From the NCBI RefSeq assembly GCF_003589925.1, contig NZ_CP032382.1, positions 3,658,001 to 3,722,000 of the forward strand: a stretch of DNA of 64,000 bases, written 5' to 3'. Within the stretch, counting starts at the first letter, position 1. Every line of letters begins with the position of its first letter. The DNA is from Chryseolinea soli (GTDB lineage: Bacteria > Bacteroidota > Bacteroidia > Cytophagales > Cyclobacteriaceae). Below, piece by piece: positions 1 to 64,000 of the stretch. The position numbers were made by a program, and so were the translations under genes. The notes under the pieces are model-generated. The model saw nothing but the letters and a program-made list of their open reading frames with translations, did not search any database and was not told the origin of the DNA.

Positions 1-32
1 TTAGAATCCTAATTTTTAAAACCTTTAAAAGT

Positions 33-3000
33 ATGCAAAAACTTTTAATGAGCTGCCATGTCCTTGTCGTTCTTTTTCCCAGGCTGGCATCTTTGCATTG
101 TTTTGTATTTGGAATCACCCAGGCAGCATTCGGGGGCGAGCAACAGAAATCGACAGAGGTATTCATCTCGGTTGCGTTGCAACAATCATCGCTGCCGGAA
201 GCCCTCGACGTGATCGGATCCAAAGGCGGATTCGGCATCACCTACAACGATGCTGACCTCCCCAAGGATTTAAAAGTCACCTATCATTCGGCCCGTGTCT
301 CCGTGGCCGACGCGCTCAAGACCGTGCTGCATGAAACATCGCTCAGCTTCCGCGAGCACGAAAACAACATCATCATTTTTGTTAAGCCTGCGGCCAAGCA
401 TCTTCAGAAAGGAACCCTGGGCGGCAAGCTGAAAGATGATGCAACGGGCGAGCTGCTCATTGGCGCAAGCGTTCGCCTTATCGGCACACCCTATGGGAAT
501 ATCACGAACGCAGAAGGAGATTTTTTGATCCGCGATATTCCCGAAGGCGTCTACCAGGTGGCGGTATCGTATCTCGGCTATGAAACATTGATTGCGCGCG
601 ACGTGGCCATCACGGCTAACCAGCACACGGTGTTCGACCGCGCGTTGAAGGCGTCGGGCACGCAATTGCAGGACATTACCGTTATCGGCGACCGTGTGTT
701 ATCGGGCAATGTGGTGGAGACAAACGAGTCGGCGTTGGTGAAGGAAATTCGAAACTCGTCGCTCATCATCACCGGCATTTCGGCACAACAAATTGCACGC
801 AGTGTGGATCAAGATGCAGGGGAGGTGGCGCGACGCCTTCCCGGTGTGTCGCTGCAAAACAATTTTGTGAACATCCGTGGCATGCACGAGCGCTACAACA
901 TCACTTACCTCAACGGCATGGTGGCGCCCAGCTCGGAATCCGATCGTCGGGCATTCTCTTATGACCTGCTGCCCAGCAACATGATCGATAAGATGACGGT
1001 ATACAGAAGTCCTGGCCCGGAGTTGCTGGCCGACTGGGCGGGAGGGGCCATTAAGATTGAAACCAAGAACACATCCATTGCGCGACAGTTTGAAGTAAAC
1101 CTTTCCTCATGGTATCGACCGGGATCGACTTTCGAAGATTATTATACAAACACAGGTGGCAAAAAAGATTGGCTCGGAAAAGACGACGGCACACGGGCGT
1201 TGCCAGCAGGCTTCCCCGGCGTGGGCGACATTCCTGCGGGTGGCATTGGGTCGCCCGGTTATTTCCGGACAGACACCGTGAACTTTCACGGACTGGTGTT
1301 ATCGCCCGAGAATATGGCGACCAACGCAAAGCTCGCCAAGTCACTGTATAATTCGTGGGACCTGAAGCGTGCGCGGTCTGGTCCTGATTATCGCGCCGGC
1401 ATCAACTACTATGATGCCTGGAAAATCGGAAATGTGCGACTGAGCAATCTCACTTCCATCAACACCACACAGGCCGTTCAGCTGGTGAATCAAAGCTTTG
1501 TGCCACAGCGCGTTATTTCCAAGGATGGAAGTGTGAGCGACTCGCGCGCCTTCCAGGACTCGGTTAGCCGCAAGATGGCGCGATGGGGAGTGCTGCAGAA
1601 TTTGTCAATTGCATTCAATGAGCGTCACACCGTTGAGCTGAAGGGCATCTTTAACCGGTTGGGCACCGACGAGACGTTGGTTCGGCAAGGGAACGAAGGC
1701 ATTGTTGTAGACGATGGCGGTTATGTGCGCAACATCATCTACACCTATAGAAGTCGCAGCATCGGGGCTGCGCAGGTGGCAGGCAGTCACACGTTAGGGC
1801 AATCAGGAACACATTCATTAAAATGGTCGGCCGCCTATTCGACGTCGATAGAGAATGTTCCTGCCCAGCGCAGTTTTTACAACACACGCTATCCGTTTCA
1901 GTACATCCTTCCCAATCGCGGGTCGACCACCAATGCGCTGTATTATATTGATACGAAAGAGACCAACCACACCTACACGCTGGACTATGAGAAGAAATTC
2001 GGTCGAGGCATTTTTGTTCGTGCAGGTGCTTTCTATGAGGGGAAGACCAAAAGCATGGACACCCGCATGATCAACATCAGCACGAACATGGATGATCGCT
2101 ATGTGGTGGAAGGCGATTCCATCGGTGAACGCAATTATAACCGACTGATGAGCGCGAGCTTGTTCCGTGAAGACGGTTCGGGTGGCTATATCTTTGACAA
2201 TGAAAACCTGAGTGGTCAATACGACATTAGAGGAAAAATTCTGGCAGGCTACACCGCCGTAAACTTTCAGGCGTTTCGGAAGAAACTGAACATCTATGGT
2301 GGCCTTCGCTATGAAGGGCAGGATTTGCTGGTGAAAGTGCGCCCTTCGCGCATGCTGGAGGTGATGGGCTATTCCACGGATCTTATCAATAAATATGTTT
2401 ACTACTGGCTTCCTTCGGTGAACGTGAGCTGGAGCTTCACCGATCGATTGTTGCTGCGCGCGGCTTATGGCAAAACCCTGAACCGTCCGAATTATCGCGA
2501 ATACATTCCATTGCAGATCCTTGATCCACGCCTCGACAACATGACCATCGGCACCGACTCGTTGACGGATGCGCAAATTCACAACATGGACCTGCGATTG
2601 GAATTTTACCCCAGGGACGGCGAGTTTATTTCGGTGGGCGTGTTTTATAAAAAGCTGCGGGATGCCATCGAGCAATATGCGGCCCAGGACGGCCTTCGGG
2701 AACGCATCAAGTTTGACAACACCGACAAGGCAACGGTGTATGGTGTGGAACTGGAATTACGCAAGAGCCTGAACTTTGTGCCGGTGAAATGGATCCGAAG
2801 ATTTTCCACCATTGCCAACTTTGCCCTCTTGCACAGCGAAGTGAAATTCACCGATGGCCTCATTCCCGACTCCGAAGGAAAATATTTTCTGGACAACCGT
2901 CAATCCGTTCGCCCCTTGGAAGGCACGGCCCGCTATGTAATCAACGCCGGCTTGTATTACGACCAGGAAAAGTGGGGAACAAAAGTATCATTGCTCTACA

Positions 3001-3290
3001 ACATCATCGGCCAGCGATTGGTCTATGCGCCCTCGCTGGTGTGGCCTGCCACCTACGAACTTCCGCGTAGCGTGCTCGACCTCACGGTGCGCCAACGCGT
3101 GACCAAATTCATGGAGTTCCGATTTGCCATCCAGGACATTCTCAATCAACCGCGCCGGTTGTATCGGGATTTTGACCGCGATGCTAGATACGACCCTTGG
3201 AAACGTAACAAATTGCAGTACCGCGATTGGATGTTTCAGGAATATAAACCCGGAAGCTATTATATGATCGGACTCAATTTCACTTTCTGA
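33..3290 (+). CDS. TonB-dependent receptor with STN domain
   Basis: Outer-membrane TonB-dependent receptor, 1085 residues, for active import of an unidentified ligand. Order of domains: hydrophobic N-terminal export region (about 1-35), STN domain (about 42-116), carboxypeptidase-regulatory-like beta sandwich (about 128-210, with a GDFLIRDIPEG-type turn), plug domain (about 240-350, containing NIRGM and GGAIKIETK), then a long barrel ending in an aromatic strand (MIGLNFTF). In this superfamily STN domains usually relay to an inner-membrane anti-sigma factor, so FecR/ECF control is likely, but those genes would lie outside the window. It is not a classical SusC: no SusD follows, and its partner appears to be the beta-helix lipoprotein downstream. 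The ATG at 33 gives the full signal region. Family is certain; substrate unknown. Confidence 0.93.
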   Translation: MQKLLMSCHVLVVLFPRLASLHCFVFGITQAAFGGEQQKSTEVFISVALQQSSLPEALDVIGSKGGFGITYNDADLPKDLKVTYHSARVSVADALKTVLHETSLSFREHENNIIIFVKPAAKHLQKGTLGGKLKDDATGELLIGASVRLIGTPYGNITNAEGDFLIRDIPEGVYQVAVSYLGYETLIARDVAITANQHTVFDRALKASGTQLQDITVIGDRVLSGNVVETNESALVKEIRNSSLIITGISAQQIARSVDQDAGEVARRLPGVSLQNNFVNIRGMHERYNITYLNGMVAPSSESDRRAFSYDLLPSNMIDKMTVYRSPGPELLADWAGGAIKIETKNTSIARQFEVNLSSWYRPGSTFEDYYTNTGGKKDWLGKDDGTRALPAGFPGVGDIPAGGIGSPGYFRTDTVNFHGLVLSPENMATNAKLAKSLYNSWDLKRARSGPDYRAGINYYDAWKIGNVRLSNLTSINTTQAVQLVNQSFVPQRVISKDGSVSDSRAFQDSVSRKMARWGVLQNLSIAFNERHTVELKGIFNRLGTDETLVRQGNEGIVVDDGGYVRNIIYTYRSRSIGAAQVAGSHTLGQSGTHSLKWSAAYSTSIENVPAQRSFYNTRYPFQYILPNRGSTTNALYYIDTKETNHTYTLDYEKKFGRGIFVRAGAFYEGKTKSMDTRMINISTNMDDRYVVEGDSIGERNYNRLMSASLFREDGSGGYIFDNENLSGQYDIRGKILAGYTAVNFQAFRKKLNIYGGLRYEGQDLLVKVRPSRMLEVMGYSTDLINKYVYYWLPSVNVSWSFTDRLLLRAAYGKTLNRPNYREYIPLQILDPRLDNMTIGTDSLTDAQIHNMDLRLEFYPRDGEFISVGVFYKKLRDAIEQYAAQDGLRERIKFDNTDKATVYGVELELRKSLNFVPVKWIRRFSTIANFALLHSEVKFTDGLIPDSEGKYFLDNRQSVRPLEGTARYVINAGLYYDQEKWGTKVSLLYNIIGQRLVYAPSLVWPATYELPRSVLDLTVRQRVTKFMEFRFAIQDILNQPRRLYRDFDRDARYDPWKRNKLQYRDWMFQEYKPGSYYMIGLNFTF

Positions 3291-3307
3291 AGTACTTATA
3301 AAAAGCA

Positions 3308-3329
3308 GCAGCCCCATGGCCGGGGCTGC
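3308..3329. other. Intergenic hairpin between receptor and lipoprotein genes
   Basis: Perfect 8-bp stem GCAGCCCC/GGGGCTGC with a 6-nt loop, starting 17 bases after the receptor stop. No T-run follows, so it looks more like an mRNA-stabilising or attenuating hairpin inside a receptor-lipoprotein operon than a full terminator. Confidence 0.5.
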
Positions 3330-3395
3330 GCACACAATGAAAACTAGAAGATCAGTTCCAGTTTCAAATCATATACAAAATTAAACTGAAGCACA

Positions 3396-4913
3396 ATGAA
3401 AAACAAGTTGAAGAAATTAGCCGTGGCTGCCCTTGGGGTGGTTTCCATGGCGGCGTTTTTGAACGCCTGCAGCGACGAACCCGTGGCCAACACCCAGGGG
3501 TTACAAGGCTCTGCTGCCGCTTTACCCATCAAAATTATTGGCGGTGCCACCGAATGTGTCACGACCAATTTGACGACACAAACGTGGCGCGACACCATCT
3601 ACATCATTAAAGGCGATGTGCGCGTACCCAACAACGTGACCTTGACCATCAACGCCGGAACCATTGTGAAAGGCGACAAGGCGACGGTTGGCACGTTGTC
3701 GGTTGAGCGCGGTGGCAAGCTGAATGCCATTGGCACAGCCAGCCAACCCATCGTGTTCACGTCGACGGCTGTGGCCGGCTCGCGTGCACAGCAGGATTGG
3801 GGTGGTGTGAACCTTTTTGGAAAAGCACCCAACAATCAAAGCGTGAACGCTGTACCCGAAGGATATCCCGTGTGTCTCACAGCGCCTCAGCATGGCGGCA
3901 CGGTGAGCAACGACAATTCGGGTCGCCTCAGCTATGTACGCATTGAGTTCGGCGGCAAGAAAACCGGTGTGGCCGATGTGGAGAAAAACGGCTTGACGCT
4001 CTATAGCGTGGGCAGCGGAACCATTCTCGATCACATCCAGGTTTCCTATGGCGGCGACGATGCTTTTGAATGGTTTGGCGGAAGTGTGAATGCCAAATAC
4101 CTCGTGTCGTATCGCAACAAAGATGATGACTTCGATACCGACTGGGGCTATAGCGGTGCCGTGCAATACGGTGTTGCCGTGCGCGACCCGCAAGTGGCCG
4201 ACGATTCGAAATCAAACGGCTTTGAATCGGACACCGATGCCGATGGCGTGAACGGAACGCGCACCACAGCACAATTCAGCAACTTCACGTTGATCGGTCC
4301 CTACGATCCGGCCAACACCCGCACCGTTATCAACACTCCCGGCACCGCCGAATTTGGCGAAGGCTTGCACCTGAGAAGAAACACCGGCCTCGATGTGTAT
4401 AACACGTTGGTAGTGGGTTGGAAACGCGGCTTGTACCTGGATGATACCCCGGCTGCCGAATTGGTGACGACTTCCATCCTCACACACAACCTGATCGCTC
4501 AACCGTTCATCACCGGCGTCAGCTGCGTGTATGAGCCCGTAGCACCCAACAACGCGTGGACACTGGGCGCATCGAACGTGTGCTCCGCCGCAACACTGGC
4601 CACTTCTTCATCAACCGATAACAACGGACTCATTCGCAAGAGCGGTCTGACATCGGCAGCGTGGACGTTGACAAACCCCAGCTTCCTGCCACAGGCAAAC
4701 CTGGCAGGTCCGGTTCCTCCGGCCTACACGTCGCCCGTATTGGCCACCGGCACAAACGCCAGCCTCATCAATCCTTTCTTTGATGTGAACGGAACCGTGG
4801 CCGTTTCGCCTACCACCTATTTCAAAGGCGCACGTCGTGCAGCCGACGACAATGGTTGGAATCTGAGCGGAACATGGCTCAATTTCGATCCTCAGAACAC
4901 ACCTTATAACTAA
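3396..4913 (+). CDS. Beta-helix-type surface lipoprotein, receptor partner
   Basis: 505-residue lipoprotein: signal peptide with lipobox ending FLNAC (Cys25), followed by a repetitive, Gly/Asn/Thr-rich body. Segments such as NNVTLTINAGTIVKG, GGKLNAIGTASQPIVFTS and DWGGVNLFGKAP are typical of right-handed parallel beta-helix proteins that Bacteroidota often encode next to TonB-dependent receptors. It lies about 100 bases behind the receptor on the same strand, so it probably acts at the cell surface as a ligand-binding partner, taking the place SusD has in Sus systems. That role is inferred from position; no catalytic motif is visible. A strong palindromic terminator follows. The fold assignment is fairly safe, the function open. 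Confidence 0.8.
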   Translation: MKNKLKKLAVAALGVVSMAAFLNACSDEPVANTQGLQGSAAALPIKIIGGATECVTTNLTTQTWRDTIYIIKGDVRVPNNVTLTINAGTIVKGDKATVGTLSVERGGKLNAIGTASQPIVFTSTAVAGSRAQQDWGGVNLFGKAPNNQSVNAVPEGYPVCLTAPQHGGTVSNDNSGRLSYVRIEFGGKKTGVADVEKNGLTLYSVGSGTILDHIQVSYGGDDAFEWFGGSVNAKYLVSYRNKDDDFDTDWGYSGAVQYGVAVRDPQVADDSKSNGFESDTDADGVNGTRTTAQFSNFTLIGPYDPANTRTVINTPGTAEFGEGLHLRRNTGLDVYNTLVVGWKRGLYLDDTPAAELVTTSILTHNLIAQPFITGVSCVYEPVAPNNAWTLGASNVCSAATLATSSSTDNNGLIRKSGLTSAAWTLTNPSFLPQANLAGPVPPAYTSPVLATGTNASLINPFFDVNGTVAVSPTTYFKGARRAADDNGWNLSGTWLNFDPQNTPYN

Positions 4914-4924
4914 CAAAAACTCAT

Positions 4925-4947
4925 CCGTTCAAGTGATCGCTGAACGG
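4925..4947. other. Hairpin upstream of terminator
   Basis: Seven-base stem CCGTTCA/TGAACGG with a 9-nt loop, 11 bases after the lipoprotein stop and just before the longer terminator hairpin. It may act with that terminator. Confidence 0.35.
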
Positions 4948-4971
4948 CTTCATTAACCTGGAACTGAACTT

Positions 4972-5004
4972 AGAAACAGGCGTACGTACGCCTGTTTCTT
5001 TATA
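4972..5004 (+). terminator. Rho-independent terminator after beta-helix lipoprotein
   Basis: A perfect 28-bp palindrome (4972-4999) centred on GTAC, with half-site AGAAACAGGCGTAC, followed by a T-rich run. It closes the receptor-lipoprotein unit. The next gene starts only about 15 bases further on, so partial read-through is possible. Confidence 0.75.
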
Positions 5005-5019
5005 AAAATTAGAACGCGA

Positions 5020-7842
5020 ATGAAACAGAAACTTTACTACTTCCTGGGCCTCGTGGCCATCCTTTGCGTGTCGCTGTGGTTTTCGTCCTGTCAGAAAGAA
5101 GAAAAGTTTGTCCCTCTGAAAATATTTTCCGTGCTCCCCGCCGATGCGTTGGTGGGCGACACGATTGTGATTACCGGCGAAGGGTTTAGCCCTGACCCCA
5201 GCGTGAACGGCATCTTCTTTCCAGGCGCAGCGCGCATCGTCCCGATCAAAAAAACAGCCTCTCAATTGTGGGTAGTGGTTCCCGATGGTGCCACGCCCGG
5301 CCCTGTAACAGTGAACATCCTCGACGAAGAGGTGGCCAGCAGCCCATCGGTGTTTATCAAGGTTCCGTCTGTCACAAAAGTGGAGCCCGCCGAGGCATGG
5401 GTTGGCGACACGGTGACATTGACGGGTGTGAACTTCCGCCCCCGGGCTTTTGAGAACCGGGTGTATTTCAAACCCGGACAAAGTAACCCAGCCGTTGTGG
5501 TGGGCGGCTCGTCCACAGAACTGAAAGTCATCGTGCCCTGGACGACCAAAGAGAGCACGACCAATATATTCGGCTTCGATGGCCCGAAGCTTTCTTTGAA
5601 AACGCCCTTCATCAGCAGCGTGGTGCCGGGGCATGGTGCCGTTGGCGCCATCGTGACCCTCTATGGCAAAGGCTTGCCCTACGACGGGTCGGCACAAGCT
5701 TCGCTAAATGGATTGGGAACTGTGTTTTCCGGAACCGAGTCAACAAGCCGGGCAGTGAACGTGGTGGTGCCTGTTCATGCTACGGATGGTGTGTGGACCT
5801 TGAAGTACAGCGAAGCCTATTACGTTTCGAGCGAACAGATTTTTGAAGTATATCCAGAAATAAAAGAAGTGGTGCCGGTGAGTGGCTCGGCGGGTGTGCC
5901 CGTCACCATTTCGGGCACGGGGTTTAGTCACATCGCCGACGAGAATAAGGTTTACTTTAACGGCAAGTTGGCCGTCGTGTCTGAAGCATCCGAAACCGAA
6001 CTGGTGGCCCTTGTGCCGTCGGGTTTTTCTACCGGGCCGGTATGGGTGACGGTCAACGAACGGAAGGCCGACGGCCCGGTGTTTTCGGAGGCCGATCCGG
6101 ATGCCCCTATTATCTATAGTATTGTGCCTAACAGCGGACCCGCGCTTAGCGAGGCCGTGGTGAATGGAAAAAACTTTGCCGCTACAACGGCTGGAAATGT
6201 TGTGAAGATCGGAAGCGTGGCGGCTACGGTGACTTCGGCCTCGGCAACACAACTCAGCGTGCAAATACCTGCCACTGCGGCGACCGGCCCCGTGTCCGTC
6301 ACCAAGGCAGGCCTGACGGGCATCGGCCCCAAGTTCACGGTGACTACCGGGGGCGCCAAGCCTTTCATATCCTCCATACAGCCCGCCAACGCTTCGCGCG
6401 GGGAGACCATCACGTTGCGCGGCGGCAACTTCAGCGCGGTGAAAGAAGACATTGTTGTGAACATGCCCGACGGGGTTGGGCAGATGACCGTGGTGTCGTC
6501 TGCAGCGAATGAAGTGGTGGCTACGGTGCCAAACAATTTCCCTGCCGGCACCAAGGCGCTTCAGGTGTTTCAGTTTGGCGTTGCTTCGAATGCGTTGCCC
6601 GTTTTTGTGAACGGCTCGCCCCAAATCAAAAGCCTTTCCATCACCGAGGGGTTTCCTGGAAACATCTTGACGATCGAGGGAACGGATTTTGGTGCGCTTG
6701 AAAAAGACAACACCGTGAAGTTCGACGAGGTGGAAGCTACGGTTACCGATGCAAATGATCCGTTTCCCGATCGCATCACGGTCTACGTTCCTGATGTGGC
6801 TCCGGGCAATCATCAGGTAACGGTCGCAGTCGGGAATGTTTCTGCGCCGGTGGTGTTTCGGGTAAAAGAAAAGCCGGTGGCAGTGAAGAATGTTTACATG
6901 GCCGCGCAGGTGACCATCAGCACAGGGCAAACCTGGAAAATTTTGAAATCGACGTTCGACCCTCCCACGGTCACCGATGTGTATAATGCCAACAACGCAG
7001 GGCTCACCATCTCTACGCTGGCCGCCGATTTCACGAACAAGAAAATCTATATGCTCAGAGGTTCGTCGCTGGCACGGTGCAATTTCACCAACACCGGCTA
7101 CGAAGAATTATACACCGACGCCGAAGCGGGGACGGTTTCTGACTTCACGCTAAACACCGCGAATGGAAAACTCTACTGGACAACCAGTGATGCCATGGTG
7201 ATGCGCGGCGATGTGAACGGTTCGGGCGCTCCGGAAAAACTGCTGAGCTATGAAAACGGCAACGTGGGCTATGTCACCTACGGCATTTCCTACAACCCCA
7301 CCGACGACATGTTGTATATGATTGAATATGACGCCGTGAATTTTGTACCCGCCATCGGGCGCATGAAAGCCGATGGGTCCGGAACCTCCACCCAGCTCTA
7401 CACGCAGGGCCTGACCGACCCACACGACGTGCGGGTAGACACCGACAACAACAAAATGTTTGTGGTGGATGGCGCCGAAACCATCCTGGCAGGCAACGCC
7501 GACGGGACCGGCACGCTAAGTTCGTTCATCACCATTACACCGGGAGAAGTCTTGGTTGGGATGTCGCTCGATATTCAGGATCAGTATGTGTATTGGGCCG
7601 TATTCGACAACGTGGGCACCACAAACGTGTATCGTAAACGCTATGACGGCGCATTGATTCCGGGCACCGACCCGGCATCCAATGTTCAAAGCGTGTATGC
7701 CATCAAGGGCTCGGTGCAAGCTGGCAATGCGCCAACCGGATTGGTAGTGGAAGAATCCACCGGACGTGGCGGTGCGCAACGCGGAAGTTTTTCGGGCATG
7801 GCGCTGAAAACCATTTCACGCAAGCCGCTGCGAAAAAAATAA
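5020..7842 (+). CDS. IPT/TIG-repeat lipoprotein with C-terminal beta-propeller-like domain
   Basis: 940-residue lipoprotein (lipobox WFSSC, Cys24). Seven consecutive IPT/TIG immunoglobulin-like repeats can be recognised from the recurring pattern of a short strand, a Val/Ile-Gly-Asp-Thr turn, then a hydrophobic strand and Gly-x-Gly/Asn-Phe (for example VGDTIVITGEGF, VGDTVTLTGVNF, RGETITLRGGNF, PGNILTIEGTDF). From about residue 625 onward the sequence switches to repeats like NKKIYMLRGSSLARCNF, NGKLYWTTSDAMVMRGDV and DNNKMFVVDGAETILAGN, which resemble YWTD/LDL-receptor-B or NHL propeller blades. This suggests an extended surface stalk carrying a binding propeller. No catalytic residues are apparent. 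It is probably part of the same surface uptake set as the receptor. Confidence 0.85.
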   Translation: MKQKLYYFLGLVAILCVSLWFSSCQKEEKFVPLKIFSVLPADALVGDTIVITGEGFSPDPSVNGIFFPGAARIVPIKKTASQLWVVVPDGATPGPVTVNILDEEVASSPSVFIKVPSVTKVEPAEAWVGDTVTLTGVNFRPRAFENRVYFKPGQSNPAVVVGGSSTELKVIVPWTTKESTTNIFGFDGPKLSLKTPFISSVVPGHGAVGAIVTLYGKGLPYDGSAQASLNGLGTVFSGTESTSRAVNVVVPVHATDGVWTLKYSEAYYVSSEQIFEVYPEIKEVVPVSGSAGVPVTISGTGFSHIADENKVYFNGKLAVVSEASETELVALVPSGFSTGPVWVTVNERKADGPVFSEADPDAPIIYSIVPNSGPALSEAVVNGKNFAATTAGNVVKIGSVAATVTSASATQLSVQIPATAATGPVSVTKAGLTGIGPKFTVTTGGAKPFISSIQPANASRGETITLRGGNFSAVKEDIVVNMPDGVGQMTVVSSAANEVVATVPNNFPAGTKALQVFQFGVASNALPVFVNGSPQIKSLSITEGFPGNILTIEGTDFGALEKDNTVKFDEVEATVTDANDPFPDRITVYVPDVAPGNHQVTVAVGNVSAPVVFRVKEKPVAVKNVYMAAQVTISTGQTWKILKSTFDPPTVTDVYNANNAGLTISTLAADFTNKKIYMLRGSSLARCNFTNTGYEELYTDAEAGTVSDFTLNTANGKLYWTTSDAMVMRGDVNGSGAPEKLLSYENGNVGYVTYGISYNPTDDMLYMIEYDAVNFVPAIGRMKADGSGTSTQLYTQGLTDPHDVRVDTDNNKMFVVDGAETILAGNADGTGTLSSFITITPGEVLVGMSLDIQDQYVYWAVFDNVGTTNVYRKRYDGALIPGTDPASNVQSVYAIKGSVQAGNAPTGLVVEESTGRGGAQRGSFSGMALKTISRKPLRKK

Positions 7843-7899
7843 AGAACATCAATTTGTACTGGAGGGCCCATGGCCGGGCTGTATAAACATAACACACAA

Positions 7900-9396
7900 A
7901 TGAAAACAAAAAGAGATTCTATTTACCCAAAGAACATGCTCTTCAAGGGCATGGTGATGATGCTCCTTGCACTGTGCTCTACCTTCGTAAAAGCACAGGT
8001 ATCCGTTGGTGATTCGCTCGCGTTGGTTGAGATCTACAATCAAACGAACGGTGCCGCCTGGAATTCGAAGACCAACTGGCTTACCGGAAAGGTTTCGACG
8101 TGGGAAGGCGTGACCCTCACCGGCGGACGTGTGAGCGAACTGGCGTTGCCCGCCAACAATCTGAGCGGTGCGTTGTCCTATCACATCGGCTTTTTACAGG
8201 AGCTCCAGTCGCTGAACCTGTCGTCTAACAATTTGCAAGGCACGCTGCCGGTGGCCTTTGTGTTTTTGCAAAAGCTGAAGGTGCTCAACCTGAGCGAGAA
8301 CAAATTCACAGGCGCCATTCCTTCATTTACCGGACTGTTAACGTCGCTCACCGATCTGAACCTTTCCAAAAATCAATTGTCAGGCGCCATTCCCCAAACC
8401 ATTGTGCTGCTTTGCAAACTGAAGGCGCTCAACCTTTCGGACAACGCACTGACAGGAAGCCTGCCGTCGCAGATCGGATTGCTGGCGTCGTTGCAGGGAT
8501 TGTATGTTTCCAACAACAAACTGCAAGGTGCCGTGCCGGTATCGATCGGAAAACTGAAGAAGGCCACAAACATTTATCTCGATAACAACAAGCTGAGCGG
8601 TGCTCTGCCCACGTCGCTGGGCGATGCCGATAGCCTCGTGTTTTTCAATGCGGCAAACAACAACCTCACCGGTGCCGTGCCCCAGACGCTCACCAAACTG
8701 AAGCGTCTCTATCTCTTCAACGTGTCGGGCAACGACATTGTGGATCTGCCCAACCTGTCGGGCATCACATCGCTGTTTCAGTTGGTAGTGGCAGACAACA
8801 AGCTGACCTTTGCCGACATTCAACCCAGCATCGGCAGAATGTTGCCCGGAAGCTATATTCCGCAAGACAGCGTGGGCACCAGCAGCACCGTGGCGGCCTG
8901 TGCAGGTTCGTCGGTGGTATTGCATGGCGATGTCATTGAAAGCGACGCAAACAATCGCTACACCTGGTTCGCGGTCGACGGTTCATTTGTGTCGGAAGAG
9001 TCGGCAAGCCCCAACCTGGTGTTGAATGGCGTGACAGCCGCCAATTCAAACCGCTATTCAGTGGCCATCTCTAACGCGAACGTGCCCGATCTGTATCTCT
9101 TCCGCAAAACCATTAAACTCACCGTGAACGCCTGTGCGTCGGGTGGAGCAGGCGCGAAGAGCGCTACGTCGGTTTATCCGGTGCCGTTCGAAACTACAAC
9201 AACGGTGTTGGTCGCTACGCCGACGACAGAAGCCTTGCACATCGCCGTGCGCAACGAAAGTGGCGTGGTTGTAGAACAGCTCGACACCAACACAAACCTC
9301 GAAACCAAAGTGGGTGGCTCACTCAAAAAGGGAACCTATTATGTGGAGTCGGTTCACGGCACTTCGAAAGAGGTGACGCGGGTGGTTAAAAAATAA
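7900..9396 (+). CDS. Secreted leucine-rich-repeat protein with T9SS sorting domain
   Basis: Signal peptide (MLFKGMVMMLLALCSTFVKAQ) followed by about ten plant-type LRRs of the form LxxLNLSxNxLxGxLP (residues about 70-300 of the mature region), an Ig-like segment, and a C-terminal sorting domain beginning SVYPVPFETTTTV and ending in KEVTRVVKK, typical of type IX secretion cargo. The product is expected on the surface or released, probably for protein or glycan binding. Three in-frame starts exist (7870, 7900, 7936). 7870 has a GGAGG nearby but adds ten hydrophilic residues; 7900 is the compromise chosen here, and 7936 gives the cleanest signal peptide. A rho-independent terminator follows. Confidence 0.85.
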   Translation: MKTKRDSIYPKNMLFKGMVMMLLALCSTFVKAQVSVGDSLALVEIYNQTNGAAWNSKTNWLTGKVSTWEGVTLTGGRVSELALPANNLSGALSYHIGFLQELQSLNLSSNNLQGTLPVAFVFLQKLKVLNLSENKFTGAIPSFTGLLTSLTDLNLSKNQLSGAIPQTIVLLCKLKALNLSDNALTGSLPSQIGLLASLQGLYVSNNKLQGAVPVSIGKLKKATNIYLDNNKLSGALPTSLGDADSLVFFNAANNNLTGAVPQTLTKLKRLYLFNVSGNDIVDLPNLSGITSLFQLVVADNKLTFADIQPSIGRMLPGSYIPQDSVGTSSTVAACAGSSVVLHGDVIESDANNRYTWFAVDGSFVSEESASPNLVLNGVTAANSNRYSVAISNANVPDLYLFRKTIKLTVNACASGGAGAKSATSVYPVPFETTTTVLVATPTTEALHIAVRNESGVVVEQLDTNTNLETKVGGSLKKGTYYVESVHGTSKEVTRVVKK

Positions 9397-9424
9397 ATTT
9401 GATCGATTTACCTGGCCAGGGGAG

Positions 9425-9466
9425 GCCGAAGGATGTCTCAACCCTTCGGCTCCCTCTTTTTTATTT
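9425..9466 (+). terminator. Rho-independent terminator after LRR gene
   Basis: Stem GCCGAAGG (9425-9432) pairs with CCTTCGGC (9443-9450) around a 10-nt loop and is followed by TCCCTCTTTTTTATTTT. It ends the LRR transcript and shows that the next gene cannot start upstream at 9399 but begins at 9468 or 9495. Confidence 0.85.
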
Positions 9467-9494
9467 TATGCGAACGTTTAAAACAACGCCTAAC

Positions 9495-10412
9495 ATGAAC
9501 TGTCTCAAACGTACTATCGTCATGATGCTCCTGGCAGCGGGCTGCCTGTGTTGCTCCACCAAAAAAGAACCACTCACCTTTCACCTCGAAGGCACACCGG
9601 TGCGGTTGGTGCCGCCGCCGGGATTTAAACCCGCACCCGCGCTGGGTGGTCTTCAACATGCTTCGAAGCGCTCGGCCATTATGGCGCTCGAACTGCCTAG
9701 CACATTTCAGGAAGCGGCCGCGGAAATTGTTTCGGACACGCTCGCAAAGCAGGGCATACGTTTGCTGGAACGCCAGGACGTCAAGATTCAGAACAAAACC
9801 GGTGTGCTCTATAAAATCGGACGCCTCACCAACGGTGCCAACATCGAACAATGGATGCTGTTGTTGCCCTACGACCAGGCCACCATTTCCGTGACAGGAA
9901 CATATGTGAAAACGGACGAGAAAGAACTCGCGGCTGGGATCAAAGCTGCGCTGCTGTCGGTGCAGCTCGATGCCCGGGCGACGCACGCAGCGTTGCCGTT
10001 TAGTGTTCGTGTGAAGGGGCTGCGCCAGGCAAAGGTTTTGCCGGGACCTTCGGTGGTGTATACGGAACAGGGCGATTGGAACAACGCATCGTTGCAAAGC
10101 CTTTCGTTCTTTGCGGGCTCGTCAGACCGCATGATCGGGTGGGGTGCAGAAGAAACGGCACGAAGCCAGTTTCAGGAAATGTGCCCAACGTGTATGCTGG
10201 CCGAAAGCTCGATTGCACACGTGTCGGTGGACAGTCTGGATGGCGTGGAGCTGTGGGGATACACGCCCGCCAAAAAGCTGAAGTATGAAATGGTGCTGTT
10301 CGACACCAGCAAGTTTTTTGTCATGATTGGAACAGCCGATAGCCTGCAGGCCGAGATGCTGGCGCACTATAAAGAAGCCTCCCGGACATTTGCCCGCAAG
10401 CGAAAAAGCTGA
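9495..10412 (+). CDS. Putative lipoprotein of unknown function
   Basis: 305 residues from the ATG at 9495; the reading frame is open further upstream, but a terminator hairpin lies at 9425-9466. N-terminus MNCLKRTIVMMLLAAGC is a lipoprotein signal with Cys17 as the likely lipidated residue. The rest is a soluble alpha/beta-type sequence with no motif I recognise; its phrases (conversion of predicted surface values, PGFKPAPALGG, QWMLLLPYDQATISVTGTYV) recall proteins that handle hydrophobic peptides, but this is only an impression. It ends 3 bases before the subtilase start, so the two are probably co-transcribed and may be translationally coupled; a role as inhibitor, chaperone or partner of the protease is conceivable. 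Confidence 0.7.
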   Translation: MNCLKRTIVMMLLAAGCLCCSTKKEPLTFHLEGTPVRLVPPPGFKPAPALGGLQHASKRSAIMALELPSTFQEAAAEIVSDTLAKQGIRLLERQDVKIQNKTGVLYKIGRLTNGANIEQWMLLLPYDQATISVTGTYVKTDEKELAAGIKAALLSVQLDARATHAALPFSVRVKGLRQAKVLPGPSVVYTEQGDWNNASLQSLSFFAGSSDRMIGWGAEETARSQFQEMCPTCMLAESSIAHVSVDSLDGVELWGYTPAKKLKYEMVLFDTSKFFVMIGTADSLQAEMLAHYKEASRTFARKRKS

Positions 10413-10415
10413 ATC

Positions 10416-12041
10416 ATGTTGACAAAGCTGGCCACCCTTGTGCTTGTTGCTACACTGGCCGCACCCTGCGTGGTGTTGGCGCAGGGCATGCCCCTTCGGT
10501 TCCTGGCCCGCGCAAAAAAAGAAATTTCGGACGAGACCATTGTGCTCACCCTTCGCGCTGCACCACGCCAGGTGGTGGCGGTGAAGATAGACCGGCACAG
10601 TGCGTCAACCCTGTTGCGAACGGCTCCGGCGGGTTCTCTATTTCTATTGAAGAGCGACGCCGATGCCAATGCGCGTGCTATGTTGGATTATCTGAAACAC
10701 AGCAACGTGTTTGAATATGTTGAACCCGACTACGTGGGCCGCGCTGCAGCGGTAACGCCTGCCGCAGTGTTTCCGCACGATCCTTTCTTTCTCCGGCAAT
10801 GGTCACACAACAACGACGGTAGCTTTCCGTTGGCCGCAGCCAAGGTTGATGCCGATGCCGACATTGCCGAGGCGTGGACCATCACCACGGGAAGCGAGGA
10901 AGTGATTGTGGCTATTCTGGATACCGGCGTGAAAACAGATCATCGCGAATTCAGCGGGCGCCTCTGGAAAAACCCAAACGAAATAGCCGACAATCAGAAA
11001 GACGACGACGGCAACGGCTATGTTGACGATGTGAACGGATGGAACTTTGTGGCCGACAACAATGCCCTTCAGGACGACGCCGGCCATGGTACGCACGTTG
11101 CCGGCATCATCGGTGCCACGGGCAACAACGACGTGGGCTATGCCGGTGTGGACTGGCATGCCAAACTGATGTGCCTGAAAGTGCTCGACGAAGGTCAACG
11201 GGGATACTACAGCCATTGGGTGGCCGCCATCCACTATGCAGTTGATCATGGCGCGGCGATCATAAATATGTCGATGGGAGGCGCGGACTATTCTCAGGCG
11301 CTGGAGGAGGCCGTGCAGTACGCATGGGATCGAAACGTACTGGTGGTGGCGAGCATGCAAAACCTGAACAATGACATCGTGTTCTATCCGGCGGGCTTCG
11401 CACGCGCATTGGCCGTGGGGGCGACCGACCCCGACGACAACCGGAGCCAATCGTTTGCCGGGACCATCTATGGCAGCAACTATGGCGAACACATCGACGT
11501 GGTGGCACCCGGAAACTACATCTATGGTCTTCACCATCTCTCCGACACAACCTATAGCATGGTGTTGAGCGGCACCTCGCAGGCCACGGCACTGGTGAGC
11601 GGCATTGCGTCGTTGATGCGCGCAAAAAATCCTCACCTCACCGTGACGCAACTTGAGCAGGGCATTGAAGCAGGCGCCGAAGATGGCGTGGGCGCAGCGA
11701 CAGAAGATACACCCGGCTGGGATCGCTTCTATGGCTTCGGGCGCGTGAATGCCTATTTGGCGTTGCATCCTATGGATGCAGACGCCCCCGACGAAAGTGC
11801 GCTTCAGGTTTTTCCAAACCCATCCACTGGGTTGCTACACGTGAAGATGGATCAGAAAGTGGCCATTCGGTTCAGCATAGCCCTGTGCGACAACTTGGGC
11901 AGGCTTATTTTTCAAGACGAAAAAGACGCGACGCGCATGATAGACCTGAAGTATAGTCTTAACGGACTTCCCGCAGGCTTCTACACCCTGGTGCTCCGGA
12001 ACGAAAAAACGCGCTGTGTTGCGAAATGGATGAAGCATTGA
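10416..12041 (+). CDS. Subtilisin-like (S8) serine protease with T9SS sorting domain
   Basis: 541-residue secreted protease. Signal peptide 1-22; propeptide-like region up to about 115, ending in YVEPDYVG as in many S8 proteases; catalytic domain with Asp169 in ILDTGV, His224 in GHGTHVAG and Ser388 in SGTSQA; the oxyanion Asn lies in the ASMQNLNND region. The C-terminal ~75 residues (VFPNPSTGLLHV ... GFYTLVLRN) form a type A T9SS sorting signal, so the enzyme should be exported and anchored at, or released from, the surface. It would digest extracellular protein, possibly supplying the TonB receptor system upstream. It directly follows the small lipoprotein. Confidence 0.94.
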   Translation: MLTKLATLVLVATLAAPCVVLAQGMPLRFLARAKKEISDETIVLTLRAAPRQVVAVKIDRHSASTLLRTAPAGSLFLLKSDADANARAMLDYLKHSNVFEYVEPDYVGRAAAVTPAAVFPHDPFFLRQWSHNNDGSFPLAAAKVDADADIAEAWTITTGSEEVIVAILDTGVKTDHREFSGRLWKNPNEIADNQKDDDGNGYVDDVNGWNFVADNNALQDDAGHGTHVAGIIGATGNNDVGYAGVDWHAKLMCLKVLDEGQRGYYSHWVAAIHYAVDHGAAIINMSMGGADYSQALEEAVQYAWDRNVLVVASMQNLNNDIVFYPAGFARALAVGATDPDDNRSQSFAGTIYGSNYGEHIDVVAPGNYIYGLHHLSDTTYSMVLSGTSQATALVSGIASLMRAKNPHLTVTQLEQGIEAGAEDGVGAATEDTPGWDRFYGFGRVNAYLALHPMDADAPDESALQVFPNPSTGLLHVKMDQKVAIRFSIALCDNLGRLIFQDEKDATRMIDLKYSLNGLPAGFYTLVLRNEKTRCVAKWMKH

Positions 12042-12247
12042 CCTAAAGGCCATTGTACTTTGTTGAATTCATTGAACTTTTGGACACCAGATTTAAAATG
12101 TAATAGCTACGGGTAGATTCACTTTGGGAATAATGATAGGTTACTCTGAAAAACCTGTTCATCAATTACAATAAAAACCGGGCGTCATATTAACTTTTCG
12201 GACGTATTAACAAAAACAAGCGTTAAAGGCACTAACCCCGGCCAATC

Positions 12248-13792
12248 ATGCCAACCGTCGCGCTAAAAAGCAAAGAAGGAATTTGGGTCATGGTCTCGAC
12301 CATTCTGGCGTCGGCCATGGCTTTTATTGACGCCACGGCGTTGAATGTTGTGTTGCCCTCGATGCAGGAAGAACTTCAAGCATCGGTGACGGATATATTC
12401 TGGGTGCTCAACGCATACCTCTTGATGCTGGCGTCGCTCATCCTCATTGGCGGCTCACTGGGCGACACGTTGGGGAGGAAGAAAATATTCATGACCGGTA
12501 TTGTTCTGTTTATTCTGAGTTCGGCCTCGTGCGGCATGTCGGCTACTATTTTTCAACTGATCGTGTTCCGGATTTTTCAGGGCATCGGCGGCGCCTTGAT
12601 GATACCGGGTAGTCTGTCGCTGATCTCTTCGTCCATACACGAGCGTGAGCGGGGCAAAGCGATTGGTATTTGGTCGGCAGTGAGCACAGCGGTTACGATC
12701 GGCGGCCCCATTCTGGGCGGTGCGTTGGCAGATGCTGGATGGTGGCGCTATATATTTTATATCAATGTCCCCCTTGGACTTATCGCGTTGTTCATTCTGT
12801 TTGCCAAGGTTAGCGAAGTGAAAGCAGGCGGAGCGGACAAGCCCATCGATGTTGTCGGGGCGCTTATTATCGCCTTATGTTTGGCATCGCTTACGTATGG
12901 ATTTCTACGAATACCAAAGGTAGGATTTAATAACTGGCAGGTTTATGTTTCCCTGGTGGCGGGGATATTGTTGCTGCCGGTGTTCATCGCTTGTGAGAAA
13001 AGGGTGCCACATCGGATGATGCCGTTGCATTTGTTCAAGAATAAGATTTTTAGCGGAATGAATCTTTATACCTTCTTCCTCTACGCGGGGCTTAGCGCCG
13101 GCATGTTTTTTCTTTCGTTGAACCTGATCCAGATACAGGGTTACCGCCAGTTTGAGGCCGGGCTTGCATTTTTGCCGTTCACGCTTTTGCTGACGCTGTT
13201 GTCAGCGGTTGCTGGCAAGTTGTCCGACCGTTATGGGCCCAAATTTTTTTTGGTGGCGGGCGCCACGATCACCGGAGCTGCTTTGCTTTTTCTTGCCTTC
13301 ATACCAAAGACCAGTGGTCCCACGCAATATTGGTCCACGTTCTTTCCAGGGATTTTGATCTTTGGAGCAGGGATGACTTTCGTTATTGCACCTTTGACGG
13401 CCACGGTGATGGGTTGTGTGAGCGATCAATATTCGGGCGTGGCCTCGGGAGTGAACAATGCCGTTACGAGGACGTCGGGTGTTTTTGCCAATGCGATCTT
13501 TGGAGCGTTGGCCGTTCTTCTCTTTAGCAGCGCCTTGCAAAAAGACCTGGTGAAGACCTCTTTCTCGGAGGAAAGCAAAAGGGAAATCGCCGCGCAAGTC
13601 GTCAATCTTGGAAATGCAAAGGCGCCTTTACATTTGCCGGACGCCGACCGGCAGAAGATACAGGAGCTTTATCAGCAGGGATTTCTTAATGCCTACAGAA
13701 CGATCATGATCCTGGCCGCAGCGTTGTGTTTTGGGGCTACGTTGATGGCGGTGCTCTTTGTTGAAAAAGGAGTCCATGAGCGAGAGCGGTAG
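12248..13792 (+). CDS. DHA2-family MFS drug exporter (EmrB/QacA type)
   Basis: 514 residues with about 14 predicted membrane segments, the mark of the DHA2 branch of the major facilitator superfamily, which exports drugs or toxic metabolites with proton antiport. Visible motifs: motif D1-like IDATALNVVLP in the first helix, motif A GGSLGDTLGRKK after helix 2, and motif C GPILGGAL in helix 5. No membrane-fusion protein or regulator gene lies beside it, and the 206-bp upstream gap contains no clear hairpin. Its connection to the surface genes before it or the tRNA after it is not evident. Confidence 0.92.
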   Translation: MPTVALKSKEGIWVMVSTILASAMAFIDATALNVVLPSMQEELQASVTDIFWVLNAYLLMLASLILIGGSLGDTLGRKKIFMTGIVLFILSSASCGMSATIFQLIVFRIFQGIGGALMIPGSLSLISSSIHERERGKAIGIWSAVSTAVTIGGPILGGALADAGWWRYIFYINVPLGLIALFILFAKVSEVKAGGADKPIDVVGALIIALCLASLTYGFLRIPKVGFNNWQVYVSLVAGILLLPVFIACEKRVPHRMMPLHLFKNKIFSGMNLYTFFLYAGLSAGMFFLSLNLIQIQGYRQFEAGLAFLPFTLLLTLLSAVAGKLSDRYGPKFFLVAGATITGAALLFLAFIPKTSGPTQYWSTFFPGILIFGAGMTFVIAPLTATVMGCVSDQYSGVASGVNNAVTRTSGVFANAIFGALAVLLFSSALQKDLVKTSFSEESKREIAAQVVNLGNAKAPLHLPDADRQKIQELYQQGFLNAYRTIMILAAALCFGATLMAVLFVEKGVHERER

Positions 13793-13865
13793 GACGAGGT
13801 GTCAAGCTCCTGAGTGCTCATTGTACCCCGGGGCGGTAAAAAAAATAGGACCCGTAGAAATTGGC

Positions 13866-14045
13866 CTAAATTAACGTAGATAGGTTTTCTACAAGAAGAA
13901 AAAGTTGCCAGTCGTCTGAATTTGATGTAAAGCTTTCAGGGTAGACTTTATCAAGATGTTCTTGATAGCGAAATTGGAAATCAAGGCAGCTTCCGGTATA
14001 GAATTTGTCAAGTTTTTCGGAGTAAAGAATATAAACAGATGCCAC
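13866..14045 (-). pseudogene. Truncated GIY-YIG nuclease-like gene
   Basis: Starting at a GTG (14045) the frame reads ASVYILYSEKLDKFYTGSCLDFQFRYQEHL, the N-terminal core of a small GIY-YIG domain: the VYILYS and FYTGS segments take the place of GIY and YIG, followed by the conserved Arg. The frame stops after 59 codons at VENLSTLI, whereas family members usually continue for another 25-40 residues including the catalytic Glu helix. That part is missing, so the gene is probably dead. An open frame continues upstream through the tRNA-like repeat but is chance coding. It lies directly behind the tRNA terminator. Confidence 0.6.
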
Positions 14046-14063
14046 TAGCTTAAAATAGTTGCA

Positions 14064-14094
14064 AACAAAAAAAGGATGGCGAGTGCCATCCTTT
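14064..14094 (-). terminator. Rho-independent terminator of the tRNA-Leu transcript
   Basis: Ten-base perfect stem AAAGGATGGC/GCCATCCTTT with a 4-nt loop (14071-14094); read on the minus strand it is followed by a run of seven T. It faces the tRNA-Leu gene and lies just past the duplicated tRNA 3' end. Confidence 0.85.
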
Positions 14095-14150
14095 AAGTAC
14101 CAAAGGTGGGCCCCGATAGCTATCGGGGCGAACCTACACATCTTTCGGGA
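14085..14150 (-). repeat. Partial copy of the tRNA-Leu 3' end carrying an inserted palindrome
   Basis: A second, degenerate copy of the variable-arm/T-arm/acceptor 3' portion of the tRNA-Leu. It shares an exact 26-bp direct repeat with the true gene (14085-14110 and 14159-14184), covering the acceptor end and the sequence just downstream. In the position of the T-loop, three bases have been replaced by an 18-bp palindrome, CCCCGATAGCTATCGGGG (14111-14128; 20 bp counting the outer G/C pair). Beyond it the similarity to the tRNA resumes (CGAACCTACACATCTTTCGG). This has the look of an attachment-site relic. Confidence 0.75.
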
Positions 14151-14171
14151 CGGCCTTCGCCATCCTTTAAG

Positions 14172-14253
14172 TACCAAAGGTGGGAATCGAACCCACACAC
14201 CTTTCGGTACACGATTTTGAGTCGTGCGCGTCTACCAATTCCGCCACTTTGGC
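14172..14253 (-). tRNA. tRNA-Leu (anticodon CAA)
   Basis: 82 nt on the minus strand, beginning GCCAAAGUGGCGGAAUUGG with D-arm GGUAGACGC, a 5-bp anticodon stem CACGA/UCGUG around loop CUCAAAA (anticodon CAA, decoding UUG), a short variable stem, T-arm GUGGGUUCGAUUCCCAC and acceptor end CUUUGGU with discriminator A. CCA is not encoded. The long variable region and discriminator A fit leucine. An integrase gene lies 197 bases from its 5' end, and its 3' end is partly duplicated. Confidence 0.95.
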
Positions 14254-14353
14254 TTTTTTCACTTTGTTTCCCAAAAACATCGAAATTCAGCCAATTTCGA
14301 AGATTTTTTACGCCATTTTGATTCCCTTTTCTTCTCTAAAGTTCATCCTGCGG

Positions 14354-14424
14354 CGGGGCAAGTGCGGGGCAAATTTAGAACAAAGTTTTAAATATTTCAT
14401 TGTCCCGGTGCAAATCCGGGGCAA
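14354..14424. repeat. Three CGGGGCAA repeats before the integrase
   Basis: CGGGGCAA occurs at 14354-14361, 14365-14372 and 14417-14424; the last two extend to CGGGGCAAATTTA. Short direct repeats just upstream of a tyrosine recombinase gene are candidates for arm-type integrase or excisionase binding sites. This is inferred from position only. Confidence 0.45.
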
Positions 14425-14450
14425 ATTTTACGTATAAATATTACGGCAAA

Positions 14451-15773
14451 ATGATGACTAAAACGCACGATAGTAAACCAACGGCATCCCTGGTACTGGA
14501 CAGCCGTACGATCCTTAGGGATGGGTCTCATCCCCTGAAATTAAAAATAGGTTGGGGTAAGGATGATAATCGTAAATGGTCCATTGGGTATACTTTCACC
14601 AAGGAGAAGTATGCAGAGCTACTTACAAATGCTACCAGAGCACCCTACAAGGACATCTGGGTTCATTTAAATGCTAAGCTACGAAAGGCAGATAACATTA
14701 TTAGAGACCTCATGCCGTTCTTTCGATTTGAGGATTTTAAAGAGCGATTTTTTGATGCTCCGAACTTTAAGATTCAAGTCGATGAATCTTCACTAATGTT
14801 CATCTGTGAGACGGTTGCAAACAACTACAAACGGAAGGGACAGTATTCCATGTCAGTGAAAATGAGAGATTCTTCCAGATCCTTGTTAAAATTCGTTAAG
14901 ATGGAAAATATGCCCATGCGGGCGATTACTCCGAGCTTTTGCCGGGAGTATGAGGAATATATGTACAATAAGTCGAAGAAGTTTACCCGAAATGGCGCGG
15001 GAATTAACCTCAGGCATATTCGGATATTATTTAACGAGGCGATTTCAGAAGGGTACATCCCAAGAGAGTGGTACCCTTTTAAGCGAATGAGCGGAGAGCG
15101 TTCGTTTTTCAAGGATGCTTACGTAATACCCTTAGAGCGTAAGTCAAAGGAGTATCTGGACGAGGCTGATTTGGTTAAGTTTTCAGAGACAAAGAGATTT
15201 GATACACCTGCACAGCGAAAGGCTCATTGTGCATGGCTTGTATCGTTCTATTGCAATGGAGCAAACGCGGCCGACTTCCTGAATTTTAGATTCAGGGACA
15301 TTGAGGGAGATTTTATTTCCTTCTATCGCGAAAAAATAAAGTATTCTACGAGGCAGGACAGAAAGCTTATCCGAGTTTTCATAACACCAGAACTTCGTCA
15401 GTTAATTCTGGAGTTCGGCAATCCACCGGCGCCAAACAACTACATCTTTCAATGCTATACGGATGAGATGGACGATGAGAAGAGATTCCTTGCGAGGAAA
15501 AAATTTACCACCGACGTGACAAGGTCAATGAAGATTCTGGGCGAAAAGCTGGGATTAAAAGCGAAAGTCAAGTTGGGAAATGCACGCCATGCTCTGGCCA
15601 ACATCCTTAAAAGAAATGGTGTGTCTCGCGAGGTCGTTAAGGACCTTTTTGGACATATGAGCATTGTTACGGCAGACAACTATTATGAATCATTTGGCGA
15701 TGATAAATTCAAGGAAATTGCAACGAACTACATGTCCCTTGATGCGATAAAGAGTAGAATTCGAGACAGGTAA
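14451..15773 (+). CDS. Tyrosine recombinase/integrase
   Basis: 440 residues from the ATG at 14451. The layout is that of Bacteroidota mobile-element integrases: an N-terminal Arm-DNA-binding region (about 10-95), a SAM-like core-binding domain (about 110-210, with INLRHIRILFNEAI) and a catalytic domain (about 240-430). Box II is clear: NARHALANILKRNGV then LFGHMSIVTADNYYE, giving Arg, His, His and the Tyr nucleophile. The usual first catalytic Arg in the TGLR-like position is replaced (CNGANAADFLNF), as in several Bacteroidota integrases. It should cut and rejoin att sites of the element that also carries the excisionase-like gene encoded convergently downstream. Confidence 0.9.
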   Translation: MMTKTHDSKPTASLVLDSRTILRDGSHPLKLKIGWGKDDNRKWSIGYTFTKEKYAELLTNATRAPYKDIWVHLNAKLRKADNIIRDLMPFFRFEDFKERFFDAPNFKIQVDESSLMFICETVANNYKRKGQYSMSVKMRDSSRSLLKFVKMENMPMRAITPSFCREYEEYMYNKSKKFTRNGAGINLRHIRILFNEAISEGYIPREWYPFKRMSGERSFFKDAYVIPLERKSKEYLDEADLVKFSETKRFDTPAQRKAHCAWLVSFYCNGANAADFLNFRFRDIEGDFISFYREKIKYSTRQDRKLIRVFITPELRQLILEFGNPPAPNNYIFQCYTDEMDDEKRFLARKKFTTDVTRSMKILGEKLGLKAKVKLGNARHALANILKRNGVSREVVKDLFGHMSIVTADNYYESFGDDKFKEIATNYMSLDAIKSRIRDR

Positions 15774-15778
15774 TCAAG

Positions 15779-16102
15779 CTATGCTAACTTCTCAGCTTCC
15801 TCTTGGGTTAGTCTTTTTCCAGCCTTTATCCAGTCTTTAAGTTCCTGTTCGTCGAAGTATAGGGTTTTGCCTCTCTTGAAATGAGGAATCATACGCTTAC
15901 AGACAAGATTGTAAATTGTCTTACGCTTCCACCCAGTTATCCTCATTGCCAATTTGATGCCATTGTCGTTGTTGGTCTCGATACTTTTATTTACTAAAAA
16001 CGAATGTCTATCAGATTTTAATTCGAGTAATAGAGACTCAATTCGACTGAGTTGATTTTCGATTGCCTCAAATGGATTATGAGTTTTGCCTTGTGAATTC
16101 AT
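15779..16102 (-). CDS. Excisionase/MerR-like helix-turn-helix protein
   Basis: 107 residues from the ATG at 16102 (a TTG at 16126 would add eight). The N-terminal half is a short amphipathic helix (FEAIENQLSRIESLLLEL), probably a coiled coil. The C-terminal half is a winged-helix DNA-binding module of excisionase type: MRITGWKRKTIYNLVCKRMIPHFKRGKTLYFDEQELKDWI, where a recognition helix is followed by the usual 'PhxKxGrxlxFxxxeLxxWl' wing. Its stop lies 5 bases from the integrase stop, tail-to-tail. It probably directs excision or controls integrase expression. Confidence 0.85.
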   Translation of the reverse strand: MNSQGKTHNPFEAIENQLSRIESLLLELKSDRHSFLVNKSIETNNDNGIKLAMRITGWKRKTIYNLVCKRMIPHFKRGKTLYFDEQELKDWIKAGKRLTQEEAEKLA

Positions 16103-16324
16103 ATTGCCGGCATTTGACACCTGCAAGCAAATAAGAAATTGTTCAGCAGTTTGAATAGCAATAGATTTCTTTTAGTGGGTTTTGGTGACAAATGCCACTT
16201 TTATAAGCTTTCTGCCCGTAAATAAATTTTAAACATTCTGGTGAGCCCGGCCGAAATTTTCTGGTTTTAGGCTACGAAGCATCAAGCAGACCGATAATAT
16301 CTGTCAAAGACGGGGAGCTTTTTG

Positions 16325-16400
16325 GTTTCATGAGATTGCGCACGAAAACAACATGAGGCAAGCTTATTTTTCGCGAATCTCTTATCAACCCTGGATTTCA
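16325..16400. repeat. 76-bp direct repeat, copy 1
   Basis: Matches 18421-18496 at about 69 of 76 positions, with no gaps; the last 31 bases, from TTTTTCGCGAATCTC to GGATTTCA, are identical. Each copy lies directly upstream of, or forms the 5' end of, a plus-strand reading frame. On the minus strand both encode a similar peptide (LIRDSRK...VRNLMK), so the repeat could be a fragment of a dispersed element. Confidence 0.8.
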
Positions 16401-16796
16401 TCTCACAAGATCGCTTCGATATTTAGCAGCGCGGTTGACGCGGCAATTCCTGACAGCTTAAGCCTCAAAAGGTTTGATAACGGTCATCAAGTGGTGTTAA
16501 ATGCCAACGGTGAAGTTTTGGTTGGCGATACCATTGTTTGGTATGCAACCGATGGCATAAAACACTTTGTGCCGAATGCTGATGAAAATCAGCTTGCCAA
16601 AATAAAGAGCGGCGAAATTCAAAGCGCGATAACTGATACTTACAGCATTAGCCGTTTGACGCCAACAGAAGTTAAAGACGACAAATCTCAAACACATACT
16701 ATTTGGAATAATCCCGGCAATGGTGCTCATACGATCGCCCGCCCGGAACAGGTTCCATATTTCGGAATCCTCATAGTGAACGTGATGAGAAGGTGA
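16353..16796 (+). pseudogene. Unrecognised reading frame, probably 5'-truncated
   Basis: 147 codons. The first ~16 come from the 76-bp repeat, so the natural start is probably lost. The remainder (FDNGHQVVLNANGEVLVGDTIVWYATDGIKHFVPNADENQLAKIKSGE) has the composition of a real soluble or periplasmic protein, but I do not recognise a family. No signal peptide is present. I read it as the tail of a gene cut by the insertion or recombination event that placed the repeat here. Confidence 0.4.
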
Positions 16797-17833
16797 CCGA
16801 AGCAGCATCGTTATGAATGGTGACTTTTAAAGGAATAAAGTGAGTGAGTTGGGAAGTCAGTTGACGGAAGCCAAAATGAATAAAATATTAAATTAAGGAA
16901 ATTGAATATCAATTGATAAGCAATTGGTTTTTAGAACGAATTCAGGATGCCAAGGGGGAGACTGGTAGTTGATATCTATTCTGGGTTAAATGATGGCGTT
17001 TATTCATTTGAAGTAGCTGAAGGGATTATTCTCTATTTTATGAAGTTACTGTGATTCCAAATGTATCACTTTGGTGCCATGTCAGATCTGTTTTTAATCT
17101 GCCTAAAAATGGCGCGAGTTAAGTGTTTTTAGTGCACGTAAATCAGTAAAATTACTGACCGGCTGGACGTATCCGAACCGCTATTTTTAAAAGGGAAAAA
17201 CACCTAATGATCAATGACGAATGCCTAAAGTATTGGAAATAGAAAAACAATTCCTAAAAGTTTGGCTTAAACTGAAATCATAAGCACCTTCTTTAACATA
17301 TTCATATATATATGAGGGACGAAATATCGGCAATTACGCCACCGTTCGAATAAAAAAACACGGGACGAAAAGGTGCTCAAAGATGTGAGGCAAATTTTCG
17401 ATGAATTCGGACTCAAATCGGCAATTAAGAGTCGTATAATGAGGATGCAGTCTTGATGGTAGTGCCCAAGCAGATTTAACCCGGGACAAAATAGTAGACA
17501 AACCTCGCCCGTATTGGATCTGTTATCTTTACCTACAAGGCGACGTCTATTTTTTTGTTCACCCTTTTGTCTTCAAATAGCGACACCCATTTACATCTTC
17601 ATGCAATATTTTTGCCTTTGACATTAGCCGAAAACGATGTTTGATAATTTGTATAAGTAGATCTATTAAGTTTCTTTCTGGGCGTACTAGTAACCAGCGC
17701 TCAGAAGTTAAAGGGGTAAGTAATCCAGCCGGGAAGAAAGCCCCTTTTCAATAGTCTCTTTCCCCGTGAAACGGGTAGTACAATTCTACTATTTTTCATG
17801 GCAAAATTATATTACTTAATAGTAGTCCAACTG

Positions 17834-17974
17834 ATGCAAAACATGAACCAAACCAAAACTATAGATGTCCTGATTATTGGCGTTGTTATACTCGTAGCGA
17901 TACCCGGGCTGTTATATTATGCTACAGTAATTTTGATTGAAAAACTTGACTGGCGGCAAAATGCAGGGTGTTGA
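17834..17974 (+). CDS. Possible 46-residue single-span membrane peptide
   Basis: ATG at 17834 (or 17843) encodes a short polar head, then the hydrophobic segment VLIIGVVILVAIPGLLYYATVILI, then a charged tail EKLDWRQNAGC. It looks like a genuine transmembrane micro-protein. The last 14 bases overlap the start of a second micro-ORF in another frame, suggesting translational coupling. No family recognised; phage-like or toxin-like peptides are possible. Confidence 0.35.
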   Translation: MQNMNQTKTIDVLIIGVVILVAIPGLLYYATVILIEKLDWRQNAGC

Positions 17975-18074
17975 AACAATACGGGTTGTTGAAACCGTAC
18001 TGGCGGTTTCGTGGATTGGCGTTGGAGTATGTTTGTTATTCCGATTGATTAGATGGCTAGCGAGGCGTCTGTAG
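17961..18074 (+). CDS. Possible 37-residue membrane peptide
   Basis: Starts within the previous micro-ORF. Sequence: polar head, hydrophobic stretch VLAVSWIGVGVCLLF, then an Arg-rich tail RLIRWLARRL, which fits a small inner-membrane peptide with a cytoplasmic basic end. The overlapping arrangement with the preceding frame is the main support. No family recognised. Confidence 0.3.
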   Translation: MQGVETIRVVETVLAVSWIGVGVCLLFRLIRWLARRL

Positions 18075-18151
18075 ACGCTACAGGATTATTTATTTGGCAA
18101 TTTTCGATGAATTGGATAGACGTTTGTCACCCTTTTCTTTTAGGAGAACAA

Positions 18152-18207
18152 AAAAAGCAGGTGGTTTAGACCTGCTCCTTTTGTTGGGCTTTAAAAATAC
18201 GCCAATC
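18152..18207. repeat. Hairpin-containing repeat, copy 1
   Basis: Contains the hairpin AGCAGGT/ACCTGCT (18156-18176) flanked by A-rich and T-rich runs, then GGGCTTTAAAAATACGC. A similar block lies at 20917-20972, where it directly follows a small ORF. The hairpin could terminate transcription in either direction. Confidence 0.5.
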
Positions 18208-18420
18208 CCTGAACACAACGTTAAATTCTGGTCGCTAAAGTAAGAATCTCAGGGCCAATGGTTGGTAATTAAAGGCATAATAGAATTGTACTATTTTTTC
18301 GTGTAAGGATTCTTTCCGATTTTCAGGACGCTAATAATCTCTCTCTTATTTTCGATGCTATTTTTTTGATTTTACGTAAAGATTTTGATTCTCCAAAGAT
18401 GTTATTTGCTTCAACCGATT

Positions 18421-18496
18421 GTTTCATGAGATTGCGCACTAAAGCAACATGCTGTAAGTTTTTTTTTCGCGAATCTCTTATCAACCCTGGATTTCA
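18421..18496. repeat. 76-bp direct repeat, copy 2
   Basis: Second copy of the repeat at 16325-16400, 2096 bp away. It ends 19 bases before the pectate lyase start codon, so it may carry that gene's promoter or mark a junction left by insertion. Confidence 0.8.
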
Positions 18497-18515
18497 AACA
18501 TTGTATCTTGCCGGG

Positions 18516-19580
18516 ATGAACCTATGGCCTATTCTCTTGCTATCCTGCCTAATAACGCTTGTAAACAATCGTGTTGAAGCGCAATCTCACGATCCCATCG
18601 CTGACCGGATGCTGGTGTACCAACGCAGTATTGGAGGGTGGCCAAAATTTCTCTACGATAAGGATCACAAGGGGGTGAAGGTTGATTATTCAAAAGCGCT
18701 AAGCGATGAAGAGGCCGACGCTATTCGTGCTGACTCGCTGGCCAGTGATGCAACGTATGATAACCATTCTACGAGCCGTGAGATCCGTTATTTGATTCAA
18801 GCCTACAAGACCACCGGGAACAAAAAATATCTACGCGCGGCAGAGAAAGGAATTCGTTATATCCTCAACGGTCAATACAAAACCAATGGAGGGTGGCCGC
18901 AATTCTATCCTGTGCGTAAAGGATATCCAAGCCATATCACCTATAATGACGATGCCATGGTTAACAACCTGGAGATTTTGCAAGACATCGTGGATAAGAC
19001 GAAGAATATGGAAGTGATAGATTCGTCCCTTATTGCGCTTAGTAAAAAGGCGGTTGATCGCGGAGTTCAGTGTATTCTTTTAACGCAGGTGAAGGTTGAT
19101 GGAAAACTTACGGCCTGGTGTGCGCAGCATGATACTACGACGTTGAGACCTGCCAATGCCCGTGCGTTTGAACCTGCTGCGTTAAATAGTTCGGAGTCGG
19201 CAGGCATTGTGCGATTCCTTATGCGTCAACAGAATCCATCTCCCAAGTTGGTGCAGGCGATCACCAGTGCCATGGAATGGTTTGAGAATTCGAGGATTGA
19301 AGGATACCAATTTGAAACTGTGACAGGAGCTTCTTATCAAAATGAAAAAGACAGAGTACTGGTTGCTGATGCACACGCTGTCATTTGGGCAAGGTTCTAT
19401 GAGATTGAAACGAATGCGCCCTTCTTCACCGGCCGGGATGGAATCAAAAGGAAAAGTGTATCCGATATAGAGTATGAAAGAAGAAACGGATATGCATGGT
19501 ATGGCAGTTGGCCGCAAAAGCTCCTTGATAAAGATTTTCCTATATGGAAGGCGGCGAATAAAATTATTGACCGTAGATGA
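18516..19580 (+). CDS. Pectate lyase, PL10 (PelA) family
   Basis: 354 residues from the ATG at 18516 (an upstream in-frame extension reads through the repeat and is unlikely). Signal peptide MNLWPILLLSCLITLVNNRVEA, then a pectic acid lyase domain over most of the chain: ADRMLVYQRSIGGWPKFLYDKD, DNHSTSREIRYLIQAYKTTGNKKYLRAAEKGI, NGGWPQFYPVRKGYPSHITYNDDAMVNNLEIL and CAQHDTTTLRPANARAFEPAALNSSES are typical of the (alpha/alpha) barrel PL10 family. It cleaves polygalacturonate by beta-elimination, in the periplasm or outside. The SusC/SusD operon 3 kb downstream may import the products. Nearest neighbours are decayed, yet this gene is intact. Confidence 0.92.
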   Translation: MNLWPILLLSCLITLVNNRVEAQSHDPIADRMLVYQRSIGGWPKFLYDKDHKGVKVDYSKALSDEEADAIRADSLASDATYDNHSTSREIRYLIQAYKTTGNKKYLRAAEKGIRYILNGQYKTNGGWPQFYPVRKGYPSHITYNDDAMVNNLEILQDIVDKTKNMEVIDSSLIALSKKAVDRGVQCILLTQVKVDGKLTAWCAQHDTTTLRPANARAFEPAALNSSESAGIVRFLMRQQNPSPKLVQAITSAMEWFENSRIEGYQFETVTGASYQNEKDRVLVADAHAVIWARFYEIETNAPFFTGRDGIKRKSVSDIEYERRNGYAWYGSWPQKLLDKDFPIWKAANKIIDRR

Positions 19581-19594
19581 TTTTTTGAAATTAA

Positions 19595-20542
19595 AATGAA
19601 TGACTGGTGTTCCTTCTTCATCCTTTGGATATTCTTTGTGTTTGCTCAACAGTAGTTGGGTAAAATAGCCCTAGTCAAAATCAAACGGAGTATCATTTGT
19701 CCTGGTGTGGAGCATCGACCCGAATAGGCATTTGATATCATTTATCAGAGCAGCGAACGGGACAGCACGAAGTTTGTGTATGGCATCCAACGCCAGGAGG
19801 ACTTCGGGATATTTTTAAAATCATCGACCACATTCGAGCTGACCGAAAGGATCAATTAATTGTCAATACTGCCAGTCGCATGATAACAGTGATTCACAAA
19901 GGGAAAGCTTAAAGAAACTGCATTGTGAAATTGATGGAAAATTATATGTTGATACCAAACGGGCCAGGCCCAATGAAGCGTTCCGTCCGAACGAACCAGG
20001 ATTTTTCTTTACTCACTAGGATATAATCTTTTTAAGGACGTTGTCACTCATCCCTTTTCGGGTATAAGTATTATTTGGGATCGCTATCCAAAACAAATGC
20101 TGTATTTCATTTCAGTCAATTTGGAGGCTAAGCCGAATGAGAAGCAAGTTGTTCCTTTGATCAGCATAGCCTCTCTACAAATGAACGAAAAGCTTGTGAC
20201 GAGCGGACATGTTGTCAATGGCGTTCCAAATTAATTGGTCACTTCCACCGCTGATGAAGTCAGTGGCGATAACTGACGACACCTTAGTTCGCGACATGCT
20301 GGTTAATTGGCGATTCCGACGTGGTTGACCACTTTGTTTCGTTCGGCCGTGACCACAACATTCCGGACTATCGAACAATTTATTCCGCGAGAACTGACCA
20401 TCCCTCGTATTGACTATCTTGAAGTTACGTCCAACACGATTTAACCTATGCTTACTTAACTTATGGTAATCATACCGTCACGAAATAAGTGGGCACGGGA
20501 GTCGGAATCTCCAATGGTGTTTTGAAAACCATTCAGAACTAA
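19595..20542 (+). pseudogene. Decayed coding remnants downstream of the pectate lyase
   Basis: No open gene, but protein-like pieces appear in shifting plus-strand frames: a signal-peptide-like start MNDWCSFFILWIFFVFAQQ (from 19595, then stop), GGLRDIFKIIDHIRADRKDQLIVNTASRMI, EIDGKLYVDTKRARPNEAFRPNEPG, MLYFISVNLEAKPNEKQVV from 20097, and LTYAYLTYGNHTVTK ... VGTGVGISNGVLKTIQN ending at 20542. Together they suggest one secreted-protein gene broken by several frameshifts. I cannot name the family; a second pectin-acting enzyme would fit the location. Confidence 0.35.
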
Positions 20543-20617
20543 CTAACTATGTTTTTTTCTACATTGCGTTTCTACCTGTTATGGTACTAGCAACGACCAC
20601 TTTTAAAGTAGTCGTTT

Positions 20618-20917
20618 ATGGGAAGGGAGTTTATGACAGCGGCCGAATGGCTTGCCCTGAAAATTATTTGCGGACAGATTTATCAACACCTGCTGGCAGA
20701 TGAGCCAATACCTGATGACCTATATTTTGCCGTCCTGAAGTACATGGATCTGCCAGCCGACACGCTGTGTGATTATTTCCTTTTTGGCTCCTGCCAATAT
20801 AGGATGGTCACGAAAGACATCACCCTGCTGTATAACCATCATTACAGAGGGATGGAGAAACGGCAAATCTATCTATATGCGACCCCGGCCAGATGCAAAC
20901 CCTACCATCCTAAATAG
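20618..20917 (+). CDS. Small protein of unknown function
   Basis: 99 residues (94 if the ATG at 20633 is used). Mixed hydrophobic and charged sequence, MTAAEWLALKIICGQIYQHLLADEPIPDDLYFAVLKYMDLP, with several aromatic residues and no signal peptide. It is probably cytoplasmic and helical. Support that it is real: a clean terminator hairpin begins two bases after its stop codon. No family recognised. Confidence 0.5.
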   Translation: MGREFMTAAEWLALKIICGQIYQHLLADEPIPDDLYFAVLKYMDLPADTLCDYFLFGSCQYRMVTKDITLLYNHHYRGMEKRQIYLYATPARCKPYHPK

Positions 20918-20972
20918 AAAAAGCAGGCTGTTACACCTGCTTTTACATGTTGAGCTTTAAAATACGCGAATC
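20917..20972. repeat. Hairpin-containing repeat, copy 2
   Basis: Similar to 18152-18207: a hairpin with an AGCAGG/CCTGCT core, a T-run, then G(A/G)GCTTTAAAAATACGC-like sequence and AATC. Here it overlaps the terminator of the small ORF. Confidence 0.5.
20919..20945 (+). terminator. Terminator after the small ORF
   Basis: Nine-base stem AAAAGCAGG (20919-20927) and CCTGCTTTT (20936-20944) around an 8-nt loop; the T-run is part of the stem. Its position right after the stop at 20917 supports the ORF. Its symmetrical A/T flanks could also serve the minus strand. Confidence 0.65.
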
Positions 20973-20982
20973 ACAACAACGG

Positions 20983-21402
20983 TTATTTTGGTGCCCTTCC
21001 TATCAATTTTTCAAGTAGTTTCTTCTTGTCCTTAATCGTATTTGGATGTACGATGTGCTGAGTTCTGTGTTGTTCCTGTCTTTGCGTTCCCGTAAAACTC
21101 CAGTTGAAAGGGGAGTTCGGTTACCGATTTTTTTGCAGCCCCGTAATTCGTTCTTTTTCAACTAGTAAGCTTTCAAGGTTTGATCTTAGGGAGATAGTTA
21201 ATGCCTCGGGAGTATTTTTGAAATATAGACAATTTGAAAATGCGCTCACAAAGGATGGCATTGAGGCACACTTTCGGCCGCGAGCTATCGCTTTTTTTGA
21301 GCCGACGACTGTCCGATCTTGTCTGCATGGCATCGATTGTTGAAATGAACGCTTCAGAAAACTAGGTATCAGTCCTAAGCTTGCTGCGGGTTGAGTAAAC
21401 AT
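20983..21402 (-). pseudogene. Broken minus-strand gene fragment
   Basis: The minus-strand frame 21402-21121 ends at a TAA, but the same frame immediately continues in clearly protein-like sequence, NSPFNWSFTGTQRQEQHRTQH then IVHPNTIKDKKKLLEKLIGRAPK, to a second stop at 20983. A single in-frame stop therefore seems to split a gene of about 135 codons. Composition of the downstream piece is strongly coding-like; the upstream half is less convincing. No family recognised. Confidence 0.35.
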
Positions 21403-21487
21403 CGCTATTCAAGAATATTGCTCTTATGGAATGGGTTGTTATAGTATTTGTATAGGTTGGCATGCCCCTATTTGATTTATTGCAAGC

Positions 21488-21865
21488 CTAAAGAAATAGG
21501 GCTTGTATGTGATGTTCAGTGATAGGTTTAACGAGATAGTTTTTAATGCCGAGCCTGTCCGCACGAAACAGATCGTAATTATCAAGTGATGAGGTTAGTA
21601 TCACAATTTGAACCTGGTTGAACTGCGATTCGAACGTTTCGGAAAATGTTCTAATGAAATCAAATCCATCCATAACGGGCATGTTTATATCCACAAACAT
21701 TGTATCCGGAAAAAAGCTCAGCACCGGGTCATTTAGGATCTCGAGCGCTCTTCGTCCATTTTCCGCTTTGAATATGTTGGCAGCTGCGTCAAAGCGATGC
21801 AGCATTCGTTCGCTTATGAAATTGGACACGGCGTCATCATCGACCAATAGTATATTCCTCATCAT
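21488..21865 (-). CDS. Single-domain response regulator (CheY-like)
   Basis: 125 residues, only a receiver domain. Acidic pocket Asp9-Asp11 (LVDDD), phospho-acceptor Asp59 in FVDINMP, Thr91 in ILTSS and Lys113 in LVKP are all present, so it should be phosphorylatable. There is no output domain and no histidine kinase beside it, so it probably works with a distant kinase, as many single-domain regulators of Cytophagales do. It stands alone between decayed regions. Confidence 0.92.
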   Translation of the reverse strand: MMRNILLVDDDAVSNFISERMLHRFDAAANIFKAENGRRALEILNDPVLSFFPDTMFVDINMPVMDGFDFIRTFSETFESQFNQVQIVILTSSLDNYDLFRADRLGIKNYLVKPITEHHIQALFL

Positions 21866-22771
21866 ATGCCCTTTAAAGTATGTTTGGTTTCAATTGAAAT
21901 AGCGCATGAGCTTTCTACGCGACTATGACGACAGCACCGCTTATCACTTGGCTAAATGCGGCGACAAGTGCTTGGAAGTGATAAGATTGAAAATTAGAAA
22001 AGATGTCATGTGTTCAAAATATTTGCCGGATTTATACCCCTAATTTGACCGATTACATACCTAGCAACCGTTGTCGGTGCGCTAGTCTTACTGGATGGAA
22101 GAGCGTATGACATCCCTTCGATGCCGAATTTTCGCCCTGTTATTGATCCTATTTTTCCCGTTCAGAGAGTCATAACTTTGTAATGTAGCCATAGGTTGCT
22201 CAGGGCGAATCCAATGGGTTGTGAAATGGTTGCCATCGGTCCGCCATAACGTGAGGCGTGCCCCTTTTACCATGGTAACAGGAATCCTTGTAGGTAATAC
22301 TCTCTGTTGGGAACAAATATTTGACTTCTGGTGATGAAACTATGCGCGGGCTGATACCATGTATCGTGCCGGCCCCTCCGCAGATACGTTAATTGATAAT
22401 TTAAATCGATTTCGGTGATGATATTTTGCAGGTTTAATTGTCTTGTGTAAAAAAGAACATATGCGTCGTGCGTTTCTTCCCTCATCGGTCGCTGTTTTGA
22501 GAATTTAACTCAGCTAACACAACAAAACTTTAGGACTGGCAGAAAATAACGCACCTCTTCCCAGAGGTGCGACGGGATTTCATTTGCCTGTATGTACTTG
22601 GTCGATGTCTTTAAATCGGCGACTGGTCAATAGCTCAATGGCCATAATCATATCAACACAATTCTTTCCCAATTCACTAAACCTAACTGCCTATGAAAAG
22701 ACTTTGTTACGCGTAGACTCGCGAGTTTTTTTATGATTCATTTCAATTTATTATCTAATCCCCCATAAAAT
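21866..22771. other. Intergenic stretch upstream of the SusC gene
   Basis: About 900 bp without a convincing gene. Two minus-strand frames, 22485-22267 and 22273-22088, overlap by 7 bases and might be one frameshifted gene (first ends YYLQGFLLPW, second begins MVKGARLTLWRTDGNHF), but I recognise no family. A perfect 9-bp hairpin lies at 22550-22571. No certain promoter was found for the SusC operon. Confidence 0.4.
22550..22571. other. Strong hairpin upstream of the SusC operon
   Basis: CGCACCTCT/AGAGGTGCG stem of nine perfect pairs with a 4-nt loop. On the minus strand it is followed by TTATTTTC, so it could terminate minus-strand transcription, or lie in the 5' leader of the SusC mRNA. Confidence 0.5.
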
Positions 22772-25700
22772 ATGAAAGGAATACTTTTACTATGTTGGTG
22801 TTTTTTGTTATGTCCTCTCTTGACAAGCGCTCAAGAGTATACGGTGTCAGGGACCGTTAAAGATGAAACTGGTGGCGGTCTGCCAGGAGTAAATGTCATC
22901 CTGAAAGGAACCACTCGCGGAACCACTTCCGATGCTAACGGAAGTTATACTATTGCCGTACCGCCTGAGGGAATCCTGATTTTTTCCTTTATAGGGTATA
23001 GCCCTGAGGAGGTGTCCGTGGGTACCCGCCAGTCGATCAATGTTAGTATGACTCCGGACATTCAGCGACTTAGTGAGGTTGTGGTGGTCGGTTACGGCAC
23101 CCAGAAGAAAGCAAACCTTACAGGATCCGTTGGCTCGATCGATGAAAGCCTTATCGAAAGTAAGCCAATCACCAGTGCATCGCAGAGTCTAGCAGGCAAA
23201 ATTGCCGGCGTGAACATTGCCCAAAGTTCAGGTATAGCTGGCAGTGATGGGGCAACGATTACTATTCGAGGATTGGGAACGCTTGGGAGCACAAATCCCC
23301 TGATCCTTGTGGATGGAGTCATTACTGAACGAATGGATATGCTCAGTCCCGGTGACATCCAATCTATTTCTGTTCTCAAGGATGCGGCGTCTGCCTCTAT
23401 CTATGGATCGCAGGCTGCAAATGGCGTAATATTGATTACCACCAAGAAAGGATCGATCGGCCGTAAACCGGTTTTTCAATACGATGGCGGATGGTCGGTT
23501 TCCCAGATCACCAAGCAAAGCAAGCCGGACATGATCAAAGACCCTGTCTTGTTTATGCAGCTGATGAATGAAGCAAGAACGAATTCAAATCTGCAGCCTG
23601 CTTTCTCCGATGAGGTAATGGAACTGTACAGTACTCCCTCTTACAGGGACGCGGTAAGTACGGATTGGATGAAAGAAGTTTATCAAAAGGGCCAGATTCA
23701 GGAACACAATGTAAGCGCCAGAGGCGCCACAGACAAGACTAGCTACTACTTGTCACTAGGCTATATGGATCAGAAAGCCATTGTGCTGGACGGTAGATAC
23801 AAGCGTGTGACCTCGCGCGTTAACCTCGAAACGCAGATTACCCCAAAGATAAAAATGGGCACCAATTTTGGGTACACGTATGGTAATCAGCGAACGCCTA
23901 ACGGGGGTATAAATGACTACTCACTTCTGGATGTGATGCGGGCTACGCCAACAACCCCGGCATATACGGACGATGGTTATTTCGGACTTCCCGATTGGAC
24001 CACGCTAACCTTCAACGGCCAGGTTCAAGGTGGCAACCCACTTGCTAGTTTCTCATCGAATGACATTCACTCGACTACCAATGAAATTGTTGGTAACATG
24101 TATGCCGAGTGGGAGATCATAGACAACCTTAAATTGGCTGCAGACTTCAATGCCAACGTAGCGCTATGGGATTATTCCGGGTGGTATGGGAGACCTACTG
24201 CAAGAAACTGGCGCTACAAAGAGATCTTACAGGATCCCAATGTGAATCCGAGTAGTGTGTCGCCCGATTTTTATGGCTTTGGTTCACTACAGGTACAGTC
24301 GTCGCGGACCTATAGTTTGAATCCGCATATAAAGTTAGCCTACACCAAACATATCGGCGATCATACACTTTCGGGTCTGGTAGGGTTTACTACCCAGGAA
24401 AGGACATACAACTATGTAAGCACGTCACGAGGTCAATTTACATCAAACTATATCCGAGTGCTCCAGGCAGGTGATCCGACGACGGTGGGCAATGAAAGCA
24501 GGATTTCCAGTAGCGCAATTGTGTCGCAGTTTGGAAGAATAGATTATAGCTATAAAGACAAATACTTGTTCGAAGCCAACATTCGGCGCGATGGTTCCTC
24601 AAGATTTGGCGCAAACTACAAATACGGAGTGTTTCCGTCTTTTTCTGCCGGGTGGGTAGTAACCAACGAAGACTTTTTTAGCAACGTTCCAGCAATCAGT
24701 TTTCTTAAGATCAGAGGCTCTTGGGGGCAACTTGGAAACCAGAATTTCGGCGATGATTTTCCTTATGTAGCGAAGGTCACCTACAGCGATGCTAATTATG
24801 TTTGGGGTGAAAGCGTTGCAACGGGAGCGAAGGCATCGACTTACGGCAACGAAGACCTGCATTGGGAGACAACGACGATGAGCGATGTTGGTCTCGAATT
24901 TCACCTGTTCAATAGTCAGCTAAAATTTGAAGCAGATTACTTCTATAAAAAGTCATCGGACGTTTTATACAACACTCCGATTCCTCGTGAAACCGGCTTC
25001 TCTTCCGTGGTAAGTAACCTGGCTAGTGTTGGTAATAAAGGGTTTGAGGCATCGGTAAATTTTGACAAACGGATTAATAAATTTTCAATATCCGGTGGAT
25101 TGAATGCCACACGAGTCAAGAACAAAGTGCTGTCCATTAATCCGGACGCTACCGGGGAGACAGACCGGTATATCAACGGCGATAAAATTTTAGCGCGTGG
25201 CTATCCGATTGATTCGTATTACCTGGTAGGATGGACCGGAGGCATCTTCCAAAATCAAGAACAGGTTGACAACAGTCCGGCGCAATTTGGGGCAGGACCT
25301 GGCGACTTGGTTTTCCAGGATGTGAGCGGACCCAACGGAGTACCCGATGGTGTTATCGATGGTAACGACCGACAAATCAAGGGCACTTCGTATCCGGTTT
25401 GGACGTTTGGGGCAAACATCACCTTGGAGTATGGTGGGTTCGCTTTATCGGCGGACTTTCAGGGAATAGCCGATGCGTACGCATACGGTTCAAACGAATA
25501 TTTTTATCCAACATTTCAAGGATCAAATATTGGCAAGCAATGGATAGATCGGTGGACTCCAGAAAATCCAAGCACCTCCAAGCCAAGATTGTGGGTGGAC
25601 AACGGACCGAATACGCAAAACCAAAGTACTTATTTTTTAATGGATAGGTCATACCTGCGACTTAAGTATGCGGTGTTCAGTTATACCATCCCCAAAAATA

Positions 25701-25870
25701 TAGTGCAGCGGCTTTCCATGAGTAACATCCGGGTATATCTGAGCGCACAAAATCCCTATACGTGGACCAACTACGGCGGGTTTGATCCTGAAAGAACAAG
25801 AGAAGCAAGCGCCAGGGGCGGGCTGCCACAAGCGCGCATTTTGAAATTAGGATTAAGTGTTACACTTTAA
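22772..25870 (+). CDS. SusC/RagA-family TonB-linked outer-membrane transporter
   Basis: 1032 residues. Signal peptide MKGILLLCWCFLLCPLLTSA; carboxypeptidase-regulatory-like domain (about 25-100: VSGTVKDETGGGLPGVNVILKGTTRGT ... GYSPEEVSV); TonB-box region and plug beginning SEVVVVGYGTQKKANLTGSV, with VDGVITERMDMLSPGDIQSISVLKDAASASIYGSQAANGVILITTKKG; then a 22-strand-type barrel ending ARILKLGLSVTL. It imports oligosaccharides with TonB energy, capped by the SusD lipoprotein encoded 11 bases downstream. No STN domain, so direct sigma control is unlikely. Substrate is inferred to be pectin-derived because a PL10 lyase lies upstream. Confidence 0.96.
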   Translation: MKGILLLCWCFLLCPLLTSAQEYTVSGTVKDETGGGLPGVNVILKGTTRGTTSDANGSYTIAVPPEGILIFSFIGYSPEEVSVGTRQSINVSMTPDIQRLSEVVVVGYGTQKKANLTGSVGSIDESLIESKPITSASQSLAGKIAGVNIAQSSGIAGSDGATITIRGLGTLGSTNPLILVDGVITERMDMLSPGDIQSISVLKDAASASIYGSQAANGVILITTKKGSIGRKPVFQYDGGWSVSQITKQSKPDMIKDPVLFMQLMNEARTNSNLQPAFSDEVMELYSTPSYRDAVSTDWMKEVYQKGQIQEHNVSARGATDKTSYYLSLGYMDQKAIVLDGRYKRVTSRVNLETQITPKIKMGTNFGYTYGNQRTPNGGINDYSLLDVMRATPTTPAYTDDGYFGLPDWTTLTFNGQVQGGNPLASFSSNDIHSTTNEIVGNMYAEWEIIDNLKLAADFNANVALWDYSGWYGRPTARNWRYKEILQDPNVNPSSVSPDFYGFGSLQVQSSRTYSLNPHIKLAYTKHIGDHTLSGLVGFTTQERTYNYVSTSRGQFTSNYIRVLQAGDPTTVGNESRISSSAIVSQFGRIDYSYKDKYLFEANIRRDGSSRFGANYKYGVFPSFSAGWVVTNEDFFSNVPAISFLKIRGSWGQLGNQNFGDDFPYVAKVTYSDANYVWGESVATGAKASTYGNEDLHWETTTMSDVGLEFHLFNSQLKFEADYFYKKSSDVLYNTPIPRETGFSSVVSNLASVGNKGFEASVNFDKRINKFSISGGLNATRVKNKVLSINPDATGETDRYINGDKILARGYPIDSYYLVGWTGGIFQNQEQVDNSPAQFGAGPGDLVFQDVSGPNGVPDGVIDGNDRQIKGTSYPVWTFGANITLEYGGFALSADFQGIADAYAYGSNEYFYPTFQGSNIGKQWIDRWTPENPSTSKPRLWVDNGPNTQNQSTYFLMDRSYLRLKYAVFSYTIPKNIVQRLSMSNIRVYLSAQNPYTWTNYGGFDPERTREASARGGLPQARILKLGLSVTL

Positions 25871-25881
25871 GCTTTTGGGTG

Positions 25882-27483
25882 ATGAAAAGAATTACAATTA
25901 TATCTATACTGACTATTATCTCAACGATTTTCAATGCGTGTCAGGAGACTCTTGATCTGCAACCTCAGGATGCGGTGTCAAAGGAAACGTTCTTTAGTAA
26001 TGCTAACGATTTTGAACAGGCTATCACTGGTCTCTATTCGGGTCTACGGTCGGGTAGTGCCGACGGTCGAGGGGGAACCTATTCTGGGGGATTGTACTGG
26101 GAGGTTGCAGCCGATGTTATGTTTTTTCAGTTTTCATGGCATAACCCATGGTTTGATATCTCAAGGGGCAATGTCAATCCGAACACAGAAAGCATTGGGT
26201 TTATCTGGGAAGATGCGTATAAAACGATCAATTGGGCCAACACGATTATCGAGCAGTATAACATCAAGAAAGATATTCTTGATGAGGAACTGGGCAGAGA
26301 CGTGATCGGACAGGCGCATTTTGTCCGTGCTATTGCGTACCTGAGACTTACCAGTGTTTACGGCGCCGTGCCGCTGGTCGACCGCATATTGACGCCTTCT
26401 GAAGCTAAGCTCCCCCGGACCTCGGTCGAGGATATTACAAACAATCTTGTCGTGCCGGACCTTGATATTGCAATCGAAAATCTGGGCGAGTTGCCCTACA
26501 GCAATCTATGGGGACGTGCCACCAAACAGGCGGCTATGGGAATGAAGGTGCGGGCTCTGCTTTACATCAAGGACTACGATGGAACCGTTGAAGCGGCAAA
26601 GACGTTAATGGATTTTGAAAAGAGCTCAACGGTGGAGTTCCTCCCTGACTTTGCACGAATATTTGCCAACGATAACGAGAACAATGGTGAGATACTTTTT
26701 AGTATTAAGTTCGTTGGCAACGGGACAAAACAGGGTGCGACTAATTCCACACCTTTCGGTCCCAATAATATGCCGGGCATCGCATCGAGTGGAATAAACG
26801 GATCCTGGCAGGCTTCTGCTATCGCACCAGAATTCATCAATTCCTTTCCCATGTCCGATGGCTTGCCCGCCGATGAGTCTCCGCTATACGACGATAACAA
26901 TCCATGGGCCAACCGTGGCGTACGCTTCGAAAGTACATTTTACATTGGCGGATATTCCACTGTGAACGGCCTGCCTTTTACAGTTGAAAGTGTCGGTACA
27001 TGGAACAGTACCTTCAAGAACGACTACCCATTCAACGTGAACAAGGGTTTCATGAATGAGAATATAAAACTCAATTGGACCAATGAAGATGATTCAGATG
27101 ATATCATTCTCAGGTACACAGATGTGTTGTTAATGTATGCTGAGGCAAAGACAGAATTGGGGCAGGTTGATGGCTCTGTTTATGAGATCATGGATATGGT
27201 CCGCGACCGGGCAGGGGTCGATCTTTTGCCCCGTGGTCTGGGTCAAAGTCAAATGCGGGAGGCCATCCGAAATGAACGGAAATGGGAATTTGCTTTTGAA
27301 GGCCTACGGTATTTTGATATGCGGCGATGGGGAGTTGCTGAAGAAGCATTTGCTGCAATCACTTCCGATGAGACGTACAACCTTGGAAGTACGAAAGTCT
27401 TTGCTTCAGGAAATTATCTTTGGCCCATACCGCAGTTTGCAAGAGATGCCAATCCAAACCTGGGACAAAACGATGGATATTAA
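25882..27483 (+). CDS. SusD/RagB-family glycan-binding lipoprotein
   Basis: 533 residues from the ATG at 25882; a GTG three bases earlier is possible. Lipobox IFNAC (Cys20). Typical SusD features: N-terminal LDLQPQDAVSKETFFSNANDFEQAITGLY, TPR-like helices with AHFVRAIAYLRLTSVYGAVPLV, and the C-terminal signature EAIRNERKWEFAFEGLRYFDMRRWG ... LWPIPQ. It forms the lid on the SusC channel and binds glycan at the surface. Expressed in one operon with SusC and the following FN3 lipoprotein. Confidence 0.96.
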   Translation: MKRITIISILTIISTIFNACQETLDLQPQDAVSKETFFSNANDFEQAITGLYSGLRSGSADGRGGTYSGGLYWEVAADVMFFQFSWHNPWFDISRGNVNPNTESIGFIWEDAYKTINWANTIIEQYNIKKDILDEELGRDVIGQAHFVRAIAYLRLTSVYGAVPLVDRILTPSEAKLPRTSVEDITNNLVVPDLDIAIENLGELPYSNLWGRATKQAAMGMKVRALLYIKDYDGTVEAAKTLMDFEKSSTVEFLPDFARIFANDNENNGEILFSIKFVGNGTKQGATNSTPFGPNNMPGIASSGINGSWQASAIAPEFINSFPMSDGLPADESPLYDDNNPWANRGVRFESTFYIGGYSTVNGLPFTVESVGTWNSTFKNDYPFNVNKGFMNENIKLNWTNEDDSDDIILRYTDVLLMYAEAKTELGQVDGSVYEIMDMVRDRAGVDLLPRGLGQSQMREAIRNERKWEFAFEGLRYFDMRRWGVAEEAFAAITSDETYNLGSTKVFASGNYLWPIPQFARDANPNLGQNDGY

Positions 27484-27504
27484 TGGGTACTTAAACAGAA
27501 AACA

Positions 27505-28557
27505 ATGAACACCTATATTCTGAAAACACACTTCTTCTTAACGGCATTGGTCGTGGTGATAGGAGGCTGCCAAGAGGATCCACATTATGACCCGAATCGG
27601 CCCTCAACTCCGACTGGTCTTGAAGTGACAAAAGGGGATACGTCTGTATTCTTAAGTTGGACTGCTGTCGGGGACGCATCCAGCTATGTTGTGGTGAGAG
27701 GTTTGCAACTGATTGCCGATAGTCTGACTTCCCCAAGCTTTGTCGATGATTTTGCACCAGATACGTTAACAGAGTATCGGGTGTATGCTGTAAGCAGGGA
27801 TGGGTGGCGATCATACCGCTATGCCAGTGATTCTGGCTATTCTGCTGTACCTTCTGGTATCTTGCCTCGACCGCCCGTTATTTCAGCATCTGACGGCAGT
27901 AACTACAAGAACTGCACTATTACGTGGTCTGGCGGCAGGTTTGCAACCTCTTTCAATATCTATCGAGATGGTAGTCTCATCGCTGAGAAATTTGTCGGAA
28001 CTTCGTACACCGATAACCAGGCTCCGGTAACGCCTGTGGAGTATCGGGTGTATGCGGTTAATGATAATGGTGCGTCAACTACATTTGCCTCGGATATGGG
28101 CAACAAAGGATACTTTTTTATAGATACGTTTGAGAACGACGTGGATGGTTATGTAATTAATCCCTGGACGTTCAGGGTTGACCCGGCGGCTGGATATGGC
28201 GTCGCCTATTATACGGAAGGTAGTCCGGTGGTTGTTTCTGGAGAAGGCTATGAAGGCTCCTCAAAGGCACTTAAAATAGTAAACGGCAAAGCCCAGCTTT
28301 TATGCGACTGGGGTGGTGCTCCGGTTGCCGGAAAGTATAAAATCACTCTAAAGGTTAAGAAGGCGAACGGAGGATTCTGGATGGTTCCCAACTTTTCCGG
28401 GGCGGAGCGCGTCAATGCTACGAGCGATTGGACATCCTTCGAGATAGAGACTGCTTTGATTACTGCCGGATCAACGTTTAATATTAAAGTCGAGCCTGAC
28501 CAAGACGGCGATCCAGCGTTTTTTGACGATTGGGCGATCGAATATATAGCACCGTAG
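27505..28557 (+). CDS. FN3-domain surface lipoprotein of the SusCD operon
   Basis: 350 residues; lipobox VIGGC (Cys22). Two fibronectin type III-like modules (about 33-120: PTGLEVTKGDTSVFLSWTAVGDASSYVVVRG; about 125-205: YKNCTITWSGGRFATSFNIYRDG) are followed by a C-terminal beta-sandwich of about 145 residues (DTFENDVDGYVINPWTFRV ... FDDWAIEYIAP) that resembles carbohydrate-binding modules. It takes the position of SusE/SusF-type glycan-binding lipoproteins, 21 bases behind SusD. Binding of the operon's glycan is inferred from context. Confidence 0.88.
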   Translation: MNTYILKTHFFLTALVVVIGGCQEDPHYDPNRPSTPTGLEVTKGDTSVFLSWTAVGDASSYVVVRGLQLIADSLTSPSFVDDFAPDTLTEYRVYAVSRDGWRSYRYASDSGYSAVPSGILPRPPVISASDGSNYKNCTITWSGGRFATSFNIYRDGSLIAEKFVGTSYTDNQAPVTPVEYRVYAVNDNGASTTFASDMGNKGYFFIDTFENDVDGYVINPWTFRVDPAAGYGVAYYTEGSPVVVSGEGYEGSSKALKIVNGKAQLLCDWGGAPVAGKYKITLKVKKANGGFWMVPNFSGAERVNATSDWTSFEIETALITAGSTFNIKVEPDQDGDPAFFDDWAIEYIAP

Positions 28558-28940
28558 GTGGTGGGCACGTTCGTAAAGAAGGGAAACTTAATGCTATAGA
28601 AAATAGGGCATTGAGTTTTCCTCTTCTTTTGGACGACCAACCGCCCCTCCAATGAATGGCAAATGCTTCTTGGTTGATACCAACGATGCCGCTGGATTTT
28701 GCCGGATTAAGTATCATGACGCACTTCAGTTAAATCGAAGCCAGCAATATTGTATGTGGAAATGGTTTTTTCGCTCCGTTGGGGCATCGATAATTTTAAG
28801 TATCGCGATTGCCAGGACGCGTCTTGCCAGCTCCGGCCTTTGCTATTGAGCACTCCACTGTTGACAATGGCTGCCTCAGGATATTTCTCTCAAAATCGAT
28901 ATTTTCCTGAAGTTGCGTTTTTTATTAGACAGCGATATTT
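28558..28940. other. Intergenic stretch after the SusCD operon
   Basis: About 380 bp between converging transcription units. Short frames occur on both strands but none resembles a known protein, and I see no strong terminator hairpin or repeat. Confidence 0.5.
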
Positions 28941-29687
28941 TTAAATTTCGATTATCATGTTTTTGTCAAAGCCGTTGTAAGGTTCATTTATATATCCATG
29001 GGGATTACAAAGTACCGTGGTGTTGCCGACCTGGTAGTTGGCCGGTGTATGGATGTGTCCATGAATCCAGTAGCGTGGCTGATATTTTAAGATAACGGAT
29101 TCCAAATCGGATGCATAGGCACTGGAGAGGATGTTGTCTTTTAGTTTTTCGGGTATCGATTTAATACTTGGTGCATGGTGGGTGATTACAACATTTTTTT
29201 CAGTGGTCGTTAATTCTAGGCTAGACTTGAGCCACGTCAAAGACGCCTGATGAATAATATAGGTGTCAATGGAACGAAGCTTGGAGAAAGAAGGATCCCT
29301 CCGGATATATTTGTAGTCGTTCATTTTTTGCTGGCAGATACTCCCATTAATTTTGGGATCGCCAAGTAATGCAAAATCTGTCCATAGTGTTGCTCCGTGA
29401 AAAGTAATATCGTTAATAACAATACTGTTATTTTCCAGAACATAAACATTCGTGTCAATGGATTGGCTTTTTATGCTGTTTAATGTCTTAGGAAAACTTC
29501 CTTTGTAATACTCATGATTCCCGAGCACATAAAGAACGGGGATATCTTTGATCACTGATTTAATCCATTCGATTCCTTTAGTTCCCAGATTTACATCGCC
29601 TGCAAAGATGACCAAGTCCGCATTATTAAAGCTGAAATCCAGAGATCCAAACTCCTGATGTAAATCACTAACGACTTGTATCCGCAT
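28941..29687 (-). CDS. Calcineurin-like metallophosphoesterase
   Basis: 248 residues with the full metal-binding set: SDLH near the N-terminus (Asp8, His10), FAGDVN, GNHEYY, THHAPS and WIHGHIHTP. It should be a dinuclear metal phosphoesterase acting on phosphodiesters or nucleotides in the cytoplasm; no signal peptide is visible. It is divergent from the AbiEii-like toxin gene, sharing a 107-bp promoter region that holds a 14-bp palindrome. Whether it belongs functionally to the toxin-antitoxin locus is unknown. Confidence 0.92.
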   Translation of the reverse strand: MRIQVVSDLHQEFGSLDFSFNNADLVIFAGDVNLGTKGIEWIKSVIKDIPVLYVLGNHEYYKGSFPKTLNSIKSQSIDTNVYVLENNSIVINDITFHGATLWTDFALLGDPKINGSICQQKMNDYKYIRRDPSFSKLRSIDTYIIHQASLTWLKSSLELTTTEKNVVITHHAPSIKSIPEKLKDNILSSAYASDLESVILKYQPRYWIHGHIHTPANYQVGNTTVLCNPHGYINEPYNGFDKNMIIEI

Positions 29688-29717
29688 GCATCAAATCAAA
29701 ACAACTAATAGTGAAAC

Positions 29718-29731
29718 TCGTAAATTTACGA
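29718..29731. promoter_or_regulatory. 14-bp palindrome in the divergent promoter region
   Basis: TCGTAAATTTACGA, a perfect palindrome located between the metallophosphoesterase start (29687) and the AbiEii-like start (29795). Its outer CGTAAA/TTTACG arms resemble those of the fourth palindrome in the array at 31.9 kb. Candidate operator. Confidence 0.4.
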
Positions 29732-29794
29732 AGCAACGGGATCGAAACAACCTGATTATTTTATATTTTTAGAAGAAACTTAATCCGATCCTTA

Positions 29795-30679
29795 ATGGAT
29801 ATTCACATAGTAAATCGAATAAAGCGGTTAGCCATTATTGCCCTGGCTTCTGATGATGAGCTGGTCGAAGCACTGGTGTTGAAAGGAGGCAATGCGATCG
29901 ATTTGTCCTATCAGCAACAGGGTATTGGCCACGGCGCCCGAACATCCTTTGATCTGGATTATTCAATTGATCATGGTGATTTCGATAAGGACCTACCTAT
30001 CGCCGATAGGATAGAACGGACGTTGGCCCAGACCTTTAATGAAGACGGATATACCATGATTGACTATAGTTTTGGCCCCAAGCCGAAGATTGCGCGTGAA
30101 GAGGTGGCCGATTTCTGGGGTGGTTACAAAGTCGAATTCAAAGTGATTTCAAATTCCCTTTATGAGGAAAACAAAGAAGACCCGAAGAAATTGAGCAGGA
30201 TGTCAATTCCTGTGAATATGGATAACTCACCCAAATTCGAACTTGAATTCAGTAAGTTCGAGTTTGTTGAGAAGAAGGTCGAAGCTCATGTGGATGGATT
30301 TAAAATTTACGTCTATACGCCAGAAATGATCGTGTTTGAGAAAGTGCGCGCATTGTGCCAGCAGCTGCCTCGTTATAAGGAGGTAGTACCTTCTTTCAGT
30401 CCCCGTGCCCGAGCAAAGGACTTCTACGATATTCATTTAATGGTAGAACAGTATAAAATTGATCCGGGGACAACGGAAAACCTGGAGCTGATTCAGAATA
30501 TTTTTTCTGCGAAGAAAGTCCCTGTAGGTTTTATTAAAGATCTTCAGTCAGGCAGTGCCTTTCATGCTGACAACTGGAAAGATGTTGTAGTTACCTTACC
30601 CGCATCAGAAGCATTGGAGACCTTTGAATACTATCGTGATTATGTGGTAAACAAATTTGCGAGCCTTACATTCCCTTAG
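29795..30679 (+). CDS. AbiEii/AbiGii-family nucleotidyltransferase toxin
   Basis: 294 residues. Nucleotidyltransferase core: LVLKGGNAIDL (the GG motif), then TSFDLDYSI with the DxD metal-binding pair; later conserved segments VFEKVRALCQQLPRY and RAKDFYDIHLMVE match the AbiEii family (PF08843). Characterised members are toxins that add nucleotides to target RNA and are held in check by AbiEi antitoxins. Here the antitoxin-like gene lies on the opposite strand, and the two stop codons overlap by 14 bases. In typical loci both genes are in one operon, antitoxin first, so the arrangement is unusual. Confidence 0.88.
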   Translation: MDIHIVNRIKRLAIIALASDDELVEALVLKGGNAIDLSYQQQGIGHGARTSFDLDYSIDHGDFDKDLPIADRIERTLAQTFNEDGYTMIDYSFGPKPKIAREEVADFWGGYKVEFKVISNSLYEENKEDPKKLSRMSIPVNMDNSPKFELEFSKFEFVEKKVEAHVDGFKIYVYTPEMIVFEKVRALCQQLPRYKEVVPSFSPRARAKDFYDIHLMVEQYKIDPGTTENLELIQNIFSAKKVPVGFIKDLQSGSAFHADNWKDVVVTLPASEALETFEYYRDYVVNKFASLTFP

Positions 30680-31532
30680 GATAGTAAAGTCTCCACCCTT
30701 TGTCGTAGTCTTTTTCTATCATATCATAAGTCAAATAGAAATCATATCGCATTTCCTTCTCGCGAAGAACCCGGAGCTTTCCAGCGTCAAGCCCCGCCTT
30801 TTCCAAGTAAAAGCCAATTGGTTGATGATAAGGGTATATGAAGTTAAATCGGTCTAAAATGGCCACTAGTTTATTTATCGATATTTTATCCAAGGCCCGT
30901 CGGTATGCTTCGAGAACTGAATCAACGCCGCCAGCATAGTCAGGTCTCACAGCGATATCTATTAATGTTCTTTCGATGTTGGTTACAGGAAGATCATTTA
31001 AAGTAAATACTCCGGATCGATTTGAGTACATGCCGTTATGCACCAAAAAAGTATATTCCTGGAATGTAGTAGTGTTAGCAGATTTTCGCTGAGGTTTGGC
31101 AAATGCTGAATTGATAGCACTTTGCTCCAATGTTCTGTTAATATTCTGCTTCTTACTTTGTTCAAATGAAATGTAGATAGTCTTAGGGACCTGGTTGGTT
31201 AACCCATTAAGGAATACGGCAGAGTAATGTGATAAGTACGATTTGTTTATCAACGACACAGCAACTTGAAAAACCGAAGCTTCCTGAGAGAGAAATCTTT
31301 CCTTATTCGCTTTTAAGCCCTCCAAGTAGAACACATTCTTAAACAAGATCTCGCTATTTGTCAGCTTCTCGGTGAATTTCTCAACATTCATAGAGGCGGG
31401 GAGATTCCAGTTAGCACGATTATCCTCCAATACCTGATCCAACTGGGCAAGGCTATAAACCTTAGTCGAGTCATTCTTAAAGAATGACTTAATGCTACTT
31501 TCCGCAATTATGAATCGGGATTTGTTAGCCAT
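30666..31532 (-). CDS. AbiEi-like antitoxin/transcriptional regulator
   Basis: 288 residues. N-terminal winged-helix-like region (about 8-70: SIKSFFKNDSTKVYSLAQLDQVLEDNRANWNLP), then the antitoxin core with YLSHYSAVFLNGLTNQVPKTIYISFEQ, GVFTLNDLPVTNIERTLIDIAVRPDYAGG and VLEAYRRALDKISINKLVAILDRF, matching AbiEi-type proteins. It should neutralise the AbiEii-like toxin and repress its own promoter. A 24-bp perfect palindrome lies only 4 bases before its start codon and three related palindromes follow upstream. Tail-to-tail overlap with the toxin gene (30666-30679) could produce antisense control. Confidence 0.85.
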   Translation of the reverse strand: MANKSRFIIAESSIKSFFKNDSTKVYSLAQLDQVLEDNRANWNLPASMNVEKFTEKLTNSEILFKNVFYLEGLKANKERFLSQEASVFQVAVSLINKSYLSHYSAVFLNGLTNQVPKTIYISFEQSKKQNINRTLEQSAINSAFAKPQRKSANTTTFQEYTFLVHNGMYSNRSGVFTLNDLPVTNIERTLIDIAVRPDYAGGVDSVLEAYRRALDKISINKLVAILDRFNFIYPYHQPIGFYLEKAGLDAGKLRVLREKEMRYDFYLTYDMIEKDYDKGWRLYYPKGM

Positions 31533-31560
31533 AAAATAGTAAAGTATATATACTTTACTA

Positions 31561-31568
31561 CAAAGTTA
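31561..31568 (-). promoter_or_regulatory. Likely -7 promoter element of the AbiEi-like gene
   Basis: On the minus strand this reads TAACTTTG, an exact match to the Bacteroidota -7 consensus TAnnTTTG. The predicted transcript would begin inside the adjacent palindrome, leaving a very short leader. The other palindromes are preceded by TAACTTTA, a near match. No clear -33 element is visible. Confidence 0.6.
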
Positions 31569-31652
31569 GTCATTTAAAACTACATTTTGGCTTATGCACC
31601 TGGAAATATTTTCTCGGGAAGGGAAGTTCCGCAGGTAATTGATAATAGTCAT
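31566..31652 (-). CDS. Possible 28-residue micro-ORF between palindromes 1 and 2
   Basis: ATG at 31652 abuts the second palindrome exactly and encodes MTIINYLRNFPSRENISRC followed by ISQNVVLND. Its stop overlaps the promoter element of the antitoxin-like gene. The equivalent spacer between palindromes 3 and 4 encodes a related peptide tail (KNISGRFQRQSQF) without an obvious start. It may be a leader peptide or a chance frame in a duplicated block. Confidence 0.25.
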   Translation of the reverse strand: MTIINYLRNFPSRENISRCISQNVVLND

Positions 31653-32101
31653 TTTAATAAAGTATATATACTTTATTAAAGTTAGTACTTTAAGAACTAA
31701 AAAGCTATGATAGTACCAATAAAATAGCGGCAATGAGATAAATATAGTTCTTTATCTATCACATATATAAAGTATATATACTTTATATAAAGTTAATGAT
31801 TAAAATTGACTTTGGCGCTGAAATCGCCCGGAAATATTTTTTTGATAAAGCGGCTGGGTTTGAAACCTAATAATGCATTTATTCGTAAAGTATATATACT
31901 TTACGAATCACAGTGGAATAGGAACTGCGTCACCGAAACGGGTTTTGGTAAGGCGTCCTTTTACTTCAATGCACTTTCCCTATGTTGCGGTTTAATGGTG
32001 TAGTAACCGGGTTTTCAGGGAACAAGTGAGGGACTGGGAAAACGCGTGTAACCAGAGTTCAGTTGAACTGGTTCGCTTATGCCGGGTGGCTGGAATAGCA
32101 G

Positions 32102-33286
32102 CTAATGGGATGGTGGGTTAAGGGTAGAAGCTTTTTGACGGATGAAAAGATGGGTCGGGAGATCTTGAACCTGTTCACAACACAGTTGTTCCATTACTTG
32201 CTGCAGTTGCGTCTTGAGCAGCGAGATCACGTGATTGCCACCAGACGGTCCCAACGCAGCCACGCCATACATGAATGATCTTCCTAGAAAGGTGAAGTTT
32301 GCGCCGGCAGCCAGCGCTCTGGCTATGTCCGGCCCAGAACGAACGCCGCTATCCATGAGTATTTTAATCTTGTTCGCAAATTTGTCTACGATTGGTGCTA
32401 AAGAGCGGATGGAAGATTGACCGGCGTCGAGTTGCCGGCCACCATGATTGGAGACAATAATGCCATCCAAACCAAGTCTGACGGCCATCTCGGCATCCTC
32501 GAGGCTGGCCACGCCTTTGAGGACCAGTTTGCCATTCCATTTGTTGCGTATGGCAGAGATTCTTTGCTCATTGAGCCGGCCAGAAAATGTGCGATTCATA
32601 AACTGTCCGAGTTGTGACATATTAAGTCCGCTGGGCATGTACTGCTTGAGTGTGGCGAATTCGGGTTGGCCGTGAAAGAGCGTTTGAAGTGCCCAGGTGG
32701 GCCGCAATGAAATTTGTAACATGTTTTGAAGGGTCATCCGTGGAGGCATAGCCAAACCGTTACGGATGTCGCGCGGACGAAATCCAAAAGAAGGAACGTC
32801 GCAGAGTAAGACCAAAACCTGGCATTGGACCTCGGTCAGTCGTTTGATGATGTTGTCGCGCAAGGAATTTTCTGCCGGATGGTACAATTGAAACCAAGCT
32901 CTGCCTTGGGTTAATTCACTCACCCGTTCGATGCTTGCAGTCGTTACCGTGCTAAGTGTAAAAGGGATGTTATGGTCGTATGCTGCCTTGGCTAGAATTT
33001 CCGTGGCACCGGGCCACATCAGGCCCTGAAGGCCTACAGGGGCCACTCCGAAGGGCGCATCATAGGTATGTCCAAAGAGTTCCGTCTTTAAATCAGGCGT
33101 GGTGTAGGGCTTGAGATACTGCGGTATTAGTTCTATCTCGCGCAGTTCACGCGTATTCTTCTCTAGGTTAACATCCTCGTTGCAGCCCCCGTCCAAATAT
33201 TCGAAGGCAAAACGGGGAATGCGTTGTCGTGCACGTTCACGCAAATCCTCGATGGAAGGATACCGTGTGTCGAATTGCAATTTCAT
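32102..33286 (-). CDS. FMN-dependent alpha-hydroxy-acid oxidase/L-lactate dehydrogenase-like enzyme
   Basis: 394 residues from the ATG at 33286; a TTG at 33313 is less likely. FMN-dependent alpha-hydroxy-acid dehydrogenase fold: RARQRIPRFAFEYLDGGCNED, APVGLQGLMWPGATEILAKAA, the Lys-containing KLVLKGVASLEDAEMAV, the catalytic His in IVSNHGGRQLD, and the phosphate-binding ILMDSGVRSGPDIARALAAGA. It oxidises L-2-hydroxy acids such as L-lactate to 2-oxo acids. As last gene of the fucose operon, it would convert the lactate released by the upstream FAH-type hydrolase into pyruvate. The lactate assignment is inferred from context. Confidence 0.9.
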   Translation of the reverse strand: MKLQFDTRYPSIEDLRERARQRIPRFAFEYLDGGCNEDVNLEKNTRELREIELIPQYLKPYTTPDLKTELFGHTYDAPFGVAPVGLQGLMWPGATEILAKAAYDHNIPFTLSTVTTASIERVSELTQGRAWFQLYHPAENSLRDNIIKRLTEVQCQVLVLLCDVPSFGFRPRDIRNGLAMPPRMTLQNMLQISLRPTWALQTLFHGQPEFATLKQYMPSGLNMSQLGQFMNRTFSGRLNEQRISAIRNKWNGKLVLKGVASLEDAEMAVRLGLDGIIVSNHGGRQLDAGQSSIRSLAPIVDKFANKIKILMDSGVRSGPDIARALAAGANFTFLGRSFMYGVAALGPSGGNHVISLLKTQLQQVMEQLCCEQVQDLPTHLFIRQKASTLNPPSH

Positions 33287-33323
33287 AGTCTGCGTTGTAG
33301 TATTCTCCAACAAATAGATTCAG

Positions 33324-34187
33324 TTAGGCAGGTTGCTCCTCATAGGATACAGCGATCTGTCGTTGGGTGCCTAACCTGTCGATACCGAGTTCAATGACGT
33401 CGCCTGGGCGAACGAATCGCGGGGGTTTCAATCCCAGTCCAACCCCGGAAGGGGTTCCAGTAGAGATCACATCCCCTGGTAAGAGCGTCATGAATTGGCT
33501 AATATAGCTAATTAGAACCGGTACCGGGAATATCATGTCACTGGTGGTCGAGTCCTGCAGCCTTTCGTTATTCACCGTCAGCCACAGGGACAGATTGTTG
33601 GGGTCTTCGATTTCATCCGCGGTCACCAGCAGCGGGCCCAGTGGCGCGAAGGTATCGGCGCTTTTTCCTTTTACCCACTGGCCGCCTCGTTCCAATTGAA
33701 AGGCACGTTCACTGTAGTCGTTATGCAAGGCGTATCCGGCGACGAAGTCGAGTGCACGGCGCTCCTCAACATGTCTTGCTACTTTGCCTATGACGACGGC
33801 GAGTTCGACTTCCCAATCCGTTTTGAATGATCTCTTTGGAATGACTACGTTATCGTAAGGACCGCATAATGCCGTTGTAGACTTGAAGAATAGTATAGGT
33901 TCTTTCGGAATGGGCGCGTTGGTCTCATGGGCATGTCGGACATAGTTAAGGCCGACGCAGATGATTTTGCTTGGCCGGCTTATGCAGGAACCGAGCCGGG
34001 CATCTGGCGGTACCACAGGACAGTTTTCTAAATTCGCGCCGAGCCATTTTTCAAGCCTGGCAAGCCCATCGCTTTCAAAAAAACGCTCATTGTAATCCTC
34101 GCCAAATCTGGAGACGTCGAGCCTTGCCTGTGCTATGATCACTCCGGGACGTTCTTTGCCCAGGGGGCCAAATCGAAATAATTTCAT
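33324..34187 (-). CDS. FAH-family hydrolase, probable 2,4-diketo-3-deoxy-L-fuconate hydrolase
   Basis: 287 residues of the fumarylacetoacetate hydrolase superfamily. N-terminal cap (1-70), then the catalytic domain with KIICVGLNYVRHAHE, metal-ligand motif DWEVELAVVIG, YALHNDYSERAFQ, WVKGKSADTFAPLGP and ISTGTPSGVGLG. In oxidative L-fucose catabolism a member of this family cleaves 2,4-diketo-3-deoxy-L-fuconate to pyruvate and lactate. The adjacent SDR would make that substrate and the downstream FMN enzyme would use the lactate, which strongly supports the assignment. 18-base gap to the preceding SDR gene. Confidence 0.88.
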   Translation of the reverse strand: MKLFRFGPLGKERPGVIIAQARLDVSRFGEDYNERFFESDGLARLEKWLGANLENCPVVPPDARLGSCISRPSKIICVGLNYVRHAHETNAPIPKEPILFFKSTTALCGPYDNVVIPKRSFKTDWEVELAVVIGKVARHVEERRALDFVAGYALHNDYSERAFQLERGGQWVKGKSADTFAPLGPLLVTADEIEDPNNLSLWLTVNNERLQDSTTSDMIFPVPVLISYISQFMTLLPGDVISTGTPSGVGLGLKPPRFVRPGDVIELGIDRLGTQRQIAVSYEEQPA

Positions 34188-34205
34188 ATAATGATATTGA
34201 AGGTT

Positions 34206-34970
34206 TTAGTTGTTGAGTTTTACAAATCCCCCATCGATGAGATAGTCATTCCCTGTAACAAAGCCTGCTTCATCGCTGCACAGATAAAGCGCGAGCGCCG
34301 CGATCTCCTCCGGTCTGCCCATTCTTCCGATGGGTTGCGAATGGGAGAGTTTTTCGAACATTTCTTTTTCGTTGCCTGGATAGTTCTGTTTCAAAAATCC
34401 ATCGACGAAAGGTGTGTGCACCCGGGCTGGCGAGATCGCATTACAGCGAATGTTATTTTCGAGGTAGTCTTTTGCAACCGACAGTGTCATTGCTAATACA
34501 GCTCCCTTGGTAGCTGAATATGCGAACCGGTCGCGCAGGCCAACGGAGGCAGCAATCGATGCGACATTGAGAATGACACCACCACCTGCGTTTATGAACA
34601 CTGGCAGTGCCGCATGCAGGCAATTATAGACGCCTTTCATGTTGACGGCCACCAGGCGGTCGAAGTCTTCTTCACTGGTCGTATCCGCTTTGCCGATGTG
34701 AGCAACGCCAGCGGAGTTTACCAAAATCTGAAATTGTCCAATGGAGCTCAATGTGTTCGACACATTTTTCTGGTCGGCGACGTTGCAACGATGCACGAAT
34801 GCCTTTCCTCCCGAGCTATTAATTTCGTCAGCGACGTGCTGGGCGTTATCTGGGTTAAGCTCGACGATGTGGACCTCGGCATGTTGCTTGGCAAACATCT
34901 GTGTAATGGCTTTGCCGATTCCGCTGGCTCCGCCTGTTATGACAGCCTTCTTGTTGGTTAGTACAAACAT
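34206..34970 (-). CDS. SDR oxidoreductase, probable 2-keto-3-deoxy-L-fuconate dehydrogenase
   Basis: 254 residues, classical short-chain dehydrogenase. NAD(P) motif TGGASGIG (13-20), NSAG, catalytic Ser in NVASIAAS, YSATKG with Tyr and Lys, and a C-terminal IDGG. The acidic residue after the second strand (HIVELN) favours NAD+. It should oxidise 2-keto-3-deoxy-L-fuconate to the 2,4-diketo acid used by the hydrolase encoded next. A paralogue of the same length lies at 48132-48896 but has changes in conserved positions. Family certain, substrate from context. Confidence 0.88.
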   Translation of the reverse strand: MFVLTNKKAVITGGASGIGKAITQMFAKQHAEVHIVELNPDNAQHVADEINSSGGKAFVHRCNVADQKNVSNTLSSIGQFQILVNSAGVAHIGKADTTSEEDFDRLVAVNMKGVYNCLHAALPVFINAGGGVILNVASIAASVGLRDRFAYSATKGAVLAMTLSVAKDYLENNIRCNAISPARVHTPFVDGFLKQNYPGNEKEMFEKLSHSQPIGRMGRPEEIAALALYLCSDEAGFVTGNDYLIDGGFVKLNN

Positions 34971-35012
34971 AGTTTTATGTAGTCGGATAGATGGTTATGC
35001 AGGTATATATGA

Positions 35013-36650
35013 TCACAATGACACGCCACGCTTCCAGGGGATGAAGTCATCTTGATTAAGTTTAACGGCTTTCGGAACGACTTCGCCGCTAGCCGCCCGT
35101 ATACAGTATTCCAAAATCTCCTCTCCAAGGCCCGGGATCGTTTTCTTGCCTCGAATAACGGTCCCGCAGTCAATGTCGATGATGTCGTTCATTTGCTGGG
35201 CAAGGCGTGTGTTGGTGGCGAGCTTAATAGTGGGGCATACGGGGTTCCCGGTCGGTGTTCCAAGTCCGGTTGTAAATAGAATCAAGGTAGCGCCGGATGC
35301 AGCTTGCCCGGTTGTTGCTTCCACATCGTTGCCGGGTGTGCAGACAAGGCTTAGGCCCGCACGAGTGGCCGGTTCTGTATAGTTAAGTATTTCTGCAACG
35401 GGCGCGTTACCTGCCTTTTTGGCTGCACCTGCCGATTTGATGGCATCTGTGATCAGGCCGTCTTTGATGTTTCCCGGTGATGGATTCATATGAAACCCAG
35501 AGCCAACGGCATGTGCCTGGGCGTCGTACTCCTTCATGAGCCGGATAAACTTTTCAGCGCTGTTCTGATCCCCACAGCGATCAATAATATTTTGTTCAAC
35601 GCCGCAGAGCTCAGGAAATTCTGCCAGTAACACTTTGCCTCCGAGTGCCACCAGTAAGTCGGCCGCATACCCTACCGCTGGATTTGCAGAGATCCCACTG
35701 AAGCCATCACTTCCTCCGCACTTGACGCCAATGCAAAGTTTATTGAGTGGCGCCGGTCTCCGTTCAATTCTATTAAGCTCAACCATTGCTTGAAACGTTT
35801 TTCGTATCGCCTGGATGACCAGCTGCTCCTCGCTTTTTATTTGTTGCTGTTCGAATATGAGTAGCGGCTTATTGAATTTTGGATTTCGAGCCAGGATGTC
35901 TTCACGTAGTTGATTGGTTTGAAGGTGCTGGCATCCAAGACTTAAGATGGTCACGCCGCCGACGTTGGGGTGATCTGCATATGCCGCCAGCAGTCTGCTT
36001 AGCGTCGCTGCGTCTTCTCTAGTGCCGCCACATCCTCCTGTGTGATTGAGAAATTTTACGCCATCAATGTTTTGGAAAAGGCGATGCGAGTTCGTGGAAG
36101 TAAAGGTGTCGAGGTCGACGTCTTCGAGGTTGGTTTGGTTGTTGTGGGCTTGTACCAGGCGGTGGGTAAAGGATTTGTATTTATCCGTGATCGCATAACC
36201 GAGTTCGTTATGCAGTGCTTCGCGGATAACATCCAGATTGCGATTTTCACAAAACACCGTGGGAATGAAAAGCCAGTAGTTTGCTGTTCCCACGCTGCCG
36301 TCGGGCCTATGATACCCAAGAAAGGTGCGAGCACTGAACCGTGTTGCATCGGGCGGAGACCATTGATAGTTGTGGGGTTTATAGGAATAAGCTTGTGCTG
36401 CGTGTTTGGTGTTGGAAGTTGTCATTAATCTTCCGGCGAGCAGGTGCTCCTGTGCCGTTCCTACAAGCACGCCATACATAAAGATAGGATCGCCCTTTTG
36501 AAGATCTTGTGTGAAGAACTTGTGCTTCTGTGGGATATCGTCAAGCAGTATATAGGTATTTTCCTGTACGATGATGGATGATCCTTTTTTGAGGTCCGTT
36601 AGAGCGGTAATTACATTGTCGCGGTCATCGATTTTTAATACGGTATTCAT
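35013..36650 (-). CDS. UxaA-family sugar-acid dehydratase, probable L-fuconate dehydratase
   Basis: 545 residues: an N-terminal SAF domain (about 1-95, VLKIDDRDNVITALTDLKKGSSI ... QKHKFFTQDLQKGDPI) joined to the galactarate/altronate dehydratase catalytic region (about 105-530), with GYHRPDGSVGTANYWLFIPTVFCENRN, HTGGCGG, LGCQHLQ, GVKCGGSDGFSGISANPAVG and TTGLGTPTGNPVCPTIKL. Conserved Cys residues suggest an iron-dependent active site. UxaA proteins dehydrate aldonic acids to 2-keto-3-deoxy acids. No enolase-superfamily L-fuconate dehydratase is present, so this enzyme probably fills that step. It starts 5 bases after fucP. Confidence 0.85.
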   Translation of the reverse strand: MNTVLKIDDRDNVITALTDLKKGSSIIVQENTYILLDDIPQKHKFFTQDLQKGDPIFMYGVLVGTAQEHLLAGRLMTTSNTKHAAQAYSYKPHNYQWSPPDATRFSARTFLGYHRPDGSVGTANYWLFIPTVFCENRNLDVIREALHNELGYAITDKYKSFTHRLVQAHNNQTNLEDVDLDTFTSTNSHRLFQNIDGVKFLNHTGGCGGTREDAATLSRLLAAYADHPNVGGVTILSLGCQHLQTNQLREDILARNPKFNKPLLIFEQQQIKSEEQLVIQAIRKTFQAMVELNRIERRPAPLNKLCIGVKCGGSDGFSGISANPAVGYAADLLVALGGKVLLAEFPELCGVEQNIIDRCGDQNSAEKFIRLMKEYDAQAHAVGSGFHMNPSPGNIKDGLITDAIKSAGAAKKAGNAPVAEILNYTEPATRAGLSLVCTPGNDVEATTGQAASGATLILFTTGLGTPTGNPVCPTIKLATNTRLAQQMNDIIDIDCGTVIRGKKTIPGLGEEILEYCIRAASGEVVPKAVKLNQDDFIPWKRGVSL

Positions 36651-36655
36651 GCGTG

Positions 36656-37882
36656 TTAGTTTGCTTTATGTCCATTCCATCCATACCATGCCACTACCGT
36701 CAGACACAATGTCGGCACAGCGTATGAGCTGGCAGTAGAGTAATGATCGGCTATGGTTCCCATGATGTATGGTATGAATGCGCCACCGGCAATGGACATG
36801 ATGATAAATGCGGATCCTCTTTTTGTATCAGGTCCCAGGTCTTTGATGCCAAGGGCAAAAATGGTTGGAAACATGATGGATAAGAAAAAGAATGTTCCAA
36901 CAAGCGCATAAACGGACAGCCATCCGAAGGCGAGCAGGGCAATGCCTGTAAGCAGAATGGCGAGTAGAGCATAGGTGAAAAGCAGCGTGTTGGGTGCTAT
37001 GCGCTTCATGAGTGCGGTGCCGACAAAACGGCCAACGGTAAACAAGAGGAGCCCGATAGAGAGCAGGTAGGATGCCTGCGCATTGTCAATCGTGGTAATG
37101 GTTTCCGTGCAGTAGTTGATAAAGAGGGCCGCAATGCCAACCTGTGCAGCGACGTAGAAGAACTGGGTGATAACAGCATTTCGAAAATGCCGGCGCGCGA
37201 ACAATGGGTTTCTTGAGTGAGTATCTTCCTCCGCGATCGTATGGGCTGGGGCAATTTCAGGCAGGTGTGTGAAACTGAAAACGACGGCAATCAGAAAGAC
37301 CACGGCGCCAATCATGATATACACCATCTTGACAGCGTCCAGTCCGCTGCCAGCACTTTTTTCGCCAAAGAAGAAGGTGGCTGCCAGGATAGGCCCTAAG
37401 AACGCACCGATGCCGTTGAAGCACTGTGAGAGATTCAGACGAAATTCGGAGGACTTTGAATCACCCAGAACTGTGATGTAGGCATTGGCCGTGGTCTCCA
37501 GAAATGCCAGTCCGCTCGCCAGTACAAACATGGCTAGGACAAAAAATTCGAAGCTTACCCACTCGGCGGCTGGATAAAAAAGGAATGTTCCCCCGGTATA
37601 CAGCAGCAATCCTGCTATGATCCCAGTTTTGTATCCAAATCTGTGAGTGAAAATGCCGGCGGGAAGGGCAACCAAAAAGTAGGCTCCGAAATACGCCATT
37701 TGAAGGAATGTTGAACGGGAGGTCGTGATGTTTAGCGTATCCTGGAAATGCTTGTTTAATACGTCGAGTAGTCCATAGGCCAAGCCCCACAAAAAGAAGA
37801 GACTCGTTACCAAAGTCAATGGAATCAAGTATGAGTCTTTTTGTGGTTGTATGGTGGCGGGTGCGTCTGAAGTAAAATGCAT
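36656..37882 (-). CDS. fucP: L-fucose:H+ symporter FucP
   Basis: 408 residues with 12 predicted membrane helices, FucP branch of the major facilitator superfamily. Typical segments: SLFFLWGLAYGLLDVLNKHFQ in helix 1, LQMAYFGAYFLVALPAG, ASGLAFLETTANAYITVLG, SQCFNGIGAFLGPI, and IMFPTIFALGIKDLG with GGAFIPYIMG near the end. The acidic and Asn residues of FucP transport (helix 1 LDVLN, helix 4 LETTAN) are in place. It imports L-fucose with a proton. First gene of a five-gene fucose operon on this strand; a 16-bp palindrome lies 37 bases upstream of its start. Confidence 0.93.
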   Translation of the reverse strand: MHFTSDAPATIQPQKDSYLIPLTLVTSLFFLWGLAYGLLDVLNKHFQDTLNITTSRSTFLQMAYFGAYFLVALPAGIFTHRFGYKTGIIAGLLLYTGGTFLFYPAAEWVSFEFFVLAMFVLASGLAFLETTANAYITVLGDSKSSEFRLNLSQCFNGIGAFLGPILAATFFFGEKSAGSGLDAVKMVYIMIGAVVFLIAVVFSFTHLPEIAPAHTIAEEDTHSRNPLFARRHFRNAVITQFFYVAAQVGIAALFINYCTETITTIDNAQASYLLSIGLLLFTVGRFVGTALMKRIAPNTLLFTYALLAILLTGIALLAFGWLSVYALVGTFFFLSIMFPTIFALGIKDLGPDTKRGSAFIIMSIAGGAFIPYIMGTIADHYSTASSYAVPTLCLTVVAWYGWNGHKAN

Positions 37883-37918
37883 CGTGCGTTGGGTAAAGTT
37901 TAGGTGGGCTATGTAGGC

Positions 37919-37934
37919 CCATCACATGTGATGG
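37919..37934. promoter_or_regulatory. Palindrome upstream of fucP
   Basis: CCATCACATGTGATGG, a perfect 16-bp dyad 37-52 bases before the fucP start codon, in the only plausible promoter region of the fucose operon. Candidate operator for a dimeric repressor or activator; none is encoded next to it. Confidence 0.5.
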
Positions 37935-38371
37935 CTGGGCCAAAGCTGTTGACCTGCACCCATTCATCACATTCGATTGCGGTCCAAAGGTCGCCCAATC
38001 ACTATGATCGGAAGAAGGGCAAAATAGTCAAACAGGGCATGGAAATTCATCAAAATGGGGGATGCAATCGTCGAAACGGACACAAACGGATTGAAATGGC
38101 AAAGGGCGCTCGACTGACTCCAGATATAAAAATCGGCCTCAAAGCCGATCCTCATACTGAGGCCTGAAGGCCGGCGACATTCTTAAAATCACCGCTCTAA
38201 ACTTGGCTAAATTCGACGAATGATGTTCCGATGCTTAAGGTCCCGTTGACAATCCCGTCGAGGGTTAGCGGATTTTATCCATCCAAACGTACGCTCCTGC
38301 CAAGCTTTGTGCGGATATATTTCTATTGCATCTCATGGTTGGCGTTGATATATAGGAAAGTGCTAAGATTT
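37935..38371. other. Intergenic stretch between fucP and the efflux operon
   Basis: About 440 bp between the fucP promoter and the end of the efflux operon. Apart from the terminator at 38127-38149 I see no gene or repeat; short frames on both strands have no recognisable content. Confidence 0.5.
38127..38149 (-). terminator. Probable terminator of the efflux operon
   Basis: Read on the minus strand: stem ATCGGC/GCCGAT with a 6-nt loop followed by TTTTTATATC. It is about 220 bases past the last gene of the efflux operon and directed the right way. Confidence 0.55.
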
Positions 38372-38998
38372 CTATTGCAAAGGAGTTTTGAATCCAAACT
38401 GCAAGCAAACACCGTCTAATGTCCCATTATATACCTGCGTGGCGATAGGGAAACTCAGGTATTGTGATTCGAGGTATAGGATGAAAAACTTACTTAGTTT
38501 GACTGTGACGCCGACTCCGCCACGATACGTAAAAGAGGATCGCGAATCACTCGTTAGCACTACATCTTTCGAAGTCGAGCTCTCTTCCAGAAAGGGTACA
38601 TCTGTGATCGCTATGCCCGTACCAGCATAAATATACGGCGAGAATTTGCGGATCTGCCATCTATACCCCACTTCCAGACCCGGTATTGTCGATGGTAATT
38701 TTCCATTGATAAACAAAGTAGCTCCGTCGCGCGCGGTATACATTGTATGAAATGATATGTTATACTGATCGAAGAACAGCCGGCCAAAAAGATGTTTTTT
38801 ATAGTCAATTTGAAATTGAAAGCTGCTGGCAAATCCGGTTTCGTTAAGGGCACTGTGTGTTTTTATTGGACTATAAAGCCCTATACCACCGTTGAAATAG
38901 TATGATGGCTTCCGATGCTTTTCTTCAGTATTGGACTGGGCATGCCCTGCAGTGATGCACAATAAGACTGCTAAGCAAAAAACTAAAATGAATTTCAT
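38372..38998 (-). CDS. Small outer-membrane beta-barrel protein
   Basis: 208 residues: signal peptide MKFILVFCLAVLLCITAGHA, then alternating amphipathic strands with many Tyr/Phe (YYFNGGIGLYSPI, LEVGYRWQIRKFSPYIYAGTGIAITDVPF, TYRGGVGVTVKLSKFFILYLESQYLSF, CLQFGFKTPL), typical of an 8-10 strand outer-membrane barrel. Last gene of the efflux operon, 9 bases after the HMA-like gene. Role unknown: it could be a passive pore or an envelope-stress protein co-expressed with the pump. Confidence 0.82.
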   Translation of the reverse strand: MKFILVFCLAVLLCITAGHAQSNTEEKHRKPSYYFNGGIGLYSPIKTHSALNETGFASSFQFQIDYKKHLFGRLFFDQYNISFHTMYTARDGATLFINGKLPSTIPGLEVGYRWQIRKFSPYIYAGTGIAITDVPFLEESSTSKDVVLTSDSRSSFTYRGGVGVTVKLSKFFILYLESQYLSFPIATQVYNGTLDGVCLQFGFKTPLQ

Positions 38999-39007
38999 AT
39001 GCCTGTA

Positions 39008-39220
39008 TTATTTTAATATTTCACAAGAAAAGCCATGCTTGCTCAGGAGATCCACCACTTCCTCAGCTATATTTCTTTGCGTCTTCAGCCGCAAGACTTT
39101 GTCTTCATCACCGATATCAACGGACCAATTGTTTACACCGACTAAAAGAGAAAGTCCTCCAGCGACCAGATTTACATCCCGACTATTGAGAATTGTAGTT
39201 TTGAAGAGGAGTATTATCAT
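39008..39220 (-). CDS. HMA-like ferredoxin-fold protein lacking metal-binding cysteines
   Basis: 70 residues, MIILLFKTTILNSRD start, then NNWSVDIGDEDKVLRLKTQRNIAEEVVDLLSKHGFSCEIL. The beta-alpha-beta-beta-alpha-beta pattern and spacing match heavy-metal-associated (HMA) domains, but the CxxC metal site after strand 1 is replaced by Asn-Ser-Arg-Asp. Similar Cys-less small proteins occur in Bacteroidota. It therefore probably does not carry metal and may bind a protein or small molecule instead. Located between tolC-like and barrel genes in the efflux operon. The fold is inferred from the pattern alone. Confidence 0.6.
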   Translation of the reverse strand: MIILLFKTTILNSRDVNLVAGGLSLLVGVNNWSVDIGDEDKVLRLKTQRNIAEEVVDLLSKHGFSCEILK

Positions 39221-39264
39221 ATATGAAAATGAGGTTATGAATTGGTCTATTGAGTAAATGCAGG

Positions 39265-40617
39265 TCAGCGCCCGATCAGATTTTCAAGCTCGGCCACGGC
39301 GATGAAGTATGCTAACTGTGCTGCGTATAGGTCGGCCTCGGATTTGGCAACATCGGCCTTGACGGCAAGCAGATCACTATTCATGCTTAGCCCTGCTGCC
39401 TGTTTATCCTTTTGTACCTTTAGCTCTTCCAGTCGATACTTCAGTGCTTTCCTTGCCACTGTAACCAGGGCGATCGTTTGATTTATTTTGCGGTAGGCTT
39501 TTTCAACATCGGTATATACTTTCTGTTGCTGATAAGCCACGGTATGTTCTGCTTGTTTGAGTTGTGCTTCTCGTTGATGTAACACGTGATGGTTGACGAA
39601 GAGGTCTTGAAGATTCCATTTGAGGTTTATACCGATATAGGGCATCGAGGTCGGAAGGATGGGGTTCCCTCTCTGGTAATAATATCCGGCAATCAATCCG
39701 AGATCGGGGAGATTACTTTGGTTAGCGGCTTTAATAGAAAGAAGCGCCTTGTCACGGTTTAGACGTGCGAGCTGAAGATCCGTATTAACGGATATGCGAT
39801 TCGTGTAAGTATCTACAGACGCGATGACATGCATCCCTATCGTTGCCGAGTCCGGCTCCTGAAGCTTTGTAAGAGAATTTTCTGATAAATTAGCAACCAC
39901 GATTAGTTCACGTTTATAATCTTGGACGATGATTTCTTGCTTGAGCATATTTTGTTCCTCCTCGGCAACGGCTGCTCGCAAGCCCGCTAGATTGGGGGCA
40001 ATTACTTTTCCGGCTGCTGCTCCGCTCTCCGCGTCTTTGACCTTAGCTTTCGCAAGCTCAAGTCGGGTAGAGGCCGCTTCCCATTGTTTTTCGCTAATGA
40101 GGATGCCATAATACAATTCCTGAACCGCTAGCGTGAGTTGCTGTGCAATTTTTACTTGTTCTGTCTCTGATACTGTTACATCGATCTTATCTATTGCTAG
40201 TCCTGTTTTGATCTTTGCCTGTTGAAGAAGAGGCTGGTACAGTGCAACGTCTGTGCTAAAGTTGTCGTGTTGGCCCATTTTGAAATTGGTATTCTCCTGC
40301 GGAAACAATTGATCACCCGTTGAAGTCGGTGCGACTCCGATAGAACCTGCCGGTATATTTAGCTCTCCTATTGAAAAGTTATACTGATAATTCGCACCGA
40401 CCATTACCGAAGGGTATCGCCTGATTTGATCTTCGTTCAGCTTGCTGACCTTCTCTTTTACCTGCCAGCTTTTGATCGCCATCGGGTGGCTTCGCGAAAT
40501 TGCCGAATCAATAAGTTGTTGCAAGGTGTAGCTACTCCCGGTCTGTGCCTGCAATCCGGTGCAAGTAAGCATGAGGATGGCCGATAGCACGAGGCTATAT
40601 TTTATTTTCAGATTCAT
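39265..40617 (-). CDS. TolC-family outer-membrane efflux protein
   Basis: 450 residues from the ATG at 40617; a TTG at 40626 abuts the permease stop. Signal peptide ending in LQAQ, then two repeats of the TolC fold with long helices (SVSETEQVKIAQQLTLAVQELYYGILISEKQWEAASTRLELAKAKVKDAESG; LKQAEHTVAYQQQKVYTDVEKAYRKINQTIALVTVARKALKYRLEELKVQKD) and short barrel strands (LGLIAGYYYQRG, IGINLKW). It forms the exit duct for the RND pump encoded directly upstream. No lipobox is visible. Confidence 0.93.
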   Translation of the reverse strand: MNLKIKYSLVLSAILMLTCTGLQAQTGSSYTLQQLIDSAISRSHPMAIKSWQVKEKVSKLNEDQIRRYPSVMVGANYQYNFSIGELNIPAGSIGVAPTSTGDQLFPQENTNFKMGQHDNFSTDVALYQPLLQQAKIKTGLAIDKIDVTVSETEQVKIAQQLTLAVQELYYGILISEKQWEAASTRLELAKAKVKDAESGAAAGKVIAPNLAGLRAAVAEEEQNMLKQEIIVQDYKRELIVVANLSENSLTKLQEPDSATIGMHVIASVDTYTNRISVNTDLQLARLNRDKALLSIKAANQSNLPDLGLIAGYYYQRGNPILPTSMPYIGINLKWNLQDLFVNHHVLHQREAQLKQAEHTVAYQQQKVYTDVEKAYRKINQTIALVTVARKALKYRLEELKVQKDKQAAGLSMNSDLLAVKADVAKSEADLYAAQLAYFIAVAELENLIGR

Positions 40618-40626
40618 AAGAAACAA

Positions 40627-43600
40627 TTATTGTACGGTTGGAAGAATATTTTTGTCCCGGTCACGGATCATGGCTATATACAAGACGGGAACGGTAAGGA
40701 GTGCCATGATCATACTCCACACAACTCCGAATGCTAACACACTGGCTAAAGGCGCCCACATTCCAGAGCCTGAAATGATCATGGGTAGGACGCCTATAGC
40801 GGCGGCCATCGCAGTAAGAAATATAGGACGCAATCTTCTTTTGGCCGATTCGATTGCGGAGGTGCGAATATCCATCCCCTGGCGTAGCAGTATGTTAGTA
40901 TAATCAACCAGGATAATCGCGTTTCGAACTACTATGCCTGAGAGCGCAATCAGTCCAATGAAAGCCGTAAAGCTGAAATTATTGCCTGTTACTACTAGGC
41001 CGAAGATAGCGCCAAGTAGACTCAGCGGTATAGTGAGCATGACGATGATCGTCTCCTTCATGTTTCGGAATTGGAAGAGCAGTATGAAGAATATCAAGAC
41101 AAGACTTATTACCAGCGCCGTTACCATCTCTACAAATACCTCGTCCTTGTTTGCTTCCTCTCCGCCATAGTCAATCCGGTATCCTTCCGGTAGTGTTAGT
41201 TTTTGAATCTTAGGTTTAATGGCTTCCAGCAGTTCGGCAGGTAACACATCAGGCTGTGTTTCACTTTGCACAGTAAGCGTTCGTACGCCATTTCGATGCA
41301 TGATTTTGCCTGAATGCCATTGAGGAATAAGTGTAGCAATTTGTCGGAGTGGTAACTCAGCTCCTGTTGCCGGGGATGTGATGTATATATCTTGAAGGTC
41401 GGTTGTATTTCTTCGCTTGTTGGCATCCAGTCTCAAGACTATATCAATCGGGGTGTCACCTTCATACATAGTAGATATAGGGGCTCCATTAAACCCTGTA
41501 TAGACGGACTGTGCGACGCTACTGGTAGTGAAGCCCAGGCGTTTGGCTTCTTCCTTGAGTTGAAGATCGATACCGTAGTAATCTTCAGAAAAGTCATCCC
41601 GAACAAACAAACTTCCCGGAGTAGTTTTTAGGATCTCTCTAACCTGATCTCTGATTTCCTTTAATCGGTTTACATCTTCTCCAACAATTCTTACTTCTAC
41701 CGGTGCACTCATAGAAGAACCCTGCTGCATCAGTTTTACGAAAAATGTACCGCCTGCCGTAAGGTTTCTGACTTTGGTACTCAGTTCATGTGATAACTGC
41801 TCTGCTGTTGCCTCACTTGTTGTATTGACCAGGATGAGTGCGTAGTTTTTGGTGGGAAACTCTGGCGTAAAGTTATAGTAAAACCGGGGAGCAGACGTTC
41901 CGGTAAACGTTGCGTACGATAACACTCGGTCATCTCCCTGTATGATTTTCTGTGCTTTTAAAATAGTCTCGTTTGTTTTTTCGAGTTTCGTTTCGGTTGG
42001 CATCCATAGCTCAACGATAAACTGATTGCGTTCTGCTGGCGGGAAGAACAGCTCTCGGATGCCAAATTTGAGCAGCAATCCGACCAGAAGCAGCGAAGAG
42101 AAACTTCCGATGACTGTAATTTTGGGATGGTTTACACACCAGTCGAGCGCTACATTGTACCCATCTTGCATATAGGTTAGTACCGATTTTTTTTGTTTGG
42201 CGCCATTGGTTTCATGTCCTTGCGCATGGGTGTGTAACCCTTTTTTGATGAATGTGTAACAAAGCAATGGCGTTAAGAACAATGCCACGAAGTATGATGC
42301 GATCAATGCAATGGCTACTGTAATCGGAAGAGTCGCGATGAATTCTCCAGTCGCACCGCTGATGAGAACCATCGGTAAAAAGGAAGCAATGATTGTAATG
42401 GTAGCGACTAACACTGGCATTAAAAGGTCGTGGGCACTGCGCCAGGCGGCTGTCCATCGATCGACTTGCTCATCCAATAATTCCACATAGTTGTCGGCAA
42501 TGACAATAGCGTCATCCACGACCATACCGAGGACCAAAATGAGCGCAGCCAGCGATACCTGATGCAACTCAATACCCACGGCGTTCATAATAGCAAAGGT
42601 GAGGGCCACCGTCATAGGTATAGCCATCGCTGCGACGGATGCTATTCGAAATGGCAACAACAGAAGTACAACTACAATTACCGAGACAATTGCCAGGAAG
42701 AACTCTTTTATAAAATGCGATATGTTATGGTCTACCAAGGTGGGCTGGGATACCAGCGTAGTGAGTTTGATGTTGGTCGGCATTAATCGGTTCGCCTCGT
42801 CTATCTTTTGCTCTACAGCTTTCCCAAAGTCAACGATGTTGTTCCCTTCGTGCATTTGAATGCTAAGCATGATAGCTTTATTGCCGTTGACGGCAATAAT
42901 CTCATCAGGTTCCGCGTAATCTCTCTTCATGTTGGCTACATCTCCCAAGCGAACGATAGCTCCCGTTGAAGATGTGCCTACCACTTGGCTCGATAGATCA
43001 TTTTCAGTATGAAAAAATCCCGTTGTATAAAGCGGTGTTGTGCTGGTATGCGTCTTCACTTCACCGGTGGCACTAATACTGTTTTGTGATTTTAACAGGT
43101 CTACCACTTGGTCAAGGCGTACACCATATTGTGAAAGTTTCTGCGAATTCGCAGACGCGACAATTTGCTCACGCTGATCACCGATGCGTTTGATCTTTGA
43201 CGCGGCGGGTAGGGTGCGTATAAGGTCTTCAAGTTTCTGTGCATAATACTTTAGTTGTTCAAAACTGGCGTCTTTACTATCCAGAGCGATCACCATTGCT
43301 TCTGTGTCACCAAAATCAGAATCGACGATGGGTCCGTTTACGCCTTCCGGGAGATCTACTGCCCGCGCTATTAATAGCTGATGGCGAAGTTTACTCCAGA
43401 ATATATCGGGTTGCTTCACATTGGCAGTGAGCTCTACGGTTATTACCGTCATTCCGTCTTTGGAAGTCGATGTGGTTTTGGTCTTATCCACTTCTTCATA
43501 TTGAAAAAGATATTGTTCGAGTTTCTTGGTAACTTGGTCCTCCACCTGGGATGAATTGGCACCGGGAAAAAAGGCTATAACAAGTCCTTGTCGGATGGTG

Positions 43601-43719
43601 ATTTTAGGATCCTCTCTGCGGGGCATATCAAGCAGCGAGTTGACTCCTATGGCAAATAGCATAAACAAGACGGCGAGTGTCACCTGCTTGTATTTGAGGG
43701 CAGCTTCAATGAAATTCAT
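40627..43719 (-). CDS. RND efflux permease (AcrB/HAE1-like)
   Basis: 1030 residues, 12 membrane helices and two large periplasmic loops, typical of the resistance-nodulation-division superfamily. The helix 4 proton-relay motif LILVLGMVVDDAIVIADNYVELLDE carries two adjacent Asp; the matching helix 10 region is GLIALSGIVVRNAIILVDYTN. There is no methionine or Cys-rich metal signature in the helices I inspected, so an organic substrate (drug, bile-like compound, dye or lipid) is more likely than a metal. It forms a tripartite pump with the adaptor (4-base gap upstream) and the TolC-like protein. Confidence 0.95.
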   Translation of the reverse strand: MNFIEAALKYKQVTLAVLFMLFAIGVNSLLDMPRREDPKITIRQGLVIAFFPGANSSQVEDQVTKKLEQYLFQYEEVDKTKTTSTSKDGMTVITVELTANVKQPDIFWSKLRHQLLIARAVDLPEGVNGPIVDSDFGDTEAMVIALDSKDASFEQLKYYAQKLEDLIRTLPAASKIKRIGDQREQIVASANSQKLSQYGVRLDQVVDLLKSQNSISATGEVKTHTSTTPLYTTGFFHTENDLSSQVVGTSSTGAIVRLGDVANMKRDYAEPDEIIAVNGNKAIMLSIQMHEGNNIVDFGKAVEQKIDEANRLMPTNIKLTTLVSQPTLVDHNISHFIKEFFLAIVSVIVVVLLLLPFRIASVAAMAIPMTVALTFAIMNAVGIELHQVSLAALILVLGMVVDDAIVIADNYVELLDEQVDRWTAAWRSAHDLLMPVLVATITIIASFLPMVLISGATGEFIATLPITVAIALIASYFVALFLTPLLCYTFIKKGLHTHAQGHETNGAKQKKSVLTYMQDGYNVALDWCVNHPKITVIGSFSSLLLVGLLLKFGIRELFFPPAERNQFIVELWMPTETKLEKTNETILKAQKIIQGDDRVLSYATFTGTSAPRFYYNFTPEFPTKNYALILVNTTSEATAEQLSHELSTKVRNLTAGGTFFVKLMQQGSSMSAPVEVRIVGEDVNRLKEIRDQVREILKTTPGSLFVRDDFSEDYYGIDLQLKEEAKRLGFTTSSVAQSVYTGFNGAPISTMYEGDTPIDIVLRLDANKRRNTTDLQDIYITSPATGAELPLRQIATLIPQWHSGKIMHRNGVRTLTVQSETQPDVLPAELLEAIKPKIQKLTLPEGYRIDYGGEEANKDEVFVEMVTALVISLVLIFFILLFQFRNMKETIIVMLTIPLSLLGAIFGLVVTGNNFSFTAFIGLIALSGIVVRNAIILVDYTNILLRQGMDIRTSAIESAKRRLRPIFLTAMAAAIGVLPMIISGSGMWAPLASVLAFGVVWSMIMALLTVPVLYIAMIRDRDKNILPTVQ

Positions 43720-43723
43720 AACG

Positions 43724-44755
43724 TTATTTGATAATGGTTATATGTGCGCCATCGGCTAGTTTCGATTGTCCGTCAACCACGATTGTTTCACCTGTCGATA
43801 AGCCGGATACGACCTGAATTTTGTTTTCGACAATTCGGCCAAGGCTGATTTTTCGCTTAAAAGCTTTTTGTTGTTTGATATCGGCTATGTAGATATAGTT
43901 TTGATTATTCAGATCGTGAACGACGGATTCAGTGGGAATTAAGATATCATGCTCGTTCCTGTTGCCTGCTATTCTAGCTTCAGCAATCATACCGGGTCGT
44001 ATAAGCAGATCCTTGTTGTCGATTTCTATTTTTACGGTGAATGCCCGTGACACCATATCGGCCACTGCACCTACGTCAGTTACTTTGCCCGGGAAACTTT
44101 GGTTCAAGGCACTGATATGCACTTCCGCCATTTGACCGATGGCGACTTGGTGTAGTTCTCCTTCGGGTATATATGCGGTTACTATAACCTTTCGGATATC
44201 CGCTACAACGAATAATGTAACCCCGGCAGAAACCGCTTCGCCCACTTCGGTCTGCTTTGAAAGCAACACTCCGTTTAACGGAGAATAGATATGTGCATCC
44301 GCAATATTTTTTTCCTGAATCTTTTTTTGCAGCTCGGCCTGCGTTACGGCCATACCGGCTTTTGTAAAGTCGCTCTCGCTGAGACTGCCCGCTTTATACA
44401 TTAGACTAAGCCGGGTGAACTCGTCTTTGGCAAGGACCACTTGTACATCTGACAGTTCTTTATTGAGTGTATAACTAGTGAGTTCAAGTCTGGACAATAG
44501 CTGTCCGTTGGTAATCGTTTCGCCCTCTTTGTGCGAAATGTATTCTACTTTACCGGGTACCATGAACGCTAAGTTGACGGTTGTTTTGCCTTCAATGCTG
44601 CCACTCAACAATATTTCATTAGGTAGTTGTTGGGATGCCAGATTTTGTATGGAAACGGGTATGGCACTATCGGCATCTGCGTGTGGTGTCTCTTTGTTGC
44701 TGACGCATGCTGTTGCAATTAACAACAGCAGCAAGGTAAAATGATTAAGCTTCAT
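43724..44755 (-). CDS. RND periplasmic adaptor lipoprotein
   Basis: 343 residues. Lipobox LIATAC (Cys17) anchors it to a membrane. Lipoyl/barrel-sandwich halves (GKVEYISHKEGETITNGQLLSRL and KNIADAHIYSPLNGVLLSKQTEVGEAVSAGVTLFVVAD) enclose a short helical hairpin (VVLAKDEFTRLSLMYKAGSLSESDF), followed by a beta-barrel and a membrane-proximal domain. Membrane-fusion proteins of this type connect RND permease and TolC. Second gene of the operon, 66 bases after the SIP-like gene. Confidence 0.93.
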   Translation of the reverse strand: MKLNHFTLLLLLIATACVSNKETPHADADSAIPVSIQNLASQQLPNEILLSGSIEGKTTVNLAFMVPGKVEYISHKEGETITNGQLLSRLELTSYTLNKELSDVQVVLAKDEFTRLSLMYKAGSLSESDFTKAGMAVTQAELQKKIQEKNIADAHIYSPLNGVLLSKQTEVGEAVSAGVTLFVVADIRKVIVTAYIPEGELHQVAIGQMAEVHISALNQSFPGKVTDVGAVADMVSRAFTVKIEIDNKDLLIRPGMIAEARIAGNRNEHDILIPTESVVHDLNNQNYIYIADIKQQKAFKRKISLGRIVENKIQVVSGLSTGETIVVDGQSKLADGAHITIIK

Positions 44756-44821
44756 AGAATATAATTGTTACTGGATAAGAGTTTGTGTTTGTTGTGTAGC
44801 TGGGCAAAACGTCCTGAGTTG

Positions 44822-45217
44822 CTATTGGTACCTGAAGAATTGTTCTTGTGTATTGATGTCGTGAATACCCAAAAAGGTCAAGATATGTTTAGCTTTCATC
44901 GTGAACTCGGGGCTTCCTGAGACAGTAAAGTTGATTGCTGTGGTTGTATTGGCATTGATGACCGGTTCGATGGCTTCTGCTTTACATTTTCCGTATGGTA
45001 CTGTTTCGTATATCACATACAGTCGTGCTGGAAAATGTGACGTTAGAATCGTTAGCTCGGGACGAAATGTAAAATGCTTTCGATCTGAGTGGTATACTAC
45101 GGTAATTATTGTTAGGTTCTCTTGTGATAACCTTTCTTTCAGACTTGGAAAGATCGAGGCTAGTCCCGTTTCATCTGCAATAAGCACCCAATGATTTTCG
45201 TTCGTTGAACGTTGCAT
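44822..45217 (-). CDS. Stand-alone SIP-type NAD(P)-binding domain protein
   Basis: 131 residues from the ATG at 45217. NHWVLIADETGLASIFPSLKERL and the C-terminal FTVSGSPEFTMKAKHILTFLGIHDINTQEQFFRY match the C-terminal half of siderophore-interacting ferric reductases (SIP, PF04954), which binds NAD(P)H. The FAD-binding half that normally precedes it is absent, and the upstream DNA is promoter sequence rather than a broken gene. It is the first gene of the efflux operon and follows a 24-bp palindromic operator. Whether it has redox activity, partners with a separate flavoprotein, or senses NAD(P)H is unknown. Confidence 0.7.
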   Translation of the reverse strand: MQRSTNENHWVLIADETGLASIFPSLKERLSQENLTIITVVYHSDRKHFTFRPELTILTSHFPARLYVIYETVPYGKCKAEAIEPVINANTTTAINFTVSGSPEFTMKAKHILTFLGIHDINTQEQFFRYQ

Positions 45218-45232
45218 CTCTGTAATTTTTAT

Positions 45233-45281
45233 CAAAGGAACCAACAATATTCGAGACCCTTTTTAATCTAGATTAAAAAGG
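45233..45281 (-). promoter_or_regulatory. Promoter of the efflux operon with palindromic operator
   Basis: Perfect 24-bp palindrome at 45258-45281 with core TTTTTAATCTAGATTAAAAA, containing TTAAT-N4-ATTAA, similar to Fnr/Crp-family half-sites. Its centre (45269.5) is 36.5 bp from the end of a -7-like TTCCTTTG (45233-45240, minus strand). The same geometry recurs at the cyclase promoter. An activator bound there would sit near -42. Confidence 0.7.
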
Positions 45282-45437
45282 AAGCCGTCATGGAAAATAT
45301 ATGCAGGGAGTGTAGTTTATTTCCCGGACGTTAGGTCACGCGTTTAGGTGTAGGGCCCTCGTTGAATCCAACGATGAGCTTGAAAGGGGAAGTAATAGAA
45401 TAGAGGATTGTAAGGCTATATTATAGCATCAAATCAG

Positions 45438-46514
45438 TTAATGGCTGCGATTGACAGAATATATAGCTGTTTCTGATGTTTTGCCGCGAAGTGGCAGTTG
45501 TTCAATGAACGACGTGTTGAATCTGTCTGATGTCATGGTCCATTGTGCAATGGGGGATGAAACAATTAAATCTTTCTTTCGAAGACTGCATTGTTCGAGA
45601 ATTCGGGCGCACGTGTTGAGTACATCACCATGATATACGATATCTTTCTTTACGGTCTGTATCTCTGTAACGGTAACCAGACCTGTATGAATTGCTGCTT
45701 TGAACAAAGGCGTCTCACCAAATTCATCTATGAAGTATTTGCTGTTGTGGGCGATGTTGCAGGTAAAATCAAAGTATAATTCCAGGGGGGCAAGTGTTTT
45801 GCGTGCGGCCTTTGTCGACCATAGGAGAACGGCTGAGTCGCCTACAAATTGATATATGGTGGCGTTGTATTGATATATGCTGTCGGTGAGTAGTTGGAAA
45901 CTGTCTTGGATAAATCGGCTATATTGACTATGCCCCATCCGCTCAGCAATAGAAGTAGACGATTTGAGGTCGACGAAAAGGAACGTGAGGTCTTCTTCCA
46001 TAGGTTGGTTATACCGGCCCAACAATGCGCCCACAATGGCGTGTGGTCCGAGATATTCGTAGATCGTTATTATCATATTCAGGACAATACTAAAAAGGAT
46101 CACAAAAAAAAGTATGGACAGGAAGATCCCCGAGGTAAGGAACTCCGGTACAGCACTGAATGCCTCCGGCATTGAACGTTTTTCAAGGATTAGCAAATAC
46201 ATTATGAAAACTAAAATGCAGCCTGCTGTCGCCAATAGTATAATGAGCCCATATTTACAGAAAGCAAACTTTCCGAAGGACAACGATTTCCAACGGATGA
46301 AGACTTTAAGTTCCAACCACGCGATACCGAGGGCTATTATTAAACCCATACAAGTCGCAAGGGGGATGAGTGCTCCACGGCCCTGTTCATTTACTTCTGT
46401 TAATTCTTGGATACCAAGTAATTTAAGGCAAACAAAAACATCGATGCCGGCTACATAGGCAATTATTAAGACCAGTATATATATCCTGTTGATTTTTTCT
46501 GTATAATGGCCCAT
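45438..46514 (-). CDS. Membrane-bound class III adenylate/guanylate cyclase
   Basis: 358 residues from the ATG at 46514 (another ATG at 46556 is possible). Four hydrophobic helices in the first ~165 residues, without a known sensor domain, are followed by a class III cyclase domain (about 175-355): LTFLFVDLKSSTSIAERMGH with the first metal Asp, IYQFVGDSAVLLW with the second, FKAAIHTGLVTVTEIQTVKKDIVYHGDVLNTCARILEQC. It should make cAMP or cGMP at the membrane. The gene lies between a Crp/Fnr-type regulator upstream and the efflux operon downstream, sharing an operator with that operon. Confidence 0.9.
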   Translation of the reverse strand: MGHYTEKINRIYILVLIIAYVAGIDVFVCLKLLGIQELTEVNEQGRGALIPLATCMGLIIALGIAWLELKVFIRWKSLSFGKFAFCKYGLIILLATAGCILVFIMYLLILEKRSMPEAFSAVPEFLTSGIFLSILFFVILFSIVLNMIITIYEYLGPHAIVGALLGRYNQPMEEDLTFLFVDLKSSTSIAERMGHSQYSRFIQDSFQLLTDSIYQYNATIYQFVGDSAVLLWSTKAARKTLAPLELYFDFTCNIAHNSKYFIDEFGETPLFKAAIHTGLVTVTEIQTVKKDIVYHGDVLNTCARILEQCSLRKKDLIVSSPIAQWTMTSDRFNTSFIEQLPLRGKTSETAIYSVNRSH

Positions 46515-46593
46515 GATATGGTTTCTTTCGTTCGTGTTACTTAATTGTATGAACATGGCGTAGCCATACAATGAGTAATGATAACCGTGACTG

Positions 46594-46641
46594 CAAAGGA
46601 AGGCAATACAACCGACAAAGTTTTTAATCTACATTAAAAAC
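46594..46641 (-). promoter_or_regulatory. Cyclase promoter with palindromic operator
   Basis: 22-bp palindrome at 46620-46641 (one mismatched pair), core TTTTTAATCTACATTAAAAA, differing from the efflux-operon operator by one base in the core. Its centre (46630.5) lies 36.5 bp from the end of TTCCTTTG (46594-46601, minus strand), exactly as at 45233-45281. It is between the Crp/Fnr gene stop and the cyclase start. Confidence 0.7.
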
Positions 46642-46653
46642 GCAAATGTGCTG

Positions 46654-47214
46654 TTAACGCCTTGCTCGTATTACGCTCAATGTCTGTTGAGTAATGCCCA
46701 GGTAAGACGCTATTTGTCCGAGTGGTGCACGTAGCAGGATCTTAGGATACATTTCTATCATGGTGTGATAGCGTTGTTCCGCCGTCTGAAATTGGAGTGA
46801 TTCCAATTTTATGGAGAACAGCGTTAATACATCTATGGCAACATGAAAAAACATTTTTTGCAGTGCTGGAATTCTCGTCAGCATGGGGTCGAGCTCTTCA
46901 TAATTGATGGTTCGTACCGTTGTGTCCTCCAATGCTTGCCATCCATAGGGTTCGGATATTTGATGAAATATACTGTTCAGGGGCGCAGTAAATGTGCCTT
47001 CGTCAAAGAAGAACTGGGTTATATCTTTTTCATCCTTATAGTAGAATGTTCGGACGAGACCCTTTTGGATGAAAAATATTTTTGATGAGTAATTATTTGG
47101 CGTTATAAGGAGGGCCCCTTTTGTATAGGATGCTGGTTGAAATTTTTGCTCCACTTCCGCGCATTCTTGTGCGGTTAGTGTTACTTTTGAGTTGATAAAG
47201 TTGAGAAGGTCCAT
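46654..47214 (-). CDS. Crp/Fnr-family transcriptional regulator
   Basis: 186 residues. N-terminal cyclic-nucleotide-binding-like beta roll (about 15-115: YTKGALLITPNNYSSKIFFIQKGLVRTFYYKDEKDITQFFFDEGTFTAPLNSI), a dimerisation helix (LQKMFFHVAIDVLTLFSIKLESLQFQTAEQRYHTMIEMYP) and a C-terminal helix-turn-helix APLGQIASYLGITQQTLSVIRA. No Cys cluster for an Fe-S centre. It resembles the many Crp-like regulators of Bacteroidota that often do not bind cAMP tightly. Being next to a cyclase gene and to two Fnr-like palindromes, it is the natural candidate to bind them. Confidence 0.9.
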   Translation of the reverse strand: MDLLNFINSKVTLTAQECAEVEQKFQPASYTKGALLITPNNYSSKIFFIQKGLVRTFYYKDEKDITQFFFDEGTFTAPLNSIFHQISEPYGWQALEDTTVRTINYEELDPMLTRIPALQKMFFHVAIDVLTLFSIKLESLQFQTAEQRYHTMIEMYPKILLRAPLGQIASYLGITQQTLSVIRARR

Positions 47215-47292
47215 GGCGGGTAAGTTTGTTTTACAAGTTAATGTTTGCGTGTTTAAAAGGTTAGTATAATGTGCTGAGGTTTAAAAACTATG

Positions 47293-48075
47293 TTAAGATA
47301 TAGATCGATCAAGATGGACATATCCACCGTCCACATGAATGAGTTGGCCGGTAGTATGACTCGAACGTTCTGAAAGTAGAAAGATAGCCATGTTGCTGAT
47401 TTCGTCGGCTGTGGTCATCCTTTTTTCGAGTGGAATTTTGCCCGTTATGGACGCGAGCTTTTCCGACGGATTAGGAAATCTTTTGATCCAAGAGTCATAC
47501 AGGGGCGTATAGCATTCTGCTACAATAACGGCATTAACCCTGATGCCATGCGGTAACAGCTCGACTGCCCATTCCCGAGTCAGAGCATTCCGCCCACCAT
47601 TGGATGCAGCGTATGCAGAGGTTCCACCCTGACCAGTCTCGGCGGTTTTGCTTCCGATGTTTACGATTGATCCCTTGCTTCTGATTAACCACGGCAGTGC
47701 ATAGTGTGCCATGAGATAATAGTGCACCAAGTTCTTATGAATGCTGTTGATGAAAAGCTCATAGTTGCCGTTCGACAGTCCAACGCCATCATTGACGCCT
47801 GCGTTATTTACCAAGCCGTCGATTCTGCCAAAGTTGGCGACGCAGATGTCAACAGCTTTTCGGCACTCTTCTGGGTTTGTTAATTCCGCCTCAATACAGA
47901 ATGCGTTTCCTTGGGTTGCCTTGATGGCCGCTAGGACTATGTCGTTATCAGCTTTACTTCGTCCAATTATGACAGGAATGGCGCCTTCGCGGGCGAGTGT
48001 CCTTGAGATTCCTTCTCCGATGCCTTTTGCTCCGCCAGTAACTATGAATACTTTCTCCTTCAATAAGAAATCCAT
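47293..48075 (-). CDS. SDR oxidoreductase, probable L-fucose dehydrogenase
   Basis: 260 residues from the ATG at 48075. Glycine motif TGGAKGIGEGI, NNAGVNDGVGL, the long conserved HKNLVHYYLMAHYALP, catalytic NIGSKTAETGQGGTSAYAASNGGRNALTREWA (Tyr and Asn/Arg in place of the usual Tyr-x3-Lys; note SNGGR) and a C-terminal HVDGGYVHLDR. This pattern is characteristic of the SDR group annotated as L-fucose dehydrogenase in Bacteroidota, which oxidises L-fucose to the fuconolactone, the first step of the oxidative route. The Lys of the catalytic Tyr-Lys pair is Gly in the alignment I can make (YAASNGG), a trait worth noting. No lactonase gene is visible. Confidence 0.82.
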   Translation of the reverse strand: MDFLLKEKVFIVTGGAKGIGEGISRTLAREGAIPVIIGRSKADNDIVLAAIKATQGNAFCIEAELTNPEECRKAVDICVANFGRIDGLVNNAGVNDGVGLSNGNYELFINSIHKNLVHYYLMAHYALPWLIRSKGSIVNIGSKTAETGQGGTSAYAASNGGRNALTREWAVELLPHGIRVNAVIVAECYTPLYDSWIKRFPNPSEKLASITGKIPLEKRMTTADEISNMAIFLLSERSSHTTGQLIHVDGGYVHLDRSIS

Positions 48076-48131
48076 ATATGGTTGTTTTGGTTGTAGTTCA
48101 ATATAGTTGATTGACCTTCTTGGCGCGTTAA

Positions 48132-48896
48132 TCAAGTATTCAATTTTATGAGGCCCCAGTAGAGGGGGTAATCATTTCCGGTAATGAATGCTGCCTCATC
48201 GCTGCATAGATATAGGGCAAGCGAGGCTGCCTCCTTAGGAGTGCTTAGGCGACCGATGGGTTGCAACCTGGACAGCTTTTTGAGGTCTATTGTCCCCTGT
48301 CCGGGATAAGTGTCATTGACCAATGCATGCGCGGGGGGCGTGTGAATGCTAGCCGGTGAAATGGAATTGCAGCGAATATTTTCGTAAAAATAGTCTCGGG
48401 CAATGGAAAGGGTCATGGCCGTGATGGCACCTTTTGTGGTAGAATACGCGAACCTTTCAGGGAGGCCGATTGATGCGGCAACGGACGCTATATTCAGAAT
48501 TACGCCACCGCCAGAATTACGCAGCAACGGGATGGCAGCGTGTATGCAGTTGTAGGTGCCTTTGATATTAACCGCCATTAACCAGTCAAAGTCTTCTTCG
48601 CATGTCGTATCGGCTGTACCTAGGTGCGATACGGCGGCACTGTTTATTAGAATGTCGATATCTCCAATTGTTGTAAGCAAATCTTTCACCTGGATGTGGT
48701 TGGCAACGTTGCATCGATGGGTGTGTGCTTTTCCTCCCGCCTTGCGTATTTCATTCACAACATCCATTGCGAGCTTGGGATTGACATCCACGATATGGAC
48801 TTCTGCCTCGTGCAGAGCAAATGTTTCAGCGATGGCACGACCAATTCCACTTGCACCCCCGGTAATGACAACTTTTTTCTTGGCCAATGAAAACAT
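48132..48896 (-). CDS. Second SDR, paralogue of the 2-keto-3-deoxy-L-fuconate dehydrogenase
   Basis: 254 residues from the ATG at 48896; upstream extension is non-coding. Same length as, and closely similar to, the SDR at 34206-34970, with TGGASGIG, catalytic Ser in NIASVAAS and YSTTKG intact. Three conserved places differ: the NAG motif is NSAA, the SPARVHTPF substrate segment is SPASIHTPP, and the C-terminal IDGG is LYWG. It may have changed substrate or be drifting. 56-base gap to the L-fucose dehydrogenase gene start, same strand, probably one operon, divergent from the GH95 gene. Confidence 0.85.
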   Translation of the reverse strand: MFSLAKKKVVITGGASGIGRAIAETFALHEAEVHIVDVNPKLAMDVVNEIRKAGGKAHTHRCNVANHIQVKDLLTTIGDIDILINSAAVSHLGTADTTCEEDFDWLMAVNIKGTYNCIHAAIPLLRNSGGGVILNIASVAASIGLPERFAYSTTKGAITAMTLSIARDYFYENIRCNSISPASIHTPPAHALVNDTYPGQGTIDLKKLSRLQPIGRLSTPKEAASLALYLCSDEAAFITGNDYPLYWGLIKLNT

Positions 48897-49417
48897 CGTT
48901 TGGTATAGCGTCTGTGTACTTATTCGGGACCTCCATTGCGGTTCGCATGCGTGTCCGCTCGTGTAGAGTGATGACAAACAGCGACGCATTTGATACTCAC
49001 CTAAATTTAGGAATTGCACGAGCGGAGCGCTGTACAATGGTGGATGGCATTTCTTGACTACGAACGGTGTTAAAAAAAAGCGGAAAATTAACGATATCTT
49101 AATATTCCGTGAGTATTGCGAGCTGGCGGCGTTGTCTATCAGGATAGCGCCACAGTCTTTCTGCACACTGCAGCAGGGAGATGCGTAGGCATGTTAAACC
49201 TTGGTTTGGGACAAAGGGGTGACTCACGTTGACAATTCTGGCATTGCTCAGCGGAGTCAACTCGCTTTGTAACGCAGTACGACAGCTACTGATGACGACA
49301 AGTCCCAGCTAAATTTTCAATCTAACCTTTTTATCAGTTATAATGACCGTTAGTAACATTCGCGAACAGCCAAGGCGATATCTTCCAGCTTTGGTTGTCT
49401 ATCTAAAAACTCATCAC
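48897..49417. promoter_or_regulatory. Divergent promoter region of the SDR operon and GH95 gene
   Basis: About 520 bp without a gene. A 12-bp palindrome CCTAAATTTAGG lies at 49000-49011. I could not assign -7/-33 elements. An open frame runs through the first part from the SDR side but lacks coding character. Confidence 0.45.
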
Positions 49418-51931
49418 ATGCGTATCTTATTTTGTTTCGTAGCAGTGTTTGCTGTTCTGTCTATCAGCAGAACGACAATCGCACAGAATGTACAGGAGAA
49501 TACTCGTGAGGAGAATAGGGCTGACTTATCGCTGTGGTATACAAAGCCGGCCACCAAGTGGGTGGAGGCCCTTCCGTTAGGAAACGGGAGAATTGGTGCT
49601 ATGATGTTTGGTATCCCTGATAAAGAGCTGATCCAACTGAATGAAACAACGCTCTGGTCAGGAGGTCCGATTAAGTCGGACATTAACCCGAATGCTCCTG
49701 GCCTTCTGCCACTGGTTCGCAAGGCGTTGGCAAACGGACAGACCTCCAAGGCCGACAGTTTGGTTCGTCTTACGCAGGGTAACTACACAGAGTCTTTTCT
49801 CCCCATGGGCGATATTTCAATCGAGCAAGACTTTAGCAAGGGTGACATGCATGACTATTATCGTGGCCTCGATATAGCAACGGCGACACAAACAACCCGC
49901 TTTAAGGTTAAGGGTGTAGCGTTTACGCGAGAGAGCTTTATATCAGCGCCTGACAACGTTATGGTGTTGCGATTTACGGCATCACAGGCAGGCGCGTTGA
50001 ATATGAGGTTAAGCGCCAGCAGTTTGCTCCAAAGTTCGATAGCTGTTTCGGGGCACGAACTGATTGTAGCCGGCAAAGCACCTGCGCACGTTGATCCCAG
50101 TTATCTACATGAGCCTCGGGAGCCAATTGTTTATGAAGATGATTCAAAGTGTAGTGGAATGCGTTTCCAGTTTCGGATACGTGTTCTCGCGGGCGATGGT
50201 CAGGTTATTGATGATAAGTCGGCCTTAGTGATTAGAAACGCCACCAACATAACCGTATACGTTACCGCTGCCACCAGCTTTAATGGTTTTGATGTTTGCC
50301 CGGATAGCGGAGGCAAGGATGAAAATAAATTAGCGTCCGATGCCATGGCAGCTGCCGTGAAAATGCCATTCAATGCGCTTCGAGCCCGCCATGTTGCCGA
50401 TTATTCGAAATATTTTTCGCGTGTGAGGCTTCAGATCGACCAGGATGGTGAGAACGCAAATGCAAACCTGCCTTCTGATTTGCGCTTAAAAGCTTATTCG
50501 ACGGGAAGCTCGGATCATGGACTTGAGGCGTTGTATTTTCAGTATGGACGATACCTGCTCATTTCCAGTTCGCGACCGGAAGGACGTCCGGCTAACCTTC
50601 AGGGACTGTGGAATAAGGAGTTGCGTGCACCGTGGAGCTCCAACTATACGATTAATATCAACACGCAGATGAACTATTGGCCTGCAGAAATTACCAACCT
50701 TTCCGAGATGCATGAGCCTTTGTTGCGCTTTATCATGCGCGATCTTTCCGTCACGGGAGCGCGTACAGCCAAAGAATTCTATGGACTTGGTGGATGGGTT
50801 GCAAACCACAATACAGACATCTGGGCGACGTCCAACCCGGTGGGTGAGCGTAAGGGTGGCCCACAATGGGCGAACTGGCCTATGGGGGGTGCGTGGCTTT
50901 GCAGGCATCTTTGGGAACACTTCAACTTTACCCAAGACCTTGCATTCCTCAAGGAAGCATACCCGGTGATGAAGGAATCTGCAAGATTTGCTTCTCAGTG
51001 GCTGGTGCTAAACGCGGATGGTTACTGGGTTACTTCTCCCTCGGTGTCTCCGGAGAATCAATATATCGATGATAAAGGAAAACGCCAGGTAGTGGCAGTC
51101 GGCTCGACGATGGATATGTCCATTACGTGGGATGTGTTCACGATGGTTATTGCGGCAGGCAAGATCCTGGAGGACAAAGATATCTTTGTCTCTGAACTGG
51201 CAGCAAAACGTGGTAAACTACTTCCGCTTCAAATCGGAAAGAGGGGTAATCTGCAGGAGTGGAGTAAAGATTGGGAGGATGGAGATCTAACCCACCGGCA
51301 CGCCTCCCATCTCTATGGATTGTATCCTGGGATTCAGATTTCGCCGATGCAGTCAATACCGTTTGCCAGTGCAGCTCAGCGCAGCCTAGAGATTCGGACT
51401 GACGTTGGTACCGGATGGAGCCTAGGGTGGAAGATCAATTTTTGGGCGCGCCTCCTGGATGGGAATCACAGCCACAAATTGCTGCGACGATTACTGCACT
51501 ATACTGAGGACAGCGGAACGAATATGGTTGACGGAGGAGGAACCTATCCCAACTTTTTTGATGCACATCCTCCCTTTCAAATTGATGGTAATTTCGCTGG
51601 CACGGCAGGCATTACGGAGATGCTTTTACAGAGTCAGCTCAATGAGATATTTCTATTGCCTGCCCTTCCGGATGAATGGGGAAAGGGACGCGTGTCAGGA
51701 CTTCGTGCGAGAGGTAATTTTGAAATTGCGATCGAGTGGGATCAGAATACGTTGACCAATGGCGAGGTAAGGTCACTGATCGGCGGGCCTTGCACGATAC
51801 GCACGAAGGTGCCAATCAAAGTGCAGGGATTGAAGTCGACCAGCAAGCACGAAGGAGATTACTATATTACGACGTTTAAAACGCAGAAAGGGAAGACGTA
51901 CACCTTCAGCGGACAGCGGACAAAATCATAG
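49418..51931 (+). CDS. GH95 alpha-L-fucosidase (1)
   Basis: 837 residues from the ATG at 49418, which begins a signal peptide (MRILFCFVAVFAVLSISRTTIAQ). GH95 architecture: N-terminal beta domain starting LWYTKPATKWVEALPLGNGRIGAMMFG, an (alpha/alpha)6 barrel and a C-terminal beta region. Catalytic features are intact: the Asn pair in YTININTQMNYWPAE, the general-acid Glu in TSPSVSPENQY and the Asp in FQIDGNFAGTAG. GH95 enzymes are inverting fucosidases acting mostly on alpha-1,2-L-fucosyl residues (some on alpha-L-galactosyl). It should supply fucose for the operon at 32-38 kb. Followed by the zinc dehydrogenase gene on the same strand. Confidence 0.95.
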   Translation: MRILFCFVAVFAVLSISRTTIAQNVQENTREENRADLSLWYTKPATKWVEALPLGNGRIGAMMFGIPDKELIQLNETTLWSGGPIKSDINPNAPGLLPLVRKALANGQTSKADSLVRLTQGNYTESFLPMGDISIEQDFSKGDMHDYYRGLDIATATQTTRFKVKGVAFTRESFISAPDNVMVLRFTASQAGALNMRLSASSLLQSSIAVSGHELIVAGKAPAHVDPSYLHEPREPIVYEDDSKCSGMRFQFRIRVLAGDGQVIDDKSALVIRNATNITVYVTAATSFNGFDVCPDSGGKDENKLASDAMAAAVKMPFNALRARHVADYSKYFSRVRLQIDQDGENANANLPSDLRLKAYSTGSSDHGLEALYFQYGRYLLISSSRPEGRPANLQGLWNKELRAPWSSNYTININTQMNYWPAEITNLSEMHEPLLRFIMRDLSVTGARTAKEFYGLGGWVANHNTDIWATSNPVGERKGGPQWANWPMGGAWLCRHLWEHFNFTQDLAFLKEAYPVMKESARFASQWLVLNADGYWVTSPSVSPENQYIDDKGKRQVVAVGSTMDMSITWDVFTMVIAAGKILEDKDIFVSELAAKRGKLLPLQIGKRGNLQEWSKDWEDGDLTHRHASHLYGLYPGIQISPMQSIPFASAAQRSLEIRTDVGTGWSLGWKINFWARLLDGNHSHKLLRRLLHYTEDSGTNMVDGGGTYPNFFDAHPPFQIDGNFAGTAGITEMLLQSQLNEIFLLPALPDEWGKGRVSGLRARGNFEIAIEWDQNTLTNGEVRSLIGGPCTIRTKVPIKVQGLKSTSKHEGDYYITTFKTQKGKTYTFSGQRTKS

Positions 51932-52020
51932 CAGGAACGTTATTTTAAGTTGTCTGTTTTGGCCGTGTAACCATTGGCAGACGTTGAAACTTAAAACGCT
52001 GATGCCTGAGATTAAACAGT

Positions 52021-53040
52021 ATGAAATACATAGTTTGTGAACAGCCGGGTCGATTCGTTCTAAAGGAGAAAGAGATTCCGGATTTTGAGTCGGGTAATGC
52101 GCTGCTTACGGTTAAGCGAGTAGGCATTTGTGGAACTGATTTGCATGCCTTTAAGGGTAATCAGCCGTTTTTTAACTATCCCCGGATATTGGGCCATGAG
52201 CTGGCGACGGTCGTTCTTGAAGTCGACGAGAATGAGCAAGGGATCACGCAAGGAAGCAGAGTGGTCATCATTCCGTATGTTAACTGTGAGCGGTGTGTCG
52301 CCTGCCGGAGTGGGAGGTCAAATTGCTGTGAACGCATTCAAGTGCTCGGCGTCCATATCGACGGAGGAATGCAAGAGGTGATTTCAGTGCCGTCGCGGCT
52401 GCTCATTAAGGCGGATGAGCTGACCCTTGATGAAATAACAATTGTTGAGCCGCTGGCTGTGGGCGCTCATGCCCTTAGGCGGGCGAATGTTCAGAAGACG
52501 GATGTTATTGTGGTGATGGGATGTGGACCTATTGGTCTTGGAATTATTCAGCTCGCGAAATACATTGGTGCACGTGTGATTGCTGTGGATATCAATGAAC
52601 ATCGGTTACAGGTTGCCAAAGAATTTTTTGAAGCCGACTTAGCTGTACGCGAGAGTGATGATGATTTGGCAAAGATTAGGGATTTCACTGGCGGTAATCT
52701 GGCGGATTATGTTTTTGATGCTACTGGCAGTCGCGCTGCGATAGAAGGTGGGATTAAATTTATGAATCACGGCGGGGCTTTTATGCTAGTCGGGTTGACG
52801 AAGGGCGAATTGTCTTTCCATCATCCGGCCATTCATGCAAAGGAATCAACCATTATGTGCTGCAGAAACGCTACCCGTGAGGACTTCATTTTTGTGATGA
52901 ATGCCATTCGGAAAAAAAGGTTTAATTCGTCAGCCTATATTACGAGGCGCGCGGCGCAGGAGGAGATATTGACCGGTTTTCCTGATTGGGCAAATCCTGC
53001 GTCTGCAGAAATCAAAGTGTTGACGAGATGGTCTGAGTGA
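52021..53040 (+). CDS. Zinc-dependent medium-chain alcohol dehydrogenase
   Basis: 339 residues. GroES-like catalytic domain with the Cys ligand in GICGTDLHAFKG, His in ILGHE, and four structural-zinc cysteines (CERCVACRSGRSNCCE); Rossmann domain with VMGCGPIGLGIIQLAKYIGARVIAVD, whose Asp points to NAD+. It resembles the sugar-acid/polyol dehydrogenase branch (L-galactonate or sorbitol type). Coming 90 bases after a fucosidase gene, it probably oxidises a sugar or sugar acid derived from the same glycan, for instance as an alternative fuconate- or galactonate-pathway step. Exact substrate unknown. Confidence 0.9.
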   Translation: MKYIVCEQPGRFVLKEKEIPDFESGNALLTVKRVGICGTDLHAFKGNQPFFNYPRILGHELATVVLEVDENEQGITQGSRVVIIPYVNCERCVACRSGRSNCCERIQVLGVHIDGGMQEVISVPSRLLIKADELTLDEITIVEPLAVGAHALRRANVQKTDVIVVMGCGPIGLGIIQLAKYIGARVIAVDINEHRLQVAKEFFEADLAVRESDDDLAKIRDFTGGNLADYVFDATGSRAAIEGGIKFMNHGGAFMLVGLTKGELSFHHPAIHAKESTIMCCRNATREDFIFVMNAIRKKRFNSSAYITRRAAQEEILTGFPDWANPASAEIKVLTRWSE

Positions 53041-53101
53041 AGGGGGTGACACGGCATTGCATTTCAACCCGATGCGTGCCCTGAAAGCGCCTGGCAGGCC
53101 C

Positions 53102-53887
53102 TCATTCGAGCAGGCGTATCTTGATGTTGCGGAAATTGATTGGCTGTCCTTCGCTTTGAAGAGCGATGAAACCGGATTTTAACGCCTTTCCCGGCTGCCA
53201 CTCGCTGGTGTTATACTCTTCTACTGATCCACCGCCGATAGTAGGTTTGGAATATTGGAGTACCGTGTCGCCATTGATTAGATGAGTAATCAGGGAATCA
53301 CCCAAGACAATTAAATCTGCTTTGACCCACGTACCAGGTTTGTAGGATGGGGAGGAAGAGTCAAGGCAGTGGCTCTCGTATCGTTTTCCGTTAAACAGTA
53401 TTTCTGTACCGGGTGAGCACATGTTACCCGTCGGTCGAGGTTGGCCGTCTTCCAGCTCAGCCAGGAACTGCATTTCAACGCAGATCGGCCAACCTTGGTC
53501 CACGTTCATCGTTCTGGGGTCTTGGGCGTGGAACATGACGCCGCTATTGAGAGCGGTATTTGCTGGCGCGTCGTCGCGCACCTGTCCGATAAATTGGTAT
53601 TCAAGGGAAAGGTGAAATTTTGAAAAAGGGGACTTGTAGTAAAGGTGTCCGAATTGGCCGTCGAATTTCTTATAGTGATCATATCGAACTTTGATCATGC
53701 CCTCTTCGACCCGAAATGTTTCGCCGTAGTTATCGCCGACCGGATGATGATTGATTTTAACGATCCAGTTGCTGATGTCACTTCCGTTGAACAGATTTCT
53801 CCATTCATCGGCGGGTTCGGAAGAATAGCACGAAGCCAGCGCAATGATCGACACGATCAAAATCACGTGGAATGTAGTTTTTTTCAA
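53102..53887 (-). CDS. DUF1080 (3-keto-disaccharide hydrolase-like) lipoprotein
   Basis: 261 residues starting at a TTG (53887); no in-frame ATG precedes it, and the TTG gives a clean lipoprotein signal MKKTTFHVILIVSIIALASC (Cys20). Concanavalin-like DUF1080 sandwich: WRNLFNGSDISNWIV, FGHLYYKSPFSKFHLSLEYQF, NSGVMFHAQDP, WPICVEMQFLAE, GTWVKADLIVLGDSLITHLINGDTVLQYS, and SGFIALQSEGQPINFRNIKIRLL. Members bind or hydrolyse oxidised disaccharides in the periplasm or on the surface. Convergent with the zinc dehydrogenase gene. Confidence 0.9.
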   Translation of the reverse strand: MKKTTFHVILIVSIIALASCYSSEPADEWRNLFNGSDISNWIVKINHHPVGDNYGETFRVEEGMIKVRYDHYKKFDGQFGHLYYKSPFSKFHLSLEYQFIGQVRDDAPANTALNSGVMFHAQDPRTMNVDQGWPICVEMQFLAELEDGQPRPTGNMCSPGTEILFNGKRYESHCLDSSSPSYKPGTWVKADLIVLGDSLITHLINGDTVLQYSKPTIGGGSVEEYNTSEWQPGKALKSGFIALQSEGQPINFRNIKIRLLE

Positions 53888-53920
53888 GGTTTTCGAGTTT
53901 GACGACTTGTCGATCTTACG

Positions 53921-54499
53921 CTATGCTACAGTTACCAATGTCGACGAATTCCTGAGCTGGTTGCGGAGACACTGTGTTGCGCGATACACGTGGTTCACCA
54001 CGGATTGGTACTTGACACCTGTAACCTCGACGATCTGTTCATATTCGAGTTTCTCAAAAAATCGGAGGTATAGGATTTCGCGTTGCCGGGCTGGTAGTCC
54101 ATTGAGGGCCCTTTCGATTTGCTGTTTACGGAAAGTTTGTGTTTCGTCTTGGGCAAGCATGTCTTCATAGCTAATCTGGAAGTCTTCATCCAGGGGGTCG
54201 ATTGGCGTTTGCTTTTTCTTCGCGCTTTTCAAGTGGTTAAAACAGATGGACCGGATGGCCCGATACATGTAGCCCTTTACATTCTCGATTCGGCCGATTT
54301 GCTCTTTTTTTACCCACATTTTGACAAATAAATCCTGCACCAGGTCTTCTGCCACCTCTTCATATGACACTAGGCCACGTGCGTAGGAAATGAGCCCGGG
54401 ATAGAGGTGATAATGGAAGGTTGCGTAGCAATTCTCACTTCCCTGACACACTGAATCCCAGAGTTGCGAAAGTCTCGTTGATTGATTTGAGGTTTGCAT
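53921..54499 (-). CDS. ECF sigma factor, Bacteroidota expansion type
   Basis: 192 residues. Sigma-70 region 2 (about 25-95: YATFHYHLYPGLISYARGLVSYEEVAEDLVQDLFVKMWVKKEQI, then VKGYMYRAIRSICFNHLKSAKKK) and region 4 (about 125-185: IERALNGLPARQREILYLRFFEKLEYEQIVEVTGVKYQSVVNHVYRATQCLRNQL). No anti-sigma (FecR-type) gene or STN-type receptor is next to it, unlike typical carbohydrate-sensing ECF units. It could control the neighbouring DUF1080 and GH95 genes. Encoded 33 bases upstream of the DUF1080 gene on the same strand. Confidence 0.93.
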   Translation of the reverse strand: MQTSNQSTRLSQLWDSVCQGSENCYATFHYHLYPGLISYARGLVSYEEVAEDLVQDLFVKMWVKKEQIGRIENVKGYMYRAIRSICFNHLKSAKKKQTPIDPLDEDFQISYEDMLAQDETQTFRKQQIERALNGLPARQREILYLRFFEKLEYEQIVEVTGVKYQSVVNHVYRATQCLRNQLRNSSTLVTVA

Positions 54500-55170
54500 A
54501 GGCTTTTAGGTTTGTTCTCATGTTTAGCACACGATTGCAGCACCTAAGGTCAATAAAAGCTTCAGGGGGTAGGGAAGGTCAAAACGGTCAAAAAAGGAGT
54601 ACAAATCGTGCAAACCGACCAGACGGGGCCAAAAATCAGGTTTTTGACTTCAGCAATGGCGGCTTTCCTTTGGGATTTTTGCCTTCTAAGGTCTAATTAC
54701 TCAGGATCCTGGTATTTTCTATAAACCATCGCCAAGCTGCCACGCGCCAAAATCCTTTTAATGGCTGGACATTTTTCTTGTTCTATACTCTCCAGGTGGG
54801 TATGGAATCGGAAATAATTTGTCTAGAACTAGAGAAAGGAACGAACTATGGTTGCCGGAAATAGTGCCATCTTTTGTCATACAGGTTTTTTGAAAAGCTA
54901 TTTTTGCGACTCAGGAAAAAAAGTTTACCGTCATTCCGTCAAGAGGCTCAGGCCGACAAAACGGTTGTCAATGGGGTTAGAAAAAGGGCACTGGCCCATG
55001 CCTGGGGAACTGATAGGCAGGTTCAATACTTTGTAGATGCCATTCTAGTGAGTTGTCAATTTAGTGAAGAAGAATCCGTGCAGACTGTAGCCGTATACCA
55101 CTTATTTACCCCGACCGAGGCCATTCGCGAAGGCAACCACGCCTCTGGTTATTACCATTTTTTGTTTGTT
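54500..55170. promoter_or_regulatory. Divergent promoter region of the ECF sigma gene and second GH95 gene
   Basis: About 670 bp. A long open frame continuous with the GH95 gene runs through its right half (from 54874), but its residues (FRQEAQADKTVVNGVRKRALAHAWG) precede a proper signal peptide and are unlikely to be translated, though a remnant of an older gene is possible. No clear operator was found. Confidence 0.45.
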
Positions 55171-57546
55171 ATGAGACTGCAAATCCTGATCGTGCTTTTT
55201 CTGTTCTGTTTGAATGGCTACTCGCAGACAAAAGCAGTTGTGGAGCCTTCCTTATTGTATTATTTTACAACGCCGGCCTCAACCTGGAGTGAGGCTATTC
55301 CGATCGGCAATGGCCGAATGGGTGGAATGGTTTTCGGCGGAACGTCCAGCGAACGAATTCAGACCAACGATGATACGTTTTGGTCTGGTGAACCGCGCGA
55401 TTTGCAACGTCCAGGCGCTTATGCTTATATGCCAGAAATCCGTCAGCAACTGTATGACGGTAACACAGCTGAAGCGGCCAGATTAATAGATGAGTATATG
55501 CTAGGCCCCTGGAACCAAAGCTATATGCCGTTGGCTGATATTCTATTAAGCATGGCGGTTGATTCAGCAACAAACTACAGACGCGAGCTTGACTTGCGCA
55601 CCGGGGTAGTAACGGTCTCTTTTGCCAGTGAAGGTGTCAACTATGAGCGCGAAATTTTCGCTTCGTTTCCGGATCAAACCATTGTAATTCGCATAACAGC
55701 CAGTAAGAAAAGGGCAATCAATTTGACAGCAGGGCTCACCAGTTTGATAAGGCATCAGACCACGACGGAAAACAACGCCTTGGTTATTAGGGGCCAGGCG
55801 CCTGTGCATATCGAACCGAATTATCAAGGAGTGCACGATCCCATTTATGTGCCGGACCACGGAATGCGGTTTGAGGGGAGGCTACTGTTTTCGGAGACCG
55901 ATGGTGAACTGACAGGAGAGGGCGATCAACTAAAGTTGCGGAACGCCTCTTGTGTGACACTCACCTTTATAGCTGCCACGAGCTACAACGGGTTTGACAA
56001 AGATCCATACAAGGACGGAAAAGATGAGAAGGGGCTCGTCCAGTCCTACGCGGAAAGACTTAAAGGGAAGAAATATAAGAGATTGTACGAAACGCATATC
56101 AAAGATTTTGCTTCGTTATTTGATCGGGTAAAGATTGATCTCGGTAATACGTCAGATTCCAACTTGCCAATCGATAAGCGAATCGGGCGTTACGACGGTC
56201 ATGATCCTGCGTTAACGGCGTTGTATTTTCAGTTTGGACGCTACCTGTTGATTTCCTGTTCGCGCCCTGGCTCTCAGCCTGCGAATTTGCAGGGGATATG
56301 GAGCAATTTGTTGCAACCTGCCTGGAGTGCGAATTGGACGATCAATTGTAATGCCCAAATAAACTACTGGCCCGTGGAAATAGCGAACCTTTCCGAATGC
56401 CATCTGCCATTCATTGACCTCATCCGCGAGACGACGGTTGACGGAAGTAAGACTGCCAGGAATCTCTATCATTCACGTGGGTGGGTCGCTCATCATAATC
56501 TGGACCTATGGCGAACGACCTGGCCGGTGGGGGGAACAGGGCTATGGGCCATTTATCAGGTGGGCGGTGCGTGGTTATGCCAGCACATCTGGGAGCACTA
56601 CCTGTTCACGCAAGACAAGCAATTTTTGAATGAGAACTACCCGATATTACAACAGGCCTCTTTGTTCTATCTGGATAATTTACAACCCAACCGGGAGGGT
56701 CATCTCGTCACAAGCCCTGCGGTATCTTTTGAGAACCACTACCGGAAATCAAATGGAGAAAAAGGATGGGCGTGTGCGGGTCCGGCTCAGGACATGCAAA
56801 TCATGCGGTCGCTCTTTAAAAACACGTTAGCGGCAATCGACATTTTGAAAAAGGATCAGGATCAGTCATTCAAGAAGAGTCTCCTGGAAGGGTATGAAAG
56901 ACTTGCTCCAATGAAGATAAGTCCGACGACGGGTCGGCTACAGGAATGGGACGATGACTGGGAGGCCACGGATCAAAACGATCAAGTGCCACAGGGTTGG
57001 GGACTGGTGGCAAGTAACCTTATCTCGGTGCACAAGACCCCGGAGTTGGCAGAAGCTTTTCGCAAGACGGTTGAATTTCGCAAACCTGGACATGGTCAAA
57101 ATGCGGCAAGCTGGACCGGTGCGTTCGCAGCTAATTTCTGGGCAAGGCTCGGTGAGGGCGATAGTGTGCAAAGCATTATAGACATTCATTTTGACAAAGC
57201 GTTGTATTCGAACCTCACCTGTAAGTTTGCCAATTCCTGGCAAATCGATGGCAACCTGGGGTTAACGGCAGCTATTGCTGAAATGGTGTTGCAAAGTCAG
57301 GATGGGGAGATTTCGCTACTTCCTGCCCTAGCATCGAAATACCCTTCGGGTAATGTTACGGGTCTAAAAGCAAGGGGAGGCTACGAAGTGGATGTTTTTT
57401 GGCGCGAAGGTAAGCTTGAGAGAGCCGTTGTTCGGTCAACGAACACAGAGGCGCGAACGGTTTCATGTCGCTATAAAGACAAAACAAAGACCTTACCAAT
57501 AAGTCCGTTGGGAACGCTGGTCCTTTCATTGAAAGACTTTCAATGA
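55171..57546 (+). CDS. GH95 alpha-L-fucosidase (2)
   Basis: 791 residues from the ATG at 55171, beginning signal peptide MRLQILIVLFLFCLNGYSQ. Same GH95 architecture as the gene at 49418: TTPASTWSEAIPIGNGRMGGMVFGG at the N-terminus, the Asn pair in WTINCNAQINYWPVE, Glu in TSPAVSFENHY and Asp in WQIDGNLGLTAA. The sequence around these differs enough from the first enzyme (for example INCNAQINYWPVE against ININTQMNYWPAE) that it may prefer another linkage or an alpha-L-galactoside. Stands alone on this strand, converging with the hybrid regulator gene. Confidence 0.94.
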   Translation: MRLQILIVLFLFCLNGYSQTKAVVEPSLLYYFTTPASTWSEAIPIGNGRMGGMVFGGTSSERIQTNDDTFWSGEPRDLQRPGAYAYMPEIRQQLYDGNTAEAARLIDEYMLGPWNQSYMPLADILLSMAVDSATNYRRELDLRTGVVTVSFASEGVNYEREIFASFPDQTIVIRITASKKRAINLTAGLTSLIRHQTTTENNALVIRGQAPVHIEPNYQGVHDPIYVPDHGMRFEGRLLFSETDGELTGEGDQLKLRNASCVTLTFIAATSYNGFDKDPYKDGKDEKGLVQSYAERLKGKKYKRLYETHIKDFASLFDRVKIDLGNTSDSNLPIDKRIGRYDGHDPALTALYFQFGRYLLISCSRPGSQPANLQGIWSNLLQPAWSANWTINCNAQINYWPVEIANLSECHLPFIDLIRETTVDGSKTARNLYHSRGWVAHHNLDLWRTTWPVGGTGLWAIYQVGGAWLCQHIWEHYLFTQDKQFLNENYPILQQASLFYLDNLQPNREGHLVTSPAVSFENHYRKSNGEKGWACAGPAQDMQIMRSLFKNTLAAIDILKKDQDQSFKKSLLEGYERLAPMKISPTTGRLQEWDDDWEATDQNDQVPQGWGLVASNLISVHKTPELAEAFRKTVEFRKPGHGQNAASWTGAFAANFWARLGEGDSVQSIIDIHFDKALYSNLTCKFANSWQIDGNLGLTAAIAEMVLQSQDGEISLLPALASKYPSGNVTGLKARGGYEVDVFWREGKLERAVVRSTNTEARTVSCRYKDKTKTLPISPLGTLVLSLKDFQ

Positions 57547-57610
57547 GAAAGGAAGCTATTTAGCAGGTTTGGAATACGACAGATGCTGAAAGGCTACAGT
57601 GGATGATATT

Positions 57611-57811
57611 TTAATCATTATCGGGGCGATCGTTTGTCCTCATGGCGGTGGCGCCTTTCAGGTCGTTGATCTTTCTCATAATTGACTTAAAACTAGATCG
57701 TATTTTCGATGGATGAATGTTTTTTTTCTTCACGACAAATGGAAGATCAACGGCTCCATTTTGGAAGCCTTGATGTTCAGATCCAAAGCGGTTGACATAT
57801 TTAGAGCTCAT
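57611..57811 (-). CDS. Small hypothetical protein coupled to the hybrid regulator
   Basis: 66 residues, basic and polar (MSSKYVNRFGSEHQGFQNG, VVKKKNIHPSKIRSSFKSIMRKINDL), no signal peptide or membrane segment. Its ATG overlaps the regulator's TGA by 4 bases (ATGA, 57808-57811), typical of translational coupling, which is the main reason to believe it. Function unknown. Confidence 0.4.
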   Translation of the reverse strand: MSSKYVNRFGSEHQGFQNGAVDLPFVVKKKNIHPSKIRSSFKSIMRKINDLKGATAMRTNDRPDND

Positions 57812-60800
57812 AACGATGATTGATTTAACTTTTTTCTAAATCTCTTTACATATTCTGAAGGAGTTATCGTAAACAGTTTTGTAAACTGTTCCCTAAAATA
57901 TTGCACATTCTCAAAGCCAATCGTGTAAGCCACTTCTTTGATCCGGCTGTCGGTTGTGATGAGTAATTCGGCAGCGCGTTTCAACTTAAGATAGCGAATA
58001 AACTCGTTTACCGAAAGGCCTGACATCGATTTTACTTTACGGTATAGGTTTGAGTGACTCATGTTCATGACCTTTGCAAACATGGCCACCGTAAAATCCT
58101 CATTGACAAGGTTATCTTCTACGGTTTGAATACATTTCCTCAGGAACAATCTATATTCTTCGGATACTTTTTCTGCGTTTTGTTGGAGTGTGATCTCGTT
58201 AAAAAAATATTTACGTAGCGAGCTTCGACCCTTAAGGATATTTTTAATACGTGCCAGGAGGAGCTCTTTTTCAAATGGTTTTGTTATATAGTCATCTGCT
58301 CCGCATTCAATACCTTTCAGTTTGACTTCGGGGGAAGAAGTCCCGGTCAGAAGAATGACGGGAATATGACTGTAGTCCGGTGATTCTTTAATGATGGAAC
58401 AGAAATCTACACCGTTCATGCCTGGCATAACGATATCAGAGATTATGATGTCGGGTGATGTTTTTTTCATGATCTCAAGTCCCTCATTGGCACTGCCGGC
58501 TTCGATAATGCGATAGTCTTGCAGAATCTTTCGGATATAGCTTCGTAATTCAGGATCGTCATCGATTGCCAGAACAGTGGCTTTTCCGCCGATAAGATTT
58601 TCCACTTGTTCACCCGATGGTGCTGTTTCGGAAACGATCGGTGTAATGTCAGCCAGTTCGAAAGCCAATTCTTCAATGAGATTTGGTGCATCGTCAGTGA
58701 CGGTGACTGCGTCATCAGGCGGATTTCCCTTAGGGAACTGGTAGGTGAACATGGTGCCGCGGTCTGGAGAATTCTTGTACGTTAAGCTTCCTTGTTGCAT
58801 CATGGCAATGCGCTTAGAAACGTGGAGTCCGATGCCAAAACCATTCTTTTTTGGACCTGAAGGATCATCGGCGCGATAGAATTTGTCGAAAAGTTTTTGT
58901 CCTGTTGCCACTGGAATTCCCGGGCCAGAGTCTCGTACCTGAATTTCAATGAGGTCGGCATGTTCGGTTAAGGTGATGGACACCATGCCTTCCGGCGGGG
59001 TATATTTTATGGCGTTGGATACGAGGTTGAAAAGCACAATTTCCACTTTTTCGCGGTCCGTGTAGGCGGTTATACGGCTTGCCGAAGATTGAAAATTGTA
59101 TTGAATTCTCTTGGCTTTAACCTGATTTGTAAAACACAGGTATACTTCGTTGCAGACATCGTTCATGTCGATTACTTGCAAATGAAATTGCGCGACGTCG
59201 TTTTCTGTGCTTTTGAAAAGGAGGAGCTGGTCCACCAAACTCAAAAGCCTTGAGGCATTCCGATGTACGGCACTGATGTCGACTACATTGATATTTTTGC
59301 CTTCGTTGTTCAATAGATCTTTGATCGGATTGACAATCAGGGTAAGTGGTGTGCGAAGTTCGTGAGCAATGTTTGTGAAAAAGGAAATCTTCCGTTCATT
59401 CAGTTCTACTTCCTGTTCTGCTTTAAGTTTGGATAACTCAAGCTCATGCTCCATTTCAGCTTTCTTTCGCTGATAGTAGCTGTATCCGTACAGGGAAGCG
59501 GCAATGATGAGGGCATACGCGATATACGCCCACCAGGTGCGATACCAGGGCGGGAGCACGACAACGGTAATTATCTTTGGACTTTTACTCCATTCGCCAT
59601 TGGCGTTGGTCGTCCGAATTTGGAGTACGTAGGTGCCGTCCTGAAGACTTGAGTAGTTTATGATTTTGCTGTCGCGCAGGTAGTTCCAGTCCTTGTCCCA
59701 TCCATTCAAAAAGTAAGAGTATTTGATTTTTCCGGCGTAAGAATATTCGGGGGCGACAATGTCAAGTGAAAACATAGCCTTGCTATAAGGCAGAACTATT
59801 TTGTCAAAGTCGTATCCATTTTCCGTGTTCTCAACAAAATTGTTGTCGAGCCCGACATTGCTGTTGAGTACTCTCATGCCGGTAACGTAGAGATTGGGAA
59901 AGGTCATTTGCTGACCGATGGTATCGGGGCTCACCACGGTGAGTCCGTTTAGACCACCGAATAGAAGTGTGCCATCAGAGAGCGTGGCCGAGGCATTGAA
60001 ATAGAATTGATCACCTTGGAGCCCATCTGCCTCTGAGTAATTTTGAAACGATGGAGAGTTACGGGGCTTGAAACGCGACAATCCTGAGAGTGTACTGACC
60101 CAGATGTAACCGTGTCTATCTTTTTCAAACCGCTGGACGGTGTTGTTAGGTAGTCCCTCGCGCTCAGTAAATGTTTTAATAGAACCGTTTGTGGCGTTGT
60201 ACATTAGCAGTCCGGTGCCTTGCGTACCCATCCAGACTGTTCCATTTTCTTCAAAGCTAAAATCCCTCACGCTCGCATCGACGTCTATGCGCTGTATCTG
60301 AGGGCTGTTTTTACTTAATCGTATGGCGGCGTCAAAAGTACCGACCCAAAGGTTTCCGCGATGATCATCGCCGATTGAAACTATTTGATCGGTTATGGGG
60401 AAGCCGGCGTCAACGAAGCAATCGCATTCACGGTTATACTTGAACAGCATTTCGTTTTGTTCACGTTCGGCAGCGCTGCCGTGGATACATCCGGCCCATA
60501 AGGTGCTGTCCGGACCTAGGAACAAACTCCAGACGAACTGTTCTTGCGTTCGTCCTTTAAATTTAATGGGGATAAAAGTTTTGCGTTTCTTATCGAACTT
60601 AAACACGCCGGCTCCATAAGTTGCTACGAATATATCACCGAATTTGTCCTTCGCTATAGAAGGTACATGGTCCGCAGCTCTCGGGTAACCCATCTTTGAA
60701 GGTTGGAAATTTTCAAATTTATCGGTGATGCGGTTCCAGACGCTAAGGCCATTTTCGTCCGTACCGATCCAGACGTTATCGCCATCTTGGCATAACGAGA

Positions 60801-61860
60801 AGACAACATTGGACGCTAGGCTATTTGGATTGTTAGGTTCGTGGCGAATGACGTTGAAGAGTCTTTTTTTGCCTTCGATTATGCTGACACCGCCTCGCAT
60901 GGTGCCAATCCATTTTCGTTGTTCTTCATCAATGTACACACAATACAAGTGGTTGCTAGAAATGGAATGAAACTCATCCTGTCGGTAAACCTTATCGACA
61001 TTCTTATTTTTGGGGTTTACGACATATAGGCCGCCACCATCGCTGGAAATCCAGTTTAAACCGTTCGAGTCATGGACGATGTGCATGATTCTGTTGCTGT
61101 TTATGTCGCTGTTGCTGATCTTGAGGGGCAGGAGTGTTCCCGCCTTCAGATTAAACTCATAGATACCTGCGTTGGTGCCGATCCAAAATGTGCCGTCTGC
61201 TTGCTCGGCAATGCAGTTTGACGTTGGGATATCTTTGAATAGAAATTTTGCTTGTCGATGTTTCCAGTCAAGTATGACAACCCCACTGGCTACGGTTGTC
61301 AGATACAGCGTTCCATTGTGCCCTTCTCCAATGTCGAGTACGTTGACGGGTTGGGTTGTGCCCAGATCAATATAGGTTGCGCGCGTCGACCCAATTGGGC
61401 ACTGAAAGACGCCAAAGGACGTCCCTATAAAAACATGATTATGATGATAGCGTAGAATGTTGACGTATGGTCGGTTTGATAGTTCATGTCCGCTTGCATC
61501 GTAGAATCGTATTCGGGAAAACGTGGAGGACCGCGGTTCCATCACGGCTGCGCCACGGCGTGTTCCAATCCAAATCTTTCCTGTGCTATCTCCTGTCAAT
61601 GCATTAACTTGATTGTCTGGTAAACTGAGCGTGTCTTCAAATCGCGTTCGGAACTTCGTAAATGAATAGCCATCGTAGCGATTCAATCCGTCAAATGTTC
61701 CGATCCAAATGAAGCCGTATTTGTCCTTTGTTATAGAGGTCACCGTGCTGTTTGACAATCCGGCCTGTACATCTAGTCGGGAAATCGTTTGCCCATGGCA
61801 ATAGAGCGTGGATAACACCACGACAGACCATGCACACATAGCAATCAATATCCTTCTCAT
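57808..61860 (-). CDS. Hybrid two-component system regulator (HTCS)
   Basis: 1350 residues spanning sensor, kinase and DNA binding in one chain. Signal peptide 1-23; two-propeller sensor of reg_prop repeats (about 25-670, repeated YGFIWIGTFDGLNRYD-type blades); Y_Y_Y domain (about 690-760); a transmembrane helix (YIAYALIIAASLYGYSYYQ, about 765-785); HisKA with phospho-His833 in NIAHELRTPLT; HATPase_c (NAIKYTPPEG, DSGPGIP, GFGIGLHVSK); receiver with Asp1142 in ISDIVMPGMNG; and an AraC-type HTH (about 1240-1345). Such proteins bind oligosaccharides in the periplasm and activate nearby polysaccharide-utilisation genes. The neighbouring SusC/SusD pair and GH95 genes are the likely targets. Confidence 0.96.
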   Translation of the reverse strand: MRRILIAMCAWSVVVLSTLYCHGQTISRLDVQAGLSNSTVTSITKDKYGFIWIGTFDGLNRYDGYSFTKFRTRFEDTLSLPDNQVNALTGDSTGKIWIGTRRGAAVMEPRSSTFSRIRFYDASGHELSNRPYVNILRYHHNHVFIGTSFGVFQCPIGSTRATYIDLGTTQPVNVLDIGEGHNGTLYLTTVASGVVILDWKHRQAKFLFKDIPTSNCIAEQADGTFWIGTNAGIYEFNLKAGTLLPLKISNSDINSNRIMHIVHDSNGLNWISSDGGGLYVVNPKNKNVDKVYRQDEFHSISSNHLYCVYIDEEQRKWIGTMRGGVSIIEGKKRLFNVIRHEPNNPNSLASNVVFSLCQDGDNVWIGTDENGLSVWNRITDKFENFQPSKMGYPRAADHVPSIAKDKFGDIFVATYGAGVFKFDKKRKTFIPIKFKGRTQEQFVWSLFLGPDSTLWAGCIHGSAAEREQNEMLFKYNRECDCFVDAGFPITDQIVSIGDDHRGNLWVGTFDAAIRLSKNSPQIQRIDVDASVRDFSFEENGTVWMGTQGTGLLMYNATNGSIKTFTEREGLPNNTVQRFEKDRHGYIWVSTLSGLSRFKPRNSPSFQNYSEADGLQGDQFYFNASATLSDGTLLFGGLNGLTVVSPDTIGQQMTFPNLYVTGMRVLNSNVGLDNNFVENTENGYDFDKIVLPYSKAMFSLDIVAPEYSYAGKIKYSYFLNGWDKDWNYLRDSKIINYSSLQDGTYVLQIRTTNANGEWSKSPKIITVVVLPPWYRTWWAYIAYALIIAASLYGYSYYQRKKAEMEHELELSKLKAEQEVELNERKISFFTNIAHELRTPLTLIVNPIKDLLNNEGKNINVVDISAVHRNASRLLSLVDQLLLFKSTENDVAQFHLQVIDMNDVCNEVYLCFTNQVKAKRIQYNFQSSASRITAYTDREKVEIVLFNLVSNAIKYTPPEGMVSITLTEHADLIEIQVRDSGPGIPVATGQKLFDKFYRADDPSGPKKNGFGIGLHVSKRIAMMQQGSLTYKNSPDRGTMFTYQFPKGNPPDDAVTVTDDAPNLIEELAFELADITPIVSETAPSGEQVENLIGGKATVLAIDDDPELRSYIRKILQDYRIIEAGSANEGLEIMKKTSPDIIISDIVMPGMNGVDFCSIIKESPDYSHIPVILLTGTSSPEVKLKGIECGADDYITKPFEKELLLARIKNILKGRSSLRKYFFNEITLQQNAEKVSEEYRLFLRKCIQTVEDNLVNEDFTVAMFAKVMNMSHSNLYRKVKSMSGLSVNEFIRYLKLKRAAELLITTDSRIKEVAYTIGFENVQYFREQFTKLFTITPSEYVKRFRKKLNQSSL

Positions 61861-62031
61861 CGTCTGTCAAACGCGTTTGATTAGCGGTTTTTCACCACAA
61901 AGTTGCGTAATCTATGCAGATAAAATAGCCAAATTTCCACAGAGTTCAAATGAGCGAAACGGGGGTGTTTAGAGGGCTTATATAGTAGTGAAATGAGGGT
62001 AAAGGCGACGTATCCGTAGGGCTCTAAAAGC

Positions 62032-62063
62032 AAAAAAAGCACCCCGAAAGCTCGGGGCGCTTT
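62032..62063 (-). terminator. Rho-independent terminator after the second SusD gene
   Basis: On the minus strand: GCGCCCCGA/TCGGGGTGC stem (one G-T pair) around GCTT, followed by TTTTTTTGC. It lies 24 bases past the SusD stop and separates the SusC/SusD operon from the regulator gene. Confidence 0.9.
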
Positions 62064-62083
62064 AATCAACTAACTAACCCAAA

Positions 62084-63625
62084 TCAATAGTTGTCATTTT
62101 GTATGAGCACGCCTTTGCTCCGGTCAATATCGGCTTGTGGAATTGGCCAGAAGTCGAACTTAGGATTGTACACTTTTTTCTTGACGTTGGTGTTGCCTGG
62201 AACGTTTTCAAACCCGTTCAGTTTGTCCATCGCAATGCCCCAACGGCGTAGGTCCATATAGCGAAGTCCTTCAAAGGCCAGTTCAACGCGACGTTCATGT
62301 CTGATGTGGTTGCGCATTTCATCTTTTGTTAAACCTAGCGGCAATTCCGGCATACCAGCGCGAGCGCGAATTTCGTTAATGGCGCCATAGGCGTTAGCGG
62401 GGCCGATGTTCTCGTTTTCTGCTTCGGCATACGTCAACAGCACTTCCGCGTATCGCAGCAATACCAGGTCCTGAGAGCTGATCGTGCTGTAGCCCGGGTT
62501 GTTCTGAGCCGGATCCAACATTTTCTTGATGGCAAAACCTGTGGTATTTGCATTTGAACCACCTATAAAGACCGGCTGTGAATTGTACTGCATCCATCCT
62601 TTGCTTGCGTCGTCGCCTGGGAAGAAGAACGATTGCCTGAGGCGCGGGTCGCGATTTTCGTAAGGGTTTAGCGGATCGTATACTGCAGAGGTAGCGATCG
62701 GCAACCCATCGGCGCCTTCATACTCATCAATAAGGTCTTTCGTAGGCTGGAACGCTTGCCAGTTTCCGATAACAAGATCAATCCCTTGTGTAGGGTAGGA
62801 GTTGGGAGGGAGATTCTTAATAGAGAACAAGATTTCGGGATTGTTGCTTTGTCCTGGCTTGTAGAAAATTGCATTGAAGTCATCTGCAAGGCTAGCTTTG
62901 CCACCGTCAATAACGGCTTTAGCCGCCGCCGCCGCATCGGGCCATTTTCCTTGATACAAGAATACGCGTGCTTGAAAACCCTGCGCACTTGCTTTTACGG
63001 CATGACCGTCGCCGTAAGCCTGATCGGGTAATTTGCTTACAGCATCTTCCAAGTCGGCGTTAATGAGTGCGAGTACTTCTGCTCTGGTTGATTTTGCTTT
63101 TGGTTCGCGGAAGGAAGTGGTGGCTGGTTCGGTCATGATGACCACGTTACCGTAGAGCTGTGCTAAGTAGAAATAGAAGTAGGCACGGAGAAATTTTGCT
63201 TCGCCGATATATTTATTTCTGTTGCTCTCCTCCATTGGGATGTCCTTGACGTGATAGAGCAGGTCGTTAACCGCCGCAATGGCTTGGTAGCAGATGTTGT
63301 AAGTGTTGTACACATAGCCGCCGGTGTTTGGGGTTGGGCCGGAAGTGCTAATTTCGGTAAGTTGCCCATCCCACGGATACTGATTGTATCCGTCGTCAGA
63401 AAGTGCGTCCCAACCGGCAGGAAAGAACAGTGACACAGCGGCAGAGTTATTTTTTAGAAAAGCATAATTAGCTGTAAGTGAGGCTTGAACGTCACTTTCC
63501 GTTTTCCAAAAGCCTGACGACGACAGCTTATCCAGAGGTGCGACGTCCAGTTTGTCGAGGTCACAGGAAGTAGCGCTTATTAAAATCAGCAGTACTGCCA
63601 GAATGTGATTATTTAATGTCTTCAT
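62084..63625 (-). CDS. SusD/RagB-family glycan-binding lipoprotein (second pair)
   Basis: 513 residues; lipobox SATSC (Cys21). SusD features: LDVAPLDKLSSSGFWKTESDVQASLTANYAFL, YIGEAKFLRAYFYFYLAQLYGNVVIM, and the C-terminal block HIRHERRVELAFEGLRYMDLRRWG ... FDFWPIPQADIDRS. It lids the SusC encoded 20 bases upstream. No SusE-like lipoprotein follows; a terminator comes straight after. With the HTCS and two fucosidases next door, a fucosylated glycan is the likely ligand. Confidence 0.96.
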   Translation of the reverse strand: MKTLNNHILAVLLILISATSCDLDKLDVAPLDKLSSSGFWKTESDVQASLTANYAFLKNNSAAVSLFFPAGWDALSDDGYNQYPWDGQLTEISTSGPTPNTGGYVYNTYNICYQAIAAVNDLLYHVKDIPMEESNRNKYIGEAKFLRAYFYFYLAQLYGNVVIMTEPATTSFREPKAKSTRAEVLALINADLEDAVSKLPDQAYGDGHAVKASAQGFQARVFLYQGKWPDAAAAAKAVIDGGKASLADDFNAIFYKPGQSNNPEILFSIKNLPPNSYPTQGIDLVIGNWQAFQPTKDLIDEYEGADGLPIATSAVYDPLNPYENRDPRLRQSFFFPGDDASKGWMQYNSQPVFIGGSNANTTGFAIKKMLDPAQNNPGYSTISSQDLVLLRYAEVLLTYAEAENENIGPANAYGAINEIRARAGMPELPLGLTKDEMRNHIRHERRVELAFEGLRYMDLRRWGIAMDKLNGFENVPGNTNVKKKVYNPKFDFWPIPQADIDRSKGVLIQNDNY

Positions 63626-63645
63626 AAGTTCGTTGTTATGAGTCT

Positions 63646-64000
63646 TTAAAGTGATGCGGACAAGCCAAGTGTGAATACCCGGTTTTGCGGATACGCGACG
63701 TAGTTACCACTGACAGAAGTTCTCTCGGGGTCTAGGCCTTTGTATTTGCTCCACGTGTGCAGATTGTCGCCGGAAAAGAAGAATCTCAGGCTTTGCATTT
63801 TGATCTTGCTGACCAGCGCTGAGGGTACTGTGTATCCTAGCGTGAGATTTTTCAGGCGCAAGAAACTTGCATCCTGCAGATAGTAGGTAGAGTTATAATT
63901 TTGGACGGCGGGATAACTATCGGCAACATAAATCCGAGGCATGGTCGTCGACGGATTGTCCGGTGTCCAGCGGTTTCGCCAGGCGGTAGTCGGTGCTGAT
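63646..64000 (-). CDS. SusC/RagA-family transporter, C-terminal part (runs off the window)
   Basis: Only the last ~117 codons are inside the window. The frame is open to the edge: WRNRWTPDNPSTTMPRIYVADS, DASFLRLKNLTLGYTVPSALVSKIKMQSLRFFFSGDNLHTWSKYKGLDPERT and a final FTLGLSASL, all standard for the end of a SusC barrel. It is co-transcribed with the SusD gene. Confidence 0.95.
   Translation of the reverse strand, partial: SAPTTAWRNRWTPDNPSTTMPRIYVADSYPAVQNYNSTYYLQDASFLRLKNLTLGYTVPSALVSKIKMQSLRFFFSGDNLHTWSKYKGLDPERTSVSGNYVAYPQNRVFTLGLSASL

Follow-up and report, generated by a model that had tools for sequence, protein, structure and literature searches.

A tandem array of palindromes with self-complementary arms before an AbiEi-like gene of Chryseolinea soli: a putative promoter-operator of a convergent AbiE-like module

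What keeps a set of palindromes perfect when the letters of their outer arms differ from copy to copy? The question is raised by the window, a 64,000-nucleotide stretch of the Chryseolinea soli genome (contig NZ_CP032382.1, positions 3,658,001 to 3,722,000), in which four perfect palindromes of 24-28 bp each lie upstream of an AbiEi-like gene (Table 1). Their 16-bp cores start at positions 31541, 31659, 31769, and 31887. This agrees with the first-pass annotation, which had reported the core four times at start-to-start distances of 118, 110, and 118 bp. The annotation had also described flanks that are unlike between the copies yet perfectly complementary, and this was confirmed in all four. 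Four matches to the core with up to two mismatches occur in the window, where none is expected by chance (100 shuffles: mean 0.00, largest 0). Allowing one mismatch, the 16-mer is found at only these four places in the whole 8.24-Mb genome. The inner 10-mer has five genome occurrences, and in the fifth just one base of the flanks pairs.

The array had further been described as two diverged 228-bp blocks, and this duplication holds for one half only. The whole blocks, palindromes included, align at 45.5 against a shuffle maximum of 20.5, and the spacers that follow palindromes 1 and 3 resemble each other (15, with 9.5 the highest value among shuffles). The spacers after palindromes 2 and 4 show no resemblance (-9.5, equal to the shuffle mean). 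Because the sequences are palindromes, all four fold as single strands into stems of 10-12 bp with a 4-nt loop, at -5.5 to -9.3 kcal/mol. As to a terminator, no run of at least five T follows any of the four on the gene strand.

Table 1. Features of the module in the window (positions are those of the window)
Feature	Position	Strand	Size or sequence	Remark
AbiEii-like nucleotidyltransferase toxin gene	29795..30679	+	294 aa	Pfam AbiEii 58.5 bits, cut-off 22.5
AbiEi-like regulator/antitoxin gene	30666..31532	-	288 aa	PADLOC AbiEi 7.2e-20
Palindrome 1	31537..31560		24 bp, perfect	4 bp from the AbiEi-like start codon
-7-like box	31561..31568	-	TAACTTTG	fits Bacteroidota -7 box TAnnTTTG; abuts palindrome 1
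Palindrome 2	31653..31680		28 bp, perfect	
-7-like box	31677..31684	-	TAACTTTA	overlaps the edge of palindrome 2
Palindrome 3	31764..31789		26 bp, perfect	
-7-like box	31788..31795	-	TAACTTTA	overlaps the edge of palindrome 3
Palindrome 4	31881..31908		28 bp, perfect	without adjoining TAnnTTT box

The toxin gene is assigned to AbiEii by Pfam (1.3e-15) and by PADLOC (1.2e-12). The AbiEi-like protein scores 21.4 bits with Pfam AbiEi_1, just below the cut-off of 22.2, and 27 of the 28 members of alignment A1 match AbiEi_1 at E<=0.01. It has no NCBIfam match at E<=1 and, by sequence, no relative among solved structures at E<=1. The window regulator is thus predicted, by homology only, to be a member of the AbiEi family.

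The two genes are convergent, with 3' ends that overlap by 14 bp; the co-directional bicistronic operon of AbiE is not what the window contains. The same order prevails among relatives. The related loci number 83, the best 80 of 181 confirmed loci (L023-L102) and L006-L008, which were obtained by searching 196 genomes from the family of the window (18 had a match). L006 is the same locus as L036, hence 82 are distinct. A toxin relative is convergent in 74 of the 83 (73 of 82 distinct) and co-directional in none. In 64 of the 74 the frame of the toxin relative is open over 250 aa or more; in the other ten it is partial, broken, or cut. In seven other loci no toxin relative was found though the DNA is present, and the last two stop at contig ends. 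The pair is also convergent in 11 of the first 12 plasmid records, in one of them with both genes split; plasmid locus L152 has no toxin annotated beside the regulator. In five Lactobacillales plasmids (L153-L155, L160, L161; Streptococcus suis, Lactococcus, and Ligilactobacillus) the pair is divergent, with two palindromes within the shared intergenic gap. Since the palindromes are present in convergent and divergent modules, they go with the regulator gene and not with one gene order. The regulator is annotated merely as a hypothetical protein in 21 of 22 plasmid records. The toxin frame of Belliella kenyensis (L036) is split in two and three palindromes are kept, perfect except for the central two bases.

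Palindromes are a regular companion of these AbiEi-like genes. At least one strong palindrome lies within 450 nt upstream in 75 of 80 loci against 11 of 782 control windows of equal size from the same loci, and at least two in 59 of 80 against 0 of 782. A palindrome was called strong at a score of at least 12, and the score takes any palindrome regardless of its core. The 80 loci, the window included, are those with 300 nt or more of upstream sequence; the duplicate L006 was excluded, as were three loci that fell short of this length. Relative to the start codon, the median position of the proximal palindrome centre is -37 (range -13 to -165, 78 loci). Palindromes were also seen upstream in 14 of 16 loci outside the motif definition, a few of them imperfect (e.g., L146). 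In L151 a perfect palindrome, which the upstream scan did not pick up, extends across the start codon as annotated, L140 has two palindromes, and L138, outside the motif definition, has no comparable site. Ten further plasmid loci, several of which are near-copies, have palindromes in nine cases. The tenth, the Streptococcus suis plasmid L156, shows none in the scan; its scattered indels resemble sequencing error, and we give this absence no weight.

By record title, the best 80 of 181 loci and L006-L008 fall into 14 named groups, and a palindrome is found in 13; the single Verrucomicrobiota locus (L081) is without one. This phylum spread is that of record titles, and many records are metagenome bins that may hold stray contigs. 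Only 5 of 395 genomes of the class, the window's own included, have a close relative at E<=1e-30; the module is therefore widespread but sporadic. The plasmid copies indicate that it is carried on mobile DNA. In the protein tree most members cluster with others of their phylum, but several phyla are split; this does not prove transfer. The regulator has no match in 50,697 phage records, and a viral contig (L103) carries a family member with two perfect palindromes. Thirteen more distant AbiEi-like loci have no such palindrome, save one that is weak and different, and in nine of them the next gene is co-directional.

The most telling property of the palindromes is in their arms. Among 168 distinct palindromes, picked by palindromy, positions 1-5 are nearly fixed in letters, and positions 11-13 carry 0.02-0.08 bits while 89-98% are self-complementary. 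Picking by palindromy favours pairing, and the count was therefore redone on sites selected solely for an exact match to the 10-bp core. This gave 147 sites in 65 of 83 loci, with full flanks at 142 sites in 63 loci. At positions 9-13 of these sites, 656 of 710 cells pair, compared to a mean of 231 and a maximum of 272 in 2000 shuffles, and to 119-221 in slid versions. The symmetry is perfect to position 11 in 109 of the 142 sites and to position 13 in 93. The letters themselves are free. When the copies within one locus are compared over positions 9-13, 364 of 600 arm cells differ. Sharing of letters within a locus exceeds that between loci at positions 6-9 and is close to the between-locus level at 10-11 and 13-16; position 12 retains some excess (0.39 vs 0.25). 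Between close relatives, paired changes were seen at positions 10, 12, and 14 (only about four independent events), and one-sided changes were confined to position 1 and to positions 12 and beyond. Twenty-eight viral copies of the 16-mer, retrieved by pattern whatever the neighbouring genes, have flanks that pair at 25-46% at positions 9-15. The claim that the flanks change in pairs is thus borne out: outside the core, what is maintained in the dyad is its self-complementarity, not its sequence. This suggests that the cell uses the symmetry itself, beyond sequence alone. Integron attC sites also keep a structure while the letters of their arms vary. They are recombination sites in cassette arrays, whereas the palindromes described here are placed as putative promoter sites before a regulator gene.

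A -7-like box stands beside three of the four window palindromes. Across Bacteroidota, TAnnTTT precedes the palindrome centre by 14-27 nt on the gene strand at 51 of 69 sites, against 4 of 69 in the mirror orientation; 47 of the 51 also have TTG 15-24 nt further upstream (mirror, 1). These 69 sites are not independent, as many of the loci are close relatives. The Bacteroidota -7 box TAnnTTTG is described as spanning -12 to -5 (PMC9723704). From the position of the box, the start site would therefore lie approximately 7-12 nt before the palindrome centre. With a start inside the palindrome, some of the left outer arm would be missing from the promoter's own transcript. Within the left arm of Bacillota palindromes, a -10-like hexamer is often seen by eye, uncounted.

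The first-pass annotation had considered an enlarged AbiEi operator. Arrays that accompany AbiEi-like genes in many phyla, and promoter-like sites that face the gene in Bacteroidota, are in keeping with this. The form is unlike the published one, a pair or two pairs of 23-bp repeats before a co-directional operon. The abiE locus of Streptococcus agalactiae is reported as a type IV toxin-antitoxin system in a bicistronic operon, with one pair of 23-bp repeats, 3 bp apart and with 4 mismatches, in its promoter (PMC3985639). It resembles our module in its AbiEi-family regulator, its AbiEii nucleotidyltransferase, and the dyad symmetry at the regulator promoter. Here, in contrast, the genes are convergent, and instead of pairs of 23-bp inverted repeats there are separate perfect palindromes of 24-28 bp, mostly 2-4 per locus among relatives, spaced by approximately 110 bp, and with arms that are free in sequence while staying symmetric. 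The rv2827c-rv2826c operon of Mycobacterium tuberculosis is likewise preceded by several inverted repeats, four of 23 bp within 131 bp before the toxin-antitoxin genes (PMC7319586). These are aligned by sequence consensus, and the excerpted text of that report describes no variable symmetric arms. In Streptococcus suis, the AbiEi of ICESsuHN105 shares 88% identity with that of S. agalactiae and is a repressor of its own promoter, where it binds IR1 and IR2; a variable palindrome array is not described in the excerpted text (PMC11062541).

Among the matches listed from open-licence literature without preprints, we found neither convergent AbiE genes nor palindromes of this kind described. Overall, the module looks like an AbiE-like variant, with homologous genes and a site that seems built to work like the AbiE operator, set apart by the absence of the operon and by the form of its repeats. 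A co-directional AbiE-like pair (L057:2794-4501) lies on the same contig as one member of the convergent, palindrome-bearing family and has no such palindromes upstream.

Our best reading of the locus as a whole is an autoregulatory promoter-operator array, in which the core is read by the AbiEi-like protein and the arms are symmetric for the sake of a hairpin or cruciform. We give it an even chance. Its parts differ in strength: the putative operator function of the palindromes is probable, and the hairpin step is somewhat doubtful. On this view, an AbiE-like toxin-antitoxin module of unusual gene order would carry promoter-operators in tandem, with every palindrome at the transcription start of a promoter for the AbiEi-like gene. 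The AbiEi proteins characterized so far are repressors that bind inverted repeats in their promoters (PMC3985639, PMC7319586, PMC11062541), from which we infer the same for the core: the AbiEi-like protein would bind the inner 16-18 bp via sequence and repress its own synthesis. Cores that vary by clade fit recognition by a cognate protein. The outer positions, approximately 10-14 on each side, are held mainly by self-complementarity and hardly by sequence. This outer symmetry would most likely be kept for a DNA hairpin or cruciform approximately 14 bp long, sensed at the promoter by the AbiEi-like protein or by RNA polymerase. The array may thereby tune the supply of antitoxin to how much of the protein is present, and perhaps also to the supercoiling or strand state of the DNA. 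The toxin would be made from its own convergent promoter and countered by the antitoxin so tuned.

Certain observations count against this reading. A threshold of hairpin stability is not supported, because the arm length is near 14 at any arm G+C (medians 14, 14.5, and 15; Spearman +0.21). An A+T-rich core as a general nucleus of extrusion is not universal; the cores of Hymenobacter and of Burkholderia plasmids are not A+T-rich. In addition, 5 of the 80 loci are without a strong palindrome, and one window copy is without a -7-like box. The like arms in both copies of the Lactobacillales plasmids, and the near-perfect palindromes that persist where the toxin is absent or broken, also weigh against the reading. 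An array with an entirely different, less A+T-rich core was found on Burkholderia and Paraburkholderia plasmids (L143 and L145).

A dimer that reads letters leaves arms that are free yet exactly complementary unexplained, and two explanations then remain, selection for a hairpin or cruciform and template switching. In the latter case the protein would read the core only, and the arms would be a mutational by-product, held symmetric without selection by template switching, in which a hairpin serves as the template for copying while DNA is replicated or repaired. Pairing is 77% at position 14 but 50% at position 15, a drop which, together with a length that hardly depends on G+C, argues for a ruler such as a protein footprint and against template switching. 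Such palindromes are also rare elsewhere in the same loci, as the control windows show. Room for template switching is left by the tail of long arms, which reach 32 nt among the 168 palindromes and look to us longer than chance pairing, and by loci with an absent or broken toxin, which keep near-perfect palindromes. Arm mismatch is 11.4% in these loci vs 6.2%, a trend only (permutation p 0.08, 12 vs 63 loci). Excluded from this comparison were L047, L062, L064, and L088, all cut at contig ends; L057, whose gene likewise runs to the end of its contig; L058 and L061, which lack upstream sequence; and L093, in which no site was found. The paired changes between close relatives would also be expected from template switching. 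We regard this explanation as unlikely, and still deserving of weight.

A plain extended operator is quite unlikely. Here a dimer would contact all 28 bp by sequence, and the copies would be tuned to different affinities, as in the graded sites reported for Rv2827c (PMC7319586). The promoter-like positions of the sites agree with this, and the Lactobacillales plasmids named above, in which the arms are alike in both copies, look like such a plain operator. It gives no reason, however, for letters that are free and still complementary, or for the 364 arm cells that differ within a locus.

Hairpins in a leader RNA, acting as an attenuator or as RNA antitoxin repeats, are very improbable. In their favour, transcripts from upstream promoters would hold the downstream palindromes whole. 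Against them, the predicted start site lies within the palindrome, whose own transcript would miss part of an outer arm. The mismatches at positions 6-14 comprise 21 G-T, 18 A-C, and 92 others, as by chance; without an excess of G-T or A-C, neither RNA strand is favoured, and DNA rather than RNA is indicated. At gathering thresholds, Rfam has no match in the window at 29000-34000, and only tRNAs in 8 relatives. Of the DNA or RNA hairpin role proposed at first, it is thus the DNA form that we retain in our reading. A dispersed or mobile palindromic repeat, which the common core with variable flanks could have brought to mind, is ruled out for this genome by its four 16-mer copies at a single locus, and the similar position before one gene family in many phyla leaves the idea a negligible chance.

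To return to the hairpin or cruciform reading, its wider form is rather doubtful as it stands: a widespread, often plasmid-borne toxin-antitoxin family would regulate itself through DNA hairpins or cruciforms, at sites made of a short core and symmetry-only arms, with supercoiling or strand separation switching the supply of antitoxin. If so, strand separation, for example during phage takeover, could switch this supply, and a regulator that reads self-complementarity would represent a new kind of operator. Operators are usually understood as conserved letters, whereas here, beyond the core, it is self-complementarity that is conserved, with many different arms and, going by record titles, across more than ten phyla. 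The question of whether bacteria control genes by DNA hairpins becomes directly testable in small plasmid-borne modules. The convergent loci also mark a non-operonic branch of AbiE-like systems.

The spacing between palindromes shows no clear helical phasing (mean vector 0.24-0.28, n=96). The longest palindrome found is a perfect one of 64 bp in a Deltaproteobacteria bin (L047), 186-122 nt before position 5001.
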